Assembly: GCF_001723285.1 (NCBI RefSeq)
Contig: NZ_LPWG01000012.1
Coordinates: forward strand, 186,001 to 250,000
DNA: 64,000 nucleotides
Reading direction: 5' to 3'
Source: Methyloceanibacter methanicus
GTDB lineage: Bacteria > Pseudomonadota > Alphaproteobacteria > Rhizobiales > Methyloligellaceae
This document shows positions 1 to 64,000 of the stretch, in pieces (the first letter of the stretch is position 1; each line of letters begins with the position of its first letter). The translations under genes were made by a program, and so were the position numbers. The notes under the pieces were generated by a model, which worked only from the letters and a program-made list of their open reading frames with translations, ran no database searches and had not been told where the DNA came from.

Positions 1-566
1 GCTACAATGGGTTCCAGGTCTCGATGGGCGCCGCGCTGGCGCGCAACGAGGTCCATGTGCGCTTCGACGGCGCGGGCGGGGCGACCGACATTTCCGGGGC
101 CACGCTGGCGCGCGGGAGCCAGCACTGCGATACCACGCTCGTTGTCGAACACAACGTGCCGGCCTGCGAGAGCCGCGAACTGTTCAAGCTGGTGCTGAAC
201 GAGGAGGCGCGCGGGGTCTTCCAGGGCAAGATCGTCGTGGCGAAGGACGCCCAGAAGACCGACGGCAAGCAGATGTCGCAAGCGCTGCTCCTGTCGGAGA
301 GGGCGGAGTTCGACTCCAAGCCCGAGCTGGAGATCTATGCCGACGACGTCGTCTGCGGTCACGGCGCGACCTCCGGCCAGATCGACGAGGAGCTTTTGTT
401 CTACCTGCGCGCACGGGGCCTTCCGGAGGCCGAGGCGCGGGCTCTGCTGATTCAAGCCTTTGTCGGTGAGGTCTTCGAGGCCTTGGATGACGAGTCCATC
501 GGCGATGCGCTGGCCGCCGTGTCCGCCGAGTGGCTCGGCACGCCGATGGAGCAGGCCGGCCCATGA
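1..566 (+). CDS. sufD: SufD, Fe-S cluster scaffold subunit (3' part only)
   Basis: C-terminal part of SufD, a subunit of the SufBCD scaffold that assembles iron-sulfur clusters in the cytoplasm. The gene enters from the left edge; the reading frame is already open at base 3. The visible protein has the SufB/SufD beta-helix core, with residues such as VVEHNVPACESRELFK and the conserved CGHGATSGQIDEE segment near the C-terminus, then a short helical tail. Its stop codon overlaps the ATG of the next gene (ATGA), showing translational coupling to sufS. Identification rests on these conserved segments and on the sufS-sufT-sufA neighbours. The start lies outside the window. Confidence 0.93.
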   Translation, partial: YNGFQVSMGAALARNEVHVRFDGAGGATDISGATLARGSQHCDTTLVVEHNVPACESRELFKLVLNEEARGVFQGKIVVAKDAQKTDGKQMSQALLLSERAEFDSKPELEIYADDVVCGHGATSGQIDEELLFYLRARGLPEAEARALLIQAFVGEVFEALDDESIGDALAAVSAEWLGTPMEQAGP

Positions 567-1822
567 ATGTGATGTCCCCGTCCTCAACGGCATCCCCGGC
601 GGCATCGTTCGATGTGGAGCGCATCCGCGCCGACTTCCCGATCCTGTCGGAGACGGTGCACGGCAAGCGTCTCACCTATCTCGACAACGGCGCCTCGGCC
701 CAGAAGCCGCGTCAGGTCATCGAGGCGATCACCCGCACGTATTCGGCGGAATACGCCAACGTTCATCGCGGCCTACACCATCTGTCGAACCTGGCGACCG
801 AGAATTTCGAGACGGCGCGCGGCAAGGTGCGGGCCTTTCTGACGCGGCCCATGACGAGGGAGATCATCTTCACCCGGAACGCCACCGAGGCCATCAATCT
901 CGTCGCTTCGTCCTTTGGCGCGCCGCGCATCGGGGCGGGCGATGAGATCCTCATCACGATCATGGAGCATCACTCCAACATCGTGCCGTGGCATTTCCTG
1001 CGCGAGCGTCAGGGCGCGGTTCTGAAATGGGCGCCGGTCGCCGATGACGGGACCTTTCTGCTCGACGAGTTCGAGAAGCTGATTTCGCCGCGCACGAAGA
1101 TGATCGCGGTGACCCAGATGTCGAACGTGCTCGGCACGATCGTGCCCATCAAGGAGGTCGTCCGGGTTGCGCGCGCTCACGGCGTTCCCGTGCTGGTGGA
1201 TGGGGCGCAAGGGGCGGTCCATCTCCCCGTCGATGTGCGGGACCTCGATTGCGATTTCTACACCTTCACGGGACATAAGCTTTACGGGCCCACGGGCATT
1301 GGCGTTCTCTATGGAAAGAAGGCGCTGCTCGAGGCCATGCGGCCTTATCAGGGTGGTGGCGAGATGATCGGCTATGTCACCACGGACACGGTGACCTACG
1401 CGACGCCGCCCCACCGTTTCGAGGCCGGCACGCCCGCGATCGTCCAGGCGATCGGGCTCGGCGCGGCCATCGACTATGTGGAGGCGATCGGCCGGGAGGT
1501 CATCGCCGCGCACGAACATAAGGTCCTCGCCTACGCCATGGAGCGCCTGGCCGCGCTGGACTGGCTGAAGATCTACGGCCGTGCGGAAGGGAAGGGCGGC
1601 ATCGTGTCGTTTGAAGTCGAGGGCGCCCACCCCCATGATGTCAGCACCGTCCTGGATCGCTTTGGCGTGGCGGTCCGGGCCGGCACACATTGCTGTGAGC
1701 CGCTCCTGGCGCGCTTTGGTGTCACCTCGACATGCCGCGCGTCTTTCGCCATGTATAATACGGAAGAAGACGTGGACCGGTTGGTGGACGCTTTGCATAA
1801 GGTGCGATCCCTGTTCGCTTAG
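563..1822 (+). CDS. sufS: Cysteine desulfurase SufS
   Basis: Group II cysteine desulfurase (419 aa), a PLP enzyme that takes sulfur from cysteine and passes it to the SUF scaffold. It has the fold-type I layout: N-terminal YLDNGASAQKP, the PLP lysine in TGHKLYGP (about K239), and the active-site cysteine in the RAGTHCCEP loop (about C377), followed by the typical ASFAMYNTEEDVDRL end. I chose the ATG overlapping the sufD stop. An in-frame start 33 bases upstream would lie inside sufD and adds residues unlike the family. It is part of the sufD-sufS-sufT-sufA run. SUF operons in this class are usually iron or oxidative-stress regulated, but the promoter is outside the window. Confidence 0.95.
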   Translation: MNVMSPSSTASPAASFDVERIRADFPILSETVHGKRLTYLDNGASAQKPRQVIEAITRTYSAEYANVHRGLHHLSNLATENFETARGKVRAFLTRPMTREIIFTRNATEAINLVASSFGAPRIGAGDEILITIMEHHSNIVPWHFLRERQGAVLKWAPVADDGTFLLDEFEKLISPRTKMIAVTQMSNVLGTIVPIKEVVRVARAHGVPVLVDGAQGAVHLPVDVRDLDCDFYTFTGHKLYGPTGIGVLYGKKALLEAMRPYQGGGEMIGYVTTDTVTYATPPHRFEAGTPAIVQAIGLGAAIDYVEAIGREVIAAHEHKVLAYAMERLAALDWLKIYGRAEGKGGIVSFEVEGAHPHDVSTVLDRFGVAVRAGTHCCEPLLARFGVTSTCRASFAMYNTEEDVDRLVDALHKVRSLFA

Positions 1823-1870
1823 GAACCCGGTCGCCGAGGATTAGGTTGAGTCCTAAAGAGGACTGCTCAG

Positions 1871-2362
1871 ATGGTTGAAAAGAATCAAAGAAGCGAGGAC
1901 GGGGGTCTCCGGGACGACATGTCGCCGGGCCTGCCTCAGTCTATCCCGGGGCACATTCAGTCCGCGGCCGAGGCGCCTGAATCCGGGGAACCGGGCGCAT
2001 TGCCCGACCCCTCGCCCTTCGACGAGGACGCCCCGTCCAGCATTCCGCCCGACGAACTCGAGCGGTTGCACGGCGATCTCGTCGGCGCGCTGAAGACGGT
2101 TTTCGACCCCGAGATCCCGGTCGATATCTACGAGCTCGGCCTGATCTACAAGATCGATGTGGACGACGACCGGAATATCGCGGTTGAAATGACCCTGACG
2201 GCGCCTGGATGCCCGGTCGCAGGCGAAATGCCCGGCTGGGTCCAGAACGCCATGGCCTCCGTTCCGGGTGTCGGCCAGGTCGACGTGAAGCTTGTCTTCG
2301 ATCCGCCTTGGGACATGTCGCGCATGTCCGACGAAGCGCGGCTTGCCCTGAACATGTTCTAA
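1871..2362 (+). CDS. sufT: SufT-like DUF59/MIP18 Fe-S assembly protein
   Basis: 163 aa protein with a C-terminal MIP18/DUF59 domain (about residues 62-163). The domain shows the family signature DPEIPVDIYELGLIY and the cysteine-containing TLTAPGCPVAGEMP loop, ending with DPPWDMSRMSDEARLALNMF. Proteins of this type (SufT) help mature Fe-S proteins. The first 60 residues are acidic, proline-rich and probably disordered, a common extension in alphaproteobacteria. It lies 48 bases after sufS and 39 bases before sufA, consistent with one operon. A short inverted repeat (AGTCCT/AGGACT, about 1849-1864) sits just before the start; its role is unknown. Confidence 0.9.
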   Translation: MVEKNQRSEDGGLRDDMSPGLPQSIPGHIQSAAEAPESGEPGALPDPSPFDEDAPSSIPPDELERLHGDLVGALKTVFDPEIPVDIYELGLIYKIDVDDDRNIAVEMTLTAPGCPVAGEMPGWVQNAMASVPGVGQVDVKLVFDPPWDMSRMSDEARLALNMF

Positions 2363-2401
2363 GCCCTTGAAACGCTGGGCAATCCGTCCCATTTTTCGAC
2401 C

Positions 2402-2794
2402 ATGAGCAACCGTCCCCGCCCCAAAGCCATGAGCCTCACCGAAGCCGCCGCCGTGCGTCTGCGCGAACTGGCGGCCGCGACGGGACCGGAAATGGAAGCC
2501 GTACGCATCGGCGTCAAGAACGGCGGCTGCGCGGGCATGGAATACACGATGGAATACGCGGCCGAGCGCGGCCCGCATGACGAGGTTGTCGAAGACAAGG
2601 GCGTGACCCTCTTGATCGACCCTTCGGCCATCATGTTTCTGCTGGGAACGGAGATGGATTACGAGGTCGGCCAGATGCGGTCGGGTTTCGTGTTCAACAA
2701 CCCGAACCAGACCAGCGCCTGCGGCTGCGGCGAGTCCGTCATGCTGAAGCCCGCCGGTCAACCGGACCCGGCGCCGGTCAACCTCGCGGACTAA
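2402..2794 (+). CDS. sufA: A-type Fe-S carrier SufA/IscA
   Basis: 130 aa HesB/IscA family protein that carries and delivers Fe-S clusters. The three family cysteines are visible: the NGGCAGMEY motif near residue 43 and the C-terminal CGCGES pair near residues 110-112. The ATG at 2402 gives MSNRPRPKAMSLTEAAAVRLREL, a normal N-terminus for the family. It is the last gene of the suf run; the next gene is on the opposite strand and ends 20 bases later. A-type carriers are hard to divide into SufA, IscA and ErpA from sequence alone; the operon context favours SufA. Confidence 0.92.
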   Translation: MSNRPRPKAMSLTEAAAVRLRELAAATGPEMEAVRIGVKNGGCAGMEYTMEYAAERGPHDEVVEDKGVTLLIDPSAIMFLLGTEMDYEVGQMRSGFVFNNPNQTSACGCGESVMLKPAGQPDPAPVNLAD

Positions 2795-2813
2795 ACGCGG
2801 AAATCGAGAAAAT

Positions 2814-4354
2814 TCAGCCTGCCCGCACCGGCCGCATCATGAAGGCCGGAACGTGGTCGCCCATGCCGACGGGCTGCTTCTCGCGGGGCTGACCGGATCG
2901 GGACTTGCCCGTTTGTCCCGTCTTGCCTTTCGGCGCCGGCTTGTCCTTGTGAGCCGACTTTTCCTCGGGAGCGGGCTTCGCCTTGGCGGCGGGCTTGGCT
3001 TCGGAGCGCGCATCGGCGCCCGCGGATTTGCGGGCAGGGCGCGACCGCTTGTCGCTATCGGCGCTGCCGTCCGTAGCATCGTCGGCGTGAGAGCGCCCGG
3101 TGCGGCGCTCGGCGGGCGCTTCGGACTCGCCATCGGCCTGTTTCGATCCACCGCGCCGGGAGCGGCCGCCACGGCGGCGTCCACGCCCATTTTCGCGGGC
3201 GGCGCTGCGGGCCTCTTCGATGTCTTGCGGGTCGGGCGCGCCATCGACCCATTCGATTTCCTCGCGCAGCAAGGATTCGATGGCCTTCAGGGCCTTGTGA
3301 TCCTTGGGCGTGACCAGCATCGCGGCGTAGCCCTCGCGGCCCGCACGGCCCGTGCGGCCGATCCGGTGCACGTAGTCCTCCGGATGCACCGGCACGTCGT
3401 AATTGAACACGTGGCTCACGGCGGGAATATCGAGCCCGCGCGCGGCGACGTCGCTGGCCGCAAGCAGCGCGATCTCGCCGTTACGGAACGCCTCGAGCGT
3501 GGCCGTGCGCTGCCGCTGGTCCATGTCGCCATGCAGGGCGCCGACATTGAAGCCGTGGCGCTGCAGCGAGCGGAAGACGACGCCCACGTCCTTCTTGCGA
3601 TTGCAGAAGATGATGGCGTTCTTGACGTCATGCTCCTGGATCAGGCTGCGCAACGCGGCGCGTTTCTCCGCCGGTTGGTCGCCCGTCCTCTTCAGACGCT
3701 GCGTAATGGTGGATGCCGCCGAGGCGGGCCGGGCGACTTCGATGCGCTGCGGCGTATGCAGGAAATTATCGGCGAGACGTTGAATTTCGGGGGGCATGGT
3801 CGCGGAGAAGAAGAGCGTCTGCCGCGTGAAGGGAAGGACTTTGCAGATGCGCTCGATATCCGGGATGAACCCCATATCGAGCATTCGGTCGGCCTCGTCG
3901 ACGACGAGGATCTCGATGCTGTTCAAAAGGAGCTTGCCGCGTTCGAGGTGATCCAGGAGGCGGCCTGGGGTGGCGATCACCACATCGGCGCCACGATCCA
4001 GCTTCTTGTTCTGCTCGTCGTAGGAGACGCCGCCGATCAGCAGTGCGACGGTGAGTTTGTGGTTCTTGCCCAGAAGTTCGAAGGCCTCGGCCACCTGCGC
4101 GGCGAGTTCGCGCGTCGGCTCCAGGATCAGGGTTCGCGGCATGCGGGCCCGGGCCCGTCCGCGTTCGAGGCGTGTCAGCATGGGAAGCACGAACGAGGCC
4201 GTCTTGCCGGTGCCTGTCTGCGCAATCCCCAGGACATCGCGGCCTGAGACGGCCACCGGTATGGCCTGGGCCTGGATAGCGTTGGGGTATCGAACCCGGC
4301 CGCTTCGACCGCGGATTCGACTTTTGGACTTAAGCCAAGATTTGAAAAGCTCAT
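2814..4354 (-). CDS. DEAD-box RNA helicase, RhlE type (frameshift near N-terminus)
   Basis: ATP-dependent RNA helicase, likely acting in ribosome assembly or RNA decay. RecA-like domain 1 shows motif I AQTGTGKT, DEAD motif VVDEADRMLD and SAT. Domain 2 has the HRIGRTGRAGREG motif. A long basic, low-complexity tail (Arg/Gly-rich, then Lys/Ala/Pro-rich) follows, as in many RhlE-like proteins. The N-terminus is broken: ATG at 4354 encodes MSFSNLGLSPKVESAVEAAGFDTPT, the expected Q-motif region, but the rest of the Q motif (IQAQAIP) lies in another frame. One base is missing at about 4277-4281. Adding it gives a 513 aa protein of normal length. The open frame that starts further upstream (4469) does not encode family residues before IQAQ. 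Confidence 0.88.
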
Positions 4355-4598
4355 GGGTTAGCAAAAATGCGACGCTAGCGCTGGCCTTGCGTCTTGTTCT
4401 ATCGCTACAAAGATTAGCTGTTACGATTCGCCGGGTGCTTTCAACACAGCACCCGATCATTACGGTCACATGACCGTGGATAGTTTGAGAATGACATAGG
4501 CGGCATTGCCGATACGCGCAAGAGGCAAAAGTTCGCAGCGCTCCAAGCGTTAAGGAGGCTTGAGCGCGCCAGGCGGCTTCGAAAAGGCTGAGAATAAC

Positions 4599-5072
4599 AT
4601 GAGGACAAAAGACTACGCCGACGTTGCCATCAAGCCGCCGATCCTGTTTCTCGCCGCGCTTCTACTCGGCTATGTGCTGACCTATTGGTTTCCCATCGGC
4701 CCGGGCCCTGCCTCCCCGAACGCCTTGGGGCTGACCACGGGGCTGGTCTTCATGCTCGCCGGCTTCGCGCTCGCCATCCTTCCCGCCAGACGCTTTCACA
4801 AGGCCGGGACCAGTGTCATACCCGGCGAGCCTTCGACCGTTCTCGTCCAGGAGGGCCTGTACCGGGTGACGCGAAACCCTATCTATATCGGCTTGATCCT
4901 GATCTATTTCGGTCTGTGCCTGGTCCTGACCAGCGTGTGGATGCTGCTTCTGCTCATCCCGGCGGTGATCATCCTGCACCGGGGCGTGGTGAAGCGGGAA
5001 GAGGACTACCTCACCTGGAAATTCGGCGATGCCTATCGCCGCTATATGGAACGGGTGCCGCGCTGGCTTTGA
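4599..5072 (+). CDS. ICMT-like membrane methyltransferase
   Basis: 157 aa integral membrane protein of the isoprenylcysteine carboxyl methyltransferase/phospholipid methyltransferase fold. It has about four hydrophobic segments and the C-terminal SAM-binding signature: GLYRVTRNPIYIGL followed by LHRGVVKREEDYLTWKFGDAYRRYMERVPRW. In bacteria these proteins are mostly of unknown substrate, so no specific reaction is assigned. I use the ATG at 4599. A TTG at 4560 in the same frame would add 13 residues, but its AAGGAGG box lies too close. It is convergent with parE. Confidence 0.85.
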   Translation: MRTKDYADVAIKPPILFLAALLLGYVLTYWFPIGPGPASPNALGLTTGLVFMLAGFALAILPARRFHKAGTSVIPGEPSTVLVQEGLYRVTRNPIYIGLILIYFGLCLVLTSVWMLLLLIPAVIILHRGVVKREEDYLTWKFGDAYRRYMERVPRWL

Positions 5073-5119
5073 GACGAGGGGGCCGGGGCCCAGGTAGCGT
5101 GAGCCCCTTTGCCGAGCCC

Positions 5120-7192
5120 CTAGATGTCCAAGTCTTCGGCTTCGGCAAAGGCGGCCCGTTCCTGAATGAACTTGAAGCGGGCTTCGGGCTTGTTGCCCAT
5201 GAGCTGATCGACCGCCTTGGTCGTGCCGGGGCGGTCCTCCTCGTCGAGTTCCACGCGCAGCAGGGTGCGCGACGCCGGGTCCATAGTCGTCTCCTTGAGC
5301 TGCTTGGGAAGCATCTCGCCCAAGCCCTTGAAACGACTCACATCCGATCTTGCCGCGGCCTTGAAGACCTCCTTCATCAGCGCGTCCTTATGGGCCTCGT
5401 CGCGCGCATAGGCGGTCTTGGCGCCCTGGCTCAGCCGGTAGAGCGGCGGCACGGCGAGGTAGAGGTGCCCGTTTTCGATCAGGCCTTTCATCTCCTGATA
5501 GAAGAAGGTGATCAGCAGCGCGGCGATGTGGGCGCCGTCCACATCCGCATCGGTCATGACCACGACCTTCTCATAGCGGAGATCGTCCTCGCTGTAGCGG
5601 GTCCTGGTTCCGCAGCCGAGCGCCTGGATCAGGTCGCTGAGGAGCTGGTTGTCGGCGAGTTTCGAAGAGCTGGCGCTGGCGACATTGAGGATCTTGCCGC
5701 GCAAGGGCAGCACCGCCTGCGTGGCCCGGTTGCGGGCCTGCTTGGCCGATCCGCCGGCCGAGTCGCCCTCGACGATGAAGATCTCCGTGCCTTTCGATCC
5801 GGTCGCGGAGCAATCGGCCAACTTGCCGGGAAGCCGCAGGCGCCGCGTGGCGGTCTGCCGGCTGACTTCCTTCTCTTTGCGGCGGCGAAGGCGTTCCTCC
5901 GACCGGTCCACCACCCAGTCGAGGAGCTTTCCGGCCTGGTTCGGGTGCCCCGTGAGCCAGTGGTCGAAGGCATCGCGCACGGCGTTCTCGACGATCCTGG
6001 CGGCCTCCTGGGTGGCCAGGCGGTCCTTGGTTTGGCCCTGGAACTCGGGCTCGCGGATGAAGACCGAGAGCATGGACGCCGTTGTTCCGAGCACGTCGTC
6101 GCCCGTGACCTGGGACACGCGCTTGACGCCGGTGAGTTCGCCATAGGCGCGCAGGCCCTTGGTGAGCGCGGCGCGCAAGCCCGCCTCGTGGGTGCCGCCG
6201 TCCGGGGTCGGGACCGTGTTGCAGTACGAGCTCATGAAGCCGTCGGCGCTCGCGACCCAGGCGATGGCCCATTCCACCGAGCCATGCCCTTCGGACCTTT
6301 CCACGCGTCCGGCGAAGATGTCGTTGGTGACGGTGGTCTGGCCGTTGATGCTGTCCGCGAGGAAATCCTTGAGACCGCCGGGGAAATGCAGCTCGGCCTT
6401 CTCCGGCACGTCGCTGCCCGCGGTAATCAGCGATTTGTCGCACGACCAGCGGATTGCGACGCCCCGGAACAGGTAGGCCTTGGAGCGCGACATGCGGAAC
6501 AGCCGCGCCGGCTTGAACGCGGCCCCCTTGCCGAAAATCTCGGGGTCCGGGCGAAAGCGCACCTTCGTGCCGCGCCGGTTCTTGACGGGCCCGAGATTCT
6601 GCAAGGGTCCGTCGGGAATGCCGCGCGTATAGCTCTGCCGGTAGAGGGTCTGCCCCCGCGCCACTTCTACTTCGAGAGTCTCCGACAGGGCGTTGGCGAC
6701 CGACACGCCGACGCCGTGAAGTCCGCCGCTCGTGGCGTAGACCTTGGAGTCGAACTTCCCGCCCGCGTGCAGCGTCGTCATGATGACTTCGAGCGCAGAC
6801 TTGTTCTTGAACTTGGGATGCGGATCGACCGGGATGCCCCGGCCGTTGTCGTTGACGGTGAGAGTGCCGTCTCTGTCGAGCGAGACCTCGATCCAGCTCG
6901 CATGGCCCGCCACGGCCTCGTCCATCGCATTGTCCAGCACTTCGGCGAAGAGGTGATGCAGCGCCTTTTCGTCGGTGCCGCCCACATACATGCCCGGCCG
7001 CTTCCGGACGGGCTCCAATCCTTCGAGGACCTCGATATGAGCGGCGGTGTAACCGGCCTCTGCACCGCTGCTCTTCGCGCTCTGCTTCGGCGGCGCTTTG
7101 GCGCGCGCGGGGCTAGGCGGCGGAGCATCGAACAAATCGTTCGCGGCAGCGGATTTTCGTCTGGGTGCGATCGGTGGAGTCCTCCAGGCCAA
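5120..7192 (-). CDS. parE: DNA topoisomerase IV subunit B ParE
   Basis: ATPase subunit of topoisomerase IV, which decatenates chromosomes. The GHKL ATPase domain has EVLDNAMDEAVAG, NGRGIPVD and GGLHGVGVSVANALS. The TOPRIM domain has EGDSAGGSAKQ and TDADVDGAHI, followed by the C-terminal FKGLGEMLPKQLKETTMDP segment. At 690 aa it is family length and shorter than GyrB, and lacks the GyrB insert. The N-terminal 45 residues are alanine- and proline-rich. The only available start in this region is TTG at 7192, so the exact start is uncertain. Confidence 0.95.
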   Translation of the reverse strand: MAWRTPPIAPRRKSAAANDLFDAPPPSPARAKAPPKQSAKSSGAEAGYTAAHIEVLEGLEPVRKRPGMYVGGTDEKALHHLFAEVLDNAMDEAVAGHASWIEVSLDRDGTLTVNDNGRGIPVDPHPKFKNKSALEVIMTTLHAGGKFDSKVYATSGGLHGVGVSVANALSETLEVEVARGQTLYRQSYTRGIPDGPLQNLGPVKNRRGTKVRFRPDPEIFGKGAAFKPARLFRMSRSKAYLFRGVAIRWSCDKSLITAGSDVPEKAELHFPGGLKDFLADSINGQTTVTNDIFAGRVERSEGHGSVEWAIAWVASADGFMSSYCNTVPTPDGGTHEAGLRAALTKGLRAYGELTGVKRVSQVTGDDVLGTTASMLSVFIREPEFQGQTKDRLATQEAARIVENAVRDAFDHWLTGHPNQAGKLLDWVVDRSEERLRRRKEKEVSRQTATRRLRLPGKLADCSATGSKGTEIFIVEGDSAGGSAKQARNRATQAVLPLRGKILNVASASSSKLADNQLLSDLIQALGCGTRTRYSEDDLRYEKVVVMTDADVDGAHIAALLITFFYQEMKGLIENGHLYLAVPPLYRLSQGAKTAYARDEAHKDALMKEVFKAAARSDVSRFKGLGEMLPKQLKETTMDPASRTLLRVELDEEDRPGTTKAVDQLMGNKPEARFKFIQERAAFAEAEDLDI

Positions 7193-7345
7193 GGCGCCGG
7201 GCTAACGGCGCCGGACTAAGGGCGCCGGGCCCTCGAAAAACAAAGAATCAGTGGCGTTTGAGGCGCGATTCTTGCTCGCACGGAGGTGGGGCTTTTTCAA
7301 GGGGCACGGTTTTCAAGGGGCACGGTTTCAAGGGGGAGGTCCCCC
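7193..7345. repeat. Two clusters of short direct repeats upstream of parE
   Basis: The non-coding gap between parE and phoX holds two tandem-like clusters. Around 7193-7230 there are three copies of a GGCGCCGG-GCTAA-like unit. Around 7296-7340 there are two and a half copies of TTTCAAGGGGCACGG. They lie upstream of parE and downstream of the phoX stop. No promoter or terminator is obvious within them, and their function is unknown. Confidence 0.6.
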
Positions 7346-7378
7346 GCCGGCAGGGATTGCCGCAGGACCCCGGAAGCC

Positions 7379-9550
7379 TCAGCCGCCGATCTTGCCCCCG
7401 CCTTTCCTGGTGATCGCCACCACGGAGGGGCGGGGCGGCATGCCGGCCTTGAAATCGGGCCAGCGGGTGGCCGGATTCTCGAAACTGACGGGCGCGCTGG
7501 CGTCGAAGGGCTTGCCCTCTTGGGACGCATCCGTGCGGGAAGACCTATGGCCGCCGGAAGACTCGTCGCTCTCATCGCTCTCGTGAAAGTTCTTCACGCC
7601 GTCCGTGCCCGGGTGCTGCACGGCGACGAACAGAGTCTCTCCGTTGGGCGTGAAGCACGGCCCGCAGAGTTCCGCGCCGACCGGCACGCGGAAGAACAGA
7701 TGCGGCGTGGGGCCGCCTTCGCTGTCCGTTTCCAGCGCGTAGAGGCCGTCGGCGCGCATGGTGCTCGGCCAGTTGGCGCCCTGGTCCGTGGCGACCCAGA
7801 GCCGCCCCTGATTGTCCACCGCGGCGTTGTCGGGGGTGACGAACCAGCCGTCCTCGGAGGTCGCCGGGTTCCAATTGGTCTCGAGCGAGGGCCTGTTCGG
7901 ATCGCCGCAAAGGACCAGGATCTTCCATTGAAACGTGTCGGCGCCGAAATCGAGACCGTCGGGGACGATCTCGATGATGTGGCCGTACCGGTTGTTCGCC
8001 CTCGGGTTGGCTGCGACCTTCGGATGATCGGGGGTGCGGCTCGTGTTGTTCGTCAGCATGACGTAGACGCGCTTCGTCTTGGTGTTGGGCTGCACGTCCT
8101 CGGGCCGGTCCATCTTCGTGGCACCGGCGTCCTTGGCGGCGAGCCGCGCGTCGATCACCACGTCGGCCTGGCGCGCGAAGTCCTCGTCCGCGGCAAGCTT
8201 GCCTTCGCCGCATTTGAGGGCAATCCACGCGCCGGTGCCGTCGTCGTTGAACTTCGCGGCGGACAGCGTGCCCTTCGAGAGCAGCGTCATGTTCGCCTGC
8301 TTGTCGCCCGGCTTGTAGGTGCCGTCGCTGACGAAGCGATAGACATGTTCGAACTTGGAATCGTCACCGCTGAAGACCACGACCCGGTTGTCGTCGCTGA
8401 GAACGGTTTCCGCACCCTCGTGGAGGAAGCGGCCAAGGGCCGTGTGCTTGACGGGTTTGGACTTCGGATCGAAGGGATCGATTTCGACGATCCAACCGAA
8501 ACGGTTGGGTTCGTTCGGTTGCTTGTCCAGGTTAAAGCGCGCGTAGTCGCGCCCCCAGACATAGCCCTTCGTGGGGATGCCATAGGCTCTGAAGCGGTCC
8601 CGGTTGGCGTGGTGTTGCTCGCCGAGGGCGGGCATGCCCTCCCAATCGGTTTCGTCCGTATAGAACGCATACTGAAAGTTTTCTTCCGCCGTGAGATAGG
8701 TGCCCCACGGGGTCCTGCCGCCGGCGCAGTTCGCGAACGTGCCGCGAAGGTCCTTGCCGGTTTCGTCGTAGGTCGTTTTCAGGCGTTCGAGACCGCCGCC
8801 GGCGTCTTCGTCCGTCACGGGACCGTCTACGGTCATCGGCGTGTTCGCGGTGATACGGCGGTTGTAGGGGCTGTCGGTGACGACCCGCCACGCATCGCCA
8901 TCCCTTTCGATCTCGACGATGGTGACGCCGACCGCGGCCATCTCCACATCGACCATCCAGTCCTTGATCGAGGCGAAGTCCACATCGCCGCCGGGCTGTT
9001 CGACGCCGGGGAACATCATCGGGGCGAGAGCGTATTCGTGATTGACGCAGAGCAGACCGCGTTCGTTGCCGTCCCTGGCCCGCGCGCCCTCGATGAAGGC
9101 GCCGCTGTCGTCCATGGGGAAATAGGCGACGTAGTCGTTGTTGTAGCCGAACTGGCGGTTCTGCGCGCCGGCGGTCTGCCGGTAGGGATCGAAGTCCGGC
9201 GCGCCGCCGACGATCGGGTCGCCCCATCGCAGCAGGCATTGCGCCTCGTAGCCGTCGGCCACGTGGTGCGTGCCGTCGACGCCCGCCTTCACCTCTTTGA
9301 AGGCGAAGCCGTTGGGGGTGAACGTCTTGGGATCGGTCTCGACGGCCTCGTCCGCGCCGCATCCGGCGAGCGCCGTGGTACCGAACAAGGCGGCAACGGC
9401 GCTGACGCCCAGCGCGCCTTTGACGATGTCGCGCCGGTTGTAGCGCCGGGCGATCACGTCGCCGATGGTTTCGCCGCCCGAGGGGCTGTCGGGCTCGTCG
9501 CCGGCGGCACGGGCGGGATCAAGACAAGGTTTGACGCGAGGGTCAGACAT
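7379..9550 (-). CDS. phoX: PhoX-family alkaline phosphatase, Tat-exported
   Basis: 723 aa protein of the PhoX (DUF839) family, calcium-dependent monoesterases that release phosphate from organic phosphates outside the cytoplasm. Near residue 39 is a twin-arginine signal (NRRDIVKGALG, then a hydrophobic stretch ending ALAGCGA), so export is by Tat; the cysteine suggests possible lipidation. The body has typical PhoX segments such as CVNHEYALAPMMFPG, RTPWGTYLTAEENF and RVYVMLTNNTSR. It is the last gene after phnD-C-E1-E2 on the same strand, a few bases to some 70 bases after phnE2, and probably belongs to that phosphate-starvation operon. Confidence 0.92.
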   Translation of the reverse strand: MSDPRVKPCLDPARAAGDEPDSPSGGETIGDVIARRYNRRDIVKGALGVSAVAALFGTTALAGCGADEAVETDPKTFTPNGFAFKEVKAGVDGTHHVADGYEAQCLLRWGDPIVGGAPDFDPYRQTAGAQNRQFGYNNDYVAYFPMDDSGAFIEGARARDGNERGLLCVNHEYALAPMMFPGVEQPGGDVDFASIKDWMVDVEMAAVGVTIVEIERDGDAWRVVTDSPYNRRITANTPMTVDGPVTDEDAGGGLERLKTTYDETGKDLRGTFANCAGGRTPWGTYLTAEENFQYAFYTDETDWEGMPALGEQHHANRDRFRAYGIPTKGYVWGRDYARFNLDKQPNEPNRFGWIVEIDPFDPKSKPVKHTALGRFLHEGAETVLSDDNRVVVFSGDDSKFEHVYRFVSDGTYKPGDKQANMTLLSKGTLSAAKFNDDGTGAWIALKCGEGKLAADEDFARQADVVIDARLAAKDAGATKMDRPEDVQPNTKTKRVYVMLTNNTSRTPDHPKVAANPRANNRYGHIIEIVPDGLDFGADTFQWKILVLCGDPNRPSLETNWNPATSEDGWFVTPDNAAVDNQGRLWVATDQGANWPSTMRADGLYALETDSEGGPTPHLFFRVPVGAELCGPCFTPNGETLFVAVQHPGTDGVKNFHESDESDESSGGHRSSRTDASQEGKPFDASAPVSFENPATRWPDFKAGMPPRPSVVAITRKGGGKIGG

Positions 9551-9623
9551 CGGCGGTCATCTCGGAGGTAAGTTTCGGCCACAGCATGACCGTGTCTTAT
9601 GACAATTCTGCAGCACCCCGCGC

Positions 9624-10438
9624 TCAGATGATCGCGCGCGCACCTTCGCCGAGACCCATTCGGACACGACGACCGTGGCGAGGATGACGATGAAGATGAC
9701 GGTGACCTCGGCCCAGGCGAGACGCGCGAGCGACGACTGGAGCTGGAGCCCGATACCGCCCGCGCCGACGAGACCGAGGATGGTGGACTCGCGGATGTTG
9801 ATGTCCCAGCGGAACACCGAAATCCCGGCGAAGGCGGGGGCGATCTGGGGCCATACCGCGTAGTCCATGATCTGCCAGCGCGACGCGCCCGTGGCGCGCA
9901 CCGCCTCGACCTCCGTCTCGTCGATCTCCTCGATGGCCTCGTAGAGCAGCTTGCCGATGAAGCCGATGGAGCGCAGGGCGATGGCGACGATCCCGGCGAG
10001 CAGGCCCGGCCCGATGATCGCCACCAGCAGCAGCGCCCAGATGAGCGAATTGATCGAACGCGACGCGACGATCAGCAGCAGCGCCAGCGGGCGGACCAGC
10101 GCCGCGCTCGGCGTCGTGTTGCGGGCGGCGAGAAACGCGACCGGCGTCGCCAGCACGATCCCGAGCCCGGTCCCGAGCGTCGCGATGTTGATCGTATCCC
10201 ACAGCGGGGCCCAAAGCCGGTCGAGATAGGACCAGCGCGGCGGCCAGGCGCGCGACAGAAGGTCTGCCGCCTGCCGCGGCGCATCCTCCACGAACAGCCA
10301 GATCGTGTTCTTGTTCATGACCTGCCAGCTGAGGACGAACAGCACGGCGAGCGCGAGCCAACCGAACCAGACGGCCCATTGGGCGAGAGGGGTGCGGCGC
10401 TGCCAGAGGAGACGGCTGTCGTGGGCAAGGACCGGCAT
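9624..10438 (-). CDS. phnE: PhnE-type phosphonate/phosphate-ester ABC permease, second copy
   Basis: Inner-membrane permease of the PhnCDE ABC importer (about 271 aa) with several membrane segments. The permease loop reads EVEAVRATGASRWQIMDYAVWPQ, and it is followed by the family hallmark NIRESTILGLVGAGGIG. The ATG at 10438 overlaps the phnE1 stop (TGATG). The annotated end assumes one missing base near 9630-9640: the open frame runs on to 9557 with unlikely residues, while the neighbouring frame ends SAKVR-RAII, a normal PhnE C-terminus. If the sequence is correct as written, the gene ends at 9557. Two permease copies are common in phosphonate or phosphite uptake systems. Confidence 0.85.
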
Positions 10439-11240
10439 CACTGCACCCATTTGCGCAAATGGCTGGAGGCGTATTCGGCGACGAGCACCACGGCGATGAT
10501 CATGATGAGGATCGCGCCGGCGGTATCGTAGTCGTAACGCTGCATGGCCGTGTTGAGGGTCGCGCCGATGCCGCCCGCGCCGACAATGCCGATCACGGCG
10601 CTTTCGCGGAAATTGATGTCGAGCCGGTAGAGCGACAGTCCGATCAGGCGCGGCATGACCTGAGGCTGAATGCCGTAATTGATGACCTGCCACCAGCTCG
10701 CGCCGGTCGCGCGGATCGCCTCGGCCTGGGCTTCCTCGATGTCCTCGATGTCCTCGGCCAGGAGCTTCGCCATGAAGCCGATCGTGGCGAAGGACAGGGT
10801 GAGGAAGCCGGCAAACGGTCCGAAACCGAACATGGCCACGAACAGGATGGCGATGATGATTTCCTGGAAGGCGCGGCTGACGGCGATGACGGCACGGCAC
10901 ACCGCATAGACCGGCAGCGGCGCGATATTGCGGGCGGCGCCAAGCCCGATGGGGATCGAGATGAGGCAGCCGGCCACGGTGGACGTCACCGTCATGGTCA
11001 GGCTCTCCTCCATGCCTTGCCAGATGTCGCGTGAGCGCGTCGTGAAGTCGGGCGTGAAGAAGCCTCGAGGACGCGCCAGCCATTGCCAAGCCCCACCAGG
11101 ACGCGCTGCCAATTGATGTCGAGCGTCGAGAGCGCGGCGATGAGATAGGCCAGCAGGCCGAGGTACAGGCCCCATCGCAGCCAGGGATTGCCAATAAGCG
11201 GCGGACGGGTCCAGCCGGCCGGGGCGGCGTGCGGTCTCAT
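10438..11240 (-). CDS. phnE: PhnE-type ABC permease, first copy (frameshift)
   Basis: First of two PhnE permeases, about 267 aa once repaired. The N-terminal part starts at ATG 11240 ([17 protein letters not shown]), with one membrane helix and [17 protein letters not shown]. The remainder lies in another frame beginning [21 protein letters not shown] and includes [22 protein letters not shown] and [17 protein letters not shown]. One base is missing at about 11062-11070. The start ATG overlaps the phnC stop (ATGA), so the four transporter genes are tightly coupled. The longer frame upstream of FFTPDF has no family similarity and is a shadow. Confidence 0.85.
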
Positions 11241-12067
11241 GTGAGCCCGGCCATGCGTTCCTCGCGCGCATGTCGATCGTCCGGCGCGGGCTCCGCCTCC
11301 GCCTCGCGGTCGGGATGGATCTGCGTCCAGTCCTCGGCGCCGTAGATCTCCGTCAGCATGGCCGTGTCCAGCTCGGCCGGTGCCCCGTCGAACACGATCG
11401 CGCCCGCGCGCAAGCCGACGATGCGGTCCGCGAACATCTTGGCGAGCGGGACGTCATGCAGGCTGATGATCGCCGGGAGATTGCGTTCGCGGCACACTTC
11501 GCAGATGAGCCGCATGATCTGGCGCGCGGTCTTCGGGTCGAGCGAGGCGGTCGGTTCGTCGACCAGGAGCAGCTTCGGGTCCTGCTCGAGCGCCCGGGCG
11601 ATGCCCACCCGTTGGCGCTGGCCGCCGGAGAGCGCGCTCGCGCGCTTGTCCACCTGCTCGGAGAGCCCGACGCGCTCCAGAAGGGCGAAGGCCTTGTCCA
11701 CGTCCTCTTGCGGGAACCGCCGCAGGAACGACCGCCAGAACGGCACGTAGCCCAGGCGCCCCGACAGCACGTTCTCCATCACGGTCAGACGCTCCACCAG
11801 CGCGTATTCCTGGAAGATCATGCCCATATGACGCCGGGCGCGCCGGAGGCCCCGGCCGCCAAGATGCGTGATCTCGATGCCGTTCAGGTCGATGCCGCCG
11901 CTCGTGGGATTGACGAGGCGGTTGATGCAACGGATGAGCGTGGACTTGCCTGCGCCGGACGGTCCGATGAGGGCAACGACCTGGCCCGCCGGCACCTCGA
12001 ACGAGACGCCGCGCAGCGCTTCGTCGCCGGTCTTGTACCGCTTTGTGAGTGAGGAAACGCGCAGCAT
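11237..12067 (-). CDS. phnC: PhnC, ATP-binding subunit of phosphonate-type ABC importer
   Basis: 276 aa ABC ATPase that powers PhnE-mediated uptake. Walker A is GPSGAGKST, the signature is [15 protein letters not shown], Walker B is [13 protein letters not shown], and the switch histidine is in [10 protein letters not shown]. The family-typical [17 protein letters not shown] insert identifies PhnC. The start is the ATG at 12067 ([14 protein letters not shown]); the longer open frame upstream overlaps phnD and lacks family residues. It lies 101 bases after phnD and overlaps phnE1 by four bases. Confidence 0.95.
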
Positions 12068-12168
12068 GTCCTGTCCGGGCCGGTCCTGGCGGGGCGTGGG
12101 TCGCGGGCATCGTATGAGAAAGGGACAGGGCGCGAAAGCCATGCCCTGGCCCGGCCGAGGCGGCCAAT

Positions 12169-13119
12169 TCAGTTGCAGGAATATTGGACGCCGTTGGCTT
12201 CGTCGATCTGGCGGATGACCGCCCAATCGTCCTTGAACGTGATCGGAATGAACGAGGTGTCGCCGGATTTCGAGAATTCTTCCAGCAGCTTCGTGCCCTT
12301 CCAATCGAAGCTAAAGAAGGCTTCCCTGATCTTGTCCTGCAGTTCGGGCTTCAGATTGTAGGCCATGCCGAAGCCCGTGGTCGGGAAGGTCTGCGAGGTG
12401 TAGATGGTCTTGAGCTGGTCTTCGGTGACGAGACCCCGGTCGATCATCCGCGCCTTGACCGAATTGGCGATCGCCGCCGCGTCATAGTCCTTGTTGGCCA
12501 CGCCCAGGATCGAGTTGTCGTGCGCGCCGGAGAAGCGGGGCGTGAAGTCCGTGTCGCGCTCAAGACCGAACTCGGACTTGAGGAGCGCGGACGGCGCCTT
12601 GAAGCCGGAGTTGGACGTTTCCGCGGTGAAGGCAAGCACGCGGCCTTTCAGGTCTTCGGGCTTTTCGATGCCGGAACCCGGATAGGTGATGATCTCCATC
12701 TCGTAGCCGTAGCTGCCGTCGTCGCTCGCCATCATGGTGAAGGGGCGGAAACCGGCACAGGCGACCGCCAGCGGGTTGGAGCCGGTATTGACCCCGGCCA
12801 CATGCAGCCGCCCGGCGCGCATGGCCTCGATCTGCGCCGCGTTGGACTGGACCGGAAAGAACTGCACCGATTTGCCCGTGGCCTCGGACAGATGATCGAG
12901 AAACTCCTTCCAGACATCCACATACACGGCCGGGTCTTCGACGGGCGTATAGGCGAAGATCAGCGTGACGGGGTCGACCTGGTCTGCGGGGTCGGTGGGG
13001 ATGTCGGCGATCAGGTCGCCGTCAGCGTCCTGGTAGCGGCCATCGAGCTGGAAGCCGGCGCTCGCAGGCAGAGTGAGGGCTGCCGTCAGGATCAGCGAAA
13101 CCAGAATTTGCCCTATCAT
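12169..13119 (-). CDS. phnD: PhnD-type periplasmic substrate-binding protein
   Basis: 316 aa PhnD/phosphite-binding family protein that captures phosphonate, phosphite or a phosphate ester in the periplasm. ATG at 13119 gives a clear Sec signal peptide ([22 protein letters not shown]). The mature part contains [19 protein letters not shown], the [15 protein letters not shown] loop and [17 protein letters not shown], as in PhnD proteins. An AAAGGA ribosome site precedes the ATG. It is the first gene of phnD-C-E1-E2-phoX. No C-P lyase genes are nearby, so the substrate is open: phosphite, phosphonate or phosphate are all possible. Confidence 0.93.
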
Positions 13120-13225
13120 CGTACCAGTCCTTTGGTTCTCTTGGCCGGAAAATAGCGCCGCTAGGCGCGGCTCGAGCGACAGTCGACCGTTGGACATGCG
13201 CCAGTGCCGAAGCTAGTGGGGCGCC

Positions 13226-13243
13226 GTGACAGATTTGCGAAGA
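13226..13243 (-). promoter_or_regulatory. Candidate Pho box upstream of phnD
   Basis: Read on the minus strand, TCTTCGCAAATCTGTCAC matches the PhoB consensus CTGTCATAAATCTGTCAC at 13 of 18 positions, with the second half (AAATCTGTCAC) perfect. It lies about 107 bases before the phnD start and points toward phnD. The PhoB consensus is established knowledge; the assignment here is inference. It also sits just upstream of the divergent redoxin gene. Confidence 0.5.
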
Positions 13244-13253
13244 GGAGTGTACC

Positions 13254-13808
13254 TTGGCCGAACGCCCGCCCGTTTGTGATTTTGGTTGGAAGGCCCCCGG
13301 ATTCTCGTTGATCGGGGTCGATGGCGAGACCTACACGCTGGATGCCCTGAAGGGGCCGAACGGGACGCTCGTGGCGTTCATCTGCAACCATTGCCCGTAC
13401 GTCATCGCCGTGATCGACCGCATCGTCCGGGACGCGAAAGAGCTTGCCGCACTTGGGGTGAACACCGTCGCGATTTGTTCGAACGATGCGACGACCCATC
13501 CCGACGACTCCTTCGAGAACATGAAGCTCTTTGCCGCGCGGCACGGCTTCACCTTCCCCTATCTTCACGACGAGAGCCAGGACGTGGCGCGGGCCTACGA
13601 TGCGGCCTGCACGCCGGACTTCTTCGGGTTCAATGCCGATCTGGAGCTGCAATACCGCGGGCGGATGGATGCAAGCGGCCGCGATCCCGCCGGGCCCCAC
13701 GTCAAACGCGACCTGTTCGAGGCGATGAAACAGATCGCGGAAACGGGCCAGGGCCCGCGCGAGCAGACGCCGTCCATCGGCTGCTCGATCAAGTGGAAGG
13801 CCGCCTGA
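13254..13808 (+). CDS. Thioredoxin-fold redoxin (AhpC/TSA-like) protein
   Basis: 184 aa thioredoxin-fold protein of the AhpC/TSA-redoxin superfamily, a predicted cytoplasmic thiol oxidoreductase. A CxxC-type site is visible as FICNHCPYVIAVIDRIV, and the PLYDESQDVARAYDAACTPDFF-like segment matches the peroxiredoxin/TlpA core including the cis-Pro loop (CTPDFFGFN). The start is TTG at 13254, preceded by AGAGGAGTG. The physiological partner is unknown. It is transcribed divergently from phnD. Confidence 0.85.
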   Translation: MAERPPVCDFGWKAPGFSLIGVDGETYTLDALKGPNGTLVAFICNHCPYVIAVIDRIVRDAKELAALGVNTVAICSNDATTHPDDSFENMKLFAARHGFTFPYLHDESQDVARAYDAACTPDFFGFNADLELQYRGRMDASGRDPAGPHVKRDLFEAMKQIAETGQGPREQTPSIGCSIKWKAA

Positions 13809-13909
13809 CGGCGCCGCGCGATTAACTCCGGCTTAAGCGTATCGCTTTCCCGTTTCTTTACTCGCGGGTCCCTAAAATTCGTCTCGAATTCGAGAGGATT
13901 TCGGGCACG

Positions 13910-14203
13910 ATGTTGACGCGATACGCAATGACGGGAGCAGCGGCCGCCGCAACGGTCTACGGCGCCGTCAATCTCGGCTCGAACAATTCGAACATGATGC
14001 TCGTCGATGCGGGGGGCGGCGGTCTGAGCGCCGATATTCCCGTCTGGGTTCTGGCGATGCTCGCGGTCGCGATGCTTCTGTCGTTCCGCCGCGGGTCCGC
14101 CTTGAGCCTGCCGTCGATGATGGGCACGTTGTCCGGCGCCAGCAAGACATGGCTGTTCGCCGGCGCCGGAATTCTGGTCTACGCGGCCTACGCTTTCACG
14201 TAG
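13910..14203 (+). CDS. Small hypothetical membrane protein
   Basis: 97 aa open frame with an alanine-rich N-terminal helix, a hydrophobic segment IPVWVLAMLAVAMLLSF, and a second near the C-terminus (WLFAGAGILVYAAYAF). I recognise no family. It lies between the redoxin gene and glnA with no overlap, and codon use looks like that of its neighbours. The ribosome site before the ATG is weak. It is plausible as a small inner-membrane protein. Confidence 0.5.
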   Translation: MLTRYAMTGAAAAATVYGAVNLGSNNSNMMLVDAGGGGLSADIPVWVLAMLAVAMLLSFRRGSALSLPSMMGTLSGASKTWLFAGAGILVYAAYAFT

Positions 14204-14321
14204 CCGCAGAAGCCTGCCAAGAGTTGGGTTCAGTTTGGGGGAGCCTGGTACGAACCGATTGGTTTCCGTGTCCGACGGGGGTACGCGGAGAAAACGGCCA
14301 GCGGTTCGCAAGAGGCCGGGC

Positions 14322-14357
14322 GAGAGAAGGGGGCGACCGCGTTTCGCGGCCGCCCCC
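14322..14357 (-). terminator. Strong hairpin downstream of glnA
   Basis: Arms GGGGGCG (from 14329) and CGCCCCC (to 14357) enclose an inner CCGCG-TTT-CGCGG stem. On the minus strand it is followed by TTCTCTCG, a short imperfect U-rich run. The position 36 bases after the glnA stop fits a terminator, possibly shared with the convergent small gene. Confidence 0.6.
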
Positions 14358-14392
14358 GGTTCGTTCTTGAAAGCGCAAAAGCCGGGAGCCGG

Positions 14393-15802
14393 CTAGACGC
14401 TGTAGTACATGTCGTATTCGACCGGGTGGGGCATCATCTCGAAGCGCTCCACCTCTTCCATCTTCAACTCGAGATAAGCGTCGATCGCGTCGTCCGTGAA
14501 CACGTTGCCCTTTTTGAGGAAGGCGCGGTCCGCGTCCAGGGACTCGCAGGCTTCGCGCAGCGAACCGCTGACCGTCGGAACCTTTTCGAGCTCCTCGGGC
14601 GGCAGGTCGTACAGGTTCTTGTCGATCGCCGAACCCGGATCGAGCTTGTTCTCGATGCCGTCCAGGCCGGCCATCAGCATGGCCGAGAAAGGCAGATACG
14701 GATTGGCCGTCGGATCGGGGAAGCGAACCTCGACGCGCTTGGACTTCGGACCCGTGCCGAGCGGAATACGGCACGAAGCAGAGCGGTTGCGCGAGGAGTA
14801 GGCCAGCAGAACCGGCGCTTCGTAGCCCGGGACCAGCCGCTTGTAGGAGTTGGTGCTCGGGTTGGTATAGGCGTTGAGCGCCTTGGCGTGCTTCAGGATG
14901 CCCGCGATGTAGTGGAGTGCCGTGTCGGACAGGTCGGCGTATTTGTCGCCGGCGAAGGTCGGGGCGCCGTCTTTCCAGATCGACTGGTGCACGTGCATGC
15001 CCGAGCCGTTGTCGCCGAAGACCGGCTTCGGCATGAACGTGGCGGACTTGCCGTAGACATGCGCTACGTTGTGGATCACGTATTTGTAGATCTGCATCGC
15101 ATCGCCGGTCTGGATGATCGGACCGAACTTGATGCCGAGCTCATGCTGGGCCGCGCCCACCTCGTGGTGGTGCTTCTCGGTAGAGACGCCCATTTCGGCC
15201 ATGACCGACAGCATCTCCGACCGCAGATCCTGCGCGGAGTCGACCGGGGGCACCGGGAAGTAACCACCCTTCGTGCGCGGACGATGGCCCAGATTGCCCA
15301 TCTCGTACTCCGTGCCCGTATTGGTCGGCAGCTCCGTCGAGTCGACACGGAAACCGCAATTGTAAGGCTCGGCCGTGAAGCGCACGTCGTCGAACACGAA
15401 GAACTCGGCCTCGGGGCCGAACACGGCCGTGTCGCCGACGCCGGTCTGCTGCATATAGGCCTGGGCCTTGCCGGCAATGCCGCGCGGATCGCGCTCATAG
15501 GGCTCGTTCGTCAGCGGCTCGAGCACGTCGCAGAAGACGGCGAGCGTGCTCTGCGCGAAGAACGGGTCGATGACCGCCGAGTTGCAGTCGGGCATCAGCT
15601 TCATGTCCGACTCGTTGATGGCCTTCCAGCCTGCAATGGAAGACCCATCGAACATGACACCTTCGGAGAACGCTTCCTCGTCCATGAGGCTCGCGTCCAT
15701 CGTCACGTGCTGCATCTTTCCCCTGGGATCGGTGAATCGCAGGTCGACGAACTTGATTTCCTCGTCCTTGATCTTTTTGGCGGTGCTACTTGCGTCTGCC
15801 AT
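14393..15802 (-). CDS. glnA: Glutamine synthetase type I
   Basis: Glutamine synthetase (469 aa, the exact GSI-beta length) forms glutamine from glutamate, ammonia and ATP. Visible hallmarks are [19 protein letters not shown] near residue 50, [12 protein letters not shown], the [11 protein letters not shown] metal-binding segment, [14 protein letters not shown], the NRSASCRIP active-site stretch, and the adenylylation loop [11 protein letters not shown], whose tyrosine is the target of GlnE. The ATG at 15802 is preceded by GGGGAGAGAAA; an ATG six codons upstream is less likely. It follows glnB by about 115 bases on the same strand, the classic alphaproteobacterial glnBA arrangement. Confidence 0.97.
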
Positions 15803-15918
15803 TTTCTCTCCCCTGTACACATTGTTCCCTCGCCGCCTCGGTCGAGGCTGACGACAGGTTGCTCGAGTTATGTGAAAGTTATGAGTGAAATGGGGCGGAT
15901 GGGCCAGTCCAATTGCGA

Positions 15919-16263
<345 letters not shown>

Positions 16264-16341
16264 TCATACCTCCCAGTCTAACCTTGCGAAGCCTCGCCGC
16301 GTAGCGTGCTGCTGTTCAGAACGTACCTGAGACCAAGCCTT

Positions 16342-16357
16342 AGCACACGCTGTGCCA
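16342..16357 (-). promoter_or_regulatory. Sigma-54 (RpoN) promoter for glnB-glnA
   Basis: On the minus strand TGGCACAGCGTGTGCT matches the sigma-54 consensus TGGCACG-N4-TTGCW with the invariant GG and GC exactly 12 bases apart (first G to first G). The transcription start would be near 16331, giving a leader of about 75 bases before glnB. NtrC-activated sigma-54 promoters in front of glnBA are well established in alphaproteobacteria. I did not find a convincing NtrC site. Confidence 0.75.
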
Positions 16358-16549
16358 ATCTAATGGGCGGTAGTTTTTATAGTAAAACCAAACGCTTAGA
16401 AAATTTACGCAAAATGTGGAGGCGGAGCGATTCGGCACGCTGACAGCACAATAGGCAATACGCACAAAAACTGGGCAGGCGCAACGCCCGCCAAGACTTA
16501 AGGGGACACGGGTTTGGTGTTCGGAAGCTATTCGCACACGGGGACGGCC

Positions 16550-18037
16550 ATGTTGGAACTCTTGACCGCGAAAGAAATGGGCCGCGCCGACAAACTTGCC
16601 ATAGAAGGCGGGGTGCCGGGCGCTGTTCTCATGGAGAATGCGGGCCGAAGTGTCGCCGACGAGGTTTCGTTGCGATTTCCCGACGCTTCCACGGTCGCGA
16701 TACTTTGCGGGCCCGGCAATAACGGCGGCGACGGCTTCGTGGCGGCGCGCCGACTTCTGGAGCGGGGCTACTTCGTTCGTCTCGGTTTCGACGGCGATCC
16801 CGGCGCGCTTCCGGCCGACGCGGCCGAGATGGCGGCGCGGTATTCGGGAACGATACACCCGCTCGATCCCGCTCTGTTCGACCACGCCGACGTGATCGTG
16901 GACGGCTTGTTCGGCGCCGGGCTCGCGCGGCCCCTCGACGGCAAGTTCGCCGATCTGGTCGAGGCCGCGAACGCGAGCGGCGTGCCCATCATCGCCATCG
17001 ACGTGCCGAGCGGCGTCGACGGCACAACGGGCAGGGTCCTCGGCACGGCGATCCGTGCCTTGAGTTCGGTCACGTTCTTCCGCTTCAAGCCGGGGCATTT
17101 TCTGATGCCCGGACATTTGCATTGCGGCGACCTTCACCTCGCCGATATCGCCATTCCCGACGCGGTCCTCGAGACGGTGAAGCCCACCCTCTACGCCAAC
17201 GAGCCGGGGCTGTGGCTCGACCAGTTCCCATGGCCCACGGTGGGGGGACACAAATATCTGCGGGGGCATGCGCTGGTGGCCTCGGGGCCGGCGGACGCGA
17301 CCGGGGCGGCGCGCCTGGCCGCGCGCGGCGCGTTGCGGACCGGCGCCGGGCTCGTCACCGTTGCTTCGCCACGCGGGGCCTTGGCCGTCAACGCCGCGCA
17401 ACTGACCGCGGTGATGCTGCGGGAGGCCGACGGACCGCAAGGGCTCGCGGCGCTTTTATCCGATGCCCGCAAGAATGCGTTTCTGATCGGCCCCGGCCAT
17501 GGCGTCGGCGAGGGCACGCGCGAGATGGTTGTCACGGCGTTGAAGGCGACGCCGGCCGTGCTCCTGGACGCCGACGCGCTGACATCTTTTGCGGAGACCC
17601 CGGAAACATTGTTCGAGGCCATCCGCGGGCGCGAACGGCCCGTCGTGATGACGCCGCACGAAGGCGAGTTCGCACGCCTGTTCGGCGATGTGCCCGGCGC
17701 CTCCAAGGTCGACCGCACCCGGACGGCCGCGTCCCGCTGCGGCGCGACCGTCATTCTGAAAGGCCCCGATACGGTCATCGCAAGCCCGGACGGCCACGCC
17801 GCCATCGACACCAATGGCAGCCCCTGGCTCGCGACTGCGGGCTCGGGCGATGTCTTGGGGGGAATGGTGCTCGGCATGCTGGCCCAAGGGCTCGGCGGTT
17901 TCGATGCCGGGTGCATCGGCGTCTGGATGCATGGGCAGGCGGCGAAACGGTTCGGGCCGGGCCTGATCGCCGAGGACTTGCCCGAGCTGATCCCAGAAGT
18001 CCTTGAGGAACTGGAAGAATATGGGACAGACGGGTGA
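16550..18037 (+). CDS. nnr: Bifunctional NAD(P)HX epimerase/dehydratase
   Basis: 495 aa metabolite-repair enzyme that rescues hydrated NADH and NADPH. The N-terminal epimerase domain (YjeF-N) has the start LLTAKEMGRADKLAI, GPGNNGGDGFVAAR and IDVPSGVDGTTG. The C-terminal ADP-dependent dehydratase domain (ribokinase-like) has KYLRGHALV, GPGHGVGEGTRE, TPHEGEFARLFG and the GSGDVLGGMVLGMLAQG motif. The ATG at 16550 yields a typical N-terminus; a TTG at 16514 would add 12 residues. It is downstream of and divergent from glnB; the link in function is unclear, though the pair is often adjacent in alphaproteobacteria. Confidence 0.93.
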   Translation: MLELLTAKEMGRADKLAIEGGVPGAVLMENAGRSVADEVSLRFPDASTVAILCGPGNNGGDGFVAARRLLERGYFVRLGFDGDPGALPADAAEMAARYSGTIHPLDPALFDHADVIVDGLFGAGLARPLDGKFADLVEAANASGVPIIAIDVPSGVDGTTGRVLGTAIRALSSVTFFRFKPGHFLMPGHLHCGDLHLADIAIPDAVLETVKPTLYANEPGLWLDQFPWPTVGGHKYLRGHALVASGPADATGAARLAARGALRTGAGLVTVASPRGALAVNAAQLTAVMLREADGPQGLAALLSDARKNAFLIGPGHGVGEGTREMVVTALKATPAVLLDADALTSFAETPETLFEAIRGRERPVVMTPHEGEFARLFGDVPGASKVDRTRTAASRCGATVILKGPDTVIASPDGHAAIDTNGSPWLATAGSGDVLGGMVLGMLAQGLGGFDAGCIGVWMHGQAAKRFGPGLIAEDLPELIPEVLEELEEYGTDG

Positions 18038-18168
18038 GCGGCGGGGGTCGGCCTTCGCGACCGTTTGTTGACACACTCGCCGGTTATGAGAGACATCTTG
18101 ATGGGACACCGCTTCGCGCCGTGTCCTTCGGGATTGACGACCGCTCTAGCGAAGGATCGCTCACGATC

Positions 18169-19898
18169 ATGGGCCGCTGCCGCGCCGCAAAGAGCCGTAT
18201 ACGCGCAAAGACAATTCTCCTCGGCGTTGCCCTGGCGACGGCCGTGGCCGGGACGGCCCACGCGGCCGACCAAATCCTGCTGCGCGCGCGCGAAGGCGCG
18301 GCCGCCATGCTCCGTGGGCAATACGACCGCGCGGTGGTGCTGTACGACGAAGCCCTGAACACGCCCGACGTGTCCAAATTCGTCCAAGCCAGCATCTACA
18401 GCGATCGCGGCGTTGCCAAATGGCGCATGAAGAAGACGAAGGAGGCGATCGACGATTTCAACGAGTCGATCCAGCTCGCGCCCGACAATGCCATTGTCTA
18501 CAACAACCGCGGCAACGCGCTGATGGATCTTGGGCATCCCGACGAGGCCATCAAGGATTTCGACCGCGCGATCGCGCTGGAGCCGGCCTATGGCGCCGCC
18601 TTCAACAATCGCGGCAACGCCTATGCCTCGCTGCAGAATTACGATGCGGCGTTCCAATCCTTCCGCAAGGCCACGGCGCTGCTGTCCAGAACCGCGGCGC
18701 CCTATAACGGACGCGGGCGCGCCCATGTGGAGCGCGAGCGTTACCACGCCGCGGTCCGGGACCTCAGCCGCGCCATCAAGCTCGATCCCAAATTGGCGGC
18801 CGCCTATCGCAATCGTGCCGCGGCCAATTTCGCGTTGGGGCATTACGCGGAGGCGGCCGACGATGCCACCCAGGCGCTCGACCTCGAGCCTGAGCACGAC
18901 AAGGCCGCGCTTCTCATGCTCCGGGCGCGGTCCTATGCCGCGCAGAACAGCTTTCGGGAGGGCGTGGCCGATTTCGACAAGGTTCTCGATATCGAGCCGG
19001 AAAATGCCGACGCCTTCATGGAGCGGGGCGAACTTCTGGCCCAGAACAAGCGCAACGACGCGGCCATCAAGGACTTCAACAAGGTTCTGGAGCTGCAGCC
19101 GAAGAACGCACGCGCCTATGCGCGGCGCGGAGAGACCAAGCTGTACGACCGCAAGGCCGACGAGGGCTATGTCGACGTCAATATCGCGCTCATCCTGAAG
19201 CCGGACGATCCGCTCGCCTTGCGGATCCGCGGTGACATTTTCCAGGCTCAGAAACGCACCGAGAATGCGATCGCCGATTATCAAAAGGCCCTGACCTTGG
19301 ACCCGTTCCAGGAGGAGTCGCGGGCCGCATTGGAGCGTCTTCGCGCGCCGGTGCCGGTGGACACACGGAAGCCCCTGGGGGCGGCCGTCGCGGGGTGGGT
19401 CATCAACGAAAAGGCCCCCGGCCGCTACGTGGCCACGAACCCGGATTATCGCGGTGTCACGGTCGACATGGAGATGTTCGGCGCGGGCAAGCCGAAAATT
19501 TTGGCGTGGGACAAGCTCAAGGGCGCACAGTCCGGGATCGGTCTGTTGAAGTACTATGCCGGCACGGCCAAGGGTGAGGGCGCGTTCGAATATGTGGCCG
19601 TTGTCGACACCAAGAAGCGGTCGGTTCTGTCGATCGAACCCGAGCGGTGGGGCGACAAATCCGCGACATGGACCTGGCAGACGGCCTCGCTATCGGTCAC
19701 GGACCCCGACGGCAATGTCAGCGACGTGGCGTTGCAGCCTCAGCGGACCCAGAGAGCGCCCGTCGCCCGGCGCGCCGCGACGACGGCGGCGGCTTCGTCG
19801 GGTTTGCGCAACAGCAGCCGCAGCGCAAGGCACCCCGAAAACGCAGCCGACGCGGCGGGGGCGGAAACAACAATCCTCTCGGGTGGCTGTTCCGCTGA
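18169..19898 (+). CDS. Exported tetratricopeptide-repeat protein (C-terminal frameshift)
   Basis: About 576 aa after repair. The ATG at 18169 gives a basic N-terminus and hydrophobic core ending ATAVAGTAHAADQ, a Sec signal peptide, so the protein is likely periplasmic. At least eight TPR units follow (for example NAIVYNNRGNALMDLGHPDEAIKD), then a C-terminal region of about 150 residues with no recognised domain. The written frame ends in unlikely sequence. In the adjacent frame the tail reads RRDDGGGFVGFAQQQPQRK and ends GGGGNNNPLGWLFR with a stop at 19898, a composition typical of such proteins. One base seems to be missing at about 19760-19778. The role is unknown; TPRs mediate protein contacts. 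Confidence 0.75.
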
Positions 19899-19952
19899 TG
19901 GGTAGGCATGCGCCGCTGGCCCGACGGCGGTTTCCAGGATAACACGACACGC

Positions 19953-21158
19953 ATGACTCACTTCCTCGCCAGCGTTCGCAGCCGGGCGGAGGCCGAGCTC
20001 GTTCTCGCCGCCGGTGCCGATATCGTCGACCTCAAGGAACCGGAACGAGGGGCGCTCGGCGCCGTAGCGCCCGGTGTGATCCGCGAATGCCTGGCCGCGA
20101 TCGGCGGACGGACGCCGGTCAGCGCGACCGTGGGCGACGTGCCGATGCGTCCGGAAACCGTTGCCGGCGCCGTGGCGGCGACGGCCGATCTCGGCGTCGA
20201 TATCGTGAAGCTCGGGATCATGCCGGGCGGCGATCCCTGGGGCTGCCTCGAGGCCCTTCGCGAACTGAAGTTGCGCGCCTCTCTTGTGCTCGTCTGCTTC
20301 GCCGATGCTTTGCCGGACGTCGATCCGGTCGAGGCGCGGGCGAAGAGCGGGGCGCGCGGCGTGATGCTGGACACGATGGGCAAGGACAACAGATCGCTGC
20401 TCGATCATATGCCGCTGAGCCTTATTGCGCGCTTCCTGGATCGGGCGCGCGATGCGGCCTTGCAGACGGGGGTAGCGGGCTCCTTGCGCACCGCGCACGT
20501 TGAACCGCTGCTCGAACTGCGTCCCGACGTGATCGGATTTCGTGGCGCGCTGTGCGAACGGGGCGTCCGGGGCGGGAAACTCGATCCGAAGGCCTGTGCC
20601 GAAATCGCCGCGCTGATCGCCGGTTACCGCCCGGTCACGGAGGCGCGTTTCGAGGCGCGCACAACCTCCGCGATGTGCAGCATCTGCTTGGCCAGGCGCG
20701 AAACGGGCGGCCGGACGGAAGATCCGGGCAGCGGGGGGAGACCGGAGCGACAGATGGAACAACGACTTGGACACGTGAGCACGGCGAGCGGAACGGACGG
20801 CCCTCTGGACCGCATCTTCGTGCACAACTATGTGCTCGAAGTGGAAATCGGCGTTCACCACAACGAGAAGGGTGTCACTCAGCGGGTCCGTTTCTCGGTC
20901 GATATCGATGTGCAGCCCAATCCAAAGGATCTCGACGACGATATCAACCGGACGCTCGATTACGACTACGTCATCAACGGAATCAAGACGATCATCTCCG
21001 GCGGTCATATCAATCTCGTGGAGACGCTGGCCGAGGAGGTCGCGCAGCATTGCATTGCTCATCCGCGTGCGGAGCGTGTCGAGGTCGTTATCGAGAAACT
21101 TGACAAGGACCCGGGTGCGGTCGGCGTGCAGATCGTCCGGAGGAAGCAGGAGGGCTGA
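19953..21158 (+). CDS. MfnB-like (5-formylfuran-3-yl)methyl phosphate synthase fused to dihydroneopterin aldolase-like domain
   Basis: 401 aa open frame with two parts. Residues 1-230 match MfnB (DUF556), a TIM barrel making the furan precursor of methanofuran. The Schiff-base lysines fit VDLKEPERGALG and DIVKLGIMPGG. Residues from about 268 match a FolB/dihydroneopterin aldolase fold: LDRIFVHNYVLEVEIGVHHNEKGVTQRV and GHINLVETLAEEVAQH, as used in pterin synthesis. A 35-residue Arg/Gly-rich linker joins them. No stop lies between, but an in-frame ATG at 20754 with GGAG upstream could start the second part separately. It opens a four-gene run for methanofuran/H4MPT cofactor synthesis. Given the many indels here, a lost stop cannot be excluded. 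Confidence 0.8.
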   Translation: MTHFLASVRSRAEAELVLAAGADIVDLKEPERGALGAVAPGVIRECLAAIGGRTPVSATVGDVPMRPETVAGAVAATADLGVDIVKLGIMPGGDPWGCLEALRELKLRASLVLVCFADALPDVDPVEARAKSGARGVMLDTMGKDNRSLLDHMPLSLIARFLDRARDAALQTGVAGSLRTAHVEPLLELRPDVIGFRGALCERGVRGGKLDPKACAEIAALIAGYRPVTEARFEARTTSAMCSICLARRETGGRTEDPGSGGRPERQMEQRLGHVSTASGTDGPLDRIFVHNYVLEVEIGVHHNEKGVTQRVRFSVDIDVQPNPKDLDDDINRTLDYDYVINGIKTIISGGHINLVETLAEEVAQHCIAHPRAERVEVVIEKLDKDPGAVGVQIVRRKQEG

Positions 21159-21159
21159 T

Positions 21160-21821
21160 ATGAACGCCCCGTTGCCGACCTCTGCGTCCCGCCGGCACGC
21201 GTCCGCCGCGCGGCCGGCAGTGGTGAAGCTCGGCGGGAGCGTCGTGCGTGCCGGCACGCTCAACGGCTGGCTCGATGTCATCGCCGATGCGCAGCGCCCG
21301 ATCGTTCTCGTGCCCGGCGGCGGGGCCTTGGCCGACGAAGTCCGCGACTGCCAGCGCCAACTCGGTTTCGGCGACGTGACGGCCCATCGCATGGCGTTGC
21401 TTGCCATGGACCAGCTCGCCTGGGCGATCGCGGGCATGCGGCCGGGCTACGAGGTCGGCACGGCCGTGGAGGATTTGTGTGCCACGCTGCAACGCGGGCT
21501 GATTGCCGTCTGGGCGCCGCCGCGCTGGTCGCGGACCGGACGGATCTCGAAGCGACGTGGCGGCTGACATCCGACAGTCTGGCGCTCTGGCTTGCGGGAA
21601 AGCTCGGCGCGGACGCGTGTTGCGTCGTCAAATCCGTGGCGCTGCCGCCCGGGCGGCGCTCCGCCGGCGCGCTCAGGCAGGACGGCATCGTCGATGAGGC
21701 CTTTCCGGCCATGCTTGCGGAGACGGGCGTTCCCACAACGATCTTCGGACAGGGCGATCAGGCAAGGCTCGCGGCCCACCTCGCGGGCAAGGCCCCCGCG
21801 CCAAGCCCGGTCGTTGGTTGA
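21160..21821 (+). CDS. MfnE-like amino acid kinase family protein (frameshift)
   Basis: Amino acid kinase fold protein, about 220 aa when repaired, resembling MfnE, the aminomethylfuran phosphate kinase of methanofuran synthesis. The first frame has VVKLGGSVVRAG and IVLVPGGGALADEVRDCQ. The second has ATWRLTSDSLALWLAGKLGADACCVVKSV and ends near 21821. One base is missing at about 21511-21522, between VWAPP and LVADRTD. It begins two bases after the preceding stop and is followed by the DHPS-like gene, so it is co-transcribed with the cofactor genes. Confidence 0.82.
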
Positions 21822-21832
21822 GCGTGGACGCT

Positions 21833-23233
21833 ATGGCCCAGAAGATCCTGTTCCTCACCGGGCATTTGGCCGAACCGCGCTTGAAGACCGTGCTCTCCGG
21901 CATGGATGCGGAGTTCGAGTGGCGCGTGGTGGATATCGGCGTCAAGGTCGCCGCGCTGATGACCGAGGAGATCATCTTGCGGCGCCTTCCCGACGCGGGC
22001 GGTGCCGACAAGATCCTGTTGCCGGGCCGCTGCCGTGGCGACCTGGACCGGCTCTCGGCCCATTATGGCGTCCCGGTCGAGCGCGGTCCCGACGAGGTCA
22101 AGGACATTCCGGTCTATTTCGGCCGCGCGCGCAAAGCCTCGGACATGTCCAAATACGACATCGCCATCTTCGCCGAGATCATCGATGCGACGGCCATGAG
22201 CGTCGAGGACATCCTGGCGTGCGCCGAGGACTATTCGCACAAGGGCGCCGACGTGATCGATCTCGCTCTCTTCCAGACACGCCGTTTCCCCATCCTCGAG
22301 GAGACGGTGCGCGCGCTCAAGACGCACGGCTACAAGGTCAGCATCGATTCCGCCGATCCCGACGAGTTGCTGCGCGGCGGCAACGCGGGCGCCGACTATC
22401 TCCTGAGCCTCGACGAGACGCGGCTCCACATCGCCGACGCGGTCTCGTCGATCCCGGTGCTGATTCCGGCCGTCCACGGCGACATGGACTCGCTCTATCG
22501 CGCAATGGCGGTGCTCGACGAAAAGGGGCTGCCTTATCTCGCCGACCCGGTGCTCGACCCGATCAATTTCGGCTTCATGACGTCGCTCGAGCGCTATGCG
22601 GCCTTGAGGCGGGCGCGGCCCGACGTGGATATGCTGCTCGGCACCGGCAATCTCACCGAACTCACCGAGGCCGATACGACGGGCATCACCGCGGCGCTGA
22701 TCGGCATCGCCTCGGAATTGAACATCAAGAACGTGCTCGTGGTGCAGGTCAGCCCCCATACGCGCCGCACCTACGAGGAGCACGATGCGGCGCGGCGGCT
22801 GATGTTCGCATCGCGCGCGGACGGTGAGCTGCCCAAGGGCTATACGGACGACCTGCTGAGCCTTCATGCCAAGCGTCCGTTCCCGCTCACCCCCGAGGAG
22901 GTCGCCGAGAACGCGGCCGCCGTGCGCGACAAGAATTTCCGCATTGAAGTCGCCGAGGACGGTGTCCACATCTACAATCGCGACGGCCACCATATCGCCC
23001 AGGACATCTTCGATCTCTTTCCCAAGCTCGATCTCGGCGACGATGGCGCGCACGCCTTCTACATCGCCGCCGAGCTGACCAAGGCGGAGACGGCCTGGCG
23101 CCTCGGCAAACGCTATGCCCAGGACGAGCCACTCGACTGGGGCGTCGCCGCCGACAAGCCGCGAGAAGATCGGACGCGGCTCAAGGAGGCGGGCCATACG
23201 CTCGCCATGAAGAAGAAGCGGGAGGAGATGTGA
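21833..23233 (+). CDS. DUF6513/dihydropteroate synthase-like protein of the H4MPT cluster
   Basis: 466 aa protein. The N-terminal part (DUF6513; KILFLTGHLAEPRLKTVL and ADKILLPGRCRGDLDRL) precedes a dihydropteroate synthase-like TIM barrel with CAEDYSHKGADVIDLAL, SIDSADPDELLRGGNAGADYLLSL and DPVLDPINFGFMTSLERY. Homologues are conserved in H4MPT-using methylotrophs and archaea and are thought to act at the pterin-arylamine coupling step of H4MPT synthesis; direct proof for this gene is lacking. The start is ATG 21833; TTG 21818 and GTG 21824 are alternatives. It overlaps or abuts both neighbours in the run. Confidence 0.87.
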   Translation: MAQKILFLTGHLAEPRLKTVLSGMDAEFEWRVVDIGVKVAALMTEEIILRRLPDAGGADKILLPGRCRGDLDRLSAHYGVPVERGPDEVKDIPVYFGRARKASDMSKYDIAIFAEIIDATAMSVEDILACAEDYSHKGADVIDLALFQTRRFPILEETVRALKTHGYKVSIDSADPDELLRGGNAGADYLLSLDETRLHIADAVSSIPVLIPAVHGDMDSLYRAMAVLDEKGLPYLADPVLDPINFGFMTSLERYAALRRARPDVDMLLGTGNLTELTEADTTGITAALIGIASELNIKNVLVVQVSPHTRRTYEEHDAARRLMFASRADGELPKGYTDDLLSLHAKRPFPLTPEEVAENAAAVRDKNFRIEVAEDGVHIYNRDGHHIAQDIFDLFPKLDLGDDGAHAFYIAAELTKAETAWRLGKRYAQDEPLDWGVAADKPREDRTRLKEAGHTLAMKKKREEM

Positions 23234-23252
23234 TGTCGTCCGAGGTGCTGCG

Positions 23253-23828
23253 ATGCCCATGATCCGCGAATGTATCGTCACTACGCAGAACGACGAGGGC
23301 AGGGTGCATATCGCGCCGCTCGGGCTCATCGAAGACGGGGAGGGGTGGGTCATCGCCCCGTTCCGGCCCTCGACGACCCTCGACAATCTCCGTGCCACGC
23401 CCTTCGCCGTTGCCAGCTTCACCGACGACGTGCTGGTCTTCGCCGGCTGTCTCACGGGCAACAAGGATTGGCCGACCCGGCCGGCCGAGCACATCCCGGG
23501 CGCGGTTCTGGACGGCGCGCTGGCCCATTTCGAACTTGCGGTCGAACATGTGGAGGAAGACGAACTGCGGCCGCGCTTCCACTGCCGCATCGTGCATGAG
23601 GGCAATCACGCCCCGTTCAAGGGCTTCAACCGGGCCCAAGCCGCGGTGATCGAAACGGCGATCCTTGCGAGCCGCCTCAAGATGCTGTCGCGCGAGAAGG
23701 TGGAGACGGAGCTGGCCTACCACCAGATCGCCGTCGAGAAGACCGCCGGTCCGCGCGAGCGCGAAGCCTGGCGCATCCTGGTCGAGAAGATCGAGGACTA
23801 CTACAAGCACGCCCCGGCTGGGGCGTAG
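23253..23828 (+). CDS. DUF447 family flavin-binding-like protein
   Basis: 191 aa protein matching DUF447, a split-barrel, FMN-binding-like fold. Visible features are MIRECIVTTQNDEGRVHIAPLGL, the FRPSTTLDNL segment and the C-terminal FKGFNRAQAAVIETAILASRLKML. Homologues sit in H4MPT gene clusters of methylotrophs, so a role in cofactor synthesis or C1 metabolism is likely, but the reaction is not known. It lies 19 bases after the DHPS-like gene and ends the four-gene plus-strand run. Confidence 0.82.
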   Translation: MPMIRECIVTTQNDEGRVHIAPLGLIEDGEGWVIAPFRPSTTLDNLRATPFAVASFTDDVLVFAGCLTGNKDWPTRPAEHIPGAVLDGALAHFELAVEHVEEDELRPRFHCRIVHEGNHAPFKGFNRAQAAVIETAILASRLKMLSREKVETELAYHQIAVEKTAGPREREAWRILVEKIEDYYKHAPAGA

Positions 23829-23835
23829 GCGCGCC

Positions 23836-24348
23836 TCAGATCTCGGACGCCATCGCCACGAGCTTCGCCACGGTGTTCATGTTGCGGGCCGTGCCGCGCG
23901 ACGCCGCGGGGATTTTCAGTTTCGATCGGCCCATGCCGTCCGGGTAGTGAACGTAAAGCTCGCGCTTCCCAAGCTGCAGGATCTCGCTCGTCAGACCCGA
24001 GACGGTCTCGATCTCTGTCGCGGCCGGTGCGTGGTCGAGAAAGAGTGCCATGACCTTGTTTGGCGGGACCCCTGGAAAGGGATTGTCCGCGAGGACCCCC
24101 GATAGCTCGTCCGCCGTGCGAACCAAGACGGCGACGGGCTTGCCCGCATAAGCGTGCAGCGCCTCTTCCAGGTCCGCCTTCACCGCCGCTTCGGTTTCGT
24201 TGCTCGAGAAGACGACGTTTCCCGACGCGATATAGGTGCGGACCGCGGAAAACCCCGCGCGCTCGCACATCGCCACAAGATCGCGCATGGGGAGCTTTCC
24301 GGTGCCGCCCACATTGACGGCGCGCAAGAGCGCCACATACGCGGTCAT
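23836..24348 (-). CDS. DUF1697 domain protein
   Basis: 170 aa DUF1697 protein. The family start MTAYVALLRAVNVGGTGKLPM and the segments TYIASGNVVFSS and VHYPDGMGRSKLKIP are clear. No enzymatic role is established for the family. The ATG overlaps the stop of the upstream desaturase (ATGA), so the two are likely co-translated. It is convergent with the DUF447 gene, seven bases apart. Confidence 0.88.
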   Translation of the reverse strand: MTAYVALLRAVNVGGTGKLPMRDLVAMCERAGFSAVRTYIASGNVVFSSNETEAAVKADLEEALHAYAGKPVAVLVRTADELSGVLADNPFPGVPPNKVMALFLDHAPAATEIETVSGLTSEILQLGKRELYVHYPDGMGRSKLKIPAASRGTARNMNTVAKLVAMASEI

Positions 24349-25556
24349 GTGAGCCCCGTGCGGGCGGGCGTCACGGGCGCCAAGGTCGCTGCGCTAAGCG
24401 CGCGCTTTGGCCGGCTCGGCGAGATAGGACCTACCGAGGACAGCAGAAGCTGATAGGCGCGATCGACGATCTCTTCGAGCGATTGGGTGCGCGCGAAGAT
24501 GGCATTGGCCTTGGCCATCAGTTCCTCGCGCGTCGGCAATTGCGGGACGTACACGCTCGCCAAGGCGTCGTGGGTACGGTCCTGCGCCCGCGCCAGGGCG
24601 TCTCGCAACGCGTCGAGTTCCACCCCGTTCAGGGTTGCGGAAATGGCGTTGGCGATGCCGGCCGAATTGAAATGCCCGGCGAGCTGTTCGGCGGCCCGGT
24701 TGATGACCCCGACGCCGAGACCGTGCTCGTTGCGCACGACCTTCTTCGGGGGCATGCGCAAATCCCAGACAAGGCCGACCCAGGACAGGGCCTTGAGGAT
24801 GTAATAGGTCGGATCCCACTCGTACCAGCGGAAACCCTGGCGTACGCTGCTTTGGAAGGCGTGGTGATTGTTGTGCCAGCCCTCGCCCATGGTGAAGATC
24901 GCCAAGAGCCAGTTGTTGCGGGAATCGTCGCCGGTCACGTAACGCTTCTTGCCGTGCACATGGGCGAGCGAGTTGATGCAAAACGTGCCGTGATAGACGG
25001 CCACGGTGCTCCAGAAGAAGCCGACGAACAGGCCGGACCACCCGGCCACGAGGAAGCAGATGGCCGCAAGGCCGAAAGCCGGCACGAGCGGGTATTTGTC
25101 GAGCCAGCGAAGCTCCGGATAGCGCATCAGATCGGCGACCTTCTCCTCGTCGAAATCGTCGTGCCGCCTGGAGAAGATCCAGCCGAGATGGCTGTAGAGG
25201 AAGCCGTGCTGACGCGGAGAGTGAGTGTCGAGTTCGGTGTCCGAATGCAGATGGTGGTGGCGGTGCTTGGCGGCCCACCACAGCACGCTCTTCTGAGCGG
25301 TGCTCTGGCACAGGACGGCCAGGACGAACTGAAAGGCGCGGCTCGTGGAGTAGGCGCGATGGGAAAACAGACGATGGTATCCCGCGCCGATGGCGAAGAT
25401 GCGCAGCCAATACAGCGAGATGCCGAGGATCGCGGCCTCCCAGGTCACGCCGGACCAGATGGCGCCAAAACAGGCAAGATGGACCAAGAGAAAGGGAATC
25501 GCCGACGGGTAGACGATGTCGTCATGCACGTTGGCGGATTGTGTTTCGCTTGCCAT
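24345..25556 (-). CDS. Acyl-CoA/fatty acid delta-9-type desaturase
   Basis: 403 aa membrane di-iron desaturase that introduces a double bond into fatty acyl chains. The three histidine boxes are present: HRLFSH, HRHHHLH and HNNHHAF, between hydrophobic segments. The ATG at 25556 starts MASETQSANVHDDIVYPSAIPF; the open frame further upstream is not family-like. After the catalytic core there is a C-terminal extension of about 130 residues, predicted helical and rich in Ala, beyond the usual family end. It is coupled to the DUF1697 gene. Its position inside the C1 island is probably incidental. Confidence 0.92.
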   Translation of the reverse strand: MASETQSANVHDDIVYPSAIPFLLVHLACFGAIWSGVTWEAAILGISLYWLRIFAIGAGYHRLFSHRAYSTSRAFQFVLAVLCQSTAQKSVLWWAAKHRHHHLHSDTELDTHSPRQHGFLYSHLGWIFSRRHDDFDEEKVADLMRYPELRWLDKYPLVPAFGLAAICFLVAGWSGLFVGFFWSTVAVYHGTFCINSLAHVHGKKRYVTGDDSRNNWLLAIFTMGEGWHNNHHAFQSSVRQGFRWYEWDPTYYILKALSWVGLVWDLRMPPKKVVRNEHGLGVGVINRAAEQLAGHFNSAGIANAISATLNGVELDALRDALARAQDRTHDALASVYVPQLPTREELMAKANAIFARTQSLEEIVDRAYQLLLSSVGPISPSRPKRALSAATLAPVTPARTGLT

Positions 25557-25664
25557 ATTCGTCGTAAATCCTTTGCAGTTCAATTGCGTAACCCCATCCC
25601 CGGGGGATAGGAGATTTCGAGAATCAATACTTTGAGACAACTCAATGTGGGAGGTGTCGCGCCG

Positions 25665-26680
25665 CTAGGCAAGCTGTGCCACGGCTGCGGCGGGCGCGCA
25701 ACGGGCGAGCATTTCGCGCGCGGTGTCGGCGCAAGGGGTGAGATCGGCGAAATCGCGATAAGGACGCTCTAGCCGGTCGGCGAGCGCCACGGCCAGAAAG
25801 CGTCCGCAGCCGGCCCCGACAATAGGTGCTGTGGACGGCAGGTTCACCCGTTCGATGACCGAGCGGGCATCGGCCTCGATCGCGTCCAAGAGGCGGCGGC
25901 CGAGGAAATGCGCAAGCGCTTCCAGGCCACGAAGTCCGCATCCTCCGCATCGCGTCCAAGCATGCGGGCGAGCCGCGCAGCGCTCTCATCGAGTCCTTTG
26001 CCGCGGCCGTCGGCGGATGCGAAGGGGTCGGCGTCGTCGGGCAGGTCGCCGGTCAGGCGATAGACATCCGCCATGGTGGCGAACCGTTCGGCGGCCAAAC
26101 CCTGCATCCGGCCTTTGAAGGGCGCCTGGCTCGCGATCGCCATCACGGGCGTCCGCACGACCCCGCGATACAGGAGTTCGCCTTCCCTCAGGCGGTCGCC
26201 GTCGTTGAGCCCGATAGCGCAAGGGCTTCCCTCCTTGAACGGAATGATGTCCGTCGTCGTTGTTCCCACATCGACCAGGAGGCCGGCGTCCTCGACGGCC
26301 GCGGCCAGGGCCGCGCTCGCGTGCCAGTTGGCCGATGCGACGCTTTCCCAGTCGGCGATGGCCTGGTGGGCGTCGACGAAACCGTCGAGACCGTAGAAGC
26401 GGGCGTTCTCGCCCACGGTCTTGCGCATCAAGGCCACCAGATAGGCGACGCCCTCGTAGCGGCTGGCGAAGACATCGGAGAGTTCCCCGGTCATGGTGAT
26501 GGCGTGAGCCGCTTCGGTGTCGCCGATATCGCGGATCGCCTCTTCCACGGCGAGATCGAACTTGCGGGGCTCGGGAAGTGCGGGGCAGGGGATTTGCGTC
26601 ACCGACACGACGCGTCCGTCTTCGACGCGGGCCAGCTTCAAATTGACGCCGCCTAAATCCCACCCAAAAGCCGTGTCCAT
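25665..26680 (-). CDS. Hydantoinase/oxoprolinase-like H4MPT-linked C1 transfer pathway protein (frameshift)
   Basis: About 338 aa after repair, with an ASKHA-type ATPase fold related to hydantoinase A/oxoprolinase. The first frame from ATG 26680 has GWDLGGVNLKLARVEDG, ITMTGELSDVFASRYEGV and LLVDVGTTTTDIIPFKEG. The second carries EALAHFLGRRLLDAIEAD and IVGAGCGRFLAVALADRL, ending at TAG 25665. The break is at 25921-25924, where TGGAAG should read TGGGAAG. Homologues are always found in H4MPT gene clusters and are annotated as H4MPT-linked C1 transfer pathway proteins; the reaction is unknown. It is divergent from the HisA-like gene. Confidence 0.82.
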
Positions 26681-26763
26681 TGAGACCTCATTCCCCAAGC
26701 GCGCATTTTACACGACGCCATTCCGCGTCATGATAACTTCGAGATTCGAAAGGCACGTTCGCT

Positions 26764-27546
26764 ATGGCGCCGACTTCCGAGGTTTCTGGAAACCCGACCT
26801 TCACGTCCTTCGACGTCGTTCCCGTGCTCGATCTGAAGGACGGCGGCGTGGTTCATGCGCGTGCGGGCAAATACGCGCGGGCGGGAAAGCGTGCGGAATA
26901 CCGCCCGATCGCGACGCCCTTCGGGCCGCCTCACGACGCACCGGCCATCGCCAGGGCGCTTCTCGGTATCACTTTCTCGCCGGCTCTGTATATCGCCGAT
27001 CTCGACGCGATCCTGGGGCGCGGCAACAATTTCGAACTCTGTCAGGCACTGGCGAACGCCGTCCCGGGCACCGATCTTTGGATCGATGCCGGTTTTGCCC
27101 ATCTCGACGATTGTGCCTTCTGGCTCCCCCTTGGGGCGACGCTCGTCATCGGCAGTGAGACCATTGCGAGCCTTGAGGACTGGAACGCCATCTGCGAGAG
27201 CTTCGGCCGCAATGTCGTGCTCTCGCTCGACTTCGACGAGCAGGGTCTGCGCGGCCCGAAGGACCTGATGGACGATCCGGACCTGTGGCCCGACCGGATC
27301 ATCCTCATGAGCCTCGGCCGGGTGGGCACCGAGACGGGCCCCGATCTCGAGCTCTTGCGGAAAACGATCGCGAGCGCCGGCGACCGCCATGTCTATGTGG
27401 CCGGTGGCGTCGCCACCCGGGACGACGTTGCGACGGTCAAAGAGGCCGGCGCGCGCGGCGTCCTCGTGGCGACGGCGCTCCATTCCGGCGCGATCGGACA
27501 AAAAGAAATCGCCGCCCTCTGGGGAGGGCGGCGACCTCAAATCTGA
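26764..27546 (+). CDS. HisA/HisF-related TIM-barrel protein of the H4MPT cluster
   Basis: 260 aa protein with a HisA/HisF-like phosphate-binding barrel: FDVVPVLDLKDGGVVHARAG at the start, YIADLDAILG, SLDFDEQGL, and the C-terminal VYVAGGVATRDDVATVKEAGARGVLVATALHSG. It is not the histidine pathway enzyme by context; homologues are conserved in archaea and methylotroph H4MPT clusters, suggesting a cofactor synthesis role. It is convergent with fae, and its 3' coding end contains the fae terminator hairpin. Confidence 0.85.
   Translation: MAPTSEVSGNPTFTSFDVVPVLDLKDGGVVHARAGKYARAGKRAEYRPIATPFGPPHDAPAIARALLGITFSPALYIADLDAILGRGNNFELCQALANAVPGTDLWIDAGFAHLDDCAFWLPLGATLVIGSETIASLEDWNAICESFGRNVVLSLDFDEQGLRGPKDLMDDPDLWPDRIILMSLGRVGTETGPDLELLRKTIASAGDRHVYVAGGVATRDDVATVKEAGARGVLVATALHSGAIGQKEIAALWGGRRPQI
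27500..27534 (-). terminator. Rho-independent terminator of fae, inside the HisA-like gene end
   Basis: On the minus strand an 11-bp perfect stem (TCGCCGCCCTC and its complement GAGGGCGGCGA) with a four-base loop is followed by TTTCTTTTT. It lies about 120-150 bases after the fae stop, inside the last codons of the convergent HisA-like gene. Confidence 0.85.
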
Positions 27547-27653
27547 CCTGCGGTCAACCCCGCGAACTAGAAACCAAGCTTCTTGAGCCACCGACGTATC
27601 GGGCCCGGCTCGTCTTCTCCACCGGAGGTCGCCCGATCCGCAGCTTCTCCAGT

Positions 27654-28163
27654 TCAGCCAGCGGCGAACGGGTGCGCGGCGGAGTCCTTCTTGGCAGTGA
27701 CTTCGGAAGCCTTCGGCTCGCCGGCGACGGCGCGGGCGATAGCTTCCTTCGTTGCCTGGTAGTTGAAGTCCTGGATCTTCTTGTCGTCTGCGGCTTCCCA
27801 GTGGATGAAGACGCCAACGCAGACATAAAGATCGTCGGCCTGATCGGCGGGGATGACACCCTCGGCGACAGAGTCAGCAACGGCCTTGGCAACCGCGTAC
27901 TGAGCCGGACCGAACATCTGAACGGCCTGACGGGCGTCCTTGATGGTGACCTTGTTGTAGAGAATCGTAGCCGGCTTGCAGAGCAGGTTCGGAGCAACAA
28001 CGGCGAGCAGCGTGGTGAAGCCGTCCTTGTTGTTCGTCAGCGCGTTGCAGAAAGCCGTCTCGGCGGCGCTTCCGCGCGGGCCAAGGATGAGATCGATATG
28101 AGCAACTTCGTTGCCATCGCCGACGAGCGACTCGCCGATGCATACACCAGTGATTTTGGCCAT
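27654..28163 (-). CDS. fae: Formaldehyde-activating enzyme Fae
   Basis: 169 aa enzyme that condenses formaldehyde with H4MPT to methylene-H4MPT, the entry step of formaldehyde oxidation in the cytoplasm. Nearly the whole family consensus is present: [17 protein letters not shown]-type start (here [21 protein letters not shown], with the conserved histidine), [28 protein letters not shown] and [19 protein letters not shown] strong purine-rich ribosome site (GGGAGGGGG) precedes the ATG, in line with the high expression of Fae in methylotrophs. It stands as a single transcription unit with its own terminator. Confidence 0.98.
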
Positions 28164-28374
28164 GAGGCCCCCTCCCTAGATACCTGAGACGTGATCAACA
28201 CAAAAACACGGTCCCACCGGCGCAGACCGGCGAAACCAACGGAAGAGCACAGGATGCGCTCCAGCGTTCGCAGCCCCAATGGAGCTCCGCGTGGTGAACA
28301 TAAGGCCGAGCTTGAAGGATGCAAGCCGATTATGAACTGCCCGGCTCGATTTGGGGCGATTTCTTTATGGGAGG
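28164..28374. other. Intergenic region with presumed fae promoter
   Basis: The 211 bases between the CitG-like gene and fae hold no open gene on either strand that I can support. As fae is read leftward from here and has its own terminator, its promoter should lie in this stretch. I see no clear -35/-10 pair. Confidence 0.4.
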
Positions 28375-29223
28375 TTACCCGGCGATCAGGGCGCTTGCGA
28401 ACACTGTTGCGACCGTGAGATCCGCCGACGTCCCCGGATTGAGGCCGCGATTCTTCAACGATGCGTCGAATGCAGCCAAAGGTCCTGCCATTTCCTTCGG
28501 ATTGTGGCACTGCGAAAGCCCCGCTTCGATAGGCCGGGCCTCGTCAAGGACTTCTCCGGCCATATGCGTCCCGAATTTGCGCTCGATCAGCGTGTCCGGG
28601 ATGTGGGCGAGGAAACCGAGATACACATAGGTGGTGACCCAGGGCACGTCGCCCCAGCGCGCTCTGCCGCCGCCGCACCATTTCAGGCCCAGGTCGAAAA
28701 TGTCGACGAAATCGTGCGCGTAGTTCCAGGCAATGCGGTCGCGGGACCGGGCCGCATGCATGGCCTCGAGCAGCGTCGTGGTGGGCTCCGCCGCCACATC
28801 GTGCTCCGGCGCACTCCCGAGCCCGCCGGGCTCGGCCAGACGGATCGCGCGATAGGCGCGCTTGGCGTCCTCGACTGTCAAGGATCGAAGCACCTCGGTC
28901 AGGGCCGGGCGCAAGTCCTTGCCGGACGAGATGAGCGCGGCCTGGGCGAGGGGCGCGGCGAGCAGAACGATGCCGAGATTGGTGTTGTGGCCGACGACGC
29001 CGCGCGTGGCTTCCACCGCCGCTTCGATGCGTTCGCCGACCGTGAGGCCACTTGCGCCAATAACCGGGGCCGCGGCGGCCGCGCTCTTCTCGAAGTCGGC
29101 GGCCTCCATGCCATGGCCGCCGGCATAGCGGTGGACATTGCCCGGCTTGAGTGCGTCGAGTTCGGCAAGGCAAGCGTCATGGAAGGCGGAGGCAACGGCA
29201 TCGCTGGTCAGCGGCGCGTTCAC
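28375..29223 (-). CDS. CitG/MdcB-like triphosphoribosyl-dephospho-CoA synthase family protein
   Basis: 282 aa helical protein of the CitG/MdcB family. Motifs include LDALKPGNVHRYAGGHGM near residue 22, the TNLGIVLLAAPLA segment, and PGTSADLTVATVFASAL at the end. In citrate or malonate decarboxylase systems CitG makes the CoA-like prosthetic group. Homologues without such systems are conserved in methylotroph H4MPT clusters, so a nucleotidyl or ribosyl transfer step in H4MPT or methanofuran synthesis is suspected (inference). The start is GTG at 29223 overlapping the stop of the RimK-like gene. Confidence 0.85.
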   Translation of the reverse strand: MNAPLTSDAVASAFHDACLAELDALKPGNVHRYAGGHGMEAADFEKSAAAAAPVIGASGLTVGERIEAAVEATRGVVGHNTNLGIVLLAAPLAQAALISSGKDLRPALTEVLRSLTVEDAKRAYRAIRLAEPGGLGSAPEHDVAAEPTTTLLEAMHAARSRDRIAWNYAHDFVDIFDLGLKWCGGGRARWGDVPWVTTYVYLGFLAHIPDTLIERKFGTHMAGEVLDEARPIEAGLSQCHNPKEMAGPLAAFDASLKNRGLNPGTSADLTVATVFASALIAG

Positions 29224-30155
29224 GCTTCCTCCCGGACGGTCCGAGTGCTGCCGGGCAGGGCCGCGGCGAGGAATGCGTCGACCACGGTGTCCGACAAGCG
29301 AAGGCTGGTGACCTTCTGCAGACCGTTCCAGGCAGGCATGGAATTGACCTCCAGCACGAGGAAGCGCCCATCGCGCGCCTGGATGATATCCACACCGGCA
29401 TAGTCCGCGCCAACGCTAGCTGCCGCGCCGACCGCGAGTTCGGCGAGCTCTTGACTGGCGATCGCCGCCTCGGCCCGGGCGCCGAGCTTGATATTGGTGA
29501 TCCAGTCTTCCCCGTGCCGGATCATCGAGGCGACCACGCGCCCGCCGCAGACGAACAAACGCCAGTCCTGATGGTGCTCCTGCGCGGGCGGAACGAACTC
29601 CTGCAGATAGTAGACACCGTCGACCGCCTCCGGCGGCGACAAATCGCTCGCCGTCTCGATCAGGCGGACGCCCTTGCCTTGCGCCCCGAACAGCGGCTTC
29701 TCGACGATCTTGTGACCTTCCGAAGCGAGGCGCGCGACCACCTCCTCCGCCGTGCTGCGATCGACGCCGGCAAAGGTGCGCGGGGTCGGCAGACCGGCCT
29801 TCTGCAGGAAGAAGGTCGTCGTGGATTTGTCCACGCAGCGCTCGATGGCGCGGGCATCGTTCCAGACCGTGACGCCGCGTTCCCGCAAGGCATGCAGCAG
29901 GCCGAGATAGAGGGTCACCTGTTCGAAGCTGCCGCCCGGAATGAACCGGACGAAAGCGCCGTGCGGACAGTGATCCCCCAGCCCCGGGATGGCGAGGCCG
30001 GTCGCGGTTTCCGTGGAGAAGCCGCAAGCGGGCAGGGGCGCGACCACGGGTTTGATGCCCCGCCGCTCGAAAGCACGCCGGAGGCTCCTGCCGTGCCAGT
30101 CCCGCCCGTCGCCAAAGAGGACGACGGACGGTGTTGTGGCGGTATCGCTGATCAT
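29220..30155 (-). CDS. RimK-like ATP-grasp ligase of the H4MPT cluster
   Basis: 311 aa ATP-grasp enzyme. It shows VEKPLFGAQGKGVRLIE-type lysine and glycine-loop (IVEKPLFGAQGKG), the YYLQEFVPPA segment, and the metal-binding end DYAGVDIIQARDGRFLVLEVNSMPAWNGL. RimK/MptN-type ligases add glutamate; here it may add glutamates to H4MPT or the methanofuran analogue (inference from family and position). It lies six bases downstream of mch and overlaps the CitG-like gene by four bases. Confidence 0.86.
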   Translation of the reverse strand: MISDTATTPSVVLFGDGRDWHGRSLRRAFERRGIKPVVAPLPACGFSTETATGLAIPGLGDHCPHGAFVRFIPGGSFEQVTLYLGLLHALRERGVTVWNDARAIERCVDKSTTTFFLQKAGLPTPRTFAGVDRSTAEEVVARLASEGHKIVEKPLFGAQGKGVRLIETASDLSPPEAVDGVYYLQEFVPPAQEHHQDWRLFVCGGRVVASMIRHGEDWITNIKLGARAEAAIASQELAELAVGAAASVGADYAGVDIIQARDGRFLVLEVNSMPAWNGLQKVTSLRLSDTVVDAFLAAALPGSTRTVREEA

Positions 30156-30161
30156 CGAGCC

Positions 30162-31127
30162 CTACGAGAAGGAGCGATTGAGAACGGCGTCGTCGATGGC
30201 GCCGCCTTCGAAGCTTTTCCCGGTCGACAGGGACGTCACCGTAACCTTCGCCGGGCTGAACAGCATCGGATCGATCTGGTAGAAATCGCCTTTGACGGCG
30301 GCGAAGATTTCCGCGAACGGCTTGCCGTAATCCTTCGAGTTCTTGCTCGGGAGTTCCTTGGCGAGTTTCTTCGCAGCCTTCTCGTCACCCTCCACATACA
30401 GATGCGCCCGGCCGCCATAGATGATGGCGTCGTTCGTGCGGCCCATGGCTTCCACGAAGCCGGGGACCGGCGGCGGAATCGGCACCGTGGCCATGCCGTC
30501 GACGATGTTCTCGAGCGGGAAGTGCAACTCGTGGGCCTTGTGCAGCGCGACTTCCAGGCTCCGGCCGGCGACCTGGACCGAGCCCGCAAGGCTCGAGGTC
30601 GGCGCAAACAAGAAGGTCAGCTTCTCGGGCGGCAGGCCGCACGCCTTGGCCACATCCTCGACGAGCGCGGCTGGCGGGGCGTTGTCGGACTCGAGCACGA
30701 GCGCGGCGGTCTTCGCCTTGTCCCGATAGCCCAGTTCCTTGAACAGCGGTTCGGACGAGCCCATCGCGCGGGCCGGGCCCGAGCCCAGCATGTAAAAATC
30801 CTTGCCGTCGGCATCCTTGCCCGACAGGCTCCAGCCCGCATATTGCGAACCGAGACAGGCCAGTACCGGCTGGCTTGTATGGACGGTGATCAGGAAGGGC
30901 CATTTGTCGCCGGTAGCGGCGGTCTCGAAGGACACGACGCCGAGTCCGGCCAGGCAGATTTCCGCGAGATGGCGTCCGGCTTCCAGGCCCCCAACAGCCT
31001 CGACGCCGCAGTCGATCAGCGTTTCCCCCAAAGACCCCTTCGACACGCCGACCCGCAAGGCGTCGGCATTGTCGATCAGATTCTGCACCAACGGTGCGAC
31101 CTGCGTATTCAAGCTTGGTTTTTTCAT
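30162..31127 (-). CDS. mch: Methenyl-H4MPT cyclohydrolase Mch
   Basis: 321 aa enzyme that hydrolyses methenyl-H4MPT to N5-formyl-H4MPT. Family segments are the start SLNTQVAPLVQNLIDNADALRV, CGVEAVGGLEAGRHLAEICLAGLG, YAGWSLSG, LGSGPARAMG and PPEKLTFLFAPTSSLAGSVQVAGRSLE. It is in a minus-strand operon of mtdB, the ATP-grasp gene, mch, the RimK-like gene and the CitG-like gene. MtdB supplies its substrate and FhcD uses its product. Confidence 0.97.
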   Translation of the reverse strand: MKKPSLNTQVAPLVQNLIDNADALRVGVSKGSLGETLIDCGVEAVGGLEAGRHLAEICLAGLGVVSFETAATGDKWPFLITVHTSQPVLACLGSQYAGWSLSGKDADGKDFYMLGSGPARAMGSSEPLFKELGYRDKAKTAALVLESDNAPPAALVEDVAKACGLPPEKLTFLFAPTSSLAGSVQVAGRSLEVALHKAHELHFPLENIVDGMATVPIPPPVPGFVEAMGRTNDAIIYGGRAHLYVEGDEKAAKKLAKELPSKNSKDYGKPFAEIFAAVKGDFYQIDPMLFSPAKVTVTSLSTGKSFEGGAIDDAVLNRSFS

Positions 31128-31154
31128 CTGTTCCTTCGCATTCGCGTGGTGTTC

Positions 31155-32299
31155 TTATTGCGTGCGTTCGGGATGTTCGGACACCGCCAACGCGCTCAAC
31201 AGATCGTTGATGCGCGTTTGCAGGAGGCGCCGCGCATCGTCCACCGATCCCGCCCGCGCCAGTAGAGTGCATATCGGACGCTCTTTGTCGATCCGTTGAC
31301 CGATCTTCGGCAGATCCGCCGCCCATGCGGGCCAGGCCATCTGGATAGGGATCGTGAGCGTCTCCGGCGCGAAGGCGATCGCCGATGCGGCCGCGCTTTC
31401 GAATACGGGAGCGCGGGATGGCAAAGCACCGTGCTGCACCGCATCGAGATGGATATCGAGAAGCGGCGTCGGCGTGCTTGCGAAGATGTCGAGCGTAGCG
31501 CCGGGGCGCGGGTTGACCTCCAGCAGCACCGGATCGTCGCCTTGCAGCACGAAGTCGGCCGAATTCAGTCCCGTCAATCCGAACGCGGCGGCGAGGCGCA
31601 AGATGATTTCGGTCATGCGCGCGCTGGCGCTCCGAGAAAGGTCCGCCGGCTGACAGGCGCCCCCAAAGCGCCACGGCTTGCCGGGGGCCGGCGCGGTCCA
31701 TTGTTCGCTGAAACCGAGCACGACAGCGTCATTGCCGGCCGCCGCGAAGAGCGCGGAGATCGACCGCCCCGGCACCAGCCTTTGGAAATAGAGATCGGCC
31801 CGGTCCTTTGGCGCGCCCGCAAGGCCGATATGGCTGCCACCGGCACCGCCGCGCCGTTTTGCGATCCAGCCCTTCGGATCGCGTGGGGCGCCGAGACGCG
31901 TTTCAGGGTGGGCGATGCCGTATCGCCCCAAATCCGCGAAGAAGCGCGCCGGGTCGTGATTCGCGCCACGATGTCGGCATCGTTGCCGAGGAGGACCCAC
32001 CGTTCCGCCAGCTCTGCGAGGAGCCGGGTTCGGTCCTCGAAGCCCGACCCATAGATCAGGCCGATGAGCGGGGAGGGCGCTCGCGTGCGAGCACTCGAGC
32101 GCGGGTGTCAGCGCCGTCCGTTGAAAGCCGGAGGCGATGTCGCCGGGCATTTTGCGCACCCCGTGGGCGAGTGCCTCCGTATCCCGGTCGCGAAGAAATC
32201 CGCGACGAGGGGCGTGTAGCCCGCATCCGTTGCGGCGCGGGCCAGCGCCCGGCCCGAGACCGCGGCGATCAGGACCGAACCGCGCGGTTGCCGGGACAA
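31155..32299 (-). CDS. ATP-grasp protein between mtdB and mch, OrfY type (three frameshifts)
   Basis: About 381 aa after repair. From TTG 32299: MSRQPRGSVLIAAVSGRALA ... VADFFATG in one frame, then DTEALAHGVRKMPGDIASGFQR, then PLIGLIYGSGFEDRTRLLAEL, then DPARFFADLGRYGIAHPETRL and the ATP-grasp core (YFQRLVPGRSISALF, LNSADFVLQGDDPVLLEVNPRPGATLDIF). Breaks are at 32183-32185 (G missing on the coding strand), 32070-32073 (one extra base in a run of four) and about 31958-31963 (one missing). After correction the gene ends at 31155. ATP-grasp proteins at this position are required for H4MPT-dependent metabolism in Methylobacterium by published mutant work (orfY); the reaction is unknown. Confidence 0.8.
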
Positions 32300-32300
32300 C

Positions 32301-33209
32301 TCAGGACGTGAGCTCTTGGGCGAGTTCGTAAGCGGCGCGGAAGTCGAGATAGACCGGCTTTTCGGCCTTGATCATCTCCTTGAACATGCCGATTTCGGTC
32401 TTGTACTTGATGTCGCCGATGGCCAGCGCTCCGATGCCGACCGTGCCGTCGGTACCCTCGACCGGGACGCCATTGTCCTGAATGCCGACGCCCTCGATCC
32501 CGAGTGGCGGCACGGCGTTCACGTCCGCGACCACTTTGAGGTTCTTCGCCGGGCTGTATTGGGCAAGGCTCAGGATCTGGCGCCCAGCCGGCCCCGCCGA
32601 GAAGATGACATCGGCACTTTGGGCCAGCTCGACCTTTTGCTCTTCGGTCGTGCCGTCCGCATAGTCGAGATCGACGCCGAAGCGGTCATTGGCTTCCATG
32701 GTCAGCCGGCGCACCCGCTCCGGGCCGTCATAGCCCACGAGGAACGCCTTGGCGCCGTCCATCGAGGCGATCACGGCGGAGGCGAACGCAACCACGCCCG
32801 TGCCGCCATAGACGATCACCCGCTTGTCCTTGAAGTCCGTGTCGAACTTGGTCTTCAGCGCGGTCTTGGCGCAGGCGACCATGGCCGCGGCCGTGGTGAA
32901 GGACCCGGCGGGATCGGCGAACACGGACACCTCGAAGGGCGGCACCATGGCCTTCTTGGCCTTGTCCATCATGTCGAGCGACTCGATGGCGCGCTTGCCG
33001 CCGATGAAGACGGCTTGCCGTTTGATCCCCTCGGGGCTCCGCGAGAAGATGGCGTCCTGCACGAGGCCGTAAATGTCCTCAATCGTCGCGTTCGTGTACG
33101 GAATGGCGTGATCGTAGCCGGCGTCGATCCCCATGTTGATGTCGAACGGGCTCATATATTTGAGCGGTGTGACCATGTGCAGAATACGTGGCGGGGCCAT
33201 CGTTTGCAT
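32301..33209 (-). CDS. mtdB: NAD(P)-dependent methylene-H4MPT dehydrogenase MtdB
   Basis: 302 aa dehydrogenase that oxidises methylene-H4MPT to methenyl-H4MPT. The start ILHMVTPLKYMSPFDINMGIDAGYD and the Rossmann segment VIVYGGTGVVAFASAVIASMDGA are characteristic. LLVGYDGPERVRR-like (here FLVGYDGPERVRR) and DVNAVPPLGIEGVG complete the family pattern. It separates from MtdA by this N-terminus and by the H4MPT context. It is the first gene of the mtdB-orfY-mch-rimK-citG operon; the stop is one base before the next TTG start. Confidence 0.95.
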   Translation of the reverse strand: MQTMAPPRILHMVTPLKYMSPFDINMGIDAGYDHAIPYTNATIEDIYGLVQDAIFSRSPEGIKRQAVFIGGKRAIESLDMMDKAKKAMVPPFEVSVFADPAGSFTTAAAMVACAKTALKTKFDTDFKDKRVIVYGGTGVVAFASAVIASMDGAKAFLVGYDGPERVRRLTMEANDRFGVDLDYADGTTEEQKVELAQSADVIFSAGPAGRQILSLAQYSPAKNLKVVADVNAVPPLGIEGVGIQDNGVPVEGTDGTVGIGALAIGDIKYKTEIGMFKEMIKAEKPVYLDFRAAYELAQELTS

Positions 33210-33346
33210 CTCCCCAGACTTTTGCGGCCTCGGTGCGTTTTCGCACGTCCAGCCCGATGTGTTGCTCTTATGGAACTCGCTTTAGCACATTGGGCGCAGG
33301 TGCAAACAACTTCAAACGCTCAAAGACCGTCGCGGGCCCGATGGAC

Positions 33347-34363
33347 TTACGGTCTTCGCGTCGTGCCCGCGCGCGAGTGGGTGATCTCCGCGCCCTCGTT
33401 GCGGCCCTTGGCCACGAGCAATTGCAGCGCCGCACCGGCGTCCGCATCGGACGCGATCCGAAGGAGCCGTTGCGCCTCGGTCTCCGATTGCGCAAAGGCG
33501 AATCCCGTCGGCCCCCAGGAGCTTTGGCCGAGCCCCGTCACGCCGGCCGCGCGCAAGGCATCGAGGACCGCGCCAACGCGCGGGCTGGTATAGACGCCGC
33601 CCTGGCGGGGCGCGAAATAGTCGCCCATCCGGGCCTGGAGATAGCCCACCTCTTCGCAGAACACGCCGAAATCGCCGGTCTCGAGCGCCGGCAGCGCGCG
33701 CTCCACGATGCGTGCTTCCAAGGCGGCGCGCGCCTCCTCGGAATAGGCGGGCGAGGCTTCGAAGGCCGCGATCTCGTCCTCGCCGTCGAGGCCCTTTGTC
33801 TCGGGGTCGAAGATCAGCAACGTCCGCCAGCTCGAGGGGAAGGGAACGCGCGCCACGAGTTGCGGCAACGCGCCATCGCGCGGGCCGCTATCGAGCACGG
33901 CGCCGCCGGTTTCGAACGTGGCGATGCCGATCCCGGACCGGGCGCCGCGTCCGAGCGTACGGGCAATGTCGGCTGGCGACAGGTCGAGCCCCTCGAGCGC
34001 CGCGACGGCGGCGCCCACGGCCAGGGCGAGCTGCGTGCCCGAGCCAAGCCCGGCATGGGATGGGATCGCCTCGGAGATATCGAGCCGATAGGCGCTGTCG
34101 AGCCCCTGCGCCTCGGCCAGGGCCCGGAGATAGCGCGCGGCGCGTTCGGCCTCGGGGCCGCTGAAGGCGTCCTCGCGGGCGTGCTGCAGCGTGAGCCGGG
34201 TCCATGGCCGGTCGAGCGACAGCCCGAAACTGCCGAAGGGCCGTGCCGTCCGGCCGCTGGGATCGAAGAACCCGAAATGCAGACGCGCGGTCGTGGCGAC
34301 GCTCACGGCCGATTCGAGATCGTCTTTGCGAGGCTGAGACACGTCAGTGAACGCTGTTTCCAT
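33347..34363 (-). CDS. mptG: Beta-RFAP synthase (H4MPT biosynthesis)
   Basis: 338 aa GHMP-kinase-fold enzyme. Beta-ribofuranosylaminobenzene 5'-phosphate synthase joins 4-aminobenzoate to PRPP in the first committed step of H4MPT synthesis. Features are TTARLHFGFFDPSGRTARPFGSFGLSLDRP, the glycine-rich loop PSHAGLGSGTQLALAVGAA, and the C-terminal GVTGLGQSSWGPTGFAF. The start is ATG 34363; the frame open upstream overlaps the next gene. It lies 137 bases upstream of mtdB on the same strand. pabB-pabC some 6 kb away supplies the aminobenzoate. Confidence 0.93.
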   Translation of the reverse strand: METAFTDVSQPRKDDLESAVSVATTARLHFGFFDPSGRTARPFGSFGLSLDRPWTRLTLQHAREDAFSGPEAERAARYLRALAEAQGLDSAYRLDISEAIPSHAGLGSGTQLALAVGAAVAALEGLDLSPADIARTLGRGARSGIGIATFETGGAVLDSGPRDGALPQLVARVPFPSSWRTLLIFDPETKGLDGEDEIAAFEASPAYSEEARAALEARIVERALPALETGDFGVFCEEVGYLQARMGDYFAPRQGGVYTSPRVGAVLDALRAAGVTGLGQSSWGPTGFAFAQSETEAQRLLRIASDADAGAALQLLVAKGRNEGAEITHSRAGTTRRP

Positions 34364-34385
34364 GGGGGCTAGAACTCCAGCGGCA

Positions 34386-34769
34386 TCAGAACATGCCGTT
34401 CGCGTTCGCCGAAGTCTCTGGCGCAACCTGCAGAACGTCCCAGTGCTCGACGATCTTCCCCGCCGCGTCCAGCCGGAAGATGTCGATGCCGATCCAATCG
34501 GCATCGCCGGGCCACTCTTGAAGACAATGCAGCACCACGAAATCGCCCTCGGCCAAGATGCGCTTGAAGGTCACGCGCTTGCCGGGATAACGGAGCTGCA
34601 TCTCCTCGAAATAGGCGATGAACCCGTCTTTCCCGTCCTTCACGCGGGGATTGTGCTGAATATAAGCGTCGCCCGCATAGCGCGCGATCGCCTCACGCGG
34701 CTGCGATTCATTGAAGGCGAGGTCGTAGAAGGCCACCACGGTATCCTTATTGCGCTCAAGGTCCGGCAT
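34386..34769 (-). CDS. SnoaL/NTF2-like protein
   Basis: 127 aa protein with the SnoaL-like cone fold: NKDTVVAFYDLAFNESQPREAIARYAGDAYIQHNP, GFIAYFEEMQLRYPGKRVTFKRILAEGDFVVLHC and DIFRLDAAGKIVEHWDVLQ. Family members are often cyclases, isomerases or of unknown role, and no substrate is apparent. It lies 22 bases before mptG on the same strand, possibly co-transcribed, and divergently from the pterin dehydratase. The ATG at 34769 gives the standard N-terminus. Confidence 0.85.
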   Translation of the reverse strand: MPDLERNKDTVVAFYDLAFNESQPREAIARYAGDAYIQHNPRVKDGKDGFIAYFEEMQLRYPGKRVTFKRILAEGDFVVLHCLQEWPGDADWIGIDIFRLDAAGKIVEHWDVLQVAPETSANANGMF

Positions 34770-34897
34770 AGGCGTTCTCCCCGAACGGCCTCCATTGATC
34801 GGTCCGCAGCGCGCCGATATGCTCGCGGGCGTGATTGCGGAAAGAGCGGCGCGCGGTTCGAAGATGTTGCGCCGCACTGTTTCAAAAGAAGAGAGCG

Positions 34898-35284
34898 ATG
34901 GCAACGAAAGAGCGCACCTACAGCGACGCGGAAGTCGAGGAGCGTCTGAAGAAAGAGCTCCCTCACTGGTATCTCGAAGACGGCTGGATTCGTCGCAAAT
35001 TCAAGACGAACAGCTGGAAGGGGACGCTGATGGTGATCAACACCGTCGGCCATCTCTCCGAGGCGGCCTGGCACCATCCCGACATCACCGCCTCCTATGC
35101 CTGGGTCGAGGTGCGGCTGATGAACCACGCGGCCAAGGGGATCACCGACAAGGACTTCGAGCTTGCGAAGAAGATCGAGGACGTCGTGCACTGGCAACCG
35201 GGCGCCGAGGGCGGCGCGCTGGAAGGAACGCCGGAAGACGACATGCGATTCTCGTATATCAAGTACGACAGGCCCAAGGACTAA
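34898..35284 (+). CDS. Pterin-4a-carbinolamine dehydratase family protein
   Basis: 128 aa protein of the PCD/DCoH family, enzymes that dehydrate 4a-hydroxytetrahydrobiopterin. The active-site pattern GHLSEAAWHHPDITASYAWVEVRLMNHAAKGITDKDFELAKKIE is evident. No phenylalanine hydroxylase is near; placed between mptG and fhcB it may serve H4MPT metabolism or synthesis (inference). The ATG at 34898 has a GAAGAGAG box; the open frame upstream adds 21 arginine-rich residues not typical of the family. Confidence 0.87.
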   Translation: MATKERTYSDAEVEERLKKELPHWYLEDGWIRRKFKTNSWKGTLMVINTVGHLSEAAWHHPDITASYAWVEVRLMNHAAKGITDKDFELAKKIEDVVHWQPGAEGGALEGTPEDDMRFSYIKYDRPKD

Positions 35285-35467
35285 CCGTTCGCCTGCGCGT
35301 GCTCAGTTCCTGGGCACGGACAAGGGCGGTCCGCTGACCCATCTCAGTTGACGAACCCAAGCGGGCAAATTTGTCCGCGAACGCGTCCGGCTGCGCTTGC
35401 GCCCGGGAAGCCACCTGTTTATCTGTGTAACGAGTTCAAGAAGAAGACGCCGGGGAGGACAACGAGT

Positions 35468-36541
35468 TTGGACAGCACGCTCCAACGTGCAGCGGATTTA
35501 CTCGCACAAGCACGTTTCCCGGTTTTCGGCGGGCTCTTTACGGATGTGAACGGCGCCGCGGCGGCCTTGGCCCTGGCGCAGAAACTGGGCGGCGTGGTCG
35601 ACCATGCCGCCAGCGAAGGCATGTCCCGGGCGGCGCGCGTCATGCGCGAGACGGGATCCACCCCGGCGAGCTTCGGCGAGGTCCGCAATCGTGCCGACAC
35701 GATCGTGCTGATCGGCGACAGTCCGCGCGCGCGCGACCCGGAACTCCTGGAAAAGCTGTTTCCCGCCAAGGCCTTGCCGCGGCCGGGCGACAATGCGCGC
35801 GAGCTCGTCGTCGTCGGCGCCAAGAAGGGCAAGACGCCGGCCGGTCTTCGCACCACGGAGATCGATGGCAAGACCGCGTTGCCGGAGCTTGTCGCGTCGC
35901 TGGGGGCCGCTATCCGCGAGTTGCCGTTTGAGATTCGCGATGCGGCGCTGGCCAAGAAGATCTTGTCCACGGGCAAGCGGTTGCGCGAATCGGCCTTCGC
36001 CGTGTTCGTCTATGACCCCGCCGAAATCGAGGAGCCCGTGCTCCACACGGTGCTCGAAGCCGTCCGCCATCTCGTCAAGACCACGCGCGCGGCGACGCTG
36101 TCGCTGGCCGCGCCCGGGAACGGCGAGGGCGTCAATCTCTGTTCGACCTGGACCTGTGGCTTGCCGGTGCGAACCAGCTTCGCGGGCGAGACGCCGGAGA
36201 ACAATATGTGGGCCTTCGAGACCGAACGCCTCTTGAAGAGCGGCGAGGCGGACGCTCTCGTGTGGATCGATGCGCTCGATGGCGCCGATGCCGCACCGCC
36301 GACGCGGGCTTTCCGCGGCATTTCATCGGTCGTGCTGTCGTCCAAGCCGGTGAAGGCGGGCCGCGACGACGTGGTGGTCGAAGTGGGCGCCGCCGTCGCC
36401 GACCATGACGCCGCGGTCTACCTGCCGCCCATCGCGGGGATCGGCGAGGTCAAGGCAACGTCAGCGGATGCGTCCAAGCCGACCGTGGCGGACGTGTTGA
36501 ATAAGATCGGTACACTGATCGATGCGAAGAGGGCCGCTTGA
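35468..36541 (+). CDS. fhcB: Formyltransferase/hydrolase complex subunit B
   Basis: 357 aa FhcB, the subunit related to formylmethanofuran dehydrogenase FmdB/FwdB. In methylotrophs the FhcABCD complex converts formyl-H4MPT to formate via a methanofuran analogue. Segments ARFPVFGGLFTDVNGAAAALALAQKLGGVVDH and NLCSTWTCGLPVRTSFAGETPENNMWAFET fit. As in other Fhc complexes, it lacks the CxxC Fe-S and molybdopterin motifs of the archaeal enzyme. I chose TTG at 35468, eight bases after GGAGGA. The stop overlaps the fhcA start (TGATG). Confidence 0.93.
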   Translation: MDSTLQRAADLLAQARFPVFGGLFTDVNGAAAALALAQKLGGVVDHAASEGMSRAARVMRETGSTPASFGEVRNRADTIVLIGDSPRARDPELLEKLFPAKALPRPGDNARELVVVGAKKGKTPAGLRTTEIDGKTALPELVASLGAAIRELPFEIRDAALAKKILSTGKRLRESAFAVFVYDPAEIEEPVLHTVLEAVRHLVKTTRAATLSLAAPGNGEGVNLCSTWTCGLPVRTSFAGETPENNMWAFETERLLKSGEADALVWIDALDGADAAPPTRAFRGISSVVLSSKPVKAGRDDVVVEVGAAVADHDAAVYLPPIAGIGEVKATSADASKPTVADVLNKIGTLIDAKRAA

Positions 36542-38175
36542 TGCTCACCCAGCTCAAGGGCGGTCGCGTCATCGATCCCGCGCATAATCGCGATGCGGTG
36601 GGCGATGTCTATCTCGAGAACGGACGCATCGTCGATGCACCGGAAGGGCGCGAGCCCGATGAGGTGCATAACGTCTCGGGCAAGATCGTCATGGCCGGCG
36701 CGATCGACGTGCATTCGCATATCGCCGGCACCAACGTGACCCTTGGCCGGCAGTTGATGCCGGAGTTGCCGCTCATGGCCTCGGCCGAAGGGCAGCCCAT
36801 TCTGCCGTCGTCTGCCGCCTGGGGCTCGTACGCCACCGGCATTCGCTACGCGGAGATGGGCTACACGACGGTGATCGAGCCCGCGATGATCCCGACCCAT
36901 GCCATCCAGGCGCACAAGGAGATGGCGTCGATCCCGATCATCGACGTGGCGGGCCTCGTGATTCTCGGCAATGACGACTACACGCTCAACCTGCTCCGGA
37001 CGGGCAACGTCAAGAGCGACGAGTTGAAGGATTACGTCGCCTGGACCCTCATGCATTCCAAGGCGCTCGGCTTGAAGGTCATCAACGCGGGCGGTTCCGA
37101 GGCCTTCAAGTTCAACGCGCGGACCTTCGATCTGGACGAACAGGTGCCGGAATACGGCGTGACCTCGCGCGGCATCGTCGAGGCCATGCAGCAGGCGATC
37201 GCCGATCTCGGCGTCCCGCATCCGCCCCATGTCCACACCAACAATCTCGGCATCGCGGGCAATGTGGACACGGCCGTGGCGACGTTGGAAGCCACCCAGG
37301 CCCATCCGATCCACTTGGCGCATATCCAGTTCTACGGCTACGGCAAGGAAGGCGATAAGGGCTTCTCGTCCGGTGCGCCGCGCCTCATGGAAGCGATCAA
37401 CAAGAACAAGAAAGCGACCGTGGATGTCGGTCAGGTCATGTTCGGGCAGACCGTCACCATTTCCGGCGATGTGTTGCGCCAGTTCACGGCGCGCGCGGCT
37501 AACCCCAAGAAGTGGGTCATCAATCAGGCCGATGGCAACGGCACGGGCATCGTTCCGTACAATTATAAGAAGAAGAGCTTCGTCAACGCGCTGCAATGGG
37601 CCATCGGCCTCGAGATATTCCTGCTCGCGGAGGATCCGTGGCGGGTGCTGTTCTCGACAGATCATCCCAACGGTGCGCTGTTCGTCCGCTATCCGGAAAT
37701 CTTCCATCTTCTGATGGACAAGAACGAGCGGTTGCGCTGGTTCGACCGGTTGCCGGAAGCCTCGCGTCAGGTCTCGGGTCTTGCCGGGATTTCGCGTGAA
37801 CTGACCTTGTCCGAATTGGCGATTATCACGCGGGCCGCGCCGGCGAAGGTCCTGGGGCTCACGGACCGGGGCCATTTGGCGCCGGGCGCCATTGCCGACG
37901 TGGCCGTCTACACCGATCAGAAGAACAAGACGAAAATGTTCTCCGCCGCCGACCTGGTGTTCAAATCGGGCAAGCTCGTGGTGCGCAACGGCAATGTCGT
38001 GGATGTGAGCTGGGGCCGCTGCTATCACGTGGACCCGGGCTTCGACCGCCAGATCGAAAATCGCGTGCGGTCCTTCTACGAGACCTATTATGGTGCCGAC
38101 CCGTCATGGTTCGGCGTGACCCCAACCGTTTCCGATCGTCCCGATCGGTTCGCGACCATTCCTTGTGCGAGCTGA
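36541..38175 (+). CDS. fhcA: Formyltransferase/hydrolase complex subunit A
   Basis: 544 aa amidohydrolase-fold subunit, the hydrolytic centre that releases formate from formylmethanofuran. Metal-ligand motifs are IDVHSHIAG near residue 60, the PHVHTNNLGIAGN segment, HLAHIQFYGYG, and the aspartate region FSTDHPNGALFVRYPEIFHLLMD. Length and order match FhcA/FmdA. It sits in the tight fhcB-A-D-C operon. Confidence 0.97.
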   Translation: MLTQLKGGRVIDPAHNRDAVGDVYLENGRIVDAPEGREPDEVHNVSGKIVMAGAIDVHSHIAGTNVTLGRQLMPELPLMASAEGQPILPSSAAWGSYATGIRYAEMGYTTVIEPAMIPTHAIQAHKEMASIPIIDVAGLVILGNDDYTLNLLRTGNVKSDELKDYVAWTLMHSKALGLKVINAGGSEAFKFNARTFDLDEQVPEYGVTSRGIVEAMQQAIADLGVPHPPHVHTNNLGIAGNVDTAVATLEATQAHPIHLAHIQFYGYGKEGDKGFSSGAPRLMEAINKNKKATVDVGQVMFGQTVTISGDVLRQFTARAANPKKWVINQADGNGTGIVPYNYKKKSFVNALQWAIGLEIFLLAEDPWRVLFSTDHPNGALFVRYPEIFHLLMDKNERLRWFDRLPEASRQVSGLAGISRELTLSELAIITRAAPAKVLGLTDRGHLAPGAIADVAVYTDQKNKTKMFSAADLVFKSGKLVVRNGNVVDVSWGRCYHVDPGFDRQIENRVRSFYETYYGADPSWFGVTPTVSDRPDRFATIPCAS

Positions 38176-38176
38176 C

Positions 38177-39085
38177 ATGCCAGAACTGAAAGTCAAAGGC
38201 GTCACCATTGTCGAGACGTTCGCGGAAGCCTTCCCGATGGTGGGGACGCGCGTCATCATCACCGCGCCGACCGCCGAATGGGCGATGATTTCCGCGCGCA
38301 CCATGACCGGGTTCGCGACTTCGGTGATCGCGTGCGGCGCCGAAGCCGGGATCGAACGGGTCGTGCCGAGATCCGAAACGCCCGACGGGCGACCCGGCGT
38401 TGCGGTGCTGCTGTTCACCATGGACGTGGACAAGCTCCAGACCCAGCTGCGCAATCGGGTGGGCCAATGCGTCCTGACCAGTCCGGGGTCGGCCTGCTAT
38501 GCGGGGCTCGAGGGCGAGAAGACGCTGAAGCTCGGCGCGTCCTTGCGCTTCTTCGGCGACGGCTGGCAGATGTCGAAAGTCATCGGCGGACGGCGCTACT
38601 GGCGCATTCCCGTCATGGGCGGCGAGTTCGTCTGCGAAGAGAAGACCGGTTTGACGACGAAGGCCGTGGGCGGCGGCAACCTTCTCGTGATCGGCAAGTC
38701 CCACAGCGCCGTGCTGGCCGCCTGCACGCGGGCGGTCAAGGCCATGGCGGAGGTTCGGGACGTCATCACGCCGTTCCCGGGCGGCATCGTGCGCTCCGGC
38801 TCGAAAGTGGCTTCGAAATACGCCGGCCAGATCGCCTCGACCAATCACGCCTATGCGCCCGGCCTCAAATGGCACGCGGATTCGGAGCTGCCGCCGAGCG
38901 CTGAAGCCGTGCTCGAGATCGTAATCGACGGCCTGACGGCCGATGCCATTCACGAGGCCATGCATGAGGGCATCCACGCGATCGCCAAGGGCGGGGCGCG
39001 GGAAGGCGTCACGCATATCACGGCCGGAAATTACGGCGGCAACCTCGGGCCCCATCACTTCCACCTTAAGGAGATTGTCGGGTGA
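38177..39085 (+). CDS. fhcD: Formylmethanofuran:H4MPT formyltransferase subunit
   Basis: 302 aa FhcD/Ftr, which moves the formyl group between H4MPT and the methanofuran analogue. Family segments are VETFAEAFPMVGTRVIITA, ARTMTGFATSVIACGAEAGI, CVLTSPGSACYAGL, KWHADSELPPSAEAVLEIVIDGL and THITAGNYGGNLGPHHFHL at the C-terminus. The ATG follows the fhcA stop by one base and its own stop overlaps the fhcC start. Confidence 0.97.
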   Translation: MPELKVKGVTIVETFAEAFPMVGTRVIITAPTAEWAMISARTMTGFATSVIACGAEAGIERVVPRSETPDGRPGVAVLLFTMDVDKLQTQLRNRVGQCVLTSPGSACYAGLEGEKTLKLGASLRFFGDGWQMSKVIGGRRYWRIPVMGGEFVCEEKTGLTTKAVGGGNLLVIGKSHSAVLAACTRAVKAMAEVRDVITPFPGGIVRSGSKVASKYAGQIASTNHAYAPGLKWHADSELPPSAEAVLEIVIDGLTADAIHEAMHEGIHAIAKGGAREGVTHITAGNYGGNLGPHHFHLKEIVG

Positions 39086-39885
39086 GCGCGCTTTGTTTCG
39101 AGCTCAAGAGACGGACTGAGCAGCGGCTTGATCTGTCGCCGTTGGTGCCGGCGCGCCTGGACGGTCTGAACCGCAAAGAGATCGAGTCGCTGTCGATCGC
39201 CACGACGCGCGAGGCGCTCACCGTCGGCGATGCCTTCAAGGTGAAGGGCAGGGACGTCCAGACCCTGCACTTCGTCGGCACCGACGATCGCTGCGACAAG
39301 ATCGGCGCCAAGCTGAAGGGCGGCGAGATCGTGGTCGAGGGCGATGCGGGCATGTTGCTCGGCGTGCAGATGAAGCGCGGCAAGATCGCGGTCGAGGGCA
39401 GCGCGGGCGTGTCCGTGGGCGCAGCATGGCCGGCGGCGAAATCAGCGTCCGGCGTCATGTGGGCGACCAGGCCGGCGGCGTCGCGTTCGGCGAGACATTC
39501 GGCATGAGGGGCGGGTTCATCTCCATCGGCGGCGATGCCGGCGCCCTTGTCGGCGAGCGGTTGCGCCGCGGGCTCATCGTGGTCGGCGGCAAGGCGGGCG
39601 ACTACGCAGGCGGCCGTATGATCGCCGGCACCGTTCTGCTCCGGGGGCGGCGCCGGCCGCTACGCGGGCTACGGCAACCGGCGCGGCAGTTTGATCTTGG
39701 CCGACAAGCCGCGGCACCTCCTGCCCACCTATGTGGACAGCGGCGTGATGGAGTTCGACTATTTGCGCCTCCTGGAAACGTGGCTGCGCGGCCAAGGCAT
39801 GCGGATTCGCCTCGGCGCCCGCGCGCGCCGGCTCATGGGCGACATGGCCGTTCTGGGCAAAGGGGAAATGCTGATCCTCGACTGA
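39082..39885 (+). CDS. fhcC: Formyltransferase/hydrolase complex subunit C (two compensating frameshifts)
   Basis: FhcC, the beta-helix subunit related to FmdC/GltB C-terminal repeats, about 267 aa once repaired. The GXXGXXXG-like repeats run through three frames. These are GGEIVVEGDAGMLLGVQMKRGKIAVEGSAG, then GEISVRRHVGDQAGGVAFG with FISIGGDAGALVGERLRRG, then SLILADKPRHLLPTYVDSGVMEFDYLRLL. One base is missing at about 39418-39425, and one extra G lies in the five-G run at 39643-39647. The two errors cancel, so the stop at 39883-39885 is in the restored frame. The start overlaps the fhcD stop. Confidence 0.88.
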
Positions 39886-39983
39886 CGCGAGGCGGCAGGC
39901 ACTCACGAGCCGCACTTGACGCCGGATCGGGGCTTCTCCTTTATGCTTGAGGTTTCAAGCTCTTTCGCCTCGCGCATTGAATA

Positions 39984-41806
39984 ATGACGTCTTCGCCCTT
40001 TGTCCTTCTCGACGACAGCCTTACCTCCGGTGAGCGCAGCCTGCTGTTCGAATCGGCGGAAGAGATCGTCCGCGTCGACCGGCCGGAGGACGTGGAGGCC
40101 GGGCTTCAGCGCATTTCCGATGGGCTCGCGCGGGGTCTCCATGCCGCCGGCTTCTTCGCCTACGAGCTGGGCTATTGCCTGGAACCGAAATTGGCGGGAC
40201 TGCTCCCCGAGAAGCGCGCGGTGCCGCTGTTCTGGGTGGGGCTCTACGGCCAAGCCCGGAGAATGGGCGACGAGGCGGTCCGGCACTGGCTCGACGCGCG
40301 GGGCGGGGCGGGGCACGCGAAAATCTCGAACCTGACGCTGTCCTGGAGCCGCGAGGCGTATGGGCGCGCCTTCCGGGCAGTCCAGGACTACATCGCGGCC
40401 GGCGACGTCTACCAGATCAATCTCACGCAGAAATATCTGTTCGACTTCGAGGGTGACCCCACAGCGCTCTACGCCGGCCTAAGACGGAGACAGCGGGTGG
40501 CCTATGGCGCTCTGATGGAAATGCCGGAGCTGTCCGTGCTCTCGCTCTCGCCCGAGCTGTTCTTCCGGCGCGAGGATCAGCAACTCAGCACGCGGCCCAT
40601 GAAGGGCACCGCGCCACGGGCCGGACGCCGCGCGAGGATGCGCGGCTCAAGACCTGGCTCGCCATGGACGAGAAGCAGCGTGCGGAGAACCTGATGATCG
40701 TGGATCTCCTGCGCAACGATCTCGCCCGCGTGTCGCGGATTGGTTCGGTGGAGGTGACGGACCTGTTCACGGTCGAGACCTATCGCACCGTGCATCAGAT
40801 GACGTCTGGAATTACCTCGGAGCTGCGCTCGGACATGGAGCTCGCCGACATGCTCCGGGCCCTGTTTCCGTGCGGGTCCATCACCGGCGCGCCGAAGGTC
40901 CGGGCGATGGAGATCATCCGCGAATTGGAGAAGGAGCCTCGGGGCATTTACACCGGGGCCATCGGCACCATCGCGCCCTCGGGGGAATGCCAGTTCAACG
41001 TCGCGATCCGTACGGCGGTGCTGTCGGGCGGACGCGGCGAAATGGGCATCGGCGGCGGCATCGTCGCCGACTCGAAGGAAGACTCCGAATACGCCGAATG
41101 CCTCCTAAAGGCCCAGTTCCTCACGGAGTCCGTCGGCCCGTTCGAACTCATCGAGACGCTGCGCTGGCAGAGCGAGCGCGGCTACCACCTGCTGGAGCGC
41201 CACCTCATGCGCCTTCAGGCCTCTGCCGCTCATTTCGGCTATCCCTTTTCGCGCGACGCCGTCCTTGCGGCGCTGGACGCGGAGGCCGCAACGATCGAGG
41301 CGCCCGTGGCCATGGTCCGGCTCCTCCTGTTCGAGGATGGGACCGTCACGGTCAGCGCGCGGGAGATCGCGTTGCCGACCAAGGATACGGTCTGGCGCTT
41401 CGTCATCTCGGACCTGCGCGTCGACGAGAAGGATCCCTTCTTCTATCACAAGACCACGCGGCGGCAGTTCTACGACCGGGAGATGGAGCGGCAGAAGGAC
41501 CTCACGGGCTGCGACGAGGTCGTGTTCCTCAACATGCGCGGAGAATTGACGGAAGGGACGCGGACCAATCTGTTCGTCGAACGGGACGGACGTTTGTTCA
41601 CGCCCGCGCTCTCCTGCGGGCTCCTGCCCGGGACGCTGCGGGAGGAACTGCTCGACTTGCCGCGGGCGGCCGCGAGCGAAGCGGTTCTGACGGAGGCCGA
41701 CTTAAGGGACGCGGACCGCCTCTATCTCGGCAACTCGGTCCGCGGTCTCGTTCGGGCCGAGCTGTTGCAGGCGGCCGGCAGTCCCAAACCGGCACTTGCG
41801 GACTGA
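39984..41806 (+). CDS. pabB: Fused aminodeoxychorismate synthase I / aminodeoxychorismate lyase (frameshift)
   Basis: About 607 aa after repair. The N-terminal PabB part (chorismate-binding) contains AAGFFAYELGYCLEP, VYQINLTQKYLFDFEGD, STRPMKGTAPR, then NLMIVDLLRNDLARV and GSITGAPKVRAMEIIRELE. The C-terminal PabC part is a PLP fold-type IV lyase: HLLERHLMRLQASAAHFGYPF, FLNMRGELTEGTRTNLFVE and GLLPGTLREELL. Together they make 4-aminobenzoate, needed for folate and as the arylamine in H4MPT. One G is missing at 40619-40621 between GTAPR and the TPREDARLKTW segment. It is downstream of fhcC by about 100 bases. Confidence 0.9.
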
Positions 41807-41816
41807 CGCCGAAACG

Positions 41817-41833
41817 GCCCCCGCCGGGGGCCG
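41817..41833 (+). terminator. GC-rich hairpin after pabB
   Basis: Perfect 7-bp inverted repeat GGCCCCC-GCC-GGGGGCC ten bases after the pabB-pabC stop. There is no T run after it, so it would be a weak intrinsic terminator or an RNA 3'-end stabiliser. Confidence 0.4.
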
Positions 41834-41851
41834 GAAGACGCCAAATGACGC

Positions 41852-41885
41852 GAAAAGAAAATGCCCAGATCCGAAGACCTGGGCA
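41852..41885 (-). terminator. Rho-independent terminator of the phasin-like gene
   Basis: On the minus strand TGCCCAG ... CTGGGCA (stem 41879-41885 with 41862-41868) is followed by TTTTCTTTT. It lies 42 bases after the stop of the phasin-like gene. Confidence 0.8.
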
Positions 41886-41927
41886 CTCTCCCGGTGTGCG
41901 CTCTGCGAAGAAATCCCCATACAGAGC

Positions 41928-42488
41928 TTAAGACGGCTGATTTTCGGTCGTCTTGGACGTCTCGTTTTCAGCGGTTTCCTTGGGCTTGTCCGATTGCACC
42001 TTCTCGGCGGCCTTGCCGAACGAGGCGGCGATCTCCGACCAGGCCCGCAAGAATCCCTGGCCCACTTCCTGGGCGCCTTGGCGGAGCGGTTCGGCCCGGT
42101 CCCAGAGCTCGCGGGCCTTGTCCTTAGCCATCTCGGCGGACTTCTTGCCGGTCTCGGTCAGGGTAGCTTGGGTCTGGCCGGCTTGCTCGACGGCGAGCTT
42201 TTGCAGAGTCTCCATCTGGGTGGCCGTCGTATTGCGATAGGCATGAGCGCGGCTGAGCACGTCCTGAAAGCGCAGTTCCATGTTGCCGAGGACGGTTTCG
42301 CCGAGGGCGCCGGCGTGTTCGCGCAGGGACCTGACCTGATCGCCGAGCGTTTCCAGCTCGCGCTGCAGATCGTCCCATTCCTTGTCGGCCTGTACGGTCA
42401 TCTCGGCATCGGTCTTGGTTTTGTCGTCGGTCTTGGCTGTCTGGTCTGTCATTTGAGTCTGCTCAGTCTCTTGGAGATCATCGGTCAT
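41928..42488 (-). CDS. Phasin-like amphipathic helical protein
   Basis: 186 aa acidic, almost entirely helical protein with no cysteine. The first 35 residues are Thr/Asp/Gln-rich and likely disordered. The middle has long amphipathic helices (WDDLQRELETLGDQVRSLREHAGAL; ATQMETLQKLAVEQAGQTQATLTE) resembling phasins, which coat polyhydroxyalkanoate granules. The phasin label is by composition and helix pattern only, and no PHA genes are adjacent. A membrane-less coiled-coil protein of another role is possible. It has its own terminator. Confidence 0.6.
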   Translation of the reverse strand: MTDDLQETEQTQMTDQTAKTDDKTKTDAEMTVQADKEWDDLQRELETLGDQVRSLREHAGALGETVLGNMELRFQDVLSRAHAYRNTTATQMETLQKLAVEQAGQTQATLTETGKKSAEMAKDKARELWDRAEPLRQGAQEVGQGFLRAWSEIAASFGKAAEKVQSDKPKETAENETSKTTENQPS

Positions 42489-42867
42489 GGCGGGTCTCTT
42501 GAGGCTTGGACGAAGAATCGAGGTTCAGTTTGGTCGTAGCGCAATCAAGTGACGATAGGACAATTCCCCGCAATTCCTTGTGCCGGGGGCCGACTCGGCC
42601 TTTACAGCGATGGGTCCTGTCGCGAAGCGGCGGGCCGGGCGCTGAAGCCGGGCGCGTACGGAGCCTCCAGGGTGCTTCGAATGAGGCTTACACATTTGGT
42701 CTGTGGGGGCGGACATCAAGAGGGGCCGCAACTTTTGATTTGAAGCGGGCCTATCGTAGCCTGGGATTGATCGGGAAGCGTGGGCGAACGGACGTGACGC
42801 CGGCAAAGGCGCGCCGCGGCGCGTGGCGGCAACGGCAGCCGAGATCGCGAACCAGTGCAGGGGACCA
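42489..42867. other. Intergenic region between phasin-like gene and AEC transporter
   Basis: The 379-base gap between two divergent genes must hold both promoters. I find no credible open frame, RNA gene or strong inverted repeat in it. The short frames present have poor start sites and no recognisable protein features. Confidence 0.5.
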
Positions 42868-43872
42868 ATGCTAGGACAGATTCTGAGCGCGCTGCTGCCG
42901 GCGATTATCACCATCATGCTCGGCTATTTCGCGGCGTGGCATCACGACTTCTCCAAGAGCGAGGTGCCGACGCTCAATCGCATGGTGATGACTTACGCCT
43001 TGCCGCTGGCCCTGTTCGTCGGCGTCTTCAGCGCCGGGCGCGAGGACCTGCTCGCCGCGACGCCCCTCATTTTGTTCCTGCTGCTGGCAATGGTCGGCAC
43101 CTATGGCGCGGTTCTCGCGATCGCGATGTTCGGCTTCCACCATCCGCCGGGCTTGAGCGCCCTGCGGGCGTTGATGGCGTCCGCGCCGAGCACGGCCTTC
43201 GTCGGCGTCCCGGTGCTGGGCTACCTCTATGGCCCGACAGGCAATATCCCGATCGCCGCGGGCGGCATCATCATCGTGATCTTCCTGCTGCCGGCGACCC
43301 TCGTGCTGCTGGGGCTCGACGCCGCCCGAAGCAACGCCACCACCGAACCCGCCGCCGGAAGCCCGGCCAAGGTGCCCCAGCAAGCGGCGCCCCAGCAAGC
43401 GGCGCCCCGGCAAGAGGCCGGTATCGCACGAACGCTTCTCGGCTCGCTGAAGCAGCCGATCGTCTGGTTGCCGGGCGCGGGGTTCGTCCTGGTCCTGCTG
43501 GGCCTCGATCTGCCGGAGGTCGTGGACCACTCGATGTCGCTCCTCGGGCACGCCTCCTCCGGTGTCGCTCTGTTCGCCTCCGGGATCATCCTCGCAAGCT
43601 ACAAGGTCACCGTGACCTGGCCCGTGGCCATCCTCGTTTTCATCAAGAACGTCTTGCAGCCCGCCGTCGTTTGTCTCGGCATGCTGGCGCTCGGTTATGG
43701 CCAGCCCCTTCTGGGCCAGACCGTCGTCACGACGGCGTTGCCGGCGGTCGCGCTCGTGGTGATGCTCGCGGTGCAGTACCGTACGGCCATCCCGGAAGCC
43801 GCATCCGCGCTTCTGATCAGCACGTTCGGTTCGCTGCTCACCATCAGCCTCTTCATCTGGCTGGTGACCTAG
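42868..43872 (+). CDS. AEC (auxin efflux carrier) family transporter
   Basis: 334 aa inner-membrane protein with about ten hydrophobic segments in two halves, as in the AEC/bile-arsenite-riboflavin superfamily. The first half reads LLPAIITIMLGYFAAWHHDF and NRMVMTYALPLALFVGVF; the second ASSGVALFASGIILASYKVT and TTALPAVALVVMLAVQYRT. A cytoplasmic linker carries a small tandem repeat (QQAAPQQAAPRQ). Members export or import dicarboxylates such as malonate or auxin; the substrate here is unknown. The ATG at 42868 follows CAGGGGA. Confidence 0.88.
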   Translation: MLGQILSALLPAIITIMLGYFAAWHHDFSKSEVPTLNRMVMTYALPLALFVGVFSAGREDLLAATPLILFLLLAMVGTYGAVLAIAMFGFHHPPGLSALRALMASAPSTAFVGVPVLGYLYGPTGNIPIAAGGIIIVIFLLPATLVLLGLDAARSNATTEPAAGSPAKVPQQAAPQQAAPRQEAGIARTLLGSLKQPIVWLPGAGFVLVLLGLDLPEVVDHSMSLLGHASSGVALFASGIILASYKVTVTWPVAILVFIKNVLQPAVVCLGMLALGYGQPLLGQTVVTTALPAVALVVMLAVQYRTAIPEAASALLISTFGSLLTISLFIWLVT

Positions 43873-43917
43873 GGGGAGGGCCGTCGGGAAACGGCTGTCG
43901 TGAAGGTCAGGAAGCCC

Positions 43918-44472
43918 TCAGCCGCCGCGCGAGCCGGCGGAAGCCGGGCCCGCCAGCTCCGGCTCGGCCTCGTCGGTCTCGTCCAGATGCAGGGTTTCGG
44001 CGATGCGGCGGCGGGCGCGATTGACGCGGCTCTTGATCGTGCCAACGGCGCATCCGGAAATCTCGGCGGCTTCCTCGTAGGAAAATCCCGCCGCGCCGAC
44101 CAGAACCAGCGCTTCACGCTGATCGTCTGGAAGCTCCGATAAGGCTTCCCGAAAGTCTTGCATGTCCATATGGCCGTGTTGCTCGGGGCTGGAGGAGAGC
44201 TTGGCGGCATAGGCGCCATCGACGTCCTCGACCTCGCGCTTCTTCTTGCGGCGTTCGGAGAAGTAGGTGTTCCGGAGGATGGTGAAGAGCCAGGCCTTGA
44301 GGTTCGTTCCCTCCTCGAACGAATCCAGATTGTTCCACGCCTTGAACAACGTTTCCTGCACGAGATCGTCGGCGCGCTCGCGGTCCCCGCAGAGCGACAC
44401 GCCGAAGGCCCGGAGGTTACCGATTTGAGCCACGAGTTCGTCCCGCAGGCCCGGTGAAACGGTTCGGGGCAA
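43918..44472 (-). CDS. ecfG: ECF sigma factor EcfG (general stress response)
   Basis: 184 aa ECF15-type sigma factor. Region 2 shows NLRAFGVSLCGDRERADDLVQETLFKAWNNLDSFEEGTNLKAWLFTILRNTYFSERRKKKRE. Region 4 has LSELPDDQREALVLVGAAGFSYEEAAEISGCAVGTIKSRVNRARRRI. It drives general stress genes and is held inactive by NepR. The start is TTG 44472 behind a GGAG box. It lies just after nepR on the same strand, with phyR divergent, the standard alphaproteobacterial arrangement. Confidence 0.95.
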   Translation of the reverse strand: MPRTVSPGLRDELVAQIGNLRAFGVSLCGDRERADDLVQETLFKAWNNLDSFEEGTNLKAWLFTILRNTYFSERRKKKREVEDVDGAYAAKLSSSPEQHGHMDMQDFREALSELPDDQREALVLVGAAGFSYEEAAEISGCAVGTIKSRVNRARRRIAETLHLDETDEAEPELAGPASAGSRGG

Positions 44473-44473
44473 A

Positions 44474-44716
44474 TCAATTCTCTCCGCTGTCGTCGAGATC
44501 CTTGAGAAGTCTCAGCAGGTGCTCGGGAACCGGTTCGTCGGCGACGGAGTCGAACATGGCTCGAACCTGCCGGCCGATATGGGCTTGGAGGGCGGGTGAC
44601 ATCGTTGCTTCCGTCTTGCCAGCAGGGCCGGCCGTTCCGCCGTCCTGTTGCTCGGTGCTCTTACTGGCGTCGACAGCCATGCGCCTGTGAGCCTTGTCCT
44701 TGTCGTCTTCGGTCAC
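44474..44716 (-). CDS. nepR: Anti-sigma factor NepR
   Basis: 80 aa NepR. The conserved helix pair SPALQAHIGRQVRAMFDSVADEPVPEHLLRLLKDLDD is clear, with a disordered hydrophilic N-terminus. It binds EcfG in unstressed cells and is titrated by phosphorylated PhyR. The start is GTG 44716 with AAGGA seven bases upstream. It is transcribed with ecfG from an EcfG-type promoter at 44787-44811. Confidence 0.94.
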   Translation of the reverse strand: MTEDDKDKAHRRMAVDASKSTEQQDGGTAGPAGKTEATMSPALQAHIGRQVRAMFDSVADEPVPEHLLRLLKDLDDSGEN

Positions 44717-44786
44717 AACGGTTCCTTATCGGTCGGATCAGCGCGCCGATTGTAACCGATAACCGCTTTGTCTTCTGCACCGTAAA

Positions 44787-44811
44787 AACCCGCGATCCTT
44801 CAATCGGTTCC
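44787..44811 (-). promoter_or_regulatory. EcfG-dependent promoter of nepR-ecfG
   Basis: Read on the minus strand, GGAAC, then 17 bases, then GTTTT fits the EcfG promoter pattern GGAAC-N16/17-(C)GTT. It lies about 70 bases upstream of nepR, consistent with the known autoregulation of the nepR-ecfG operon. Confidence 0.75.
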
Positions 44812-44954
44812 GGAGCCAAGCGGGTTTTGTGGAAGTTTCGGTCCAGCTTTGTGCGCGATCGGGCACGCGCGCATTGTTTCTTTCGTCCCTCTATGTGAGA
44901 CAATGGGGCCGTCGACCGACTAATGTCTCTTGCTCTTTGGGGGAGCCCCGTTCC

Positions 44955-45746
44955 ATGCAGCTGTCTCAGACCATCGCGCCGCATCTGCCCTTGCTGAGGC
45001 GTTTTGCGCGTGCCCTTGCGGGCTCCCAGAGTGCGGGAGACGCCTATGTCGCGGCGACGCTACAGGTCCTGGCCGAGGATCCGTCCTTGTTCGAAGCCAG
45101 TCTCGACCCCCGGGTCGCGCTCTACCGCACCTTCGTCAGCATGTGGAACTCCGTCGGCCTCAACTTGAAGACGGAGGTTTTCGACCGGGGGGACACGCCG
45201 GTCGACCGGCAGCTGGAGCAAATCACCCCTTTGGCCCGCCAAGCCTTCGTCCTGAGCTCGGTGGAGGGGTTCTCGGTCGACGAGACGGCAGAAATCCTCA
45301 ATACCACCCCCAGCAACGTTCAGGCGCTGCTCGACGACGCAGGCCGCGAGATCGCTGCGCAGGTGGCGACCGAGGTGCTCATCATCGAGGACGAGCCGAT
45401 GATCGCCATGGATCTGGAAGCCATCGTCGAAGGGCTCGGGCACCAGGTTGCCGGCCTCGCCCGGACCCATGCCGAGGCGGTCGATGCCGCCAAGAGCAAG
45501 ACGCCGGGGCTGGTTCTCGCCGATATCCAGCTCGCGGACGGAAGTTCCGGTCTCGATGCGGTCAATGAGATTCTGGGTTCGTTCGAAGTGCCTGTGATCT
45601 TCATCACGGCCTATCCGGACCGTCTGCTCACGGGCGAACGGCCCGAACCGGCATTCCTGATCACCAAGCCGTATCAGCCGGATACGGTGAAGGCGATCGT
45701 CTCCCAGGCCCTGTTCTTCGAACAGCACGCCAAGCGCAAGAGCTGA
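44955..45746 (+). CDS. phyR: Response regulator PhyR (EcfG-like plus receiver domain)
   Basis: 263 aa. The N-terminal half is a sigma-factor mimic (IAPHLPLLRRFARALAGSQSAGDAYVAATLQ and ARQAFVLSSVEGFSVDETAEILNTTPSNVQALL). The C-terminal receiver domain contains EVLIIEDEPMIAMDLEAIV, the phospho-acceptor aspartate in LVLADIQLADGSSG, and the KPYQPDTVKAIV end. Phosphorylated PhyR binds NepR and frees EcfG. The ATG at 44955 is preceded by GGGGGAG. It is divergent from nepR-ecfG. Confidence 0.96.
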   Translation: MQLSQTIAPHLPLLRRFARALAGSQSAGDAYVAATLQVLAEDPSLFEASLDPRVALYRTFVSMWNSVGLNLKTEVFDRGDTPVDRQLEQITPLARQAFVLSSVEGFSVDETAEILNTTPSNVQALLDDAGREIAAQVATEVLIIEDEPMIAMDLEAIVEGLGHQVAGLARTHAEAVDAAKSKTPGLVLADIQLADGSSGLDAVNEILGSFEVPVIFITAYPDRLLTGERPEPAFLITKPYQPDTVKAIVSQALFFEQHAKRKS

Positions 45747-45777
45747 TGGCCGCGCGGCAAATCCGTCGACAGCGGTC

Positions 45778-45932
45778 CTAGATTTTTTGGAAGAACATCA
45801 GCAGGAGCAGCAACAGGATGATCGCGCCCACAAGCCCGGATGGAAAGGCCCCCCAGCACGGCTATAGGGCCAGGCCGGCAGCACGGCGAGAAAAACCGCG
45901 ACCAGGATGATGAGGAGAACTGTTGGGCCCAT
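45778..45932 (-). CDS. DUF3309-like small membrane protein (frameshift)
   Basis: About 51 aa when repaired. ATG 45932 encodes MGPTVLLIILVAVFLAVLPAWPYS, and after one base is added in the six-C run at 45849-45854 the tail becomes FPSGLVGAIILLLLLLMFF before TAG. This is the DUF3309 pattern: two hydrophobic segments around a PxWPYS motif. Function unknown; such proteins are often stress-induced in alphaproteobacteria, which fits the position next to phyR. Confidence 0.75.
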
Positions 45933-46113
45933 TTTTGGCGACTCTGATCGTGGTTCTGTGCGGGGATCGTCCGGACAGGGCCGACCATAGACTATTCTTC
46001 GCGCTGCGCTAGGCTTCCACAGGTCGTGGCCGGGCGCCGCACTGGCGAAACCGATCGCCAGCCCCCACGTTCTGGTTGTGCATGTGCCGGTCACGGCGCG
46101 GGAGGGATTCGAA

Positions 46114-46461
46114 GTGAGCAGCCCACATCCCATTCTTGTCGTCGAAGACGAGTTTCTCATTGCGCTCGATATCGTGGCCGCGCTCGAAAACGCCGGCTTG
46201 GCCGTGGTGGGTCCTGCGAGCACGGTCAGCGATGCCCTCAACGCGATAAAGAGCGGCCCGTTGCGTGGCGCCTTGCTCGATGCGCATCTGGGGGGAGAGT
46301 CCGCAAGCCGGATCGCCGACGTCCTGACTTCGCGCGGACTGCCCTTCGCGTTCGTGAGCGGCTACGGGCGCGAGAGTCTGCCGCCCGCGCACAATGGAGC
46401 CCCCTTGGTCCGAAAACCGTTCACGGACCAAGAGATTCTGGCGGCGGTCGCCGGGTTTTGA
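46114..46461 (+). CDS. Single-domain response regulator
   Basis: 115 aa stand-alone receiver domain: HPILVVEDEFLIALDIVAALENAGL with the acidic pair, the phospho-acceptor in GALLDAHLGGES, the threonine-equivalent FVSGYG, and LVRKPFTDQEIL with the conserved Lys-Pro. There is no output domain. GTG at 46114 follows GGGAGGGA by six bases and is preferred over GTG 46078. The HWE kinase 280 bases downstream is a likely partner. Its place beside phyR suggests modulation of stress signalling (inference). Confidence 0.88.
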   Translation: MSSPHPILVVEDEFLIALDIVAALENAGLAVVGPASTVSDALNAIKSGPLRGALLDAHLGGESASRIADVLTSRGLPFAFVSGYGRESLPPAHNGAPLVRKPFTDQEILAAVAGF

Positions 46462-46499
46462 CACCGGCGCCGTGCAACAATTCGGGCAATACCGCGTTT

Positions 46500-46524
46500 G
46501 CCGTAAGCGGACACGGCTTACGGC
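46500..46524. repeat. Inverted repeat upstream of the UPF0391 gene
   Basis: Perfect 8-bp inverted repeat GCCGTAAG ... CTTACGGC with a nine-base spacer, 27 bases before the small membrane protein gene. There is no T run, so an operator or RNA hairpin in the leader is as likely as a terminator of the response regulator gene. Confidence 0.6.
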
Positions 46525-46551
46525 GCGCTCGAAGGGCAGGTGAGGTCGTAA

Positions 46552-46710
46552 ATGTTGCTGACTTGGGCGATTATCTTTGCGGTCGTGGCACTCGTCGCCG
46601 GCGTGTTCGGCTTTGGCGGCGTCGCGTCGGCCGCGGCCGGGGTCGCGCGGGTCTTGTTCTTCATCTTCCTGCTCGTGTTCTTGGTCACGCTGATCGCCGC
46701 GCTCGTCTGA
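46552..46710 (+). CDS. UPF0391/DUF1328 small membrane protein
   Basis: 52 aa, nearly all hydrophobic: MLLTWAIIFAVVALVAGVFG, a central GGVASAAAGVARVLF stretch, then FIFLLVFLVTLIAALV. This is the DUF1328 (UPF0391) family of two-helix inner-membrane proteins of unknown function, often under general stress control. It lies between the receiver and HWE kinase genes. Confidence 0.9.
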   Translation: MLLTWAIIFAVVALVAGVFGFGGVASAAAGVARVLFFIFLLVFLVTLIAALV

Positions 46711-46738
46711 GGATCGCGCACGCGGGGTGGGCGTCGCG

Positions 46739-47593
46739 ATGAACAGCGCACTCGCCATGGGGACGTTACAGGTGGGTATGAGCTCCGCCGCCGGGACCAT
46801 CGCGACCGTTCTCGGGATACTGCTTGCCGCCGGGCTTCTGATCTATCTCTACGTTGCGCATCGGAAAGGTCAGGCGCGGGAGGCGGCAAGGCAGCGTCTC
46901 GAATCCAATCTCGACCGGCGCACCCAGGAGTTGGCGGACGCGGAGCGGCTGTTCGATGCCGAACGGCAGGCCAGCGAGCAGCAACTGCGGCTCCTGCTGC
47001 GTGAGCTCACGCACCGGTCCAAGAACCTTCTCGCCGTGATCCAGGCCATTGCCCGCCAGACTGCGCGGCAGACGGCGACCGTCGACGAGTTCCTCGACCG
47101 GTTCGGGGCGCGGCTCCATGCGATCGGTCTGTCGCACGACCTTCTCGTCGCGGACGATTGGCACGGGGCCTCCTTGCGCATGCTGGTGGAGCAGCAATTG
47201 GAGGGGCATATGGATGGGCAGACGGACGGTTCGGCTGCCCGGGTCGAGATCGAGGGCGAGGACGTCGTTCTGAAGCCCGAGGCCGTGCACAATCTCGGCA
47301 TGGCCCTGCACGAACTAACCGCGAACGCGGAGAAATACGGCTCGCTGTCCAGGCCGGCAGGCGCGGTCCATGTGGGCTGGCAGGTGTGCGAGGACGAGAA
47401 GACGCTGACGCTTACCTGGGAAGAGCGCGGCGGGCCGGAGGTTCAGGTGCCCTCCAGGTCGGGTTTCGGGCGCGCGATGATCGAGGACATCGTCGGAAAG
47501 GCGCTTTCCGGCAAGGTCGCGCTGTCCTTCCCGGTCGAGGGCGTGCGCTGCGAGATCGTCATCCCGTCGTCTCTCATTACCTCGCGTGGCTAG
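46739..47593 (+). CDS. HWE/HisKA_2-family sensor histidine kinase
   Basis: 284 aa kinase with one N-terminal membrane helix (TIATVLGILLAAGLLIYLYVA), a coiled linker, and the HWE-type dimerisation/phospho-acceptor box LLRELTHRSKNLLAVIQAIARQTARQ. The ATPase has HELTANAEKYGSLSRPAG (N box) and the GFGRAMIEDIVG glycine motif. There is no periplasmic sensor domain. HWE/HisKA_2 kinases commonly phosphorylate PhyR, so this gene is a strong candidate PhyK-type partner for phyR or for the single-domain receiver. ATG 46739 chosen; GTG 46727 is possible. Confidence 0.88.
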   Translation: MNSALAMGTLQVGMSSAAGTIATVLGILLAAGLLIYLYVAHRKGQAREAARQRLESNLDRRTQELADAERLFDAERQASEQQLRLLLRELTHRSKNLLAVIQAIARQTARQTATVDEFLDRFGARLHAIGLSHDLLVADDWHGASLRMLVEQQLEGHMDGQTDGSAARVEIEGEDVVLKPEAVHNLGMALHELTANAEKYGSLSRPAGAVHVGWQVCEDEKTLTLTWEERGGPEVQVPSRSGFGRAMIEDIVGKALSGKVALSFPVEGVRCEIVIPSSLITSRG

Positions 47594-47771
47594 GCGGCAG
47601 GCCGGGCGCAGGGTCCCGACAGCGCCGCCGATAAAGCGCTCGTGATCGCCTGTGCGCTGAAGTTGAATTGAAGCTTCGACCGCAATCCATAGAGTCAAGG
47701 CATGCTCATTGGCGACATGCACCGCAAAAGCGGCCCACAGGCATGAGCGCCCCAATGGGGAAGGAGCCACG

Positions 47772-48275
47772 ATGGTAACGCGACGACAGATTCTCCTCGG
47801 CTCGGCGGGCGCAGCGGCGGCTGCGGCCGGCGGCGTGGCCATTCTGCGCGGTCAGAGCACCACGGCAACAGCCGCGTCCGAGGCCAAATTCGAGATCACC
47901 AAGACGCCCGAAGAGTGGCGCAAGCTTTTGACGCCGCAGCAATTTGCCGTGCTGCGCGAAGCCGACACCGAGGCGCGGTGGACGAGCCCGCTCAACAAGG
48001 AAAAGCGTGATGGCACGTTTGCCTGCGCGGGTTGTGATCTGCCGCTGTTCAAGTCAGAGACGAAGTTCGAGTCCGGTACGGGCTGGCCGAGCTTCTACGC
48101 GCCGATCGATGGCAATATCGGCACATCCAAGGACTTCAGCTGGGGCATGTTCCGCGACGAAGTCCATTGCCGCCGCTGTGGCGGCCATCTCGGCCATGTC
48201 TTCAACGACGGGCCGAAGCCGACCGGCTTGCGCTATTGCATCAACGGCGTCGCGCTCAAGTTCATCCCGGCCTAG
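47772..48275 (+). CDS. msrB: Peptide-methionine (R)-S-oxide reductase MsrB, Tat-exported
   Basis: 167 aa. It starts with a twin-arginine signal (MVTRRQILLGSAGAAAAAAGGVA), so the enzyme should act in the periplasm. The MsrB domain has the zinc cysteines CAGCDLPLF and CRRCGGHLGHVF, the SGTGWPSFY motif, and the catalytic cysteine in GLRYCINGVALKF. It repairs oxidised methionine in exported proteins. The ATG at 47772 follows AAGGAGCC. A strong terminator follows at 48318-48354. Confidence 0.95.
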   Translation: MVTRRQILLGSAGAAAAAAGGVAILRGQSTTATAASEAKFEITKTPEEWRKLLTPQQFAVLREADTEARWTSPLNKEKRDGTFACAGCDLPLFKSETKFESGTGWPSFYAPIDGNIGTSKDFSWGMFRDEVHCRRCGGHLGHVFNDGPKPTGLRYCINGVALKFIPA

Positions 48276-48317
48276 GTCTCATCCGCCCTCGGATTTCCTA
48301 TTCCTCCCTGACCGACT

Positions 48318-48354
48318 CCGGCGTGGCTTCATTCGAAGCGCGCCGGTTTTTTTT
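48318..48354 (+). terminator. Rho-independent terminator of msrB
   Basis: Outer stem CCGGCG/CGCCGG and inner GCTTC/GAAGC, followed directly by eight T residues (48347-48354), 43 bases after the msrB stop. Confidence 0.88.
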
Positions 48355-48767
48355 GTGGATTGAATCGCCAGAGGCGGAACCCCAGCGCCCGCCCGGAAGT
48401 TCTGATCGTGTGGCGGGGTCTGTAGTGCGTTCCCCGCTCGCCGTACGGGTATACGGGGGTGACGGGAGTCGGTCACGGCTCCCCTCGCTCGTCCCCAATA
48501 GCCAAGCGCGCTTGCACGGCGCATGCTCGTCCCGCCACGCCCGTCTTTCCAGACATCTTTAGCTTTCGCGCGCGGCGACAGCCTGCTTGGACGCGGTTCG
48601 CGGGAGCCAGCGTTCCTTGTCATCGTCGTTTCCGTCTCGTTAACGACATGCTTGCCGGTTAGGCGGTATACCTCTCATTTTATTAACGGAAATCCTGTTT
48701 CACTGCGGCAAGCCCCCCGGAAGAAGCTCCCGCAACAGTTTCGACGTGCCTGTTCGGAGGATCGCCA
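48355..48767. other. Intergenic region upstream of the GGDEF-EAL gene
   Basis: About 410 bases without a supportable gene. The promoter of the following gene should lie here. The last 100 bases are more AT-rich than the surroundings. I see no cyclic-di-GMP riboswitch pattern and no RNA gene. Confidence 0.5.
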
Positions 48768-50489
48768 ATGACTTCAAGAGTCGCCATGGACCGCGATGGG
48801 CTGGAGATCAGCCGAAGCGAGTTCGTCCTCGAGAGCACCACCGACAGTGTGATCGTTCTCGATCGCGATTGGCGCATTCTCTACCGCAACAGGCAGGCTC
48901 TCGACCTCCTGAAAGGCCGTGATCTGAGCTTGGGACGAAGCCTTTGGGAGGCCTTTCCGGAAGCTCTGGGCGGCCCGTTCCACAAGAACTACGCATGGGC
49001 TCTCAAGCATCAAAAGCCCGTTGATTTCGAAGAGTACCTGGAGTCGATGGAGACGTGGTTCGAGGTCCACGCCTATCCGAGCCGTGATGCGATCTCGCTG
49101 TTCTTCAGAGACGTTACGGAGCGGCGGCGCACGCGCGAGCAACTGACCTACCTTGCGACGCACGACACGCTCACCGGAGCCTACAACCGGGCGCATGCCC
49201 ACGATCGGTTGGATCGCCTGCTCGGCGACTTGCGTGGTGACGCGCAGGGCGTCGCGTTGCTCTACATCGACCTCGACCACTTCAAGGAAGTCAACGATAC
49301 CTATGGGCATCCGTTCGGCGACGCGCTTCTGAAGGCGGTCACCGCGCGCATGAGATCTCTCGCGCACGAAGACGATGTTCTCGCGCGCCTGGGCGGTGAC
49401 GAGTTCATGCTCGTAACACGTCAGACAACGTCGCCTTTTGGCCTTTATCAGTTGGCGGAGCGCCTTGTCGATGCACTCAGATCGCCGTTCAACATTGGAG
49501 CCTGCCAGGTCGAAGTCGGCGCCAGTATTGGCATTGCCATCGCCCCGCAAGACGGAACGCGGACCGAGGAGCTCCTCCAGAATGCGGATACGGCGCTCTA
49601 CTTCGCCAAGCACGAGCGCAACAGCTATCGCTTCTTCGCTCGTCAAATGGCCGAGAAGGCGAAGCTGCGGCAGCGGCTCAAGGCCGACCTGGCCGGCGCG
49701 CTCGACGCGGGAGACCTCCAGCTCGTCTATCAACCGATCTACAATCTGAAGTCCGGGAACCTCGTCAGGTTTGAAGCGCTTTTGCGTTGGTTCCATCCGG
49801 AACGCGGTCCCGTCGAGCCCGCCGAGTTCGTTCCCCTGGCCGAAGAGACGGGTCTCATCGCAGGGATAGGCGATTGGGTGCTACGGGCGGCCTGCTCGGA
49901 AGCAGCTTGCTGGCCGAAGGACGTGGGGCTCGCGATCAATCTTTCGCCCGTGCAGTTCCGGACCAGCCTTCCCTTCAAGGTGGCCGACACACTCAACAAG
50001 GTCGGCTTGCGGCCCGACCGGCTTCTCTTGGAGATAACGGAAAACGTGCTTCTGCAAAGCAGCGTCGAAAATCTCCGGCTCCTGGACCAGCTTCGATCGC
50101 TTGGCGTGAAGGTGGCGCTCGACGATTTCGGGTCGGGCTATGCCTCGCTCGGCTATCTGCGGGAATTTCCGTTCCACGAAATCAAGATCGACCGTTCGTT
50201 CGTGGCGGACGACAGCGTCCAGGCCTTCGCCATTGTGGACTCGGTGACGAAGCTCGGACATGCGCGTGGGACGCGCGTCACCGCAGAGGGCGTCGAAACC
50301 CAAGAGCAATTGGACCGCGTGCGCGGGATCGGGTGCGACAAGGCGCAAGGTTTTCTGCTCGGGCGCCCGGTCGCGGCGTCGGACGTCCACAATCATGTAC
50401 GCCGACTGCGCGAGCCGGTTTCGGCCGGAGCGGGGCGGCAGGAACGCGTCCGGACATTCTCAGGGTCACTGACGAAGACGGGATCGTAG
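48768..50489 (+). CDS. PAS-GGDEF-EAL cyclic-di-GMP turnover protein
   Basis: 573 aa cytoplasmic protein. A PAS domain (about 15-120: LESTTDSVIVLDRDWRILYRN ... VTERRRTREQL) is followed by a GGDEF domain with intact LGGDEF signature and DLDHFKEVNDTYGH, then an EAL domain. The EAL domain has FEALLRW, LEITENVLL, LDDFGSGYASLGYL, KIDRSFV and AEGVET, so both cyclase and phosphodiesterase sites look intact; which dominates cannot be told. The start ATG is preceded by CGGAGGA. It is the last chromosomal-type gene before the prophage. Confidence 0.94.
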   Translation: MTSRVAMDRDGLEISRSEFVLESTTDSVIVLDRDWRILYRNRQALDLLKGRDLSLGRSLWEAFPEALGGPFHKNYAWALKHQKPVDFEEYLESMETWFEVHAYPSRDAISLFFRDVTERRRTREQLTYLATHDTLTGAYNRAHAHDRLDRLLGDLRGDAQGVALLYIDLDHFKEVNDTYGHPFGDALLKAVTARMRSLAHEDDVLARLGGDEFMLVTRQTTSPFGLYQLAERLVDALRSPFNIGACQVEVGASIGIAIAPQDGTRTEELLQNADTALYFAKHERNSYRFFARQMAEKAKLRQRLKADLAGALDAGDLQLVYQPIYNLKSGNLVRFEALLRWFHPERGPVEPAEFVPLAEETGLIAGIGDWVLRAACSEAACWPKDVGLAINLSPVQFRTSLPFKVADTLNKVGLRPDRLLLEITENVLLQSSVENLRLLDQLRSLGVKVALDDFGSGYASLGYLREFPFHEIKIDRSFVADDSVQAFAIVDSVTKLGHARGTRVTAEGVETQEQLDRVRGIGCDKAQGFLLGRPVAASDVHNHVRRLREPVSAGAGRQERVRTFSGSLTKTGS

Positions 50490-50625
50490 CCGGACCGGCG
50501 GTCGGCGCGTTCGTTCCGCCGATGTGGCGGTAAGATGTGACGGTAAATTGGCTCCCCGGGCCGGCGTGCCCCGGGCAAGAAATATCAACGGGTTAGAGTG
50601 TCAAACCCCGCTATCGGCGCTCATT

Positions 50626-50643
50626 GAACCCAAAGGGGTTTTT
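50626..50643 (+). terminator. Short hairpin with T run at the prophage edge
   Basis: AACCC-AAAG-GGGTT followed by TTT, about 140 bases after the GGDEF-EAL stop. The stem is only five base pairs. It may terminate that gene and lies close to the likely left boundary of the prophage. Confidence 0.4.
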
Positions 50644-50718
50644 GGCGTAGTGGCAAACCGCCATTGCGGGTCTCATGGCTCGGTCATTGGCCCCAAGGTG
50701 AGCACCGAGCTGCGAGTG

Positions 50719-50868
50719 ATGGCTCGCCATCTGCGTGCGATTGTCTCTGACTGCGACCAGGTCGGCCCCTCATTTCGAGGCACGAGGCCATCAGCGGCCG
50801 ATCGGCTACTAAAGGCCGCTCAGCATTTGGAACAGCTCGAGCGGGAGGAGGCGAGAGGGGCCCTATGA
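50719..50868 (+). CDS. Small phage protein upstream of the primase
   Basis: 49 aa (MARHLRAIVSDCDQVGPSFRGT ... AAQHLEQLEREEARGAL), or longer if GTG 50698 is used. It is mostly helical and charged and I recognise no family. Its stop overlaps the primase ATG (ATGA), which supports a real coupled gene, but the evidence is thin. Confidence 0.4.
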   Translation: MARHLRAIVSDCDQVGPSFRGTRPSAADRLLKAAQHLEQLEREEARGAL

Positions 50869-53318
50869 CCTTGCCGCTCCGCTACGCCCCCGAACAGCCT
50901 TACTGGCACCAGCGCGAAGGCGACAAGGTCAAGAGCGAGATCTATGCGGGCCCCGCCATGCTGGCGCCGGTGACCGATGCGCAAGGCGAGATCACCGGCT
51001 GTCATATCACTTGGCTGGATCCGTCGCGGCCGGGCAAGAAGCTCGAGCTGCCCAATCCGGACAAGCCGGATGAGATGCTGGATCCGCGGAAGTTGCGCGG
51101 CACCCGCAACAAGGGTGCTATCCGCCTGATCACGCCCAAGGGCTTCACGCGCCTGGTTATTGGGGAAGGCATCGAGACGGTGCTGTCGGTGTACGAAGCG
51201 GAGCGGGCCTCCATGCTGGCGGCGTCGACGGCCTATTGGTCCGCGATCGCGCTTGGCTTCCTCGGTGGCAAGGCCCGGGACTCCATTCCGCACCCGACGC
51301 TCAAGACGCCGGCGGGGCGGCCGAAACGAATCGGCGGCCCGTGGCCGGAGCTGCAGCCGGAGAAGGATCTCGATCTGCCGGACCAGGTGACGCAGGTCGT
51401 GCTGTTGGGTGATAGCGATTCAGAGCCTGTGGATACGGAAATGAAGCTGCGCCGCGCCGCCGCGCGCTGGGATGTGCCCGGGCGCACGATCAAGGTAGCT
51501 TGGCCTCCAGCCGGTGCGGACTTCAACGACGTGCTGCAGAACGACGGGCCTGAGCGGGTCAAGGCATTGATCGCCGGCGCCAAGCCGTTCGGCCCACTCT
51601 CAATTGATCTTCCATCGGACAGGCCAAAGGCGCGTAGGCGCCGCCACGCAGCGCTCGATGACTGGAGCGGTGGAGGTAGTGTGCCGCCACTGGGCGCTGA
51701 ACCACCGGGTCCGGTCGACCCAGGGGGTGCCGTCCCTCCTGACGCCGTCAGACGATGTTGGTGGGAACCGGAGAACGATGTTGGCAATGCTAAGCGGCTC
51801 ATTGCCCATTTTGGGGACGATATTCTGTTCGTGCGCGGCATTGGCTGGCACAGCTGGACCGGCACCCATTGGGAGAAGGAAGGGGCTGATGAGTCGCTTG
51901 AGCGGTTTGCGCAGATCACTGCGGAGCGGATCGCATTGGAAAAGCCGCTGACGAACGAGGAGCAGAAACTCTTTGAGCAAGCCGCCCACGCGCTTGAGAA
52001 AGATCCAGAGAAGCGCACGGCCGAGGACGCATCCGCGATCGAGCAGCGAGCAAAGGTGCTTGAGGATCTGAACCGCAAGGGCAATCCCAAGGGCCGCTGG
52101 TCACGCCGAGCAGGTTACGCCGTGACTTCCGGTAATGGCGGCAAGCTTGAGAGCATGATCAAGCGAGCTATCCCACACAAGGCCAGAGCGACATCCGAGG
52201 CTGACCAGGATCCTCTCGCCTTCAATGTGCTCAACGGAACATTGCGCTTCTTCCAGGAGCCAGACCCGGAGTGTCCAGACCCTGATGTGACGCGGTTGAA
52301 GTGGAGTGTGCGGCTCGATCCCCATCGTCGCGATGATCTGATGACGAAATTGGCGCCCGTGATTTACGACGCTGATGCCACGTGCCCCGAATGGGACAAG
52401 TTCTTGGCGCGAGTCCAGCCGAAACCGCAGATGCGGGCCTTCCTTCGCGACTGGTACGGATATTCGATGACGGCTCTGACCGGCGCACAGGCGTTCGTCT
52501 ACCACCAGGGCGGCGGAGCCAACGGCAAGTCCACGTTCCTCGAGTGCATCTTTCGTATCCTGGGGCCGTATGGCGCTTCGCTGAACCCCGAGAGCTTCAC
52601 GGGGCACCAGTCGCGGCGTGGGGATCAAGCAACGCCTGACATGGCGAAACTGCCGGGTGTCAGGGCCCTCCGTGTATCCGAACTGCCCGAGCGCGTGCAG
52701 CTGCAAGATAACTTGATCAAGGTTGTCACCGGAGGAGAGCCCATTGACGCTCGAAAACTCAATCAGCCGTTCTTTACCTTCCGTCCGGTCTTCAAAGCAT
52801 CGATGAGCGGCAACTCGAAGCCGAATATCACGGACATCTCTGAGGGCATGTGGCGCCGGCTGTTCCTCGTCCCCTGGACCGAATTCATCCCGCCAGAAGA
52901 ACGGCGCGAACTGGAGGAGATGCAAAAGCTCTTCGAGCCGGAGTGGTCCGGGATATTGAACTGGTTGCTTGCGGGCGGTGTCTCCTACCTCGACACCCGG
53001 AAGCTCATTGCACCCGAGGACGTGGCGGCGGCCACGGCCGCACACCGCGAAGACATGGACCCGGTTGGTCAGTTCCTCGAGGCTTGCGTGCTACGCGTGC
53101 CAGGAAGCCACGTGCCAGGCGGAGTCCTTTATGAGCACTATGTCGGCTGGTGCTACGACTCGGGCCTTACGCCGCTTCGTATGGCCTCCTTTGGGCGTCA
53201 CGTGCCCAAGCACGGCTGGATCAAGAACAAGGGCTCCACGATCAATTACCTCGACATGAAGATGTCCCCGTCGGCTCCGGCGCGCCGCGCTCCCTCAACG
53301 TCTTACGGGGTGTCTTGA
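50865..53318 (+). CDS. Phage primase-helicase (Toprim plus D5-type helicase)
   Basis: 817 aa phage/plasmid replication protein. The N-terminal third has a Toprim-like module (GFTRLVIGEGIETVLSVYEA; VVLLGDSDSEPVDTEMKLRRA) typical of phage DNA primases. After a linker rich in Pro/Gly, the C-terminal half is a D5_N/DUF5906 helicase with Walker A GGGANGKST (GANGKSTFLECIFRILG), LRVSELPERVQLQDNLIKVVTGGEPI and SGNSKPNITDISEGMWRRLFLVPW. It likely primes and unwinds phage DNA. A cluster of short repeats follows its 3' end. Confidence 0.9.
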   Translation: MTLPLRYAPEQPYWHQREGDKVKSEIYAGPAMLAPVTDAQGEITGCHITWLDPSRPGKKLELPNPDKPDEMLDPRKLRGTRNKGAIRLITPKGFTRLVIGEGIETVLSVYEAERASMLAASTAYWSAIALGFLGGKARDSIPHPTLKTPAGRPKRIGGPWPELQPEKDLDLPDQVTQVVLLGDSDSEPVDTEMKLRRAAARWDVPGRTIKVAWPPAGADFNDVLQNDGPERVKALIAGAKPFGPLSIDLPSDRPKARRRRHAALDDWSGGGSVPPLGAEPPGPVDPGGAVPPDAVRRCWWEPENDVGNAKRLIAHFGDDILFVRGIGWHSWTGTHWEKEGADESLERFAQITAERIALEKPLTNEEQKLFEQAAHALEKDPEKRTAEDASAIEQRAKVLEDLNRKGNPKGRWSRRAGYAVTSGNGGKLESMIKRAIPHKARATSEADQDPLAFNVLNGTLRFFQEPDPECPDPDVTRLKWSVRLDPHRRDDLMTKLAPVIYDADATCPEWDKFLARVQPKPQMRAFLRDWYGYSMTALTGAQAFVYHQGGGANGKSTFLECIFRILGPYGASLNPESFTGHQSRRGDQATPDMAKLPGVRALRVSELPERVQLQDNLIKVVTGGEPIDARKLNQPFFTFRPVFKASMSGNSKPNITDISEGMWRRLFLVPWTEFIPPEERRELEEMQKLFEPEWSGILNWLLAGGVSYLDTRKLIAPEDVAAATAAHREDMDPVGQFLEACVLRVPGSHVPGGVLYEHYVGWCYDSGLTPLRMASFGRHVPKHGWIKNKGSTINYLDMKMSPSAPARRAPSTSYGVS

Positions 53319-53319
53319 G

Positions 53320-53602
53320 TGTCCCATCTGTCCCAAACCGTCTGTGGCACTAAGCCCATGCAATCGAAGCAAACTTCGCGGAGTGGGATAGTCCCGACAG
53401 TTTTCGCGCGGGCGCACGTGAGAAGCGCAGCGCGCGGGTCGTAACGGAGAGGCGAGGTAGGTGTTGCTCATATGTGCGCGCGATCAGGTATCCCAACTAT
53501 CCCAATCATCCCTAAGGGAGGGAGAAAGGTGAAAGAGAACAATAGGTCAGTCCTGCTGGGACACATCCGCCGACGCTCGGAGAAGTGTCCCTCGGTATCC
53601 CA
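53320..53602. repeat. Cluster of TRTCCCA motifs (iteron-like)
   Basis: Seven exact TRTCCCA motifs: TGTCCCA at 53320 and 53329, TATCCCA at 53489, 53498 and 53596, and on the minus strand at 53384 and 53557. Near matches occur at 53507 and 53586. Neighbouring copies are spaced 9-10 bases apart. About 0.1 would be expected by chance in this length. It lies directly after the phage primase gene, where a replication origin or an operator array would be plausible. Confidence 0.55.
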
Positions 53603-53789
53603 TAGCCGCCACCGCGCCCCCCGGCGCCCAGCTGGCACTGCGTGCTGCCGAACGAAAAAGGTACTGACTGGCCGCGAGGCGATGCGGCACGCTGCCCCCC
53701 GAAACCCCGCTAGAAAATGCGCTTTTTCAAAGGATGAACTTCAGCTGCGGTGCGTGAAGTTTGCTGAAGAAAGGGTGGTGGCGCCGTGA
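53472..53789 (+). CDS. Doubtful small phage ORF before terminase small subunit
   Basis: 105-codon open frame whose start codon overlaps the repeat cluster. The first two thirds are Arg/Pro-rich and unlike a protein; only the last 20 residues (KDELQLRCVKFAEERVV) look plausible. Its stop overlaps the next gene's GTG (GTGA), as expected of coupled phage genes. It may be the remnant or a mis-framed copy of a longer gene. Low confidence that it is translated as written. Confidence 0.3.
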   Translation: MCARSGIPTIPIIPKGGRKVKENNRSVLLGHIRRRSEKCPSVSHSRHRAPRRPAGTACCRTKKVLTGREAMRHAAPRNPARKCAFSKDELQLRCVKFAEERVVAP

Positions 53790-54406
53790 AAACCGTTGTG
53801 ACCAAGGCGGAATACGCGGCCATGAAGGAAAGGCGGCCGTCTTGCGTTTCGAATTGGATCGCCGAGGGGAAAATCACGTCAGCGGCGCTGGTAGGACAGG
53901 GGACGCGGGCGAAGATCTGGGTCGAGCAGGCCGACCGCGATTTGGCTGCTGGTCTGCACATCGGTCAGCAACTCGCTCAAGACAGGCCTGCCTTCGACCG
54001 GGCTAGTGACGCGCTGCCGCGAGAAGAAACCGGTTCCCGTGCGGCACCGGTTTCCGCGACCGCAGCAGGAGACGACTTTCTGCTCTCCGCGCGTAAAGCG
54101 AAAGCGGCGAAGGATATCAGCGAGGCAAAACTCGCTCAGCTAAAGATGGAGCGCGAGACGGGTCGATGGATAGATGCGCAAAAGGCCCAGCAGGTCTGGT
54201 CGCGCGAGCTCTCCGGCATTCTGTTGGACATAGACACGTTCATCACAGGCGCGCTCGCGCGCGAGATTGCCGATAGGCATGGACTCGACGCGAAGAGTCT
54301 AGCGGTGGAGATCCGGGCTTTGTACCGGGCCCATCGCCGGTCGGCGGCAGACCAGGCGAAGGAGAAGGCCGCGGCGCACACCAGAGAGGCGGAGAGCGCC
54401 GTATGA
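53786..54406 (+). CDS. Terminase small subunit-like DNA packaging protein
   Basis: 206 aa. An N-terminal helix-turn-helix-like region (TKAEYAAMKERRPSCVSNWIAEGKI, with TRAKIWVEQADRDL) fits the Nu1-type small terminase that recognises the packaging site. It is followed by a helical part with SEAKLAQLKMERETGRWIDAQK. Position directly before the large subunit and the overlapping start/stop (ATGA) support the role. Family assignment is by pattern and context. Confidence 0.7.
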   Translation: MKTVVTKAEYAAMKERRPSCVSNWIAEGKITSAALVGQGTRAKIWVEQADRDLAAGLHIGQQLAQDRPAFDRASDALPREETGSRAAPVSATAAGDDFLLSARKAKAAKDISEAKLAQLKMERETGRWIDAQKAQQVWSRELSGILLDIDTFITGALAREIADRHGLDAKSLAVEIRALYRAHRRSAADQAKEKAAAHTREAESAV

Positions 54407-56333
54407 GCACGTTTCTCAAGGATCCTGAGATGGCTGCGCTGGAGGTCATGGCGTCTGTGCTGCCGCCGGCGCATCACCGGACCTAAACGCGTGGGCGGAA
54501 GATCACGTTGTCTTCGGAAACGAAAGTCCGCGACCTGGGCCCTACCGCCGGGATAGCTTTCCCTACTTCGAACGGGTTTTGGATTGCTTGTCGCCCGAAC
54601 ACCCTTCGCGGATCGTCACGATGATGGGGTCGGCGCAAATCGGGAAGACGACGCTCGCGCAGGTGTTTCTCGGAGGCTGCATGGATCTCGCGCCGTGCGA
54701 TATGCTCATGGTCCACCCTACGCATGACAATGCCGTTCGGTGGGCACGGTCGAAGTGGGCAAAGATGCGTCGTCAGTCGCGGGCGCTTCAGCGCGTTTTC
54801 GGTACCGCAAAGTCGCGCGACGCCCGGGACACTGTTCTTTACCAGGAAGAGCGGTTTGGCCGAGGCAGTCTGCTTATTTCCGGTGCCAATTCGCCGGCAA
54901 GCCTCTCGATGGTTTCGACACAGCGTATTGTCGAAGATGATCTATCAAAATGGGAGCCCAATGCCGCCGGTGATCCCGAGCGACAGGCAGATAGCCGGGC
55001 AAGCGCTTTTGACTGGGCAAAGATCGTCAAGCTGTCGACACCGCTCTACGCGGACACGTGTCGTATCACGCGAGCATTTAAAGCCGGGACACAAGAGCGG
55101 TGGCACGTGCCGTGCCCGCACTGCGGGCACCATCAACCGTTGGAGTGGTCTAACTTCCAGGCGAACATCGATCCGGCGCGGCCTGACGAGGCCTGCTTCA
55201 GTTGCGTTGCCTGTGGCGGGCTGATTGAACACAAGCACAAGACCGATATCGTCGCTCGAGGATACTGGGTCGCCGAGAACCCGGGCGCTCGCGAGCCGTC
55301 ATTTCACATCTGGCGTGCTTACTCGCCGACTCGAGACTGGGCGTCGATCGCGCATGAGTGGTTGCAAGCCGAGGGCGATCCGCATACAGAGCAGGTATTC
55401 TTCAATGACGTTCTGGGTCTGCCCTACGAGCGCGCTAGCGAAGCGCCGCCTTGGCAGGCCATCCGCGACCGGGCTGAGGAAGAGGGGCATGATCGGGGAA
55501 CGATTCCGCCCGGCGGACTCATTCTCACCGCGGGCTGCGATTGCCAGGGAGACCGAGTCGAGGTTCACATTAAGGCCTTCGGTTCCGATCTTCGCCGTTG
55601 GACTGTCGACTACGCAGTCATACCGTTCCCCATCTGGGAACAGGCCTGCCGCGAGACCTTGGATAAACTCCTCACAGAAACTTGGCGCGACGCCTTCGGT
55701 AATCGCCGCGGGCTCGACCTCCTGGCGATCGATGGCAATGCATATACAAAGGATGTTTTCGCTTGGGCCAAGCGCCATCCCTGGTCGAGAGTGATCGTCA
55801 CGCGGGGTGCCAAGTCTGATCAGGCGCCTCCGTTGGTTCTGACGAAGACCGAACGGAAAGCCGACGGTAAAGTCCGGCGCGCCCAGAAGCGCTTCTATAA
55901 TGTCGGCGTGAGTGGCCTGAAGGTGTCGCTCTACCAGCAGCTCAAGAAGGCCGATCCTTTGGCGCGTGGATATTGCGGCTATCCCAAAGGGCTGAGCGAA
56001 GAGTTTTACCAGCAACTCACCGCCGAAGTTCGCGTTACGGAGACTGACCGGTTCGGTTATCCACGATCGATCTGGAAGCTGCCCTCTGGTATGCGCAACG
56101 AGGTGCTCGACACGGAGATCTACGCCGAGGCCGCAGCGATCCACCGGCACTGGTACGGCTTCACGCCAGACCAATGGGATCGCCTACGGGCGGAGCGCGA
56201 GAAGCCGCGCCAGGAGGGGACACCTGATATGTTCGATGACCTGGACCGCGCCGCAGCGCATGCGTCTGCCCCGAAGGAAAAACCAGCCGAGCGTCCCGGC
56301 GTTATCAAGTCGAAGTGGATGAGCCGGAACTAG
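54403..56333 (+). CDS. Terminase large subunit, GpA type (frameshift near N-terminus)
   Basis: About 643 aa after repair. From ATG 54403 the first frame gives MSTFLKDPEMAALEVMASVLPP. The second continues DLNAWAEDHVVFGNESPRPG and FPYFERVLDCLSPEHPSRIV. One base is missing at about 54470-54478. The ATPase has the MGSAQIGKTTLAQVFLG Walker A (GpA type) and RIVEDDLSKWEP. A zinc-binding module (CPHCGHHQPLEW ... CFSCVACGG) and the nuclease region (LTAGCDCQGDRVEVHI; LLAIDGNAYTKDVFAW) follow. It translocates DNA into the prohead. The last 29 bases overlap the convergent gene. Confidence 0.9.
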
Positions 56334-56994
56334 TGCCTTGCGCACTTGCTGCCTGTTCCATGCTTTGTCGTTGCGCGGGAGGAAAGACCATCGGTGACCA
56401 TCCAATCGCTTGGCCCAGTGCATCCCGCCATTTCACGCAATCAAGTGCGTGCCCGCCGGAACAAGAAACCTTAAGCTCGTGAGCTGCCTCCTTCGCAGGC
56501 AAGGCGGACAGCCACTCAATTTGCCCAGCATCGATACGAATCTCTCGCGCCAAAGTATAGAGCTCTTCGGATTCCTCCGCCGATAACGCTACGAGGTCTC
56601 CAGGCTGATTGGCGAACGATGGAACAGGGAACGGTGGTAACGGCACCGACTGGAGTGGAAAGCCGAGGTCCGAGTTCACGATCCGTGCAAATTGCTGCGC
56701 AAGGTACTCCATCTCGTAGGCGAGGCGCATCTTCGCCGCTTTCTTCGCTACTTCACGATCGTCGTTGGCGAGGCTCTGTTCATTGGCAATCTGTCGGTCA
56801 GCCGCAAGCAAGACCAGCGTGGCACCGACGAGCGCCAAGATGCCGGCGATTAGGGTCTGCCACTCCTTGATGGCATCAAGCCCTAGTGCGGCGACGGCTA
56901 GACAGATTACAAGCGTGAGCAGGAACGGCAGGAGAAACGTGCGGTCGAAGAAGCGCATGCGAGCCGACTCCTCACTCGGACAGCGATTGTTCAT
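56305..56994 (-). CDS. Membrane protein inserted in the phage structural operon (moron candidate)
   Basis: 229 aa, on the strand opposite to the phage structural genes. Two adjacent N-terminal membrane helices (FLLPFLLTLVICLAVAALG and WQTLIAGILALVGATLVLLAA) are followed by a long soluble, partly coiled region with acidic character and a C-terminal stretch containing two cysteines (VSCSGGHALDCVKWRD). No family recognised. It overlaps the next minus-strand gene by 23 bases, so they form a two-gene unit. Placement and strand fit a lysogen-expressed accessory (moron) gene; function unknown. Confidence 0.7.
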   Translation of the reverse strand: MNNRCPSEESARMRFFDRTFLLPFLLTLVICLAVAALGLDAIKEWQTLIAGILALVGATLVLLAADRQIANEQSLANDDREVAKKAAKMRLAYEMEYLAQQFARIVNSDLGFPLQSVPLPPFPVPSFANQPGDLVALSAEESEELYTLAREIRIDAGQIEWLSALPAKEAAHELKVSCSGGHALDCVKWRDALGQAIGWSPMVFPPAQRQSMEQAASAQGTSSGSSTST

Positions 56995-57280
56995 GAGCTG
57001 CGAGCGCTATTTGGACTCTCCCAAGCGCCAATTCCAATTTCGCATCTGCCTCGCTTCGATCACAGGAGCTGCGCTCGAAACTTCGGGCGATTGTCGCTAG
57101 CCGAGAAATCTGCTCTCCGACATTGCCGAACGTCCCGGAAAGTCTCGGCCGGAGCTGTTCGCAGTGCCGACGGAGGTGCCGCGCTGCAGAACCTGAAACG
57201 TCTCCCTCCAACTCACCGGCTATAGCAACGATGCTAGCCACCTCAGTTTTTAGAGCGTCAAGACTGATCGCGTTCAGCAT
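56972..57280 (-). CDS. Small helical protein, partner of the phage membrane protein
   Basis: 102 aa from ATG 57280 (MLNAISLDALKTEVASIVAIAGEL); a TTG at 57349 would make 125 aa but lies within an inverted repeat. The sequence is helical (LETEVASIVAIAGEL-type heptads, RHCEQLRPRLSGTF, ADAKLELALGRVQIALAAHEQ) with two cysteines and no recognised family. Its end overlaps the start of the membrane protein gene, indicating joint expression. Two operator-like inverted repeats lie just upstream. Confidence 0.6.
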   Translation of the reverse strand: MLNAISLDALKTEVASIVAIAGELEGDVSGSAARHLRRHCEQLRPRLSGTFGNVGEQISRLATIARSFERSSCDRSEADAKLELALGRVQIALAAHEQSLSE

Positions 57281-57322
57281 GTCCGCACCTGGCTGTATGG
57301 TGTCTGTTTCACGTTCAACAAT

Positions 57323-57373
57323 TTGCGAGAAAAGTTCGCAAATTGCCAAGCGCGTTCTTCGCGTTTTCGCGAA
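57323..57373. promoter_or_regulatory. Two inverted repeats upstream of the minus-strand phage pair
   Basis: TTGCGA-7-TCGCAA at 57323-57341 and TTCGCG-TTTT-CGCGAA at 57358-57373, sharing a TTsGCGA core. They sit between the minus-strand pair and the divergent gene at 57500, where a regulator controlling both directions would bind. Confidence 0.5.
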
Positions 57374-57499
57374 CTGAATTTCGCTAATCTACGACTTGCT
57401 CACGAGAGTCCAGAGGAGCATGATTCAGATGCGCGCCGGCCGGGGTGGCTCAGACCCAGGCCGGCACTTGCCACCGGAAGCCTGAAAGGAGGCCCGCCA

Positions 57500-57838
57500 A
57501 TGACCGCTACTACGCATAGCACCAATTCTCCCGATATGACCCCCATCTCCTCGCCGCCGCGGGTCAAGCACGTCGACCTTTGTGCCAGCATTGTCGAGGG
57601 GCTGACCGAGCATCGGAAGGACGAGGACCGCGCTTTGGCCGCGCAGGCACATTTGCTCGCTGTCGAGATCGGAGAGGAGCAAAGTCTACACAAGATCAGC
57701 TTGCTCGCTGGTATCGGCCTCGATCTAACGCAGCATCACCTCAGCGAGGACGATTGTCTTGGTGAACAACTCTTCTTCCTTTTTGGAGAAATCGCGGACG
57801 CGGCCGTCGCGGAGAGCAATCGACGGACGGCCAACTGA
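57500..57838 (+). CDS. Hypothetical phage protein
   Basis: 112 aa with a Thr/Ser/Pro-rich start and a helical body (CASIVEGLTEHRKDEDRALAAQAHLLAVEIGEEQSLHKISLLAGIGLDLTQ). No family recognised. The ATG at 57500 has a very strong AAAGGAGG box. It is divergent from the minus-strand pair. Confidence 0.6.
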   Translation: MTATTHSTNSPDMTPISSPPRVKHVDLCASIVEGLTEHRKDEDRALAAQAHLLAVEIGEEQSLHKISLLAGIGLDLTQHHLSEDDCLGEQLFFLFGEIADAAVAESNRRTAN

Positions 57839-57894
57839 ACCGAGTTTGGATCCAGTGGGCTACAGCAACGCCCCTTCGGAGTAGTGGCATCACC

Positions 57895-58209
57895 ATGGTG
57901 GTTGACTTGGCAGATCGACCAAGGAGCAGATTACTCAAGTGCATGCGTAAGAAGGCTTCAAAAATCGCAGCGCGGCGTGGTCACAAATTGTCCACTTGGC
58001 GGCGCACTCATGCTTTCCGGTTCACGGCAACATGTGAACGTTGCGGTGCCCGCGTGGAAGTCACGAGCTGGACACACACGGCTGTTCAGGCCCAACGCGC
58101 GCTTGATGCGGGGATGCTCGTTGTTAAGGATACCGATCCCCATTCAACCGACGAAGACTTTATCGTTGGCCTTGGTGAAGCGCTGGCCACCAACTGTCGG
58201 GGTGGGTGA
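57895..58209 (+). CDS. Hypothetical phage protein with a CxxC motif
   Basis: 104 aa with a basic N-terminus (RSRLLKCMRKKASKIAARRGHKL) and a possible half zinc site in FTATCERCGARVEVTS. The acidic C-terminus (DTDPHSTDEDFIVGL) follows. Small phage proteins with such CERCGA motifs are common, but the role is unknown. An overlapping frame from 57884 is less protein-like. Confidence 0.5.
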   Translation: MVVDLADRPRSRLLKCMRKKASKIAARRGHKLSTWRRTHAFRFTATCERCGARVEVTSWTHTAVQAQRALDAGMLVVKDTDPHSTDEDFIVGLGEALATNCRGG

Positions 58210-58339
58210 TGCGGCTTTTCCTTGGGCAACGTTATTGCAGGCCGTGTGATCACATTGAGCCACGCATCCTGGGTGTCAGTGAGCCGCAGGCGTATAGCCG
58301 CACCGGGACCTAAGCCGCAGTCTTATGGTCGCCAAAGCG

Positions 58340-58363
58340 CCGTCTCTTCGGGGACGGTTTTTT
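58340..58363 (+). terminator. Rho-independent terminator with UUCG loop
   Basis: CCGTCTC-TTCG-GGGACGG followed by TTTTTT. It separates the small phage genes from the operator-controlled operon that begins at 58453. Confidence 0.85.
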
Positions 58364-58376
58364 GTCCACAGGTGCG

Positions 58377-58426
58377 TAGGTCATCTTGACCCACCCCCTC
58401 CCGTTGTGCTAGGTCAACATGACCTA
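58377..58426 (+). promoter_or_regulatory. Twin operator and promoter of the phage operon
   Basis: TAGGTCA-ACA-TGACCTA (58410-58426) is a perfect 7-bp inverted repeat. TAGGTCA-TCT-TGACCCA (58377-58393) is the same site with one mismatch. The centres are 33 bases apart, three helical turns. The upstream copy contains TTGACC, a good -35, and the downstream copy lies at the expected -10 position 17 bases later, so a bound repressor would block the promoter of the gene at 58453. Confidence 0.65.
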
Positions 58427-58452
58427 TCAGCGTGTTGGAAGGGAATCATGCG

Positions 58453-58944
58453 ATGAAACTGTTGAACCGCGTGGAGTGGGGGCAACTCACTGACCTGGAT
58501 CCTGAGGCGATAAATTCACTTCGTCGCCGTGATCAGCTTCCTACAGTGCCAGGTCCGACCATGGGGGATCGATATACACCCCTCAGCGCACTGCTCATGG
58601 AAATCGCGAATGAGTTTGCTAACAAGCAAGGTATAAGCCGGACCGTCGCCGCCCAGCATGCGTCGCGTGGTTTTATGATCGATCAGCGATGGGCGGATGT
58701 AGCGGCGACGAGCAACGACCTCTATCAAGGGGGCAACGTAGCCGAAGAGATATTCTTCGCGGTCATCGAGTTGCCCGGGAAGAAGCCCCGCGCGGTTTGC
58801 GACACTCTCACCGAGATTGTGGCGGCCAATCCTAACCCAACTCGGATCACTCTCTGCAATGTCACTCGCGCCGCCTTCGAAATGCGAAAGCGTGCCGCGC
58901 GGCACAAGATCGATCTCGGTGACTTTTGGGGCTCTACCAAATGA
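58453..58944 (+). CDS. Phage protein, possible MerR-like autoregulator
   Basis: 163 aa. The first 60 residues (WGQLTDLDPEAINSLRRRDQLPTVPG ... DRYTPLSALLMEIANEFANKQGISR) resemble a MerR-like or excisionase-like winged helix, followed by an unknown C-terminal part. It is the first gene behind the twin TAGGTCA operator, so autoregulation is plausible (inference). The ATG at 58453 is chosen; TTG 58432 is in frame. It overlaps the next gene by four bases (ATGA), which leads into the head genes. Confidence 0.6.
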   Translation: MKLLNRVEWGQLTDLDPEAINSLRRRDQLPTVPGPTMGDRYTPLSALLMEIANEFANKQGISRTVAAQHASRGFMIDQRWADVAATSNDLYQGGNVAEEIFFAVIELPGKKPRAVCDTLTEIVAANPNPTRITLCNVTRAAFEMRKRAARHKIDLGDFWGSTK

Positions 58945-59183
58945 ATCGCGAGCGCCCCACTGACGAAGAACTTCTCGCCTATATGAAGTCGCCGACTTTT
59001 CGCCGGCGTTCCGCTCGCATGCAGAAAGTCGTATCCGACAAATGGAGCCGCGGTGAGCAGGTTTCATTCGATGAGATTGCTGACGGCTTGAAGCTTCCTC
59101 TGGATGTTGTGGTTGGTGGTTTCGCTCATTCCATGAGCAAGACTTTTGGCGTGGAGCTGGTGCCCGTGGGACGGGTGCAATGA
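58941..59183 (+). CDS. Small hypothetical phage protein upstream of the portal gene
   Basis: 80 aa (MNRERPTDEELLAYMKSP ... VSDKWSRGEQVSFDEIADGLKLPLDVVVGGFAHSMSK), probably helical. The second half could form a helix-turn-helix. No family assignment. Start and stop overlap both neighbours by four bases, a strong sign of a genuine coupled gene. Confidence 0.65.
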   Translation: MNRERPTDEELLAYMKSPTFRRRSARMQKVVSDKWSRGEQVSFDEIADGLKLPLDVVVGGFAHSMSKTFGVELVPVGRVQ

Positions 59184-60593
59184 TCCTCGATAAGCTCGTA
59201 GGCCTGTTCAGGGGCGGAGATCGAAAGCCTTCCGAGCGGACTTACGATGCCGCGGCGCCCGGACGCGTTGGCGCGGGACGCCGGAAATTGCAGCGCAGCT
59301 CTCATCACTTCATGCCGCGCGCGGCCCGATCGCCCGGCGAGCGCGCTACGTGGTCGCGAACAACGCATACGCCGCCTCGGGCGCGAAGCCTGGATCTCGG
59401 CGCTATGCGGCACCGGCATCAAACCGCAGTCCGGTCACCCTGACCCGAACGTGCGGGAACAGATCAATTTGGCATTCGAGCGCTGGACGGACGAAGCCGA
59501 CGCAGACGGATTGCTCGACTTCTATGGGCTCATGGCCCTGGGAGTTCGGCGCATGGTTGTCGATGGCGAATCGTTTGCTGCTTTCGACCACAGCGACCCA
59601 AACGTACCTCTTCGACTTCGGTTGATCGATCAAGAGCAGGTCGACTCGAGCAAGACGCAAGCACTCTCCGGTGGCGCTTCGATCGTCCAGGGCGTCGAAG
59701 TCGATGAGACCGGGCGACGTTTGGCCTATCACCTTTTTAAGAAACGTCCAGGTCTCACCTTCGATTGGAACACCGAAACGGTGAGAATGCCGGCGACTGA
59801 GATGTTGCACCTGTTCAACCCCGTGAGCTCCGGGCAGGCCCGCGGGCTCAGTTGGTATGCACCCGTGTTGCTCCGCCTGGCCGACCTCGATGCATCGCAT
59901 GATGCGCAGCTAGTTCGGCAGAAGATTGCAGCATTGCTCACAGGGTTCATCATAGACATCGAGGGTGATGGCGGCTCTCTCGCCGGCACTGCCGGACTCG
60001 ATGGTATCTCGGAGACAAGCCTCGAGCCCGGCGAAATGCGAACACTCAAGCCGGGCCAGGATGTGCGCTTCTCGGAACCCGCGCGCGTCGGGGCAGAGGT
60101 CATCGACTTTCTCAATATCACGGCACGCGAGATCGCCTCGGGGCTCGGCGTTCCTTACGCCGCGATGACCGGTGATCTGTCAGATGTGAATTACAGCTCC
60201 ATCCGCGCAGGCCTCGTGGACTGGCGGCGGCGGGTCGAGGCACTGCAATACAACGTCATCGTTTATCGCTTCTGTCGCCCGGTCTGGAACCGGTTTGTTA
60301 CCGCGGCGGTGCTCTCCGGCCAGATCTCTGCGCCAGGCTTCGAGCGCGACCCAGCACCATATCTTTCGGTGAACTGGATCACGCCACGTTTCGATTGGGT
60401 GGATCCACTGAAGGACTGCAAAGCTGAGATCGCCGCCATCGCCGCGGGTCTGATTTCACGGCGCCAGGCGGTTGCTGCACGAGGCATCGACATCGAGGAC
60501 CTGGACCGTGAGATCGCCGCCGACCGAGACCGCGCCAAGAAGCTAGGGCTCGCCTTCGGTGACATCGAACCAGGCCCGGAGGTGCAAGCATGA
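59180..60593 (+). CDS. Phage portal protein, lambda family (two frameshifts)
   Basis: About 471 aa after repair; forms the ring through which DNA enters the head. From ATG 59180, MILDKLVGLFRGG ... TYDAAAPGR, then in a second frame RWRGTPEIAAQLSSLHAAR and ARRARYVVANNAYAASGA. In a third frame follow EAWISALCGTGIKPQSGHPD and the rest, including DQEQVDSSKT, VRMPATEMLHLF and YSSIRAGLVDWRR. Bases are missing at 59262-59267 and 59380-59386. The pattern matches the lambda gpB family. It overlaps the next gene by four bases. Confidence 0.88.
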
Positions 60594-62485
60594 CGTTGGC
60601 CGCAACCCAAGCACCAAACTTGCCAGACGGGCACACCGAAGCGGAGATCTACACGCGACGCGCTCCAGAACACACGTCGAGTTGGGATCCGGAGACGCGC
60701 ACCTTCGATGTGGTCTTCTCGGCCGGCGCACCCGTCGAGCGATGGGACAGCCGCGGCGCCTTCACAGAGTTTCTTGATGTGGCCGGGTTCACGGGGGCGG
60801 AAGACGCGCCAGTGCTCGACCATCATCGGCGAGACAGTCTTGAGGCCGTGCTTGGCTCGGTCGTTGAAGCTCACACGGTCGGCGGGAAAGCCCACGCGAC
60901 TCTCAGGCTGTCTCGCCACACCCCCTTGCTGAGCGCCTCGCCAATGAACTTGCCGACGGAAACCGCTTCGGCGTTTCGGTCGGCTACACGGTTGAAGAAT
61001 GGAGAGAGAAGACCGACCCGAAGACCGGACGGCGCGAGAAGATCGCGACACGGTGGACGGTGCGCGAGATCTCCATCGTTTCGGTTCCCGCTGACCGTCA
61101 GAGCACCACACGAGGAAAAGCTATGACGGACAACCCCGCTCCGGCCAACGAGCCGGAGAACCCGGCAACGCCGGCACAACCGGCCCCCGCGCGGAAGCAA
61201 ACTCGACGGCCGTCGCGGAACGGGCGACCGTCAACACGGAGATCCGGTCTATCGCCCAGGTCGCCAATCTCGATCAAGCCTGGATCGATCAGCAGATCGA
61301 TGCAGGTGCCACTGTGGAGCAAGCGCGCACCGCTGCTTTCGAGACGATGCGGACACGTTCTGCGCCCGCGGCGCAGGTTCGAACCACGACAGCAGAAGTG
61401 ATCTCCGACAACGATGATCCGGAGCGCGCGCCAGGGTGATCGGTGAGGCCTTGTTCGCGCGCGCTCACCCGGCACACCAGCTTTCGGAGCCGTCGCGGCA
61501 GTACGCCTACATGACCACGCTCGATATCGCGCGCGACTGCCTGCGGACCCGTGGACTTTCCTTCACGGGGTTGTCGCCGGCGAAAGTCGTGGAGCGTGCG
61601 CTGCATACGACAAGCGACTTCCCGCTCATCCTAGGAGATGCGGTCGGGCGAACCTTGCGTATGGGGTATCAGGCGGCGCCGTCTGGTTTGAAGCGGGTCG
61701 GCCGCAAGACGACAGCTCGGGACTTTCGCGACAAGCGTCGCCTGGCCCTTTCCGAAGGACAGCGGCTCGAGAAGGTCAACGAGGCAGGCGAGTTCAAGTC
61801 CGGAACGTTCGTGGAGGCACAAGAGATGTACCGCCTCCTAACCTACGGCAAGGTGTTCGGCATCTCACGCCAGGCGCTCGTCAACGACGATCTCGGCGCC
61901 TTCACCGACCTGTCGCGACGGCTCGGCCAGACCGCCGCCGCCACGGAGTCCGCGCTCTTGGTCGAACTTCTCACCGATGGGGGCGGGCTGGGCCCGGCCA
62001 TGAGCGATGGAAAGAAATTCTTCCATACAGGGCATGGGAACCTTTCCTCCGTCGGTTCCGCCCCCAACGTTGAATTTCTATCCAAGGCGCGCACGGCATT
62101 GCGTAAGCAGACGGGTCTGCAAGGCGAGAACATCAGCGTCACGCCGAAATTCTTCGTGGTCCCGGCTGAGTTGGAGACCGATGCGGAGAAGCTGCTCGCC
62201 CAGATCACCGCAACCAAAGCCGACGATATCAATCCGTTTGCCGGCGCATTGCAGCTCGTGGTCGAACCCCGCTTCACGGATGCGCTGCGCTGGTATGTGG
62301 TTGCGGATCCGGCCGAGATCGACGGACTCGAATACGCCTATCTGGAAGGCGAGGAAGGGCCGCAGATCGAGACCAAGGCGGGCTTCGAAGTCGATGGCGT
62401 GCAGATCCGCGTGCGGCTCGATTTTGGGGCAGGTCTCGTCGACTGGCGGTCTTGGTATTCCAACCCCGGCAACGCCGGCGAGTGA
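60590..62485 (+). CDS. Fused prohead protease / major capsid protein (three frameshifts)
   Basis: About 632 aa when repaired. The N-terminal protease module (ETRTFDVVFSAGAPVERWDSRG; DAPVLDHHRRDSLEAVLGSV with a His; AERLANELADGNRFGVSVGYTVEEW; VREISIVSVPADRQ) is an HK97-type U35 peptidase. An acidic, Pro/Ala-rich linker (SDNDDPEARAR) leads to the capsid part (GEALFARAHPAHQLSEPSRQYAYM ... GFEVDGVQIRVRLDFGAGLVDWR). Breaks lie at 60921-60925 (run of five C), 61186-61194 and 61421-61426, each one base lost. Protease-capsid fusions of this type occur in other alphaproteobacterial prophages. Confidence 0.86.
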
Positions 62486-62495
62486 GGCTTAGCTG

Positions 62496-62711
62496 ATGGC
62501 CACCGACCTTGCCACCCTTCGAGCCTTCCGGGATGCGCTGCTTAAGGCGCGTTTTCAGGGTAGGCGATCGATCCGATTTGACGATCAGGAGGTCGCGTAC
62601 CGTTCTGACAGCGAGCTTGCCGCGGCCATTGCCGACTGCGAGTCGCGCATCGCGGCGCTCGAAGGGCGCAAGGTCAAGGCCGTCCGTTTCAACACGTCGA
62701 AAGGACTGTGA
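62496..62711 (+). CDS. gpW-like head-tail joining protein
   Basis: 71 aa helical protein (DLATLRAFRDALLKARFQGRRSIRFDDQEVAYRSDSELAAAIADCESRIAAL) matching the gpW head-tail joining family, which is needed to stabilise packaged DNA and attach tails. It lies ten bases after the capsid gene. Confidence 0.85.
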   Translation: MATDLATLRAFRDALLKARFQGRRSIRFDDQEVAYRSDSELAAAIADCESRIAALEGRKVKAVRFNTSKGL

Positions 62712-62713
62712 AA

Positions 62714-63067
62714 ATGAAGAACTTTGTACAACCCGGCGACATGCTCACGGTCACAGCGCCGGCAGCTGTTGCTTCAGGCGAGGGCGTGGCAATCGGCGCG
62801 CTGTTCGGTGTCGCCGCCTTCGACGCGGCACAGAACGAGGATGTCGAGATCGCAATGCGCGGCGTCTTCGACATGGACAAGCCCGACGGCGATGAGATCG
62901 ACGTCGGCGAGCTTGTCTTCTGGGATGCAGCCGAGAAGAAAGTCACCAGTGTCGAAGGTGCAAACAGGCTGGTCGGCATTGCTGTCGCGTATGCGGCCGG
63001 CGGTGACGCAACCGTGCGGACCTGGCTCAACGGCTTTGTCGGCACGTCGATCGACACTGTTGGGTAG
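62714..63067 (+). CDS. DUF2190 family capsid-associated protein
   Basis: 117 aa beta-rich protein. The start KNFVQPGDMLTVTAPAAVASGEGVAIGALFGVAA and the segments VEIAMRGVFDMDKPDGDEIDVGELVFWD and LVGIAVAYAAGGDATVRTWLNG fit DUF2190, a group thought to decorate phage capsids. ATG 62714 is preferred over GTG 62708 because AAGGA lies eight bases before it. Confidence 0.85.
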   Translation: MKNFVQPGDMLTVTAPAAVASGEGVAIGALFGVAAFDAAQNEDVEIAMRGVFDMDKPDGDEIDVGELVFWDAAEKKVTSVEGANRLVGIAVAYAAGGDATVRTWLNGFVGTSIDTVG

Positions 63068-63180
63068 TTCGATTTGTCGCTGTTGTGGTCACGGCGACGC
63101 GCGGTGCCGGAGTTCGGAGTCTTTGTCTTCCTTTTACTTCGGCTCCGGCACCACACACCCTAGCGAGGAGGATAGAACCA

Positions 63181-63489
63181 ATGTCATATGAAGTAGGCAA
63201 AGACGCGGTGCGGTCTCGTGCCGACAGGGCCCAAGTTGTGGGACGGTTCGGCACCGCTGAGCGGGCGGCGCTCATCACGCCAGACGACGACAACGATTTG
63301 AATGAGTACCCGATAGCCCTAGAGATTGGTGAATCCGGGGATGTCGCCGTGATCCCGATGGCGGCGCCCGATGACACCCCCGTCACGTTCAAAGGCAGAG
63401 CTGCGGGGTCCACACTGCTGGTGCGCGCCAGGCGCGTGATGGAAGCCGGCACCACAGCCGGGAACATTGTCGGGCTGTACCCCAAATAG
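63181..63489 (+). CDS. Spike-base-like phage structural protein
   Basis: 102 aa. ALITPDDDNDLNEYPIALEIGESGDVAVIPMA and STLLVRARRVMEAGTTAGNIVGLYPK resemble the spike base protein of Rhodobacter gene-transfer agent (Rcc01079 type), found at head spikes or tails of related phages. A strong AGGAGGA box precedes the ATG. The assignment is from pattern memory and not certain. Confidence 0.6.
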   Translation: MSYEVGKDAVRSRADRAQVVGRFGTAERAALITPDDDNDLNEYPIALEIGESGDVAVIPMAAPDDTPVTFKGRAAGSTLLVRARRVMEAGTTAGNIVGLYPK

Positions 63490-63542
63490 CGCACGCACGA
63501 CGCTCTACGAAAGGTTTAGGGCCAACTAGGAGGACCCTGTCT

Positions 63543-63737
63543 ATGACGAATATGCATGAACGAGCGATCATCACCGCCGTCCGCGATGTGCCCGTGCCGC
63601 TTGGGGTGATGGGCTCGAAGTTCAAAGGTTTCACCACCGGGCTCCCTTCGCGGGAACATCTGTGCGCGCTAGCGGCTGGTGCGGAGACCTTCAAGGGCTC
63701 CAAGCCCATCGCGCTCCCTTGGGGGATGGCGAAGTGA
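63543..63737 (+). CDS. Small hypothetical phage protein
   Basis: 64 aa (MTNMHERAIITAVRDVPVPLGVMGS ... AAGAETFKGSKPIALPWGMAK). No family recognised. Preceded by AGGAGGA, and the stop overlaps the GTG of the following gene, so it is likely translated. Position suits a connector or tail protein. Confidence 0.55.
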   Translation: MTNMHERAIITAVRDVPVPLGVMGSKFKGFTTGLPSREHLCALAAGAETFKGSKPIALPWGMAK

Positions 63738-64000
63738 GCACGGCAAATCATCCTCAGGACCCGAAGGCGGCGAAGGCACCTTCGGGGCCGCGCGTGGTCA
63801 AGCTCTCGAGACCGCTCGAGTTGCACGGAGGCCCCATCATGGAGATCAAACTCCGGGAGCCGACATTTAGCGATTATCTAGAACACGGAGATCTGTACGT
63901 CGGCTCGCAAACGGCTGACGGCTCACTGAGTTTCAAGGTCGATCGCCTTGCACTCATGAATTGGGCCGTGGCGCTCTCCGATATTAGCGCGCTGGATCTC
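63734..64000 (+). CDS. Phage tail assembly protein (partial)
   Basis: First 89 codons, running off the right edge. The pattern VVKLSRPLELHGGPIMEIKLREPTFSDYLEHGDLYVG matches phage tail assembly proteins of the E/gp41 type, which act as chaperones on the tape measure protein. Start GTG at 63734 overlaps the preceding stop (GTGA). Confidence 0.72.
   Translation, partial: MSTANHPQDPKAAKAPSGPRVVKLSRPLELHGGPIMEIKLREPTFSDYLEHGDLYVGSQTADGSLSFKVDRLALMNWAVALSDISALDL

Follow-up and report, generated by a model that had tools for sequence, protein, structure and literature searches.

The capsid operon of a small integrative element in Methyloceanibacter methanicus is rather likely to be driven by an autoregulated promoter, with the first gene of the operon coding for a 163-residue protein that would repress transcription via two palindromes lying over that promoter. 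The layout recurs in dozens of related small elements and is probably a conserved, built-in capsid switch. The element measures about 17.4 kb and is integrated at a tRNA-Asn gene; most of it is contained in the window, i.e. the whole stretch of 64,000 nucleotides that was analyzed. The features on which the argument turns are given below in window coordinates:

50549..50565, no strand: left attachment-site repeat TTGGCTCCCCGGGCCGG, with the other end of the element on contig C12 at ~253909, near tRNA-Asn
58339..58364, plus strand: Rho-independent terminator with a UUCG tetraloop, closing the upstream cargo unit (fold, consensus scan)
58377..58393, no strand: distal operator-like palindrome TAGGTCA-TCT-TGACCCA, whose right arm contains the -35 TTGACC
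58386..58391, plus strand: probable -35 box TTGACC (sequence; TTGAC enrichment at positional homologues)
58410..58415, plus strand: tentative, weak -10 TAGGTC with a spacer of 18 and an extended TGC (from the sequence alone)
58410..58426, no strand: proximal operator-like palindrome TAGGTCA-ACA-TGACCTA, over the expected -10/+1
58453..58944, plus strand: gene for the 163-residue MerR-like wHTH regulator, the first of the capsid operon (ORF, hhalign, relatives)
58941..59183, plus strand: ORF of 80 residues, ATGA-coupled and not gpW, with possible relatives at L063 and L142
59180..60593, plus strand: portal gene (phrog_21, 6.5e-85; ORFs), its frame broken near the 5' end, probably by sequencing indels
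61436..62485, plus strand: major capsid protein gene (phrog_4523)
62496..62711, plus strand: gpW-like gene, placed after the capsid gene instead of before the portal gene

The distal (TAGGTCATCTTGACCCA; 58377-58393) and proximal (TAGGTCAACATGACCTA; 58410-58426) palindromes are both exact matches to TAGGTCANNNTGACCYA, and the two TAGGTCA-N3-TGACCYA sites reported in an earlier note on this DNA are thus present as written. The twin-palindrome score of the 123 bp preceding the ATG of the 163-residue ORF was matched by none of 200 shuffles and by a single one of 274 control stretches, while across the whole window matches to TAGGTCANNNTGACCYA with up to three mismatches number 12, against 2.5 expected from shuffles. 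A search for the 17-bp site elsewhere in the element, which the earlier note had proposed, turned up no additional copy at 0-1 mismatch anywhere in it, right end included; in the whole genome at up to one mismatch, only two single sites, each with one mismatch, were found besides the pair. Given this absence of other sites within the element, the regulator appears to control only its own promoter there. The AGGTCA-N3-TGACCT of the proximal site (58410-58426) also matches, by coincidence, the textbook vertebrate oestrogen response element.

The regulator gene begins at the ATG at 58453, preceded by GGAAGGG, and is tied to the head genes by successive ATGA overlaps, first with the 80-residue ORF (58941) and through it with the portal gene (59180), in agreement with the earlier proposal that it leads into the head operon. 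By its position the 80-residue ORF was considered as a candidate gpW; it bears no resemblance to gpW, and the true gpW lies at 62496. ORFs of 66-86 residues with weak mutual similarity are found between the regulator and the portal in the window (58941-59183), at L063:4403-4663 and at L142:4637-4837.

On its own, the 163-residue protein recovers no Pfam, PHROG or PDB sequence match, the curated MerR_1 cut-off not being reached either, and its score with a MerR HMM does not exceed that of shuffles. Direct searches for relatives in phages, viral contigs, genome contigs and ~800 genomes of the class and order returned almost nothing; the first relative is WP_315844443, a 187-residue protein from a plasmid of Tardiphaga sp. 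709 (27% identity over nearly the whole length), and those beyond it were reached only by way of the capsid protein search described below. Among these, L149, L130 and L131 encode detectable relatives (E-values of 7.6e-5, 4e-4 and 5e-3, computed over a small set). A profile made of the 163-residue protein and WP_315844443 aligns in register with the helix-turn-helix and wing of MerR over residues 11-62: in hhalign comparisons with a set of MerR proteins drawn from the host genus it scored 22.8, as against a mean of 9.0 and a maximum of 17.6 for 150 column-shuffled profiles. Hence, the MerR-like N-terminus claimed earlier is borne out by profile comparison and not by Pfam; with neither a Pfam match nor a score with the MerR HMM on its own, the protein is by its predicted N-terminal winged helix MerR-like, and not a member of the MerR family. 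Single-sequence AlphaFold models were of low confidence (pLDDT 51 and 61), and a fold search with the first of them was uninformative, so that the predicted structures lend the assignment no support.

A capsid-profile search recovered 80 viral loci. Of these, 39 with a capsid identity of at least 51% and enough upstream sequence were counted, along with 19 of lower identity; the loci are not fully independent, as some may share ancestry or derive from metagenomes that overlap. For this count a regulator is defined by position and length (an ORF of 130-330 residues), with helix-turn-helix support for about half and with approximate starts. Such an ORF directly precedes the portal gene in 36 of the 39 loci; gpW precedes the portal in none of them and follows the capsid gene in 29. 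Among the lower-identity loci gpW precedes the portal in 14/19 and a regulator does so in 4/19, all four of which have gpW after the capsid gene. A regulator and gpW were never found together before the portal at one locus. A Pfam scan of 40 regulators recovered MerR_1 in 15 (best E-value 2e-7) and HTH_17 in 6. This genomic signature, with the regulator before the portal and gpW after the capsid gene, sets these elements apart from ordinary phages; in ordinary relatives gpW stands between the terminase and the portal.

Of the original observation, the promoter is the least secure component. Its placement just after a terminator held up: GCCGTCTC-UUCG-GGGACGGTTTTTT folds at -15.9 kcal/mol (z -4.0; 58339-58364), although a plain terminator scan finds as many terminator-like sites as by chance. 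Immediately 5' of this terminator is a 104-residue ORF (57895-58209) with a zinc-ribbon-like CERCGARVEVTSW stretch and no clear family. TTGACC (58386-58391), contained in the distal palindrome's right arm, is a fair to good -35. However, the -10 at this locus is poor and a sigma-70 consensus scan calls no promoter at the regulator start, so the claim that the twin operator covers the -35 and -10 of a promoter draws its support from the relatives. In these, 22 of 38 loci carry a TTGAC between positions -90 and +30 relative to where the regulator begins, versus 41 of 762 controls (5%; p=1e-16), its reverse complement being found in the same interval in 5 loci only, and near-consensus promoters are seen in L116 (TTGACA-N17-TAGATT), L131 (TTGACA-N16-TATTTT) and L130 (TTGACA-N17-CAGATT).

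These promoters also bear on the sign of the regulation. MerR-type proteins are often activators, and there is a small but real chance that the 163-residue protein activates its own promoter, and the capsid operon with it. The weak -10 of this locus is in keeping with such positive control, as is the precedent in Gram-negative PICIs of AlpA of EcCICFT073, which activates its own promoter (PMC6092414). Against it, the operators lie over the -35 and the -10/+1 and not over the spacer or on the upstream side, and the near-consensus promoters of several relatives, with their 16-17 bp spacing, would have no need of an activator. Classical MerR activation has the operator between the -35 and -10 with a spacer of 19-20 bp, whereas spacers of 16-18 bp, as found here and in the related promoters, suit repression. 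Together, the operators over the -35 and -10/+1, the spacer of 16-18 bp, the position as first gene and the uniqueness of the sites suggest autorepression that would also set capsid expression; the sign of the autoregulation is probably negative.

Palindromes accompany the regulator gene in relatives as well. The gene of the Tardiphaga relative is also preceded by twin palindromes, AGGGGGCG-N3-CGCCCCCT and TATGAAGGGGGC-N5-GCCCCCTTCATA, which differ in sequence from those in the window, lie 53 bp apart and are centered 26 and 79 bp before the ATG. The pair thus accompanies the gene while its letters change, as one would expect where the recognition helix of an autoregulator has diverged. In our element, L127, L130, L131, L116 and the sister element G306, twin palindromes 30-37 bp apart contain TTGAC within their distal member, with the pairs of L127 and L130 not individually significant against shuffles (p 0.075 and 0.175). 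The regulators of L116 and G306 form one homology cluster and their sites share a TGACA/TGTCGGAG-type motif, the copies being TTGACACACTGTCGGAG / TCTGACACAGTGTCGGAG and TTGACAACTCGTCAGAG / TCTGACATGTTGTCGGAG. Over the whole set of regulators the palindrome enrichment is moderate (p 0.02-0.03), with twin scores of at least 16 before 12 of 39 regulators versus 11 of 114 controls (p=0.003), and many positional homologues show no significant palindrome or clear pair. In our element, the centers (58385 and 58418) are 33 bp apart, or 3.14 turns at 10.5 bp, so the three helical turns of the earlier note hold at this locus; the relatives, with spacings of 30, 32, 35, 37 and 37 bp, rule out exact three-turn phasing as a rule of the family.

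It is improbable that the palindromes are bound by a different protein, be it a host regulator, a second regulator encoded by the element or the repressor of a helper phage, and that the adjacent gene is a mere neighbor. Palindromes of 17 bp are typical of many repressors, two single sites with one mismatch exist elsewhere in the genome, and binding by the 163-residue protein is itself a prediction; however, twin palindromes of another sequence precede the ATG of the Tardiphaga relative on an unrelated plasmid, the regulators of related elements vary together with their sites, and the element has no second gene that looks like a regulator. The uniqueness of the sites within the element, and their counterparts in the Tardiphaga relative and several positional homologues, thus speak for an autoregulatory operator that is specific to its own promoter and inherited with the gene, in line with the autoregulator of the earlier note, whose binding we infer. 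Even more remote is the reading that the protein acts mainly in recombination directionality, packaging or replication, with architectural or RNA-hairpin palindromes: although winged-HTH proteins such as RdfS act as excisionases (PMC11963761) and the twin sites can pair as one long RNA hairpin, the integrase and att site are ~8 kb away, the sites are at the promoter and not at att, and in several relatives a distinct small ORF, AlpA-like or otherwise, lies beside int.

Under autorepression, the reading that we favor, transcription from the terminase and cargo side would end at the terminator, and the capsid operon would start afresh from a promoter whose -35 falls within the right half of the distal palindrome and whose -10/+1 is under the proximal one. 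The predicted transcript would run from the regulator through the 80-residue ORF, portal and protease to the capsid gene. The 163-residue protein, which probably dimerises and has a MerR-type winged helix at its N-terminus, would bind both palindromes and block RNA polymerase, so that expression of the regulator and of the capsid genes would stay low, at a set level. This repression might be lifted by a helper phage, by replication or by an anti-repressor; the analogy with SaPI Stl makes a protein of the helper phage one candidate for the signal.

Two sister elements come from genomes of the same bacterial family: G306 (terminase 74% and capsid 77% identical) and G001 (capsid 58% identical; ~11.5 kb, without a tape-measure gene). 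Both have a different regulator gene, which directly precedes the portal in G306 and precedes a small ORF and the portal in G001. In G306 an inverted repeat with 17-nt arms overlaps a TTGACA before the regulator, and the G001 regulator is preceded by a perfect 28-bp palindrome, GTTAGGTGGAAAATATTTTCCACCTAAC (L063:3671-3698). Across the family, similarity between regulators is detectable (E<=1e-3) in only 33 of 600 pairs whose capsid proteins are at least 50% identical; replacement or divergence of the regulators is therefore far more rapid than that of the genes downstream of them. There is a little less than an even chance that a widespread family of such elements swapped the gpW gene at the operon head for a MerR-like gene that regulates itself through a promoter and a pair of operators of its own, and that regulator and operator diversify or are exchanged far faster than the capsid genes, which would make the unit a switch dedicated to the capsid, its recognition specific to each element and immunity-like.

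At the right end of the element, the core of the attachment repeat, GGCTCCCCGGGCCGG, recurs beside the integrase (L018:2781-3881), with the intact tRNA-Asn beyond. In order, the genes code for a primase-helicase, the small and large terminase, minus-strand cargo, the regulator unit, portal, protease, capsid, gpW, decoration and adaptor proteins, a tape-measure-like protein and the integrase; no lysis, tail-fibre or baseplate genes were recognised in the element. The earlier note spoke of a prophage; from this gene content the element instead resembles a small satellite with capsid genes, or what is left of a prophage, and not a complete phage. The frames of the portal (59180-60593) and head protease (60590-61401) genes are split, as are those of host genes at 39082-39950 and 39984-41806, which read like a formyltransferase subunit and pabB. 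This suggests sequencing indels in the genome rather than decay of the element, and we did not accept the frameshifts as the mark of a decayed prophage, given that nearby host genes look frameshifted too.

The closest parallel is provided by the cf-PICIs, which encode capsid and packaging genes and use the tails of helper phages (PMC10690885; PMC11389934). Like them, our element is small (~17.4 kb) and has integrase, terminase, portal, protease and capsid genes, and most of its relatives are without recognisable tail or lysis genes downstream. Unlike them, it keeps a tape-measure-like gene, with no other tail or lysis gene recognised and the G001 sister having none at all, and an HNH gene was not seen. 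In the literature searched, outside of which the original cf-PICI paper lay, a MerR-like first gene of a capsid operon was not described. Gram-negative PICIs have alpA or merR regulators (PMC6092414), and EcCICFT073 AlpA/MerR resembles the present case in being a satellite-encoded wHTH regulator that acts on its own promoter (PMC6092414). However, AlpA/MerR is presented in that work as the transcription regulator of the PICI and was studied on the alpA and int promoters, and AlpA is an activator (PMC6092414), whereas the gene described here heads the capsid operon and its layout suggests repression. The SaPI Stl/Rpr system may be alike in that a satellite uses a repressor, which a helper protein could remove to trigger expression; the divergent regulatory pair of Gram-positive PICIs has no equivalent in our element. 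Lambda CI/Cro shares the repeated 17-bp palindromes over a promoter and autoregulation, but here there are two sites and not three, 33 bp apart and before head genes, and the protein is MerR-like and not CI-like. We found no description in the literature searched of how satellites time their own capsid genes relative to the helper phage; a single, compact and conserved control point before the portal, with a predictable operator and an identifiable regulator gene, makes this timing question testable.

Minus-strand cargo lies between the terminase and the regulator unit both in the window (56305-57349; a membrane protein) and, at the same place, in L021:6598-9448, where a HicB-like protein accompanies a membrane protein. 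The ORFs at 63543-63737 and L018:205-1575 have nearly equal starts (MTNMHERAIITAV / MTDLHARAIITAV), as would result from duplication of the first part of the tape-measure gene. Finally, a second insert of ~1.8 kb (L018:3905-5828), which carries a 511-residue minus-strand gene, sits between the tRNA-Asn 3'-end repeat and the intact tRNA-Asn, and looks like a tandem integration at one tRNA.
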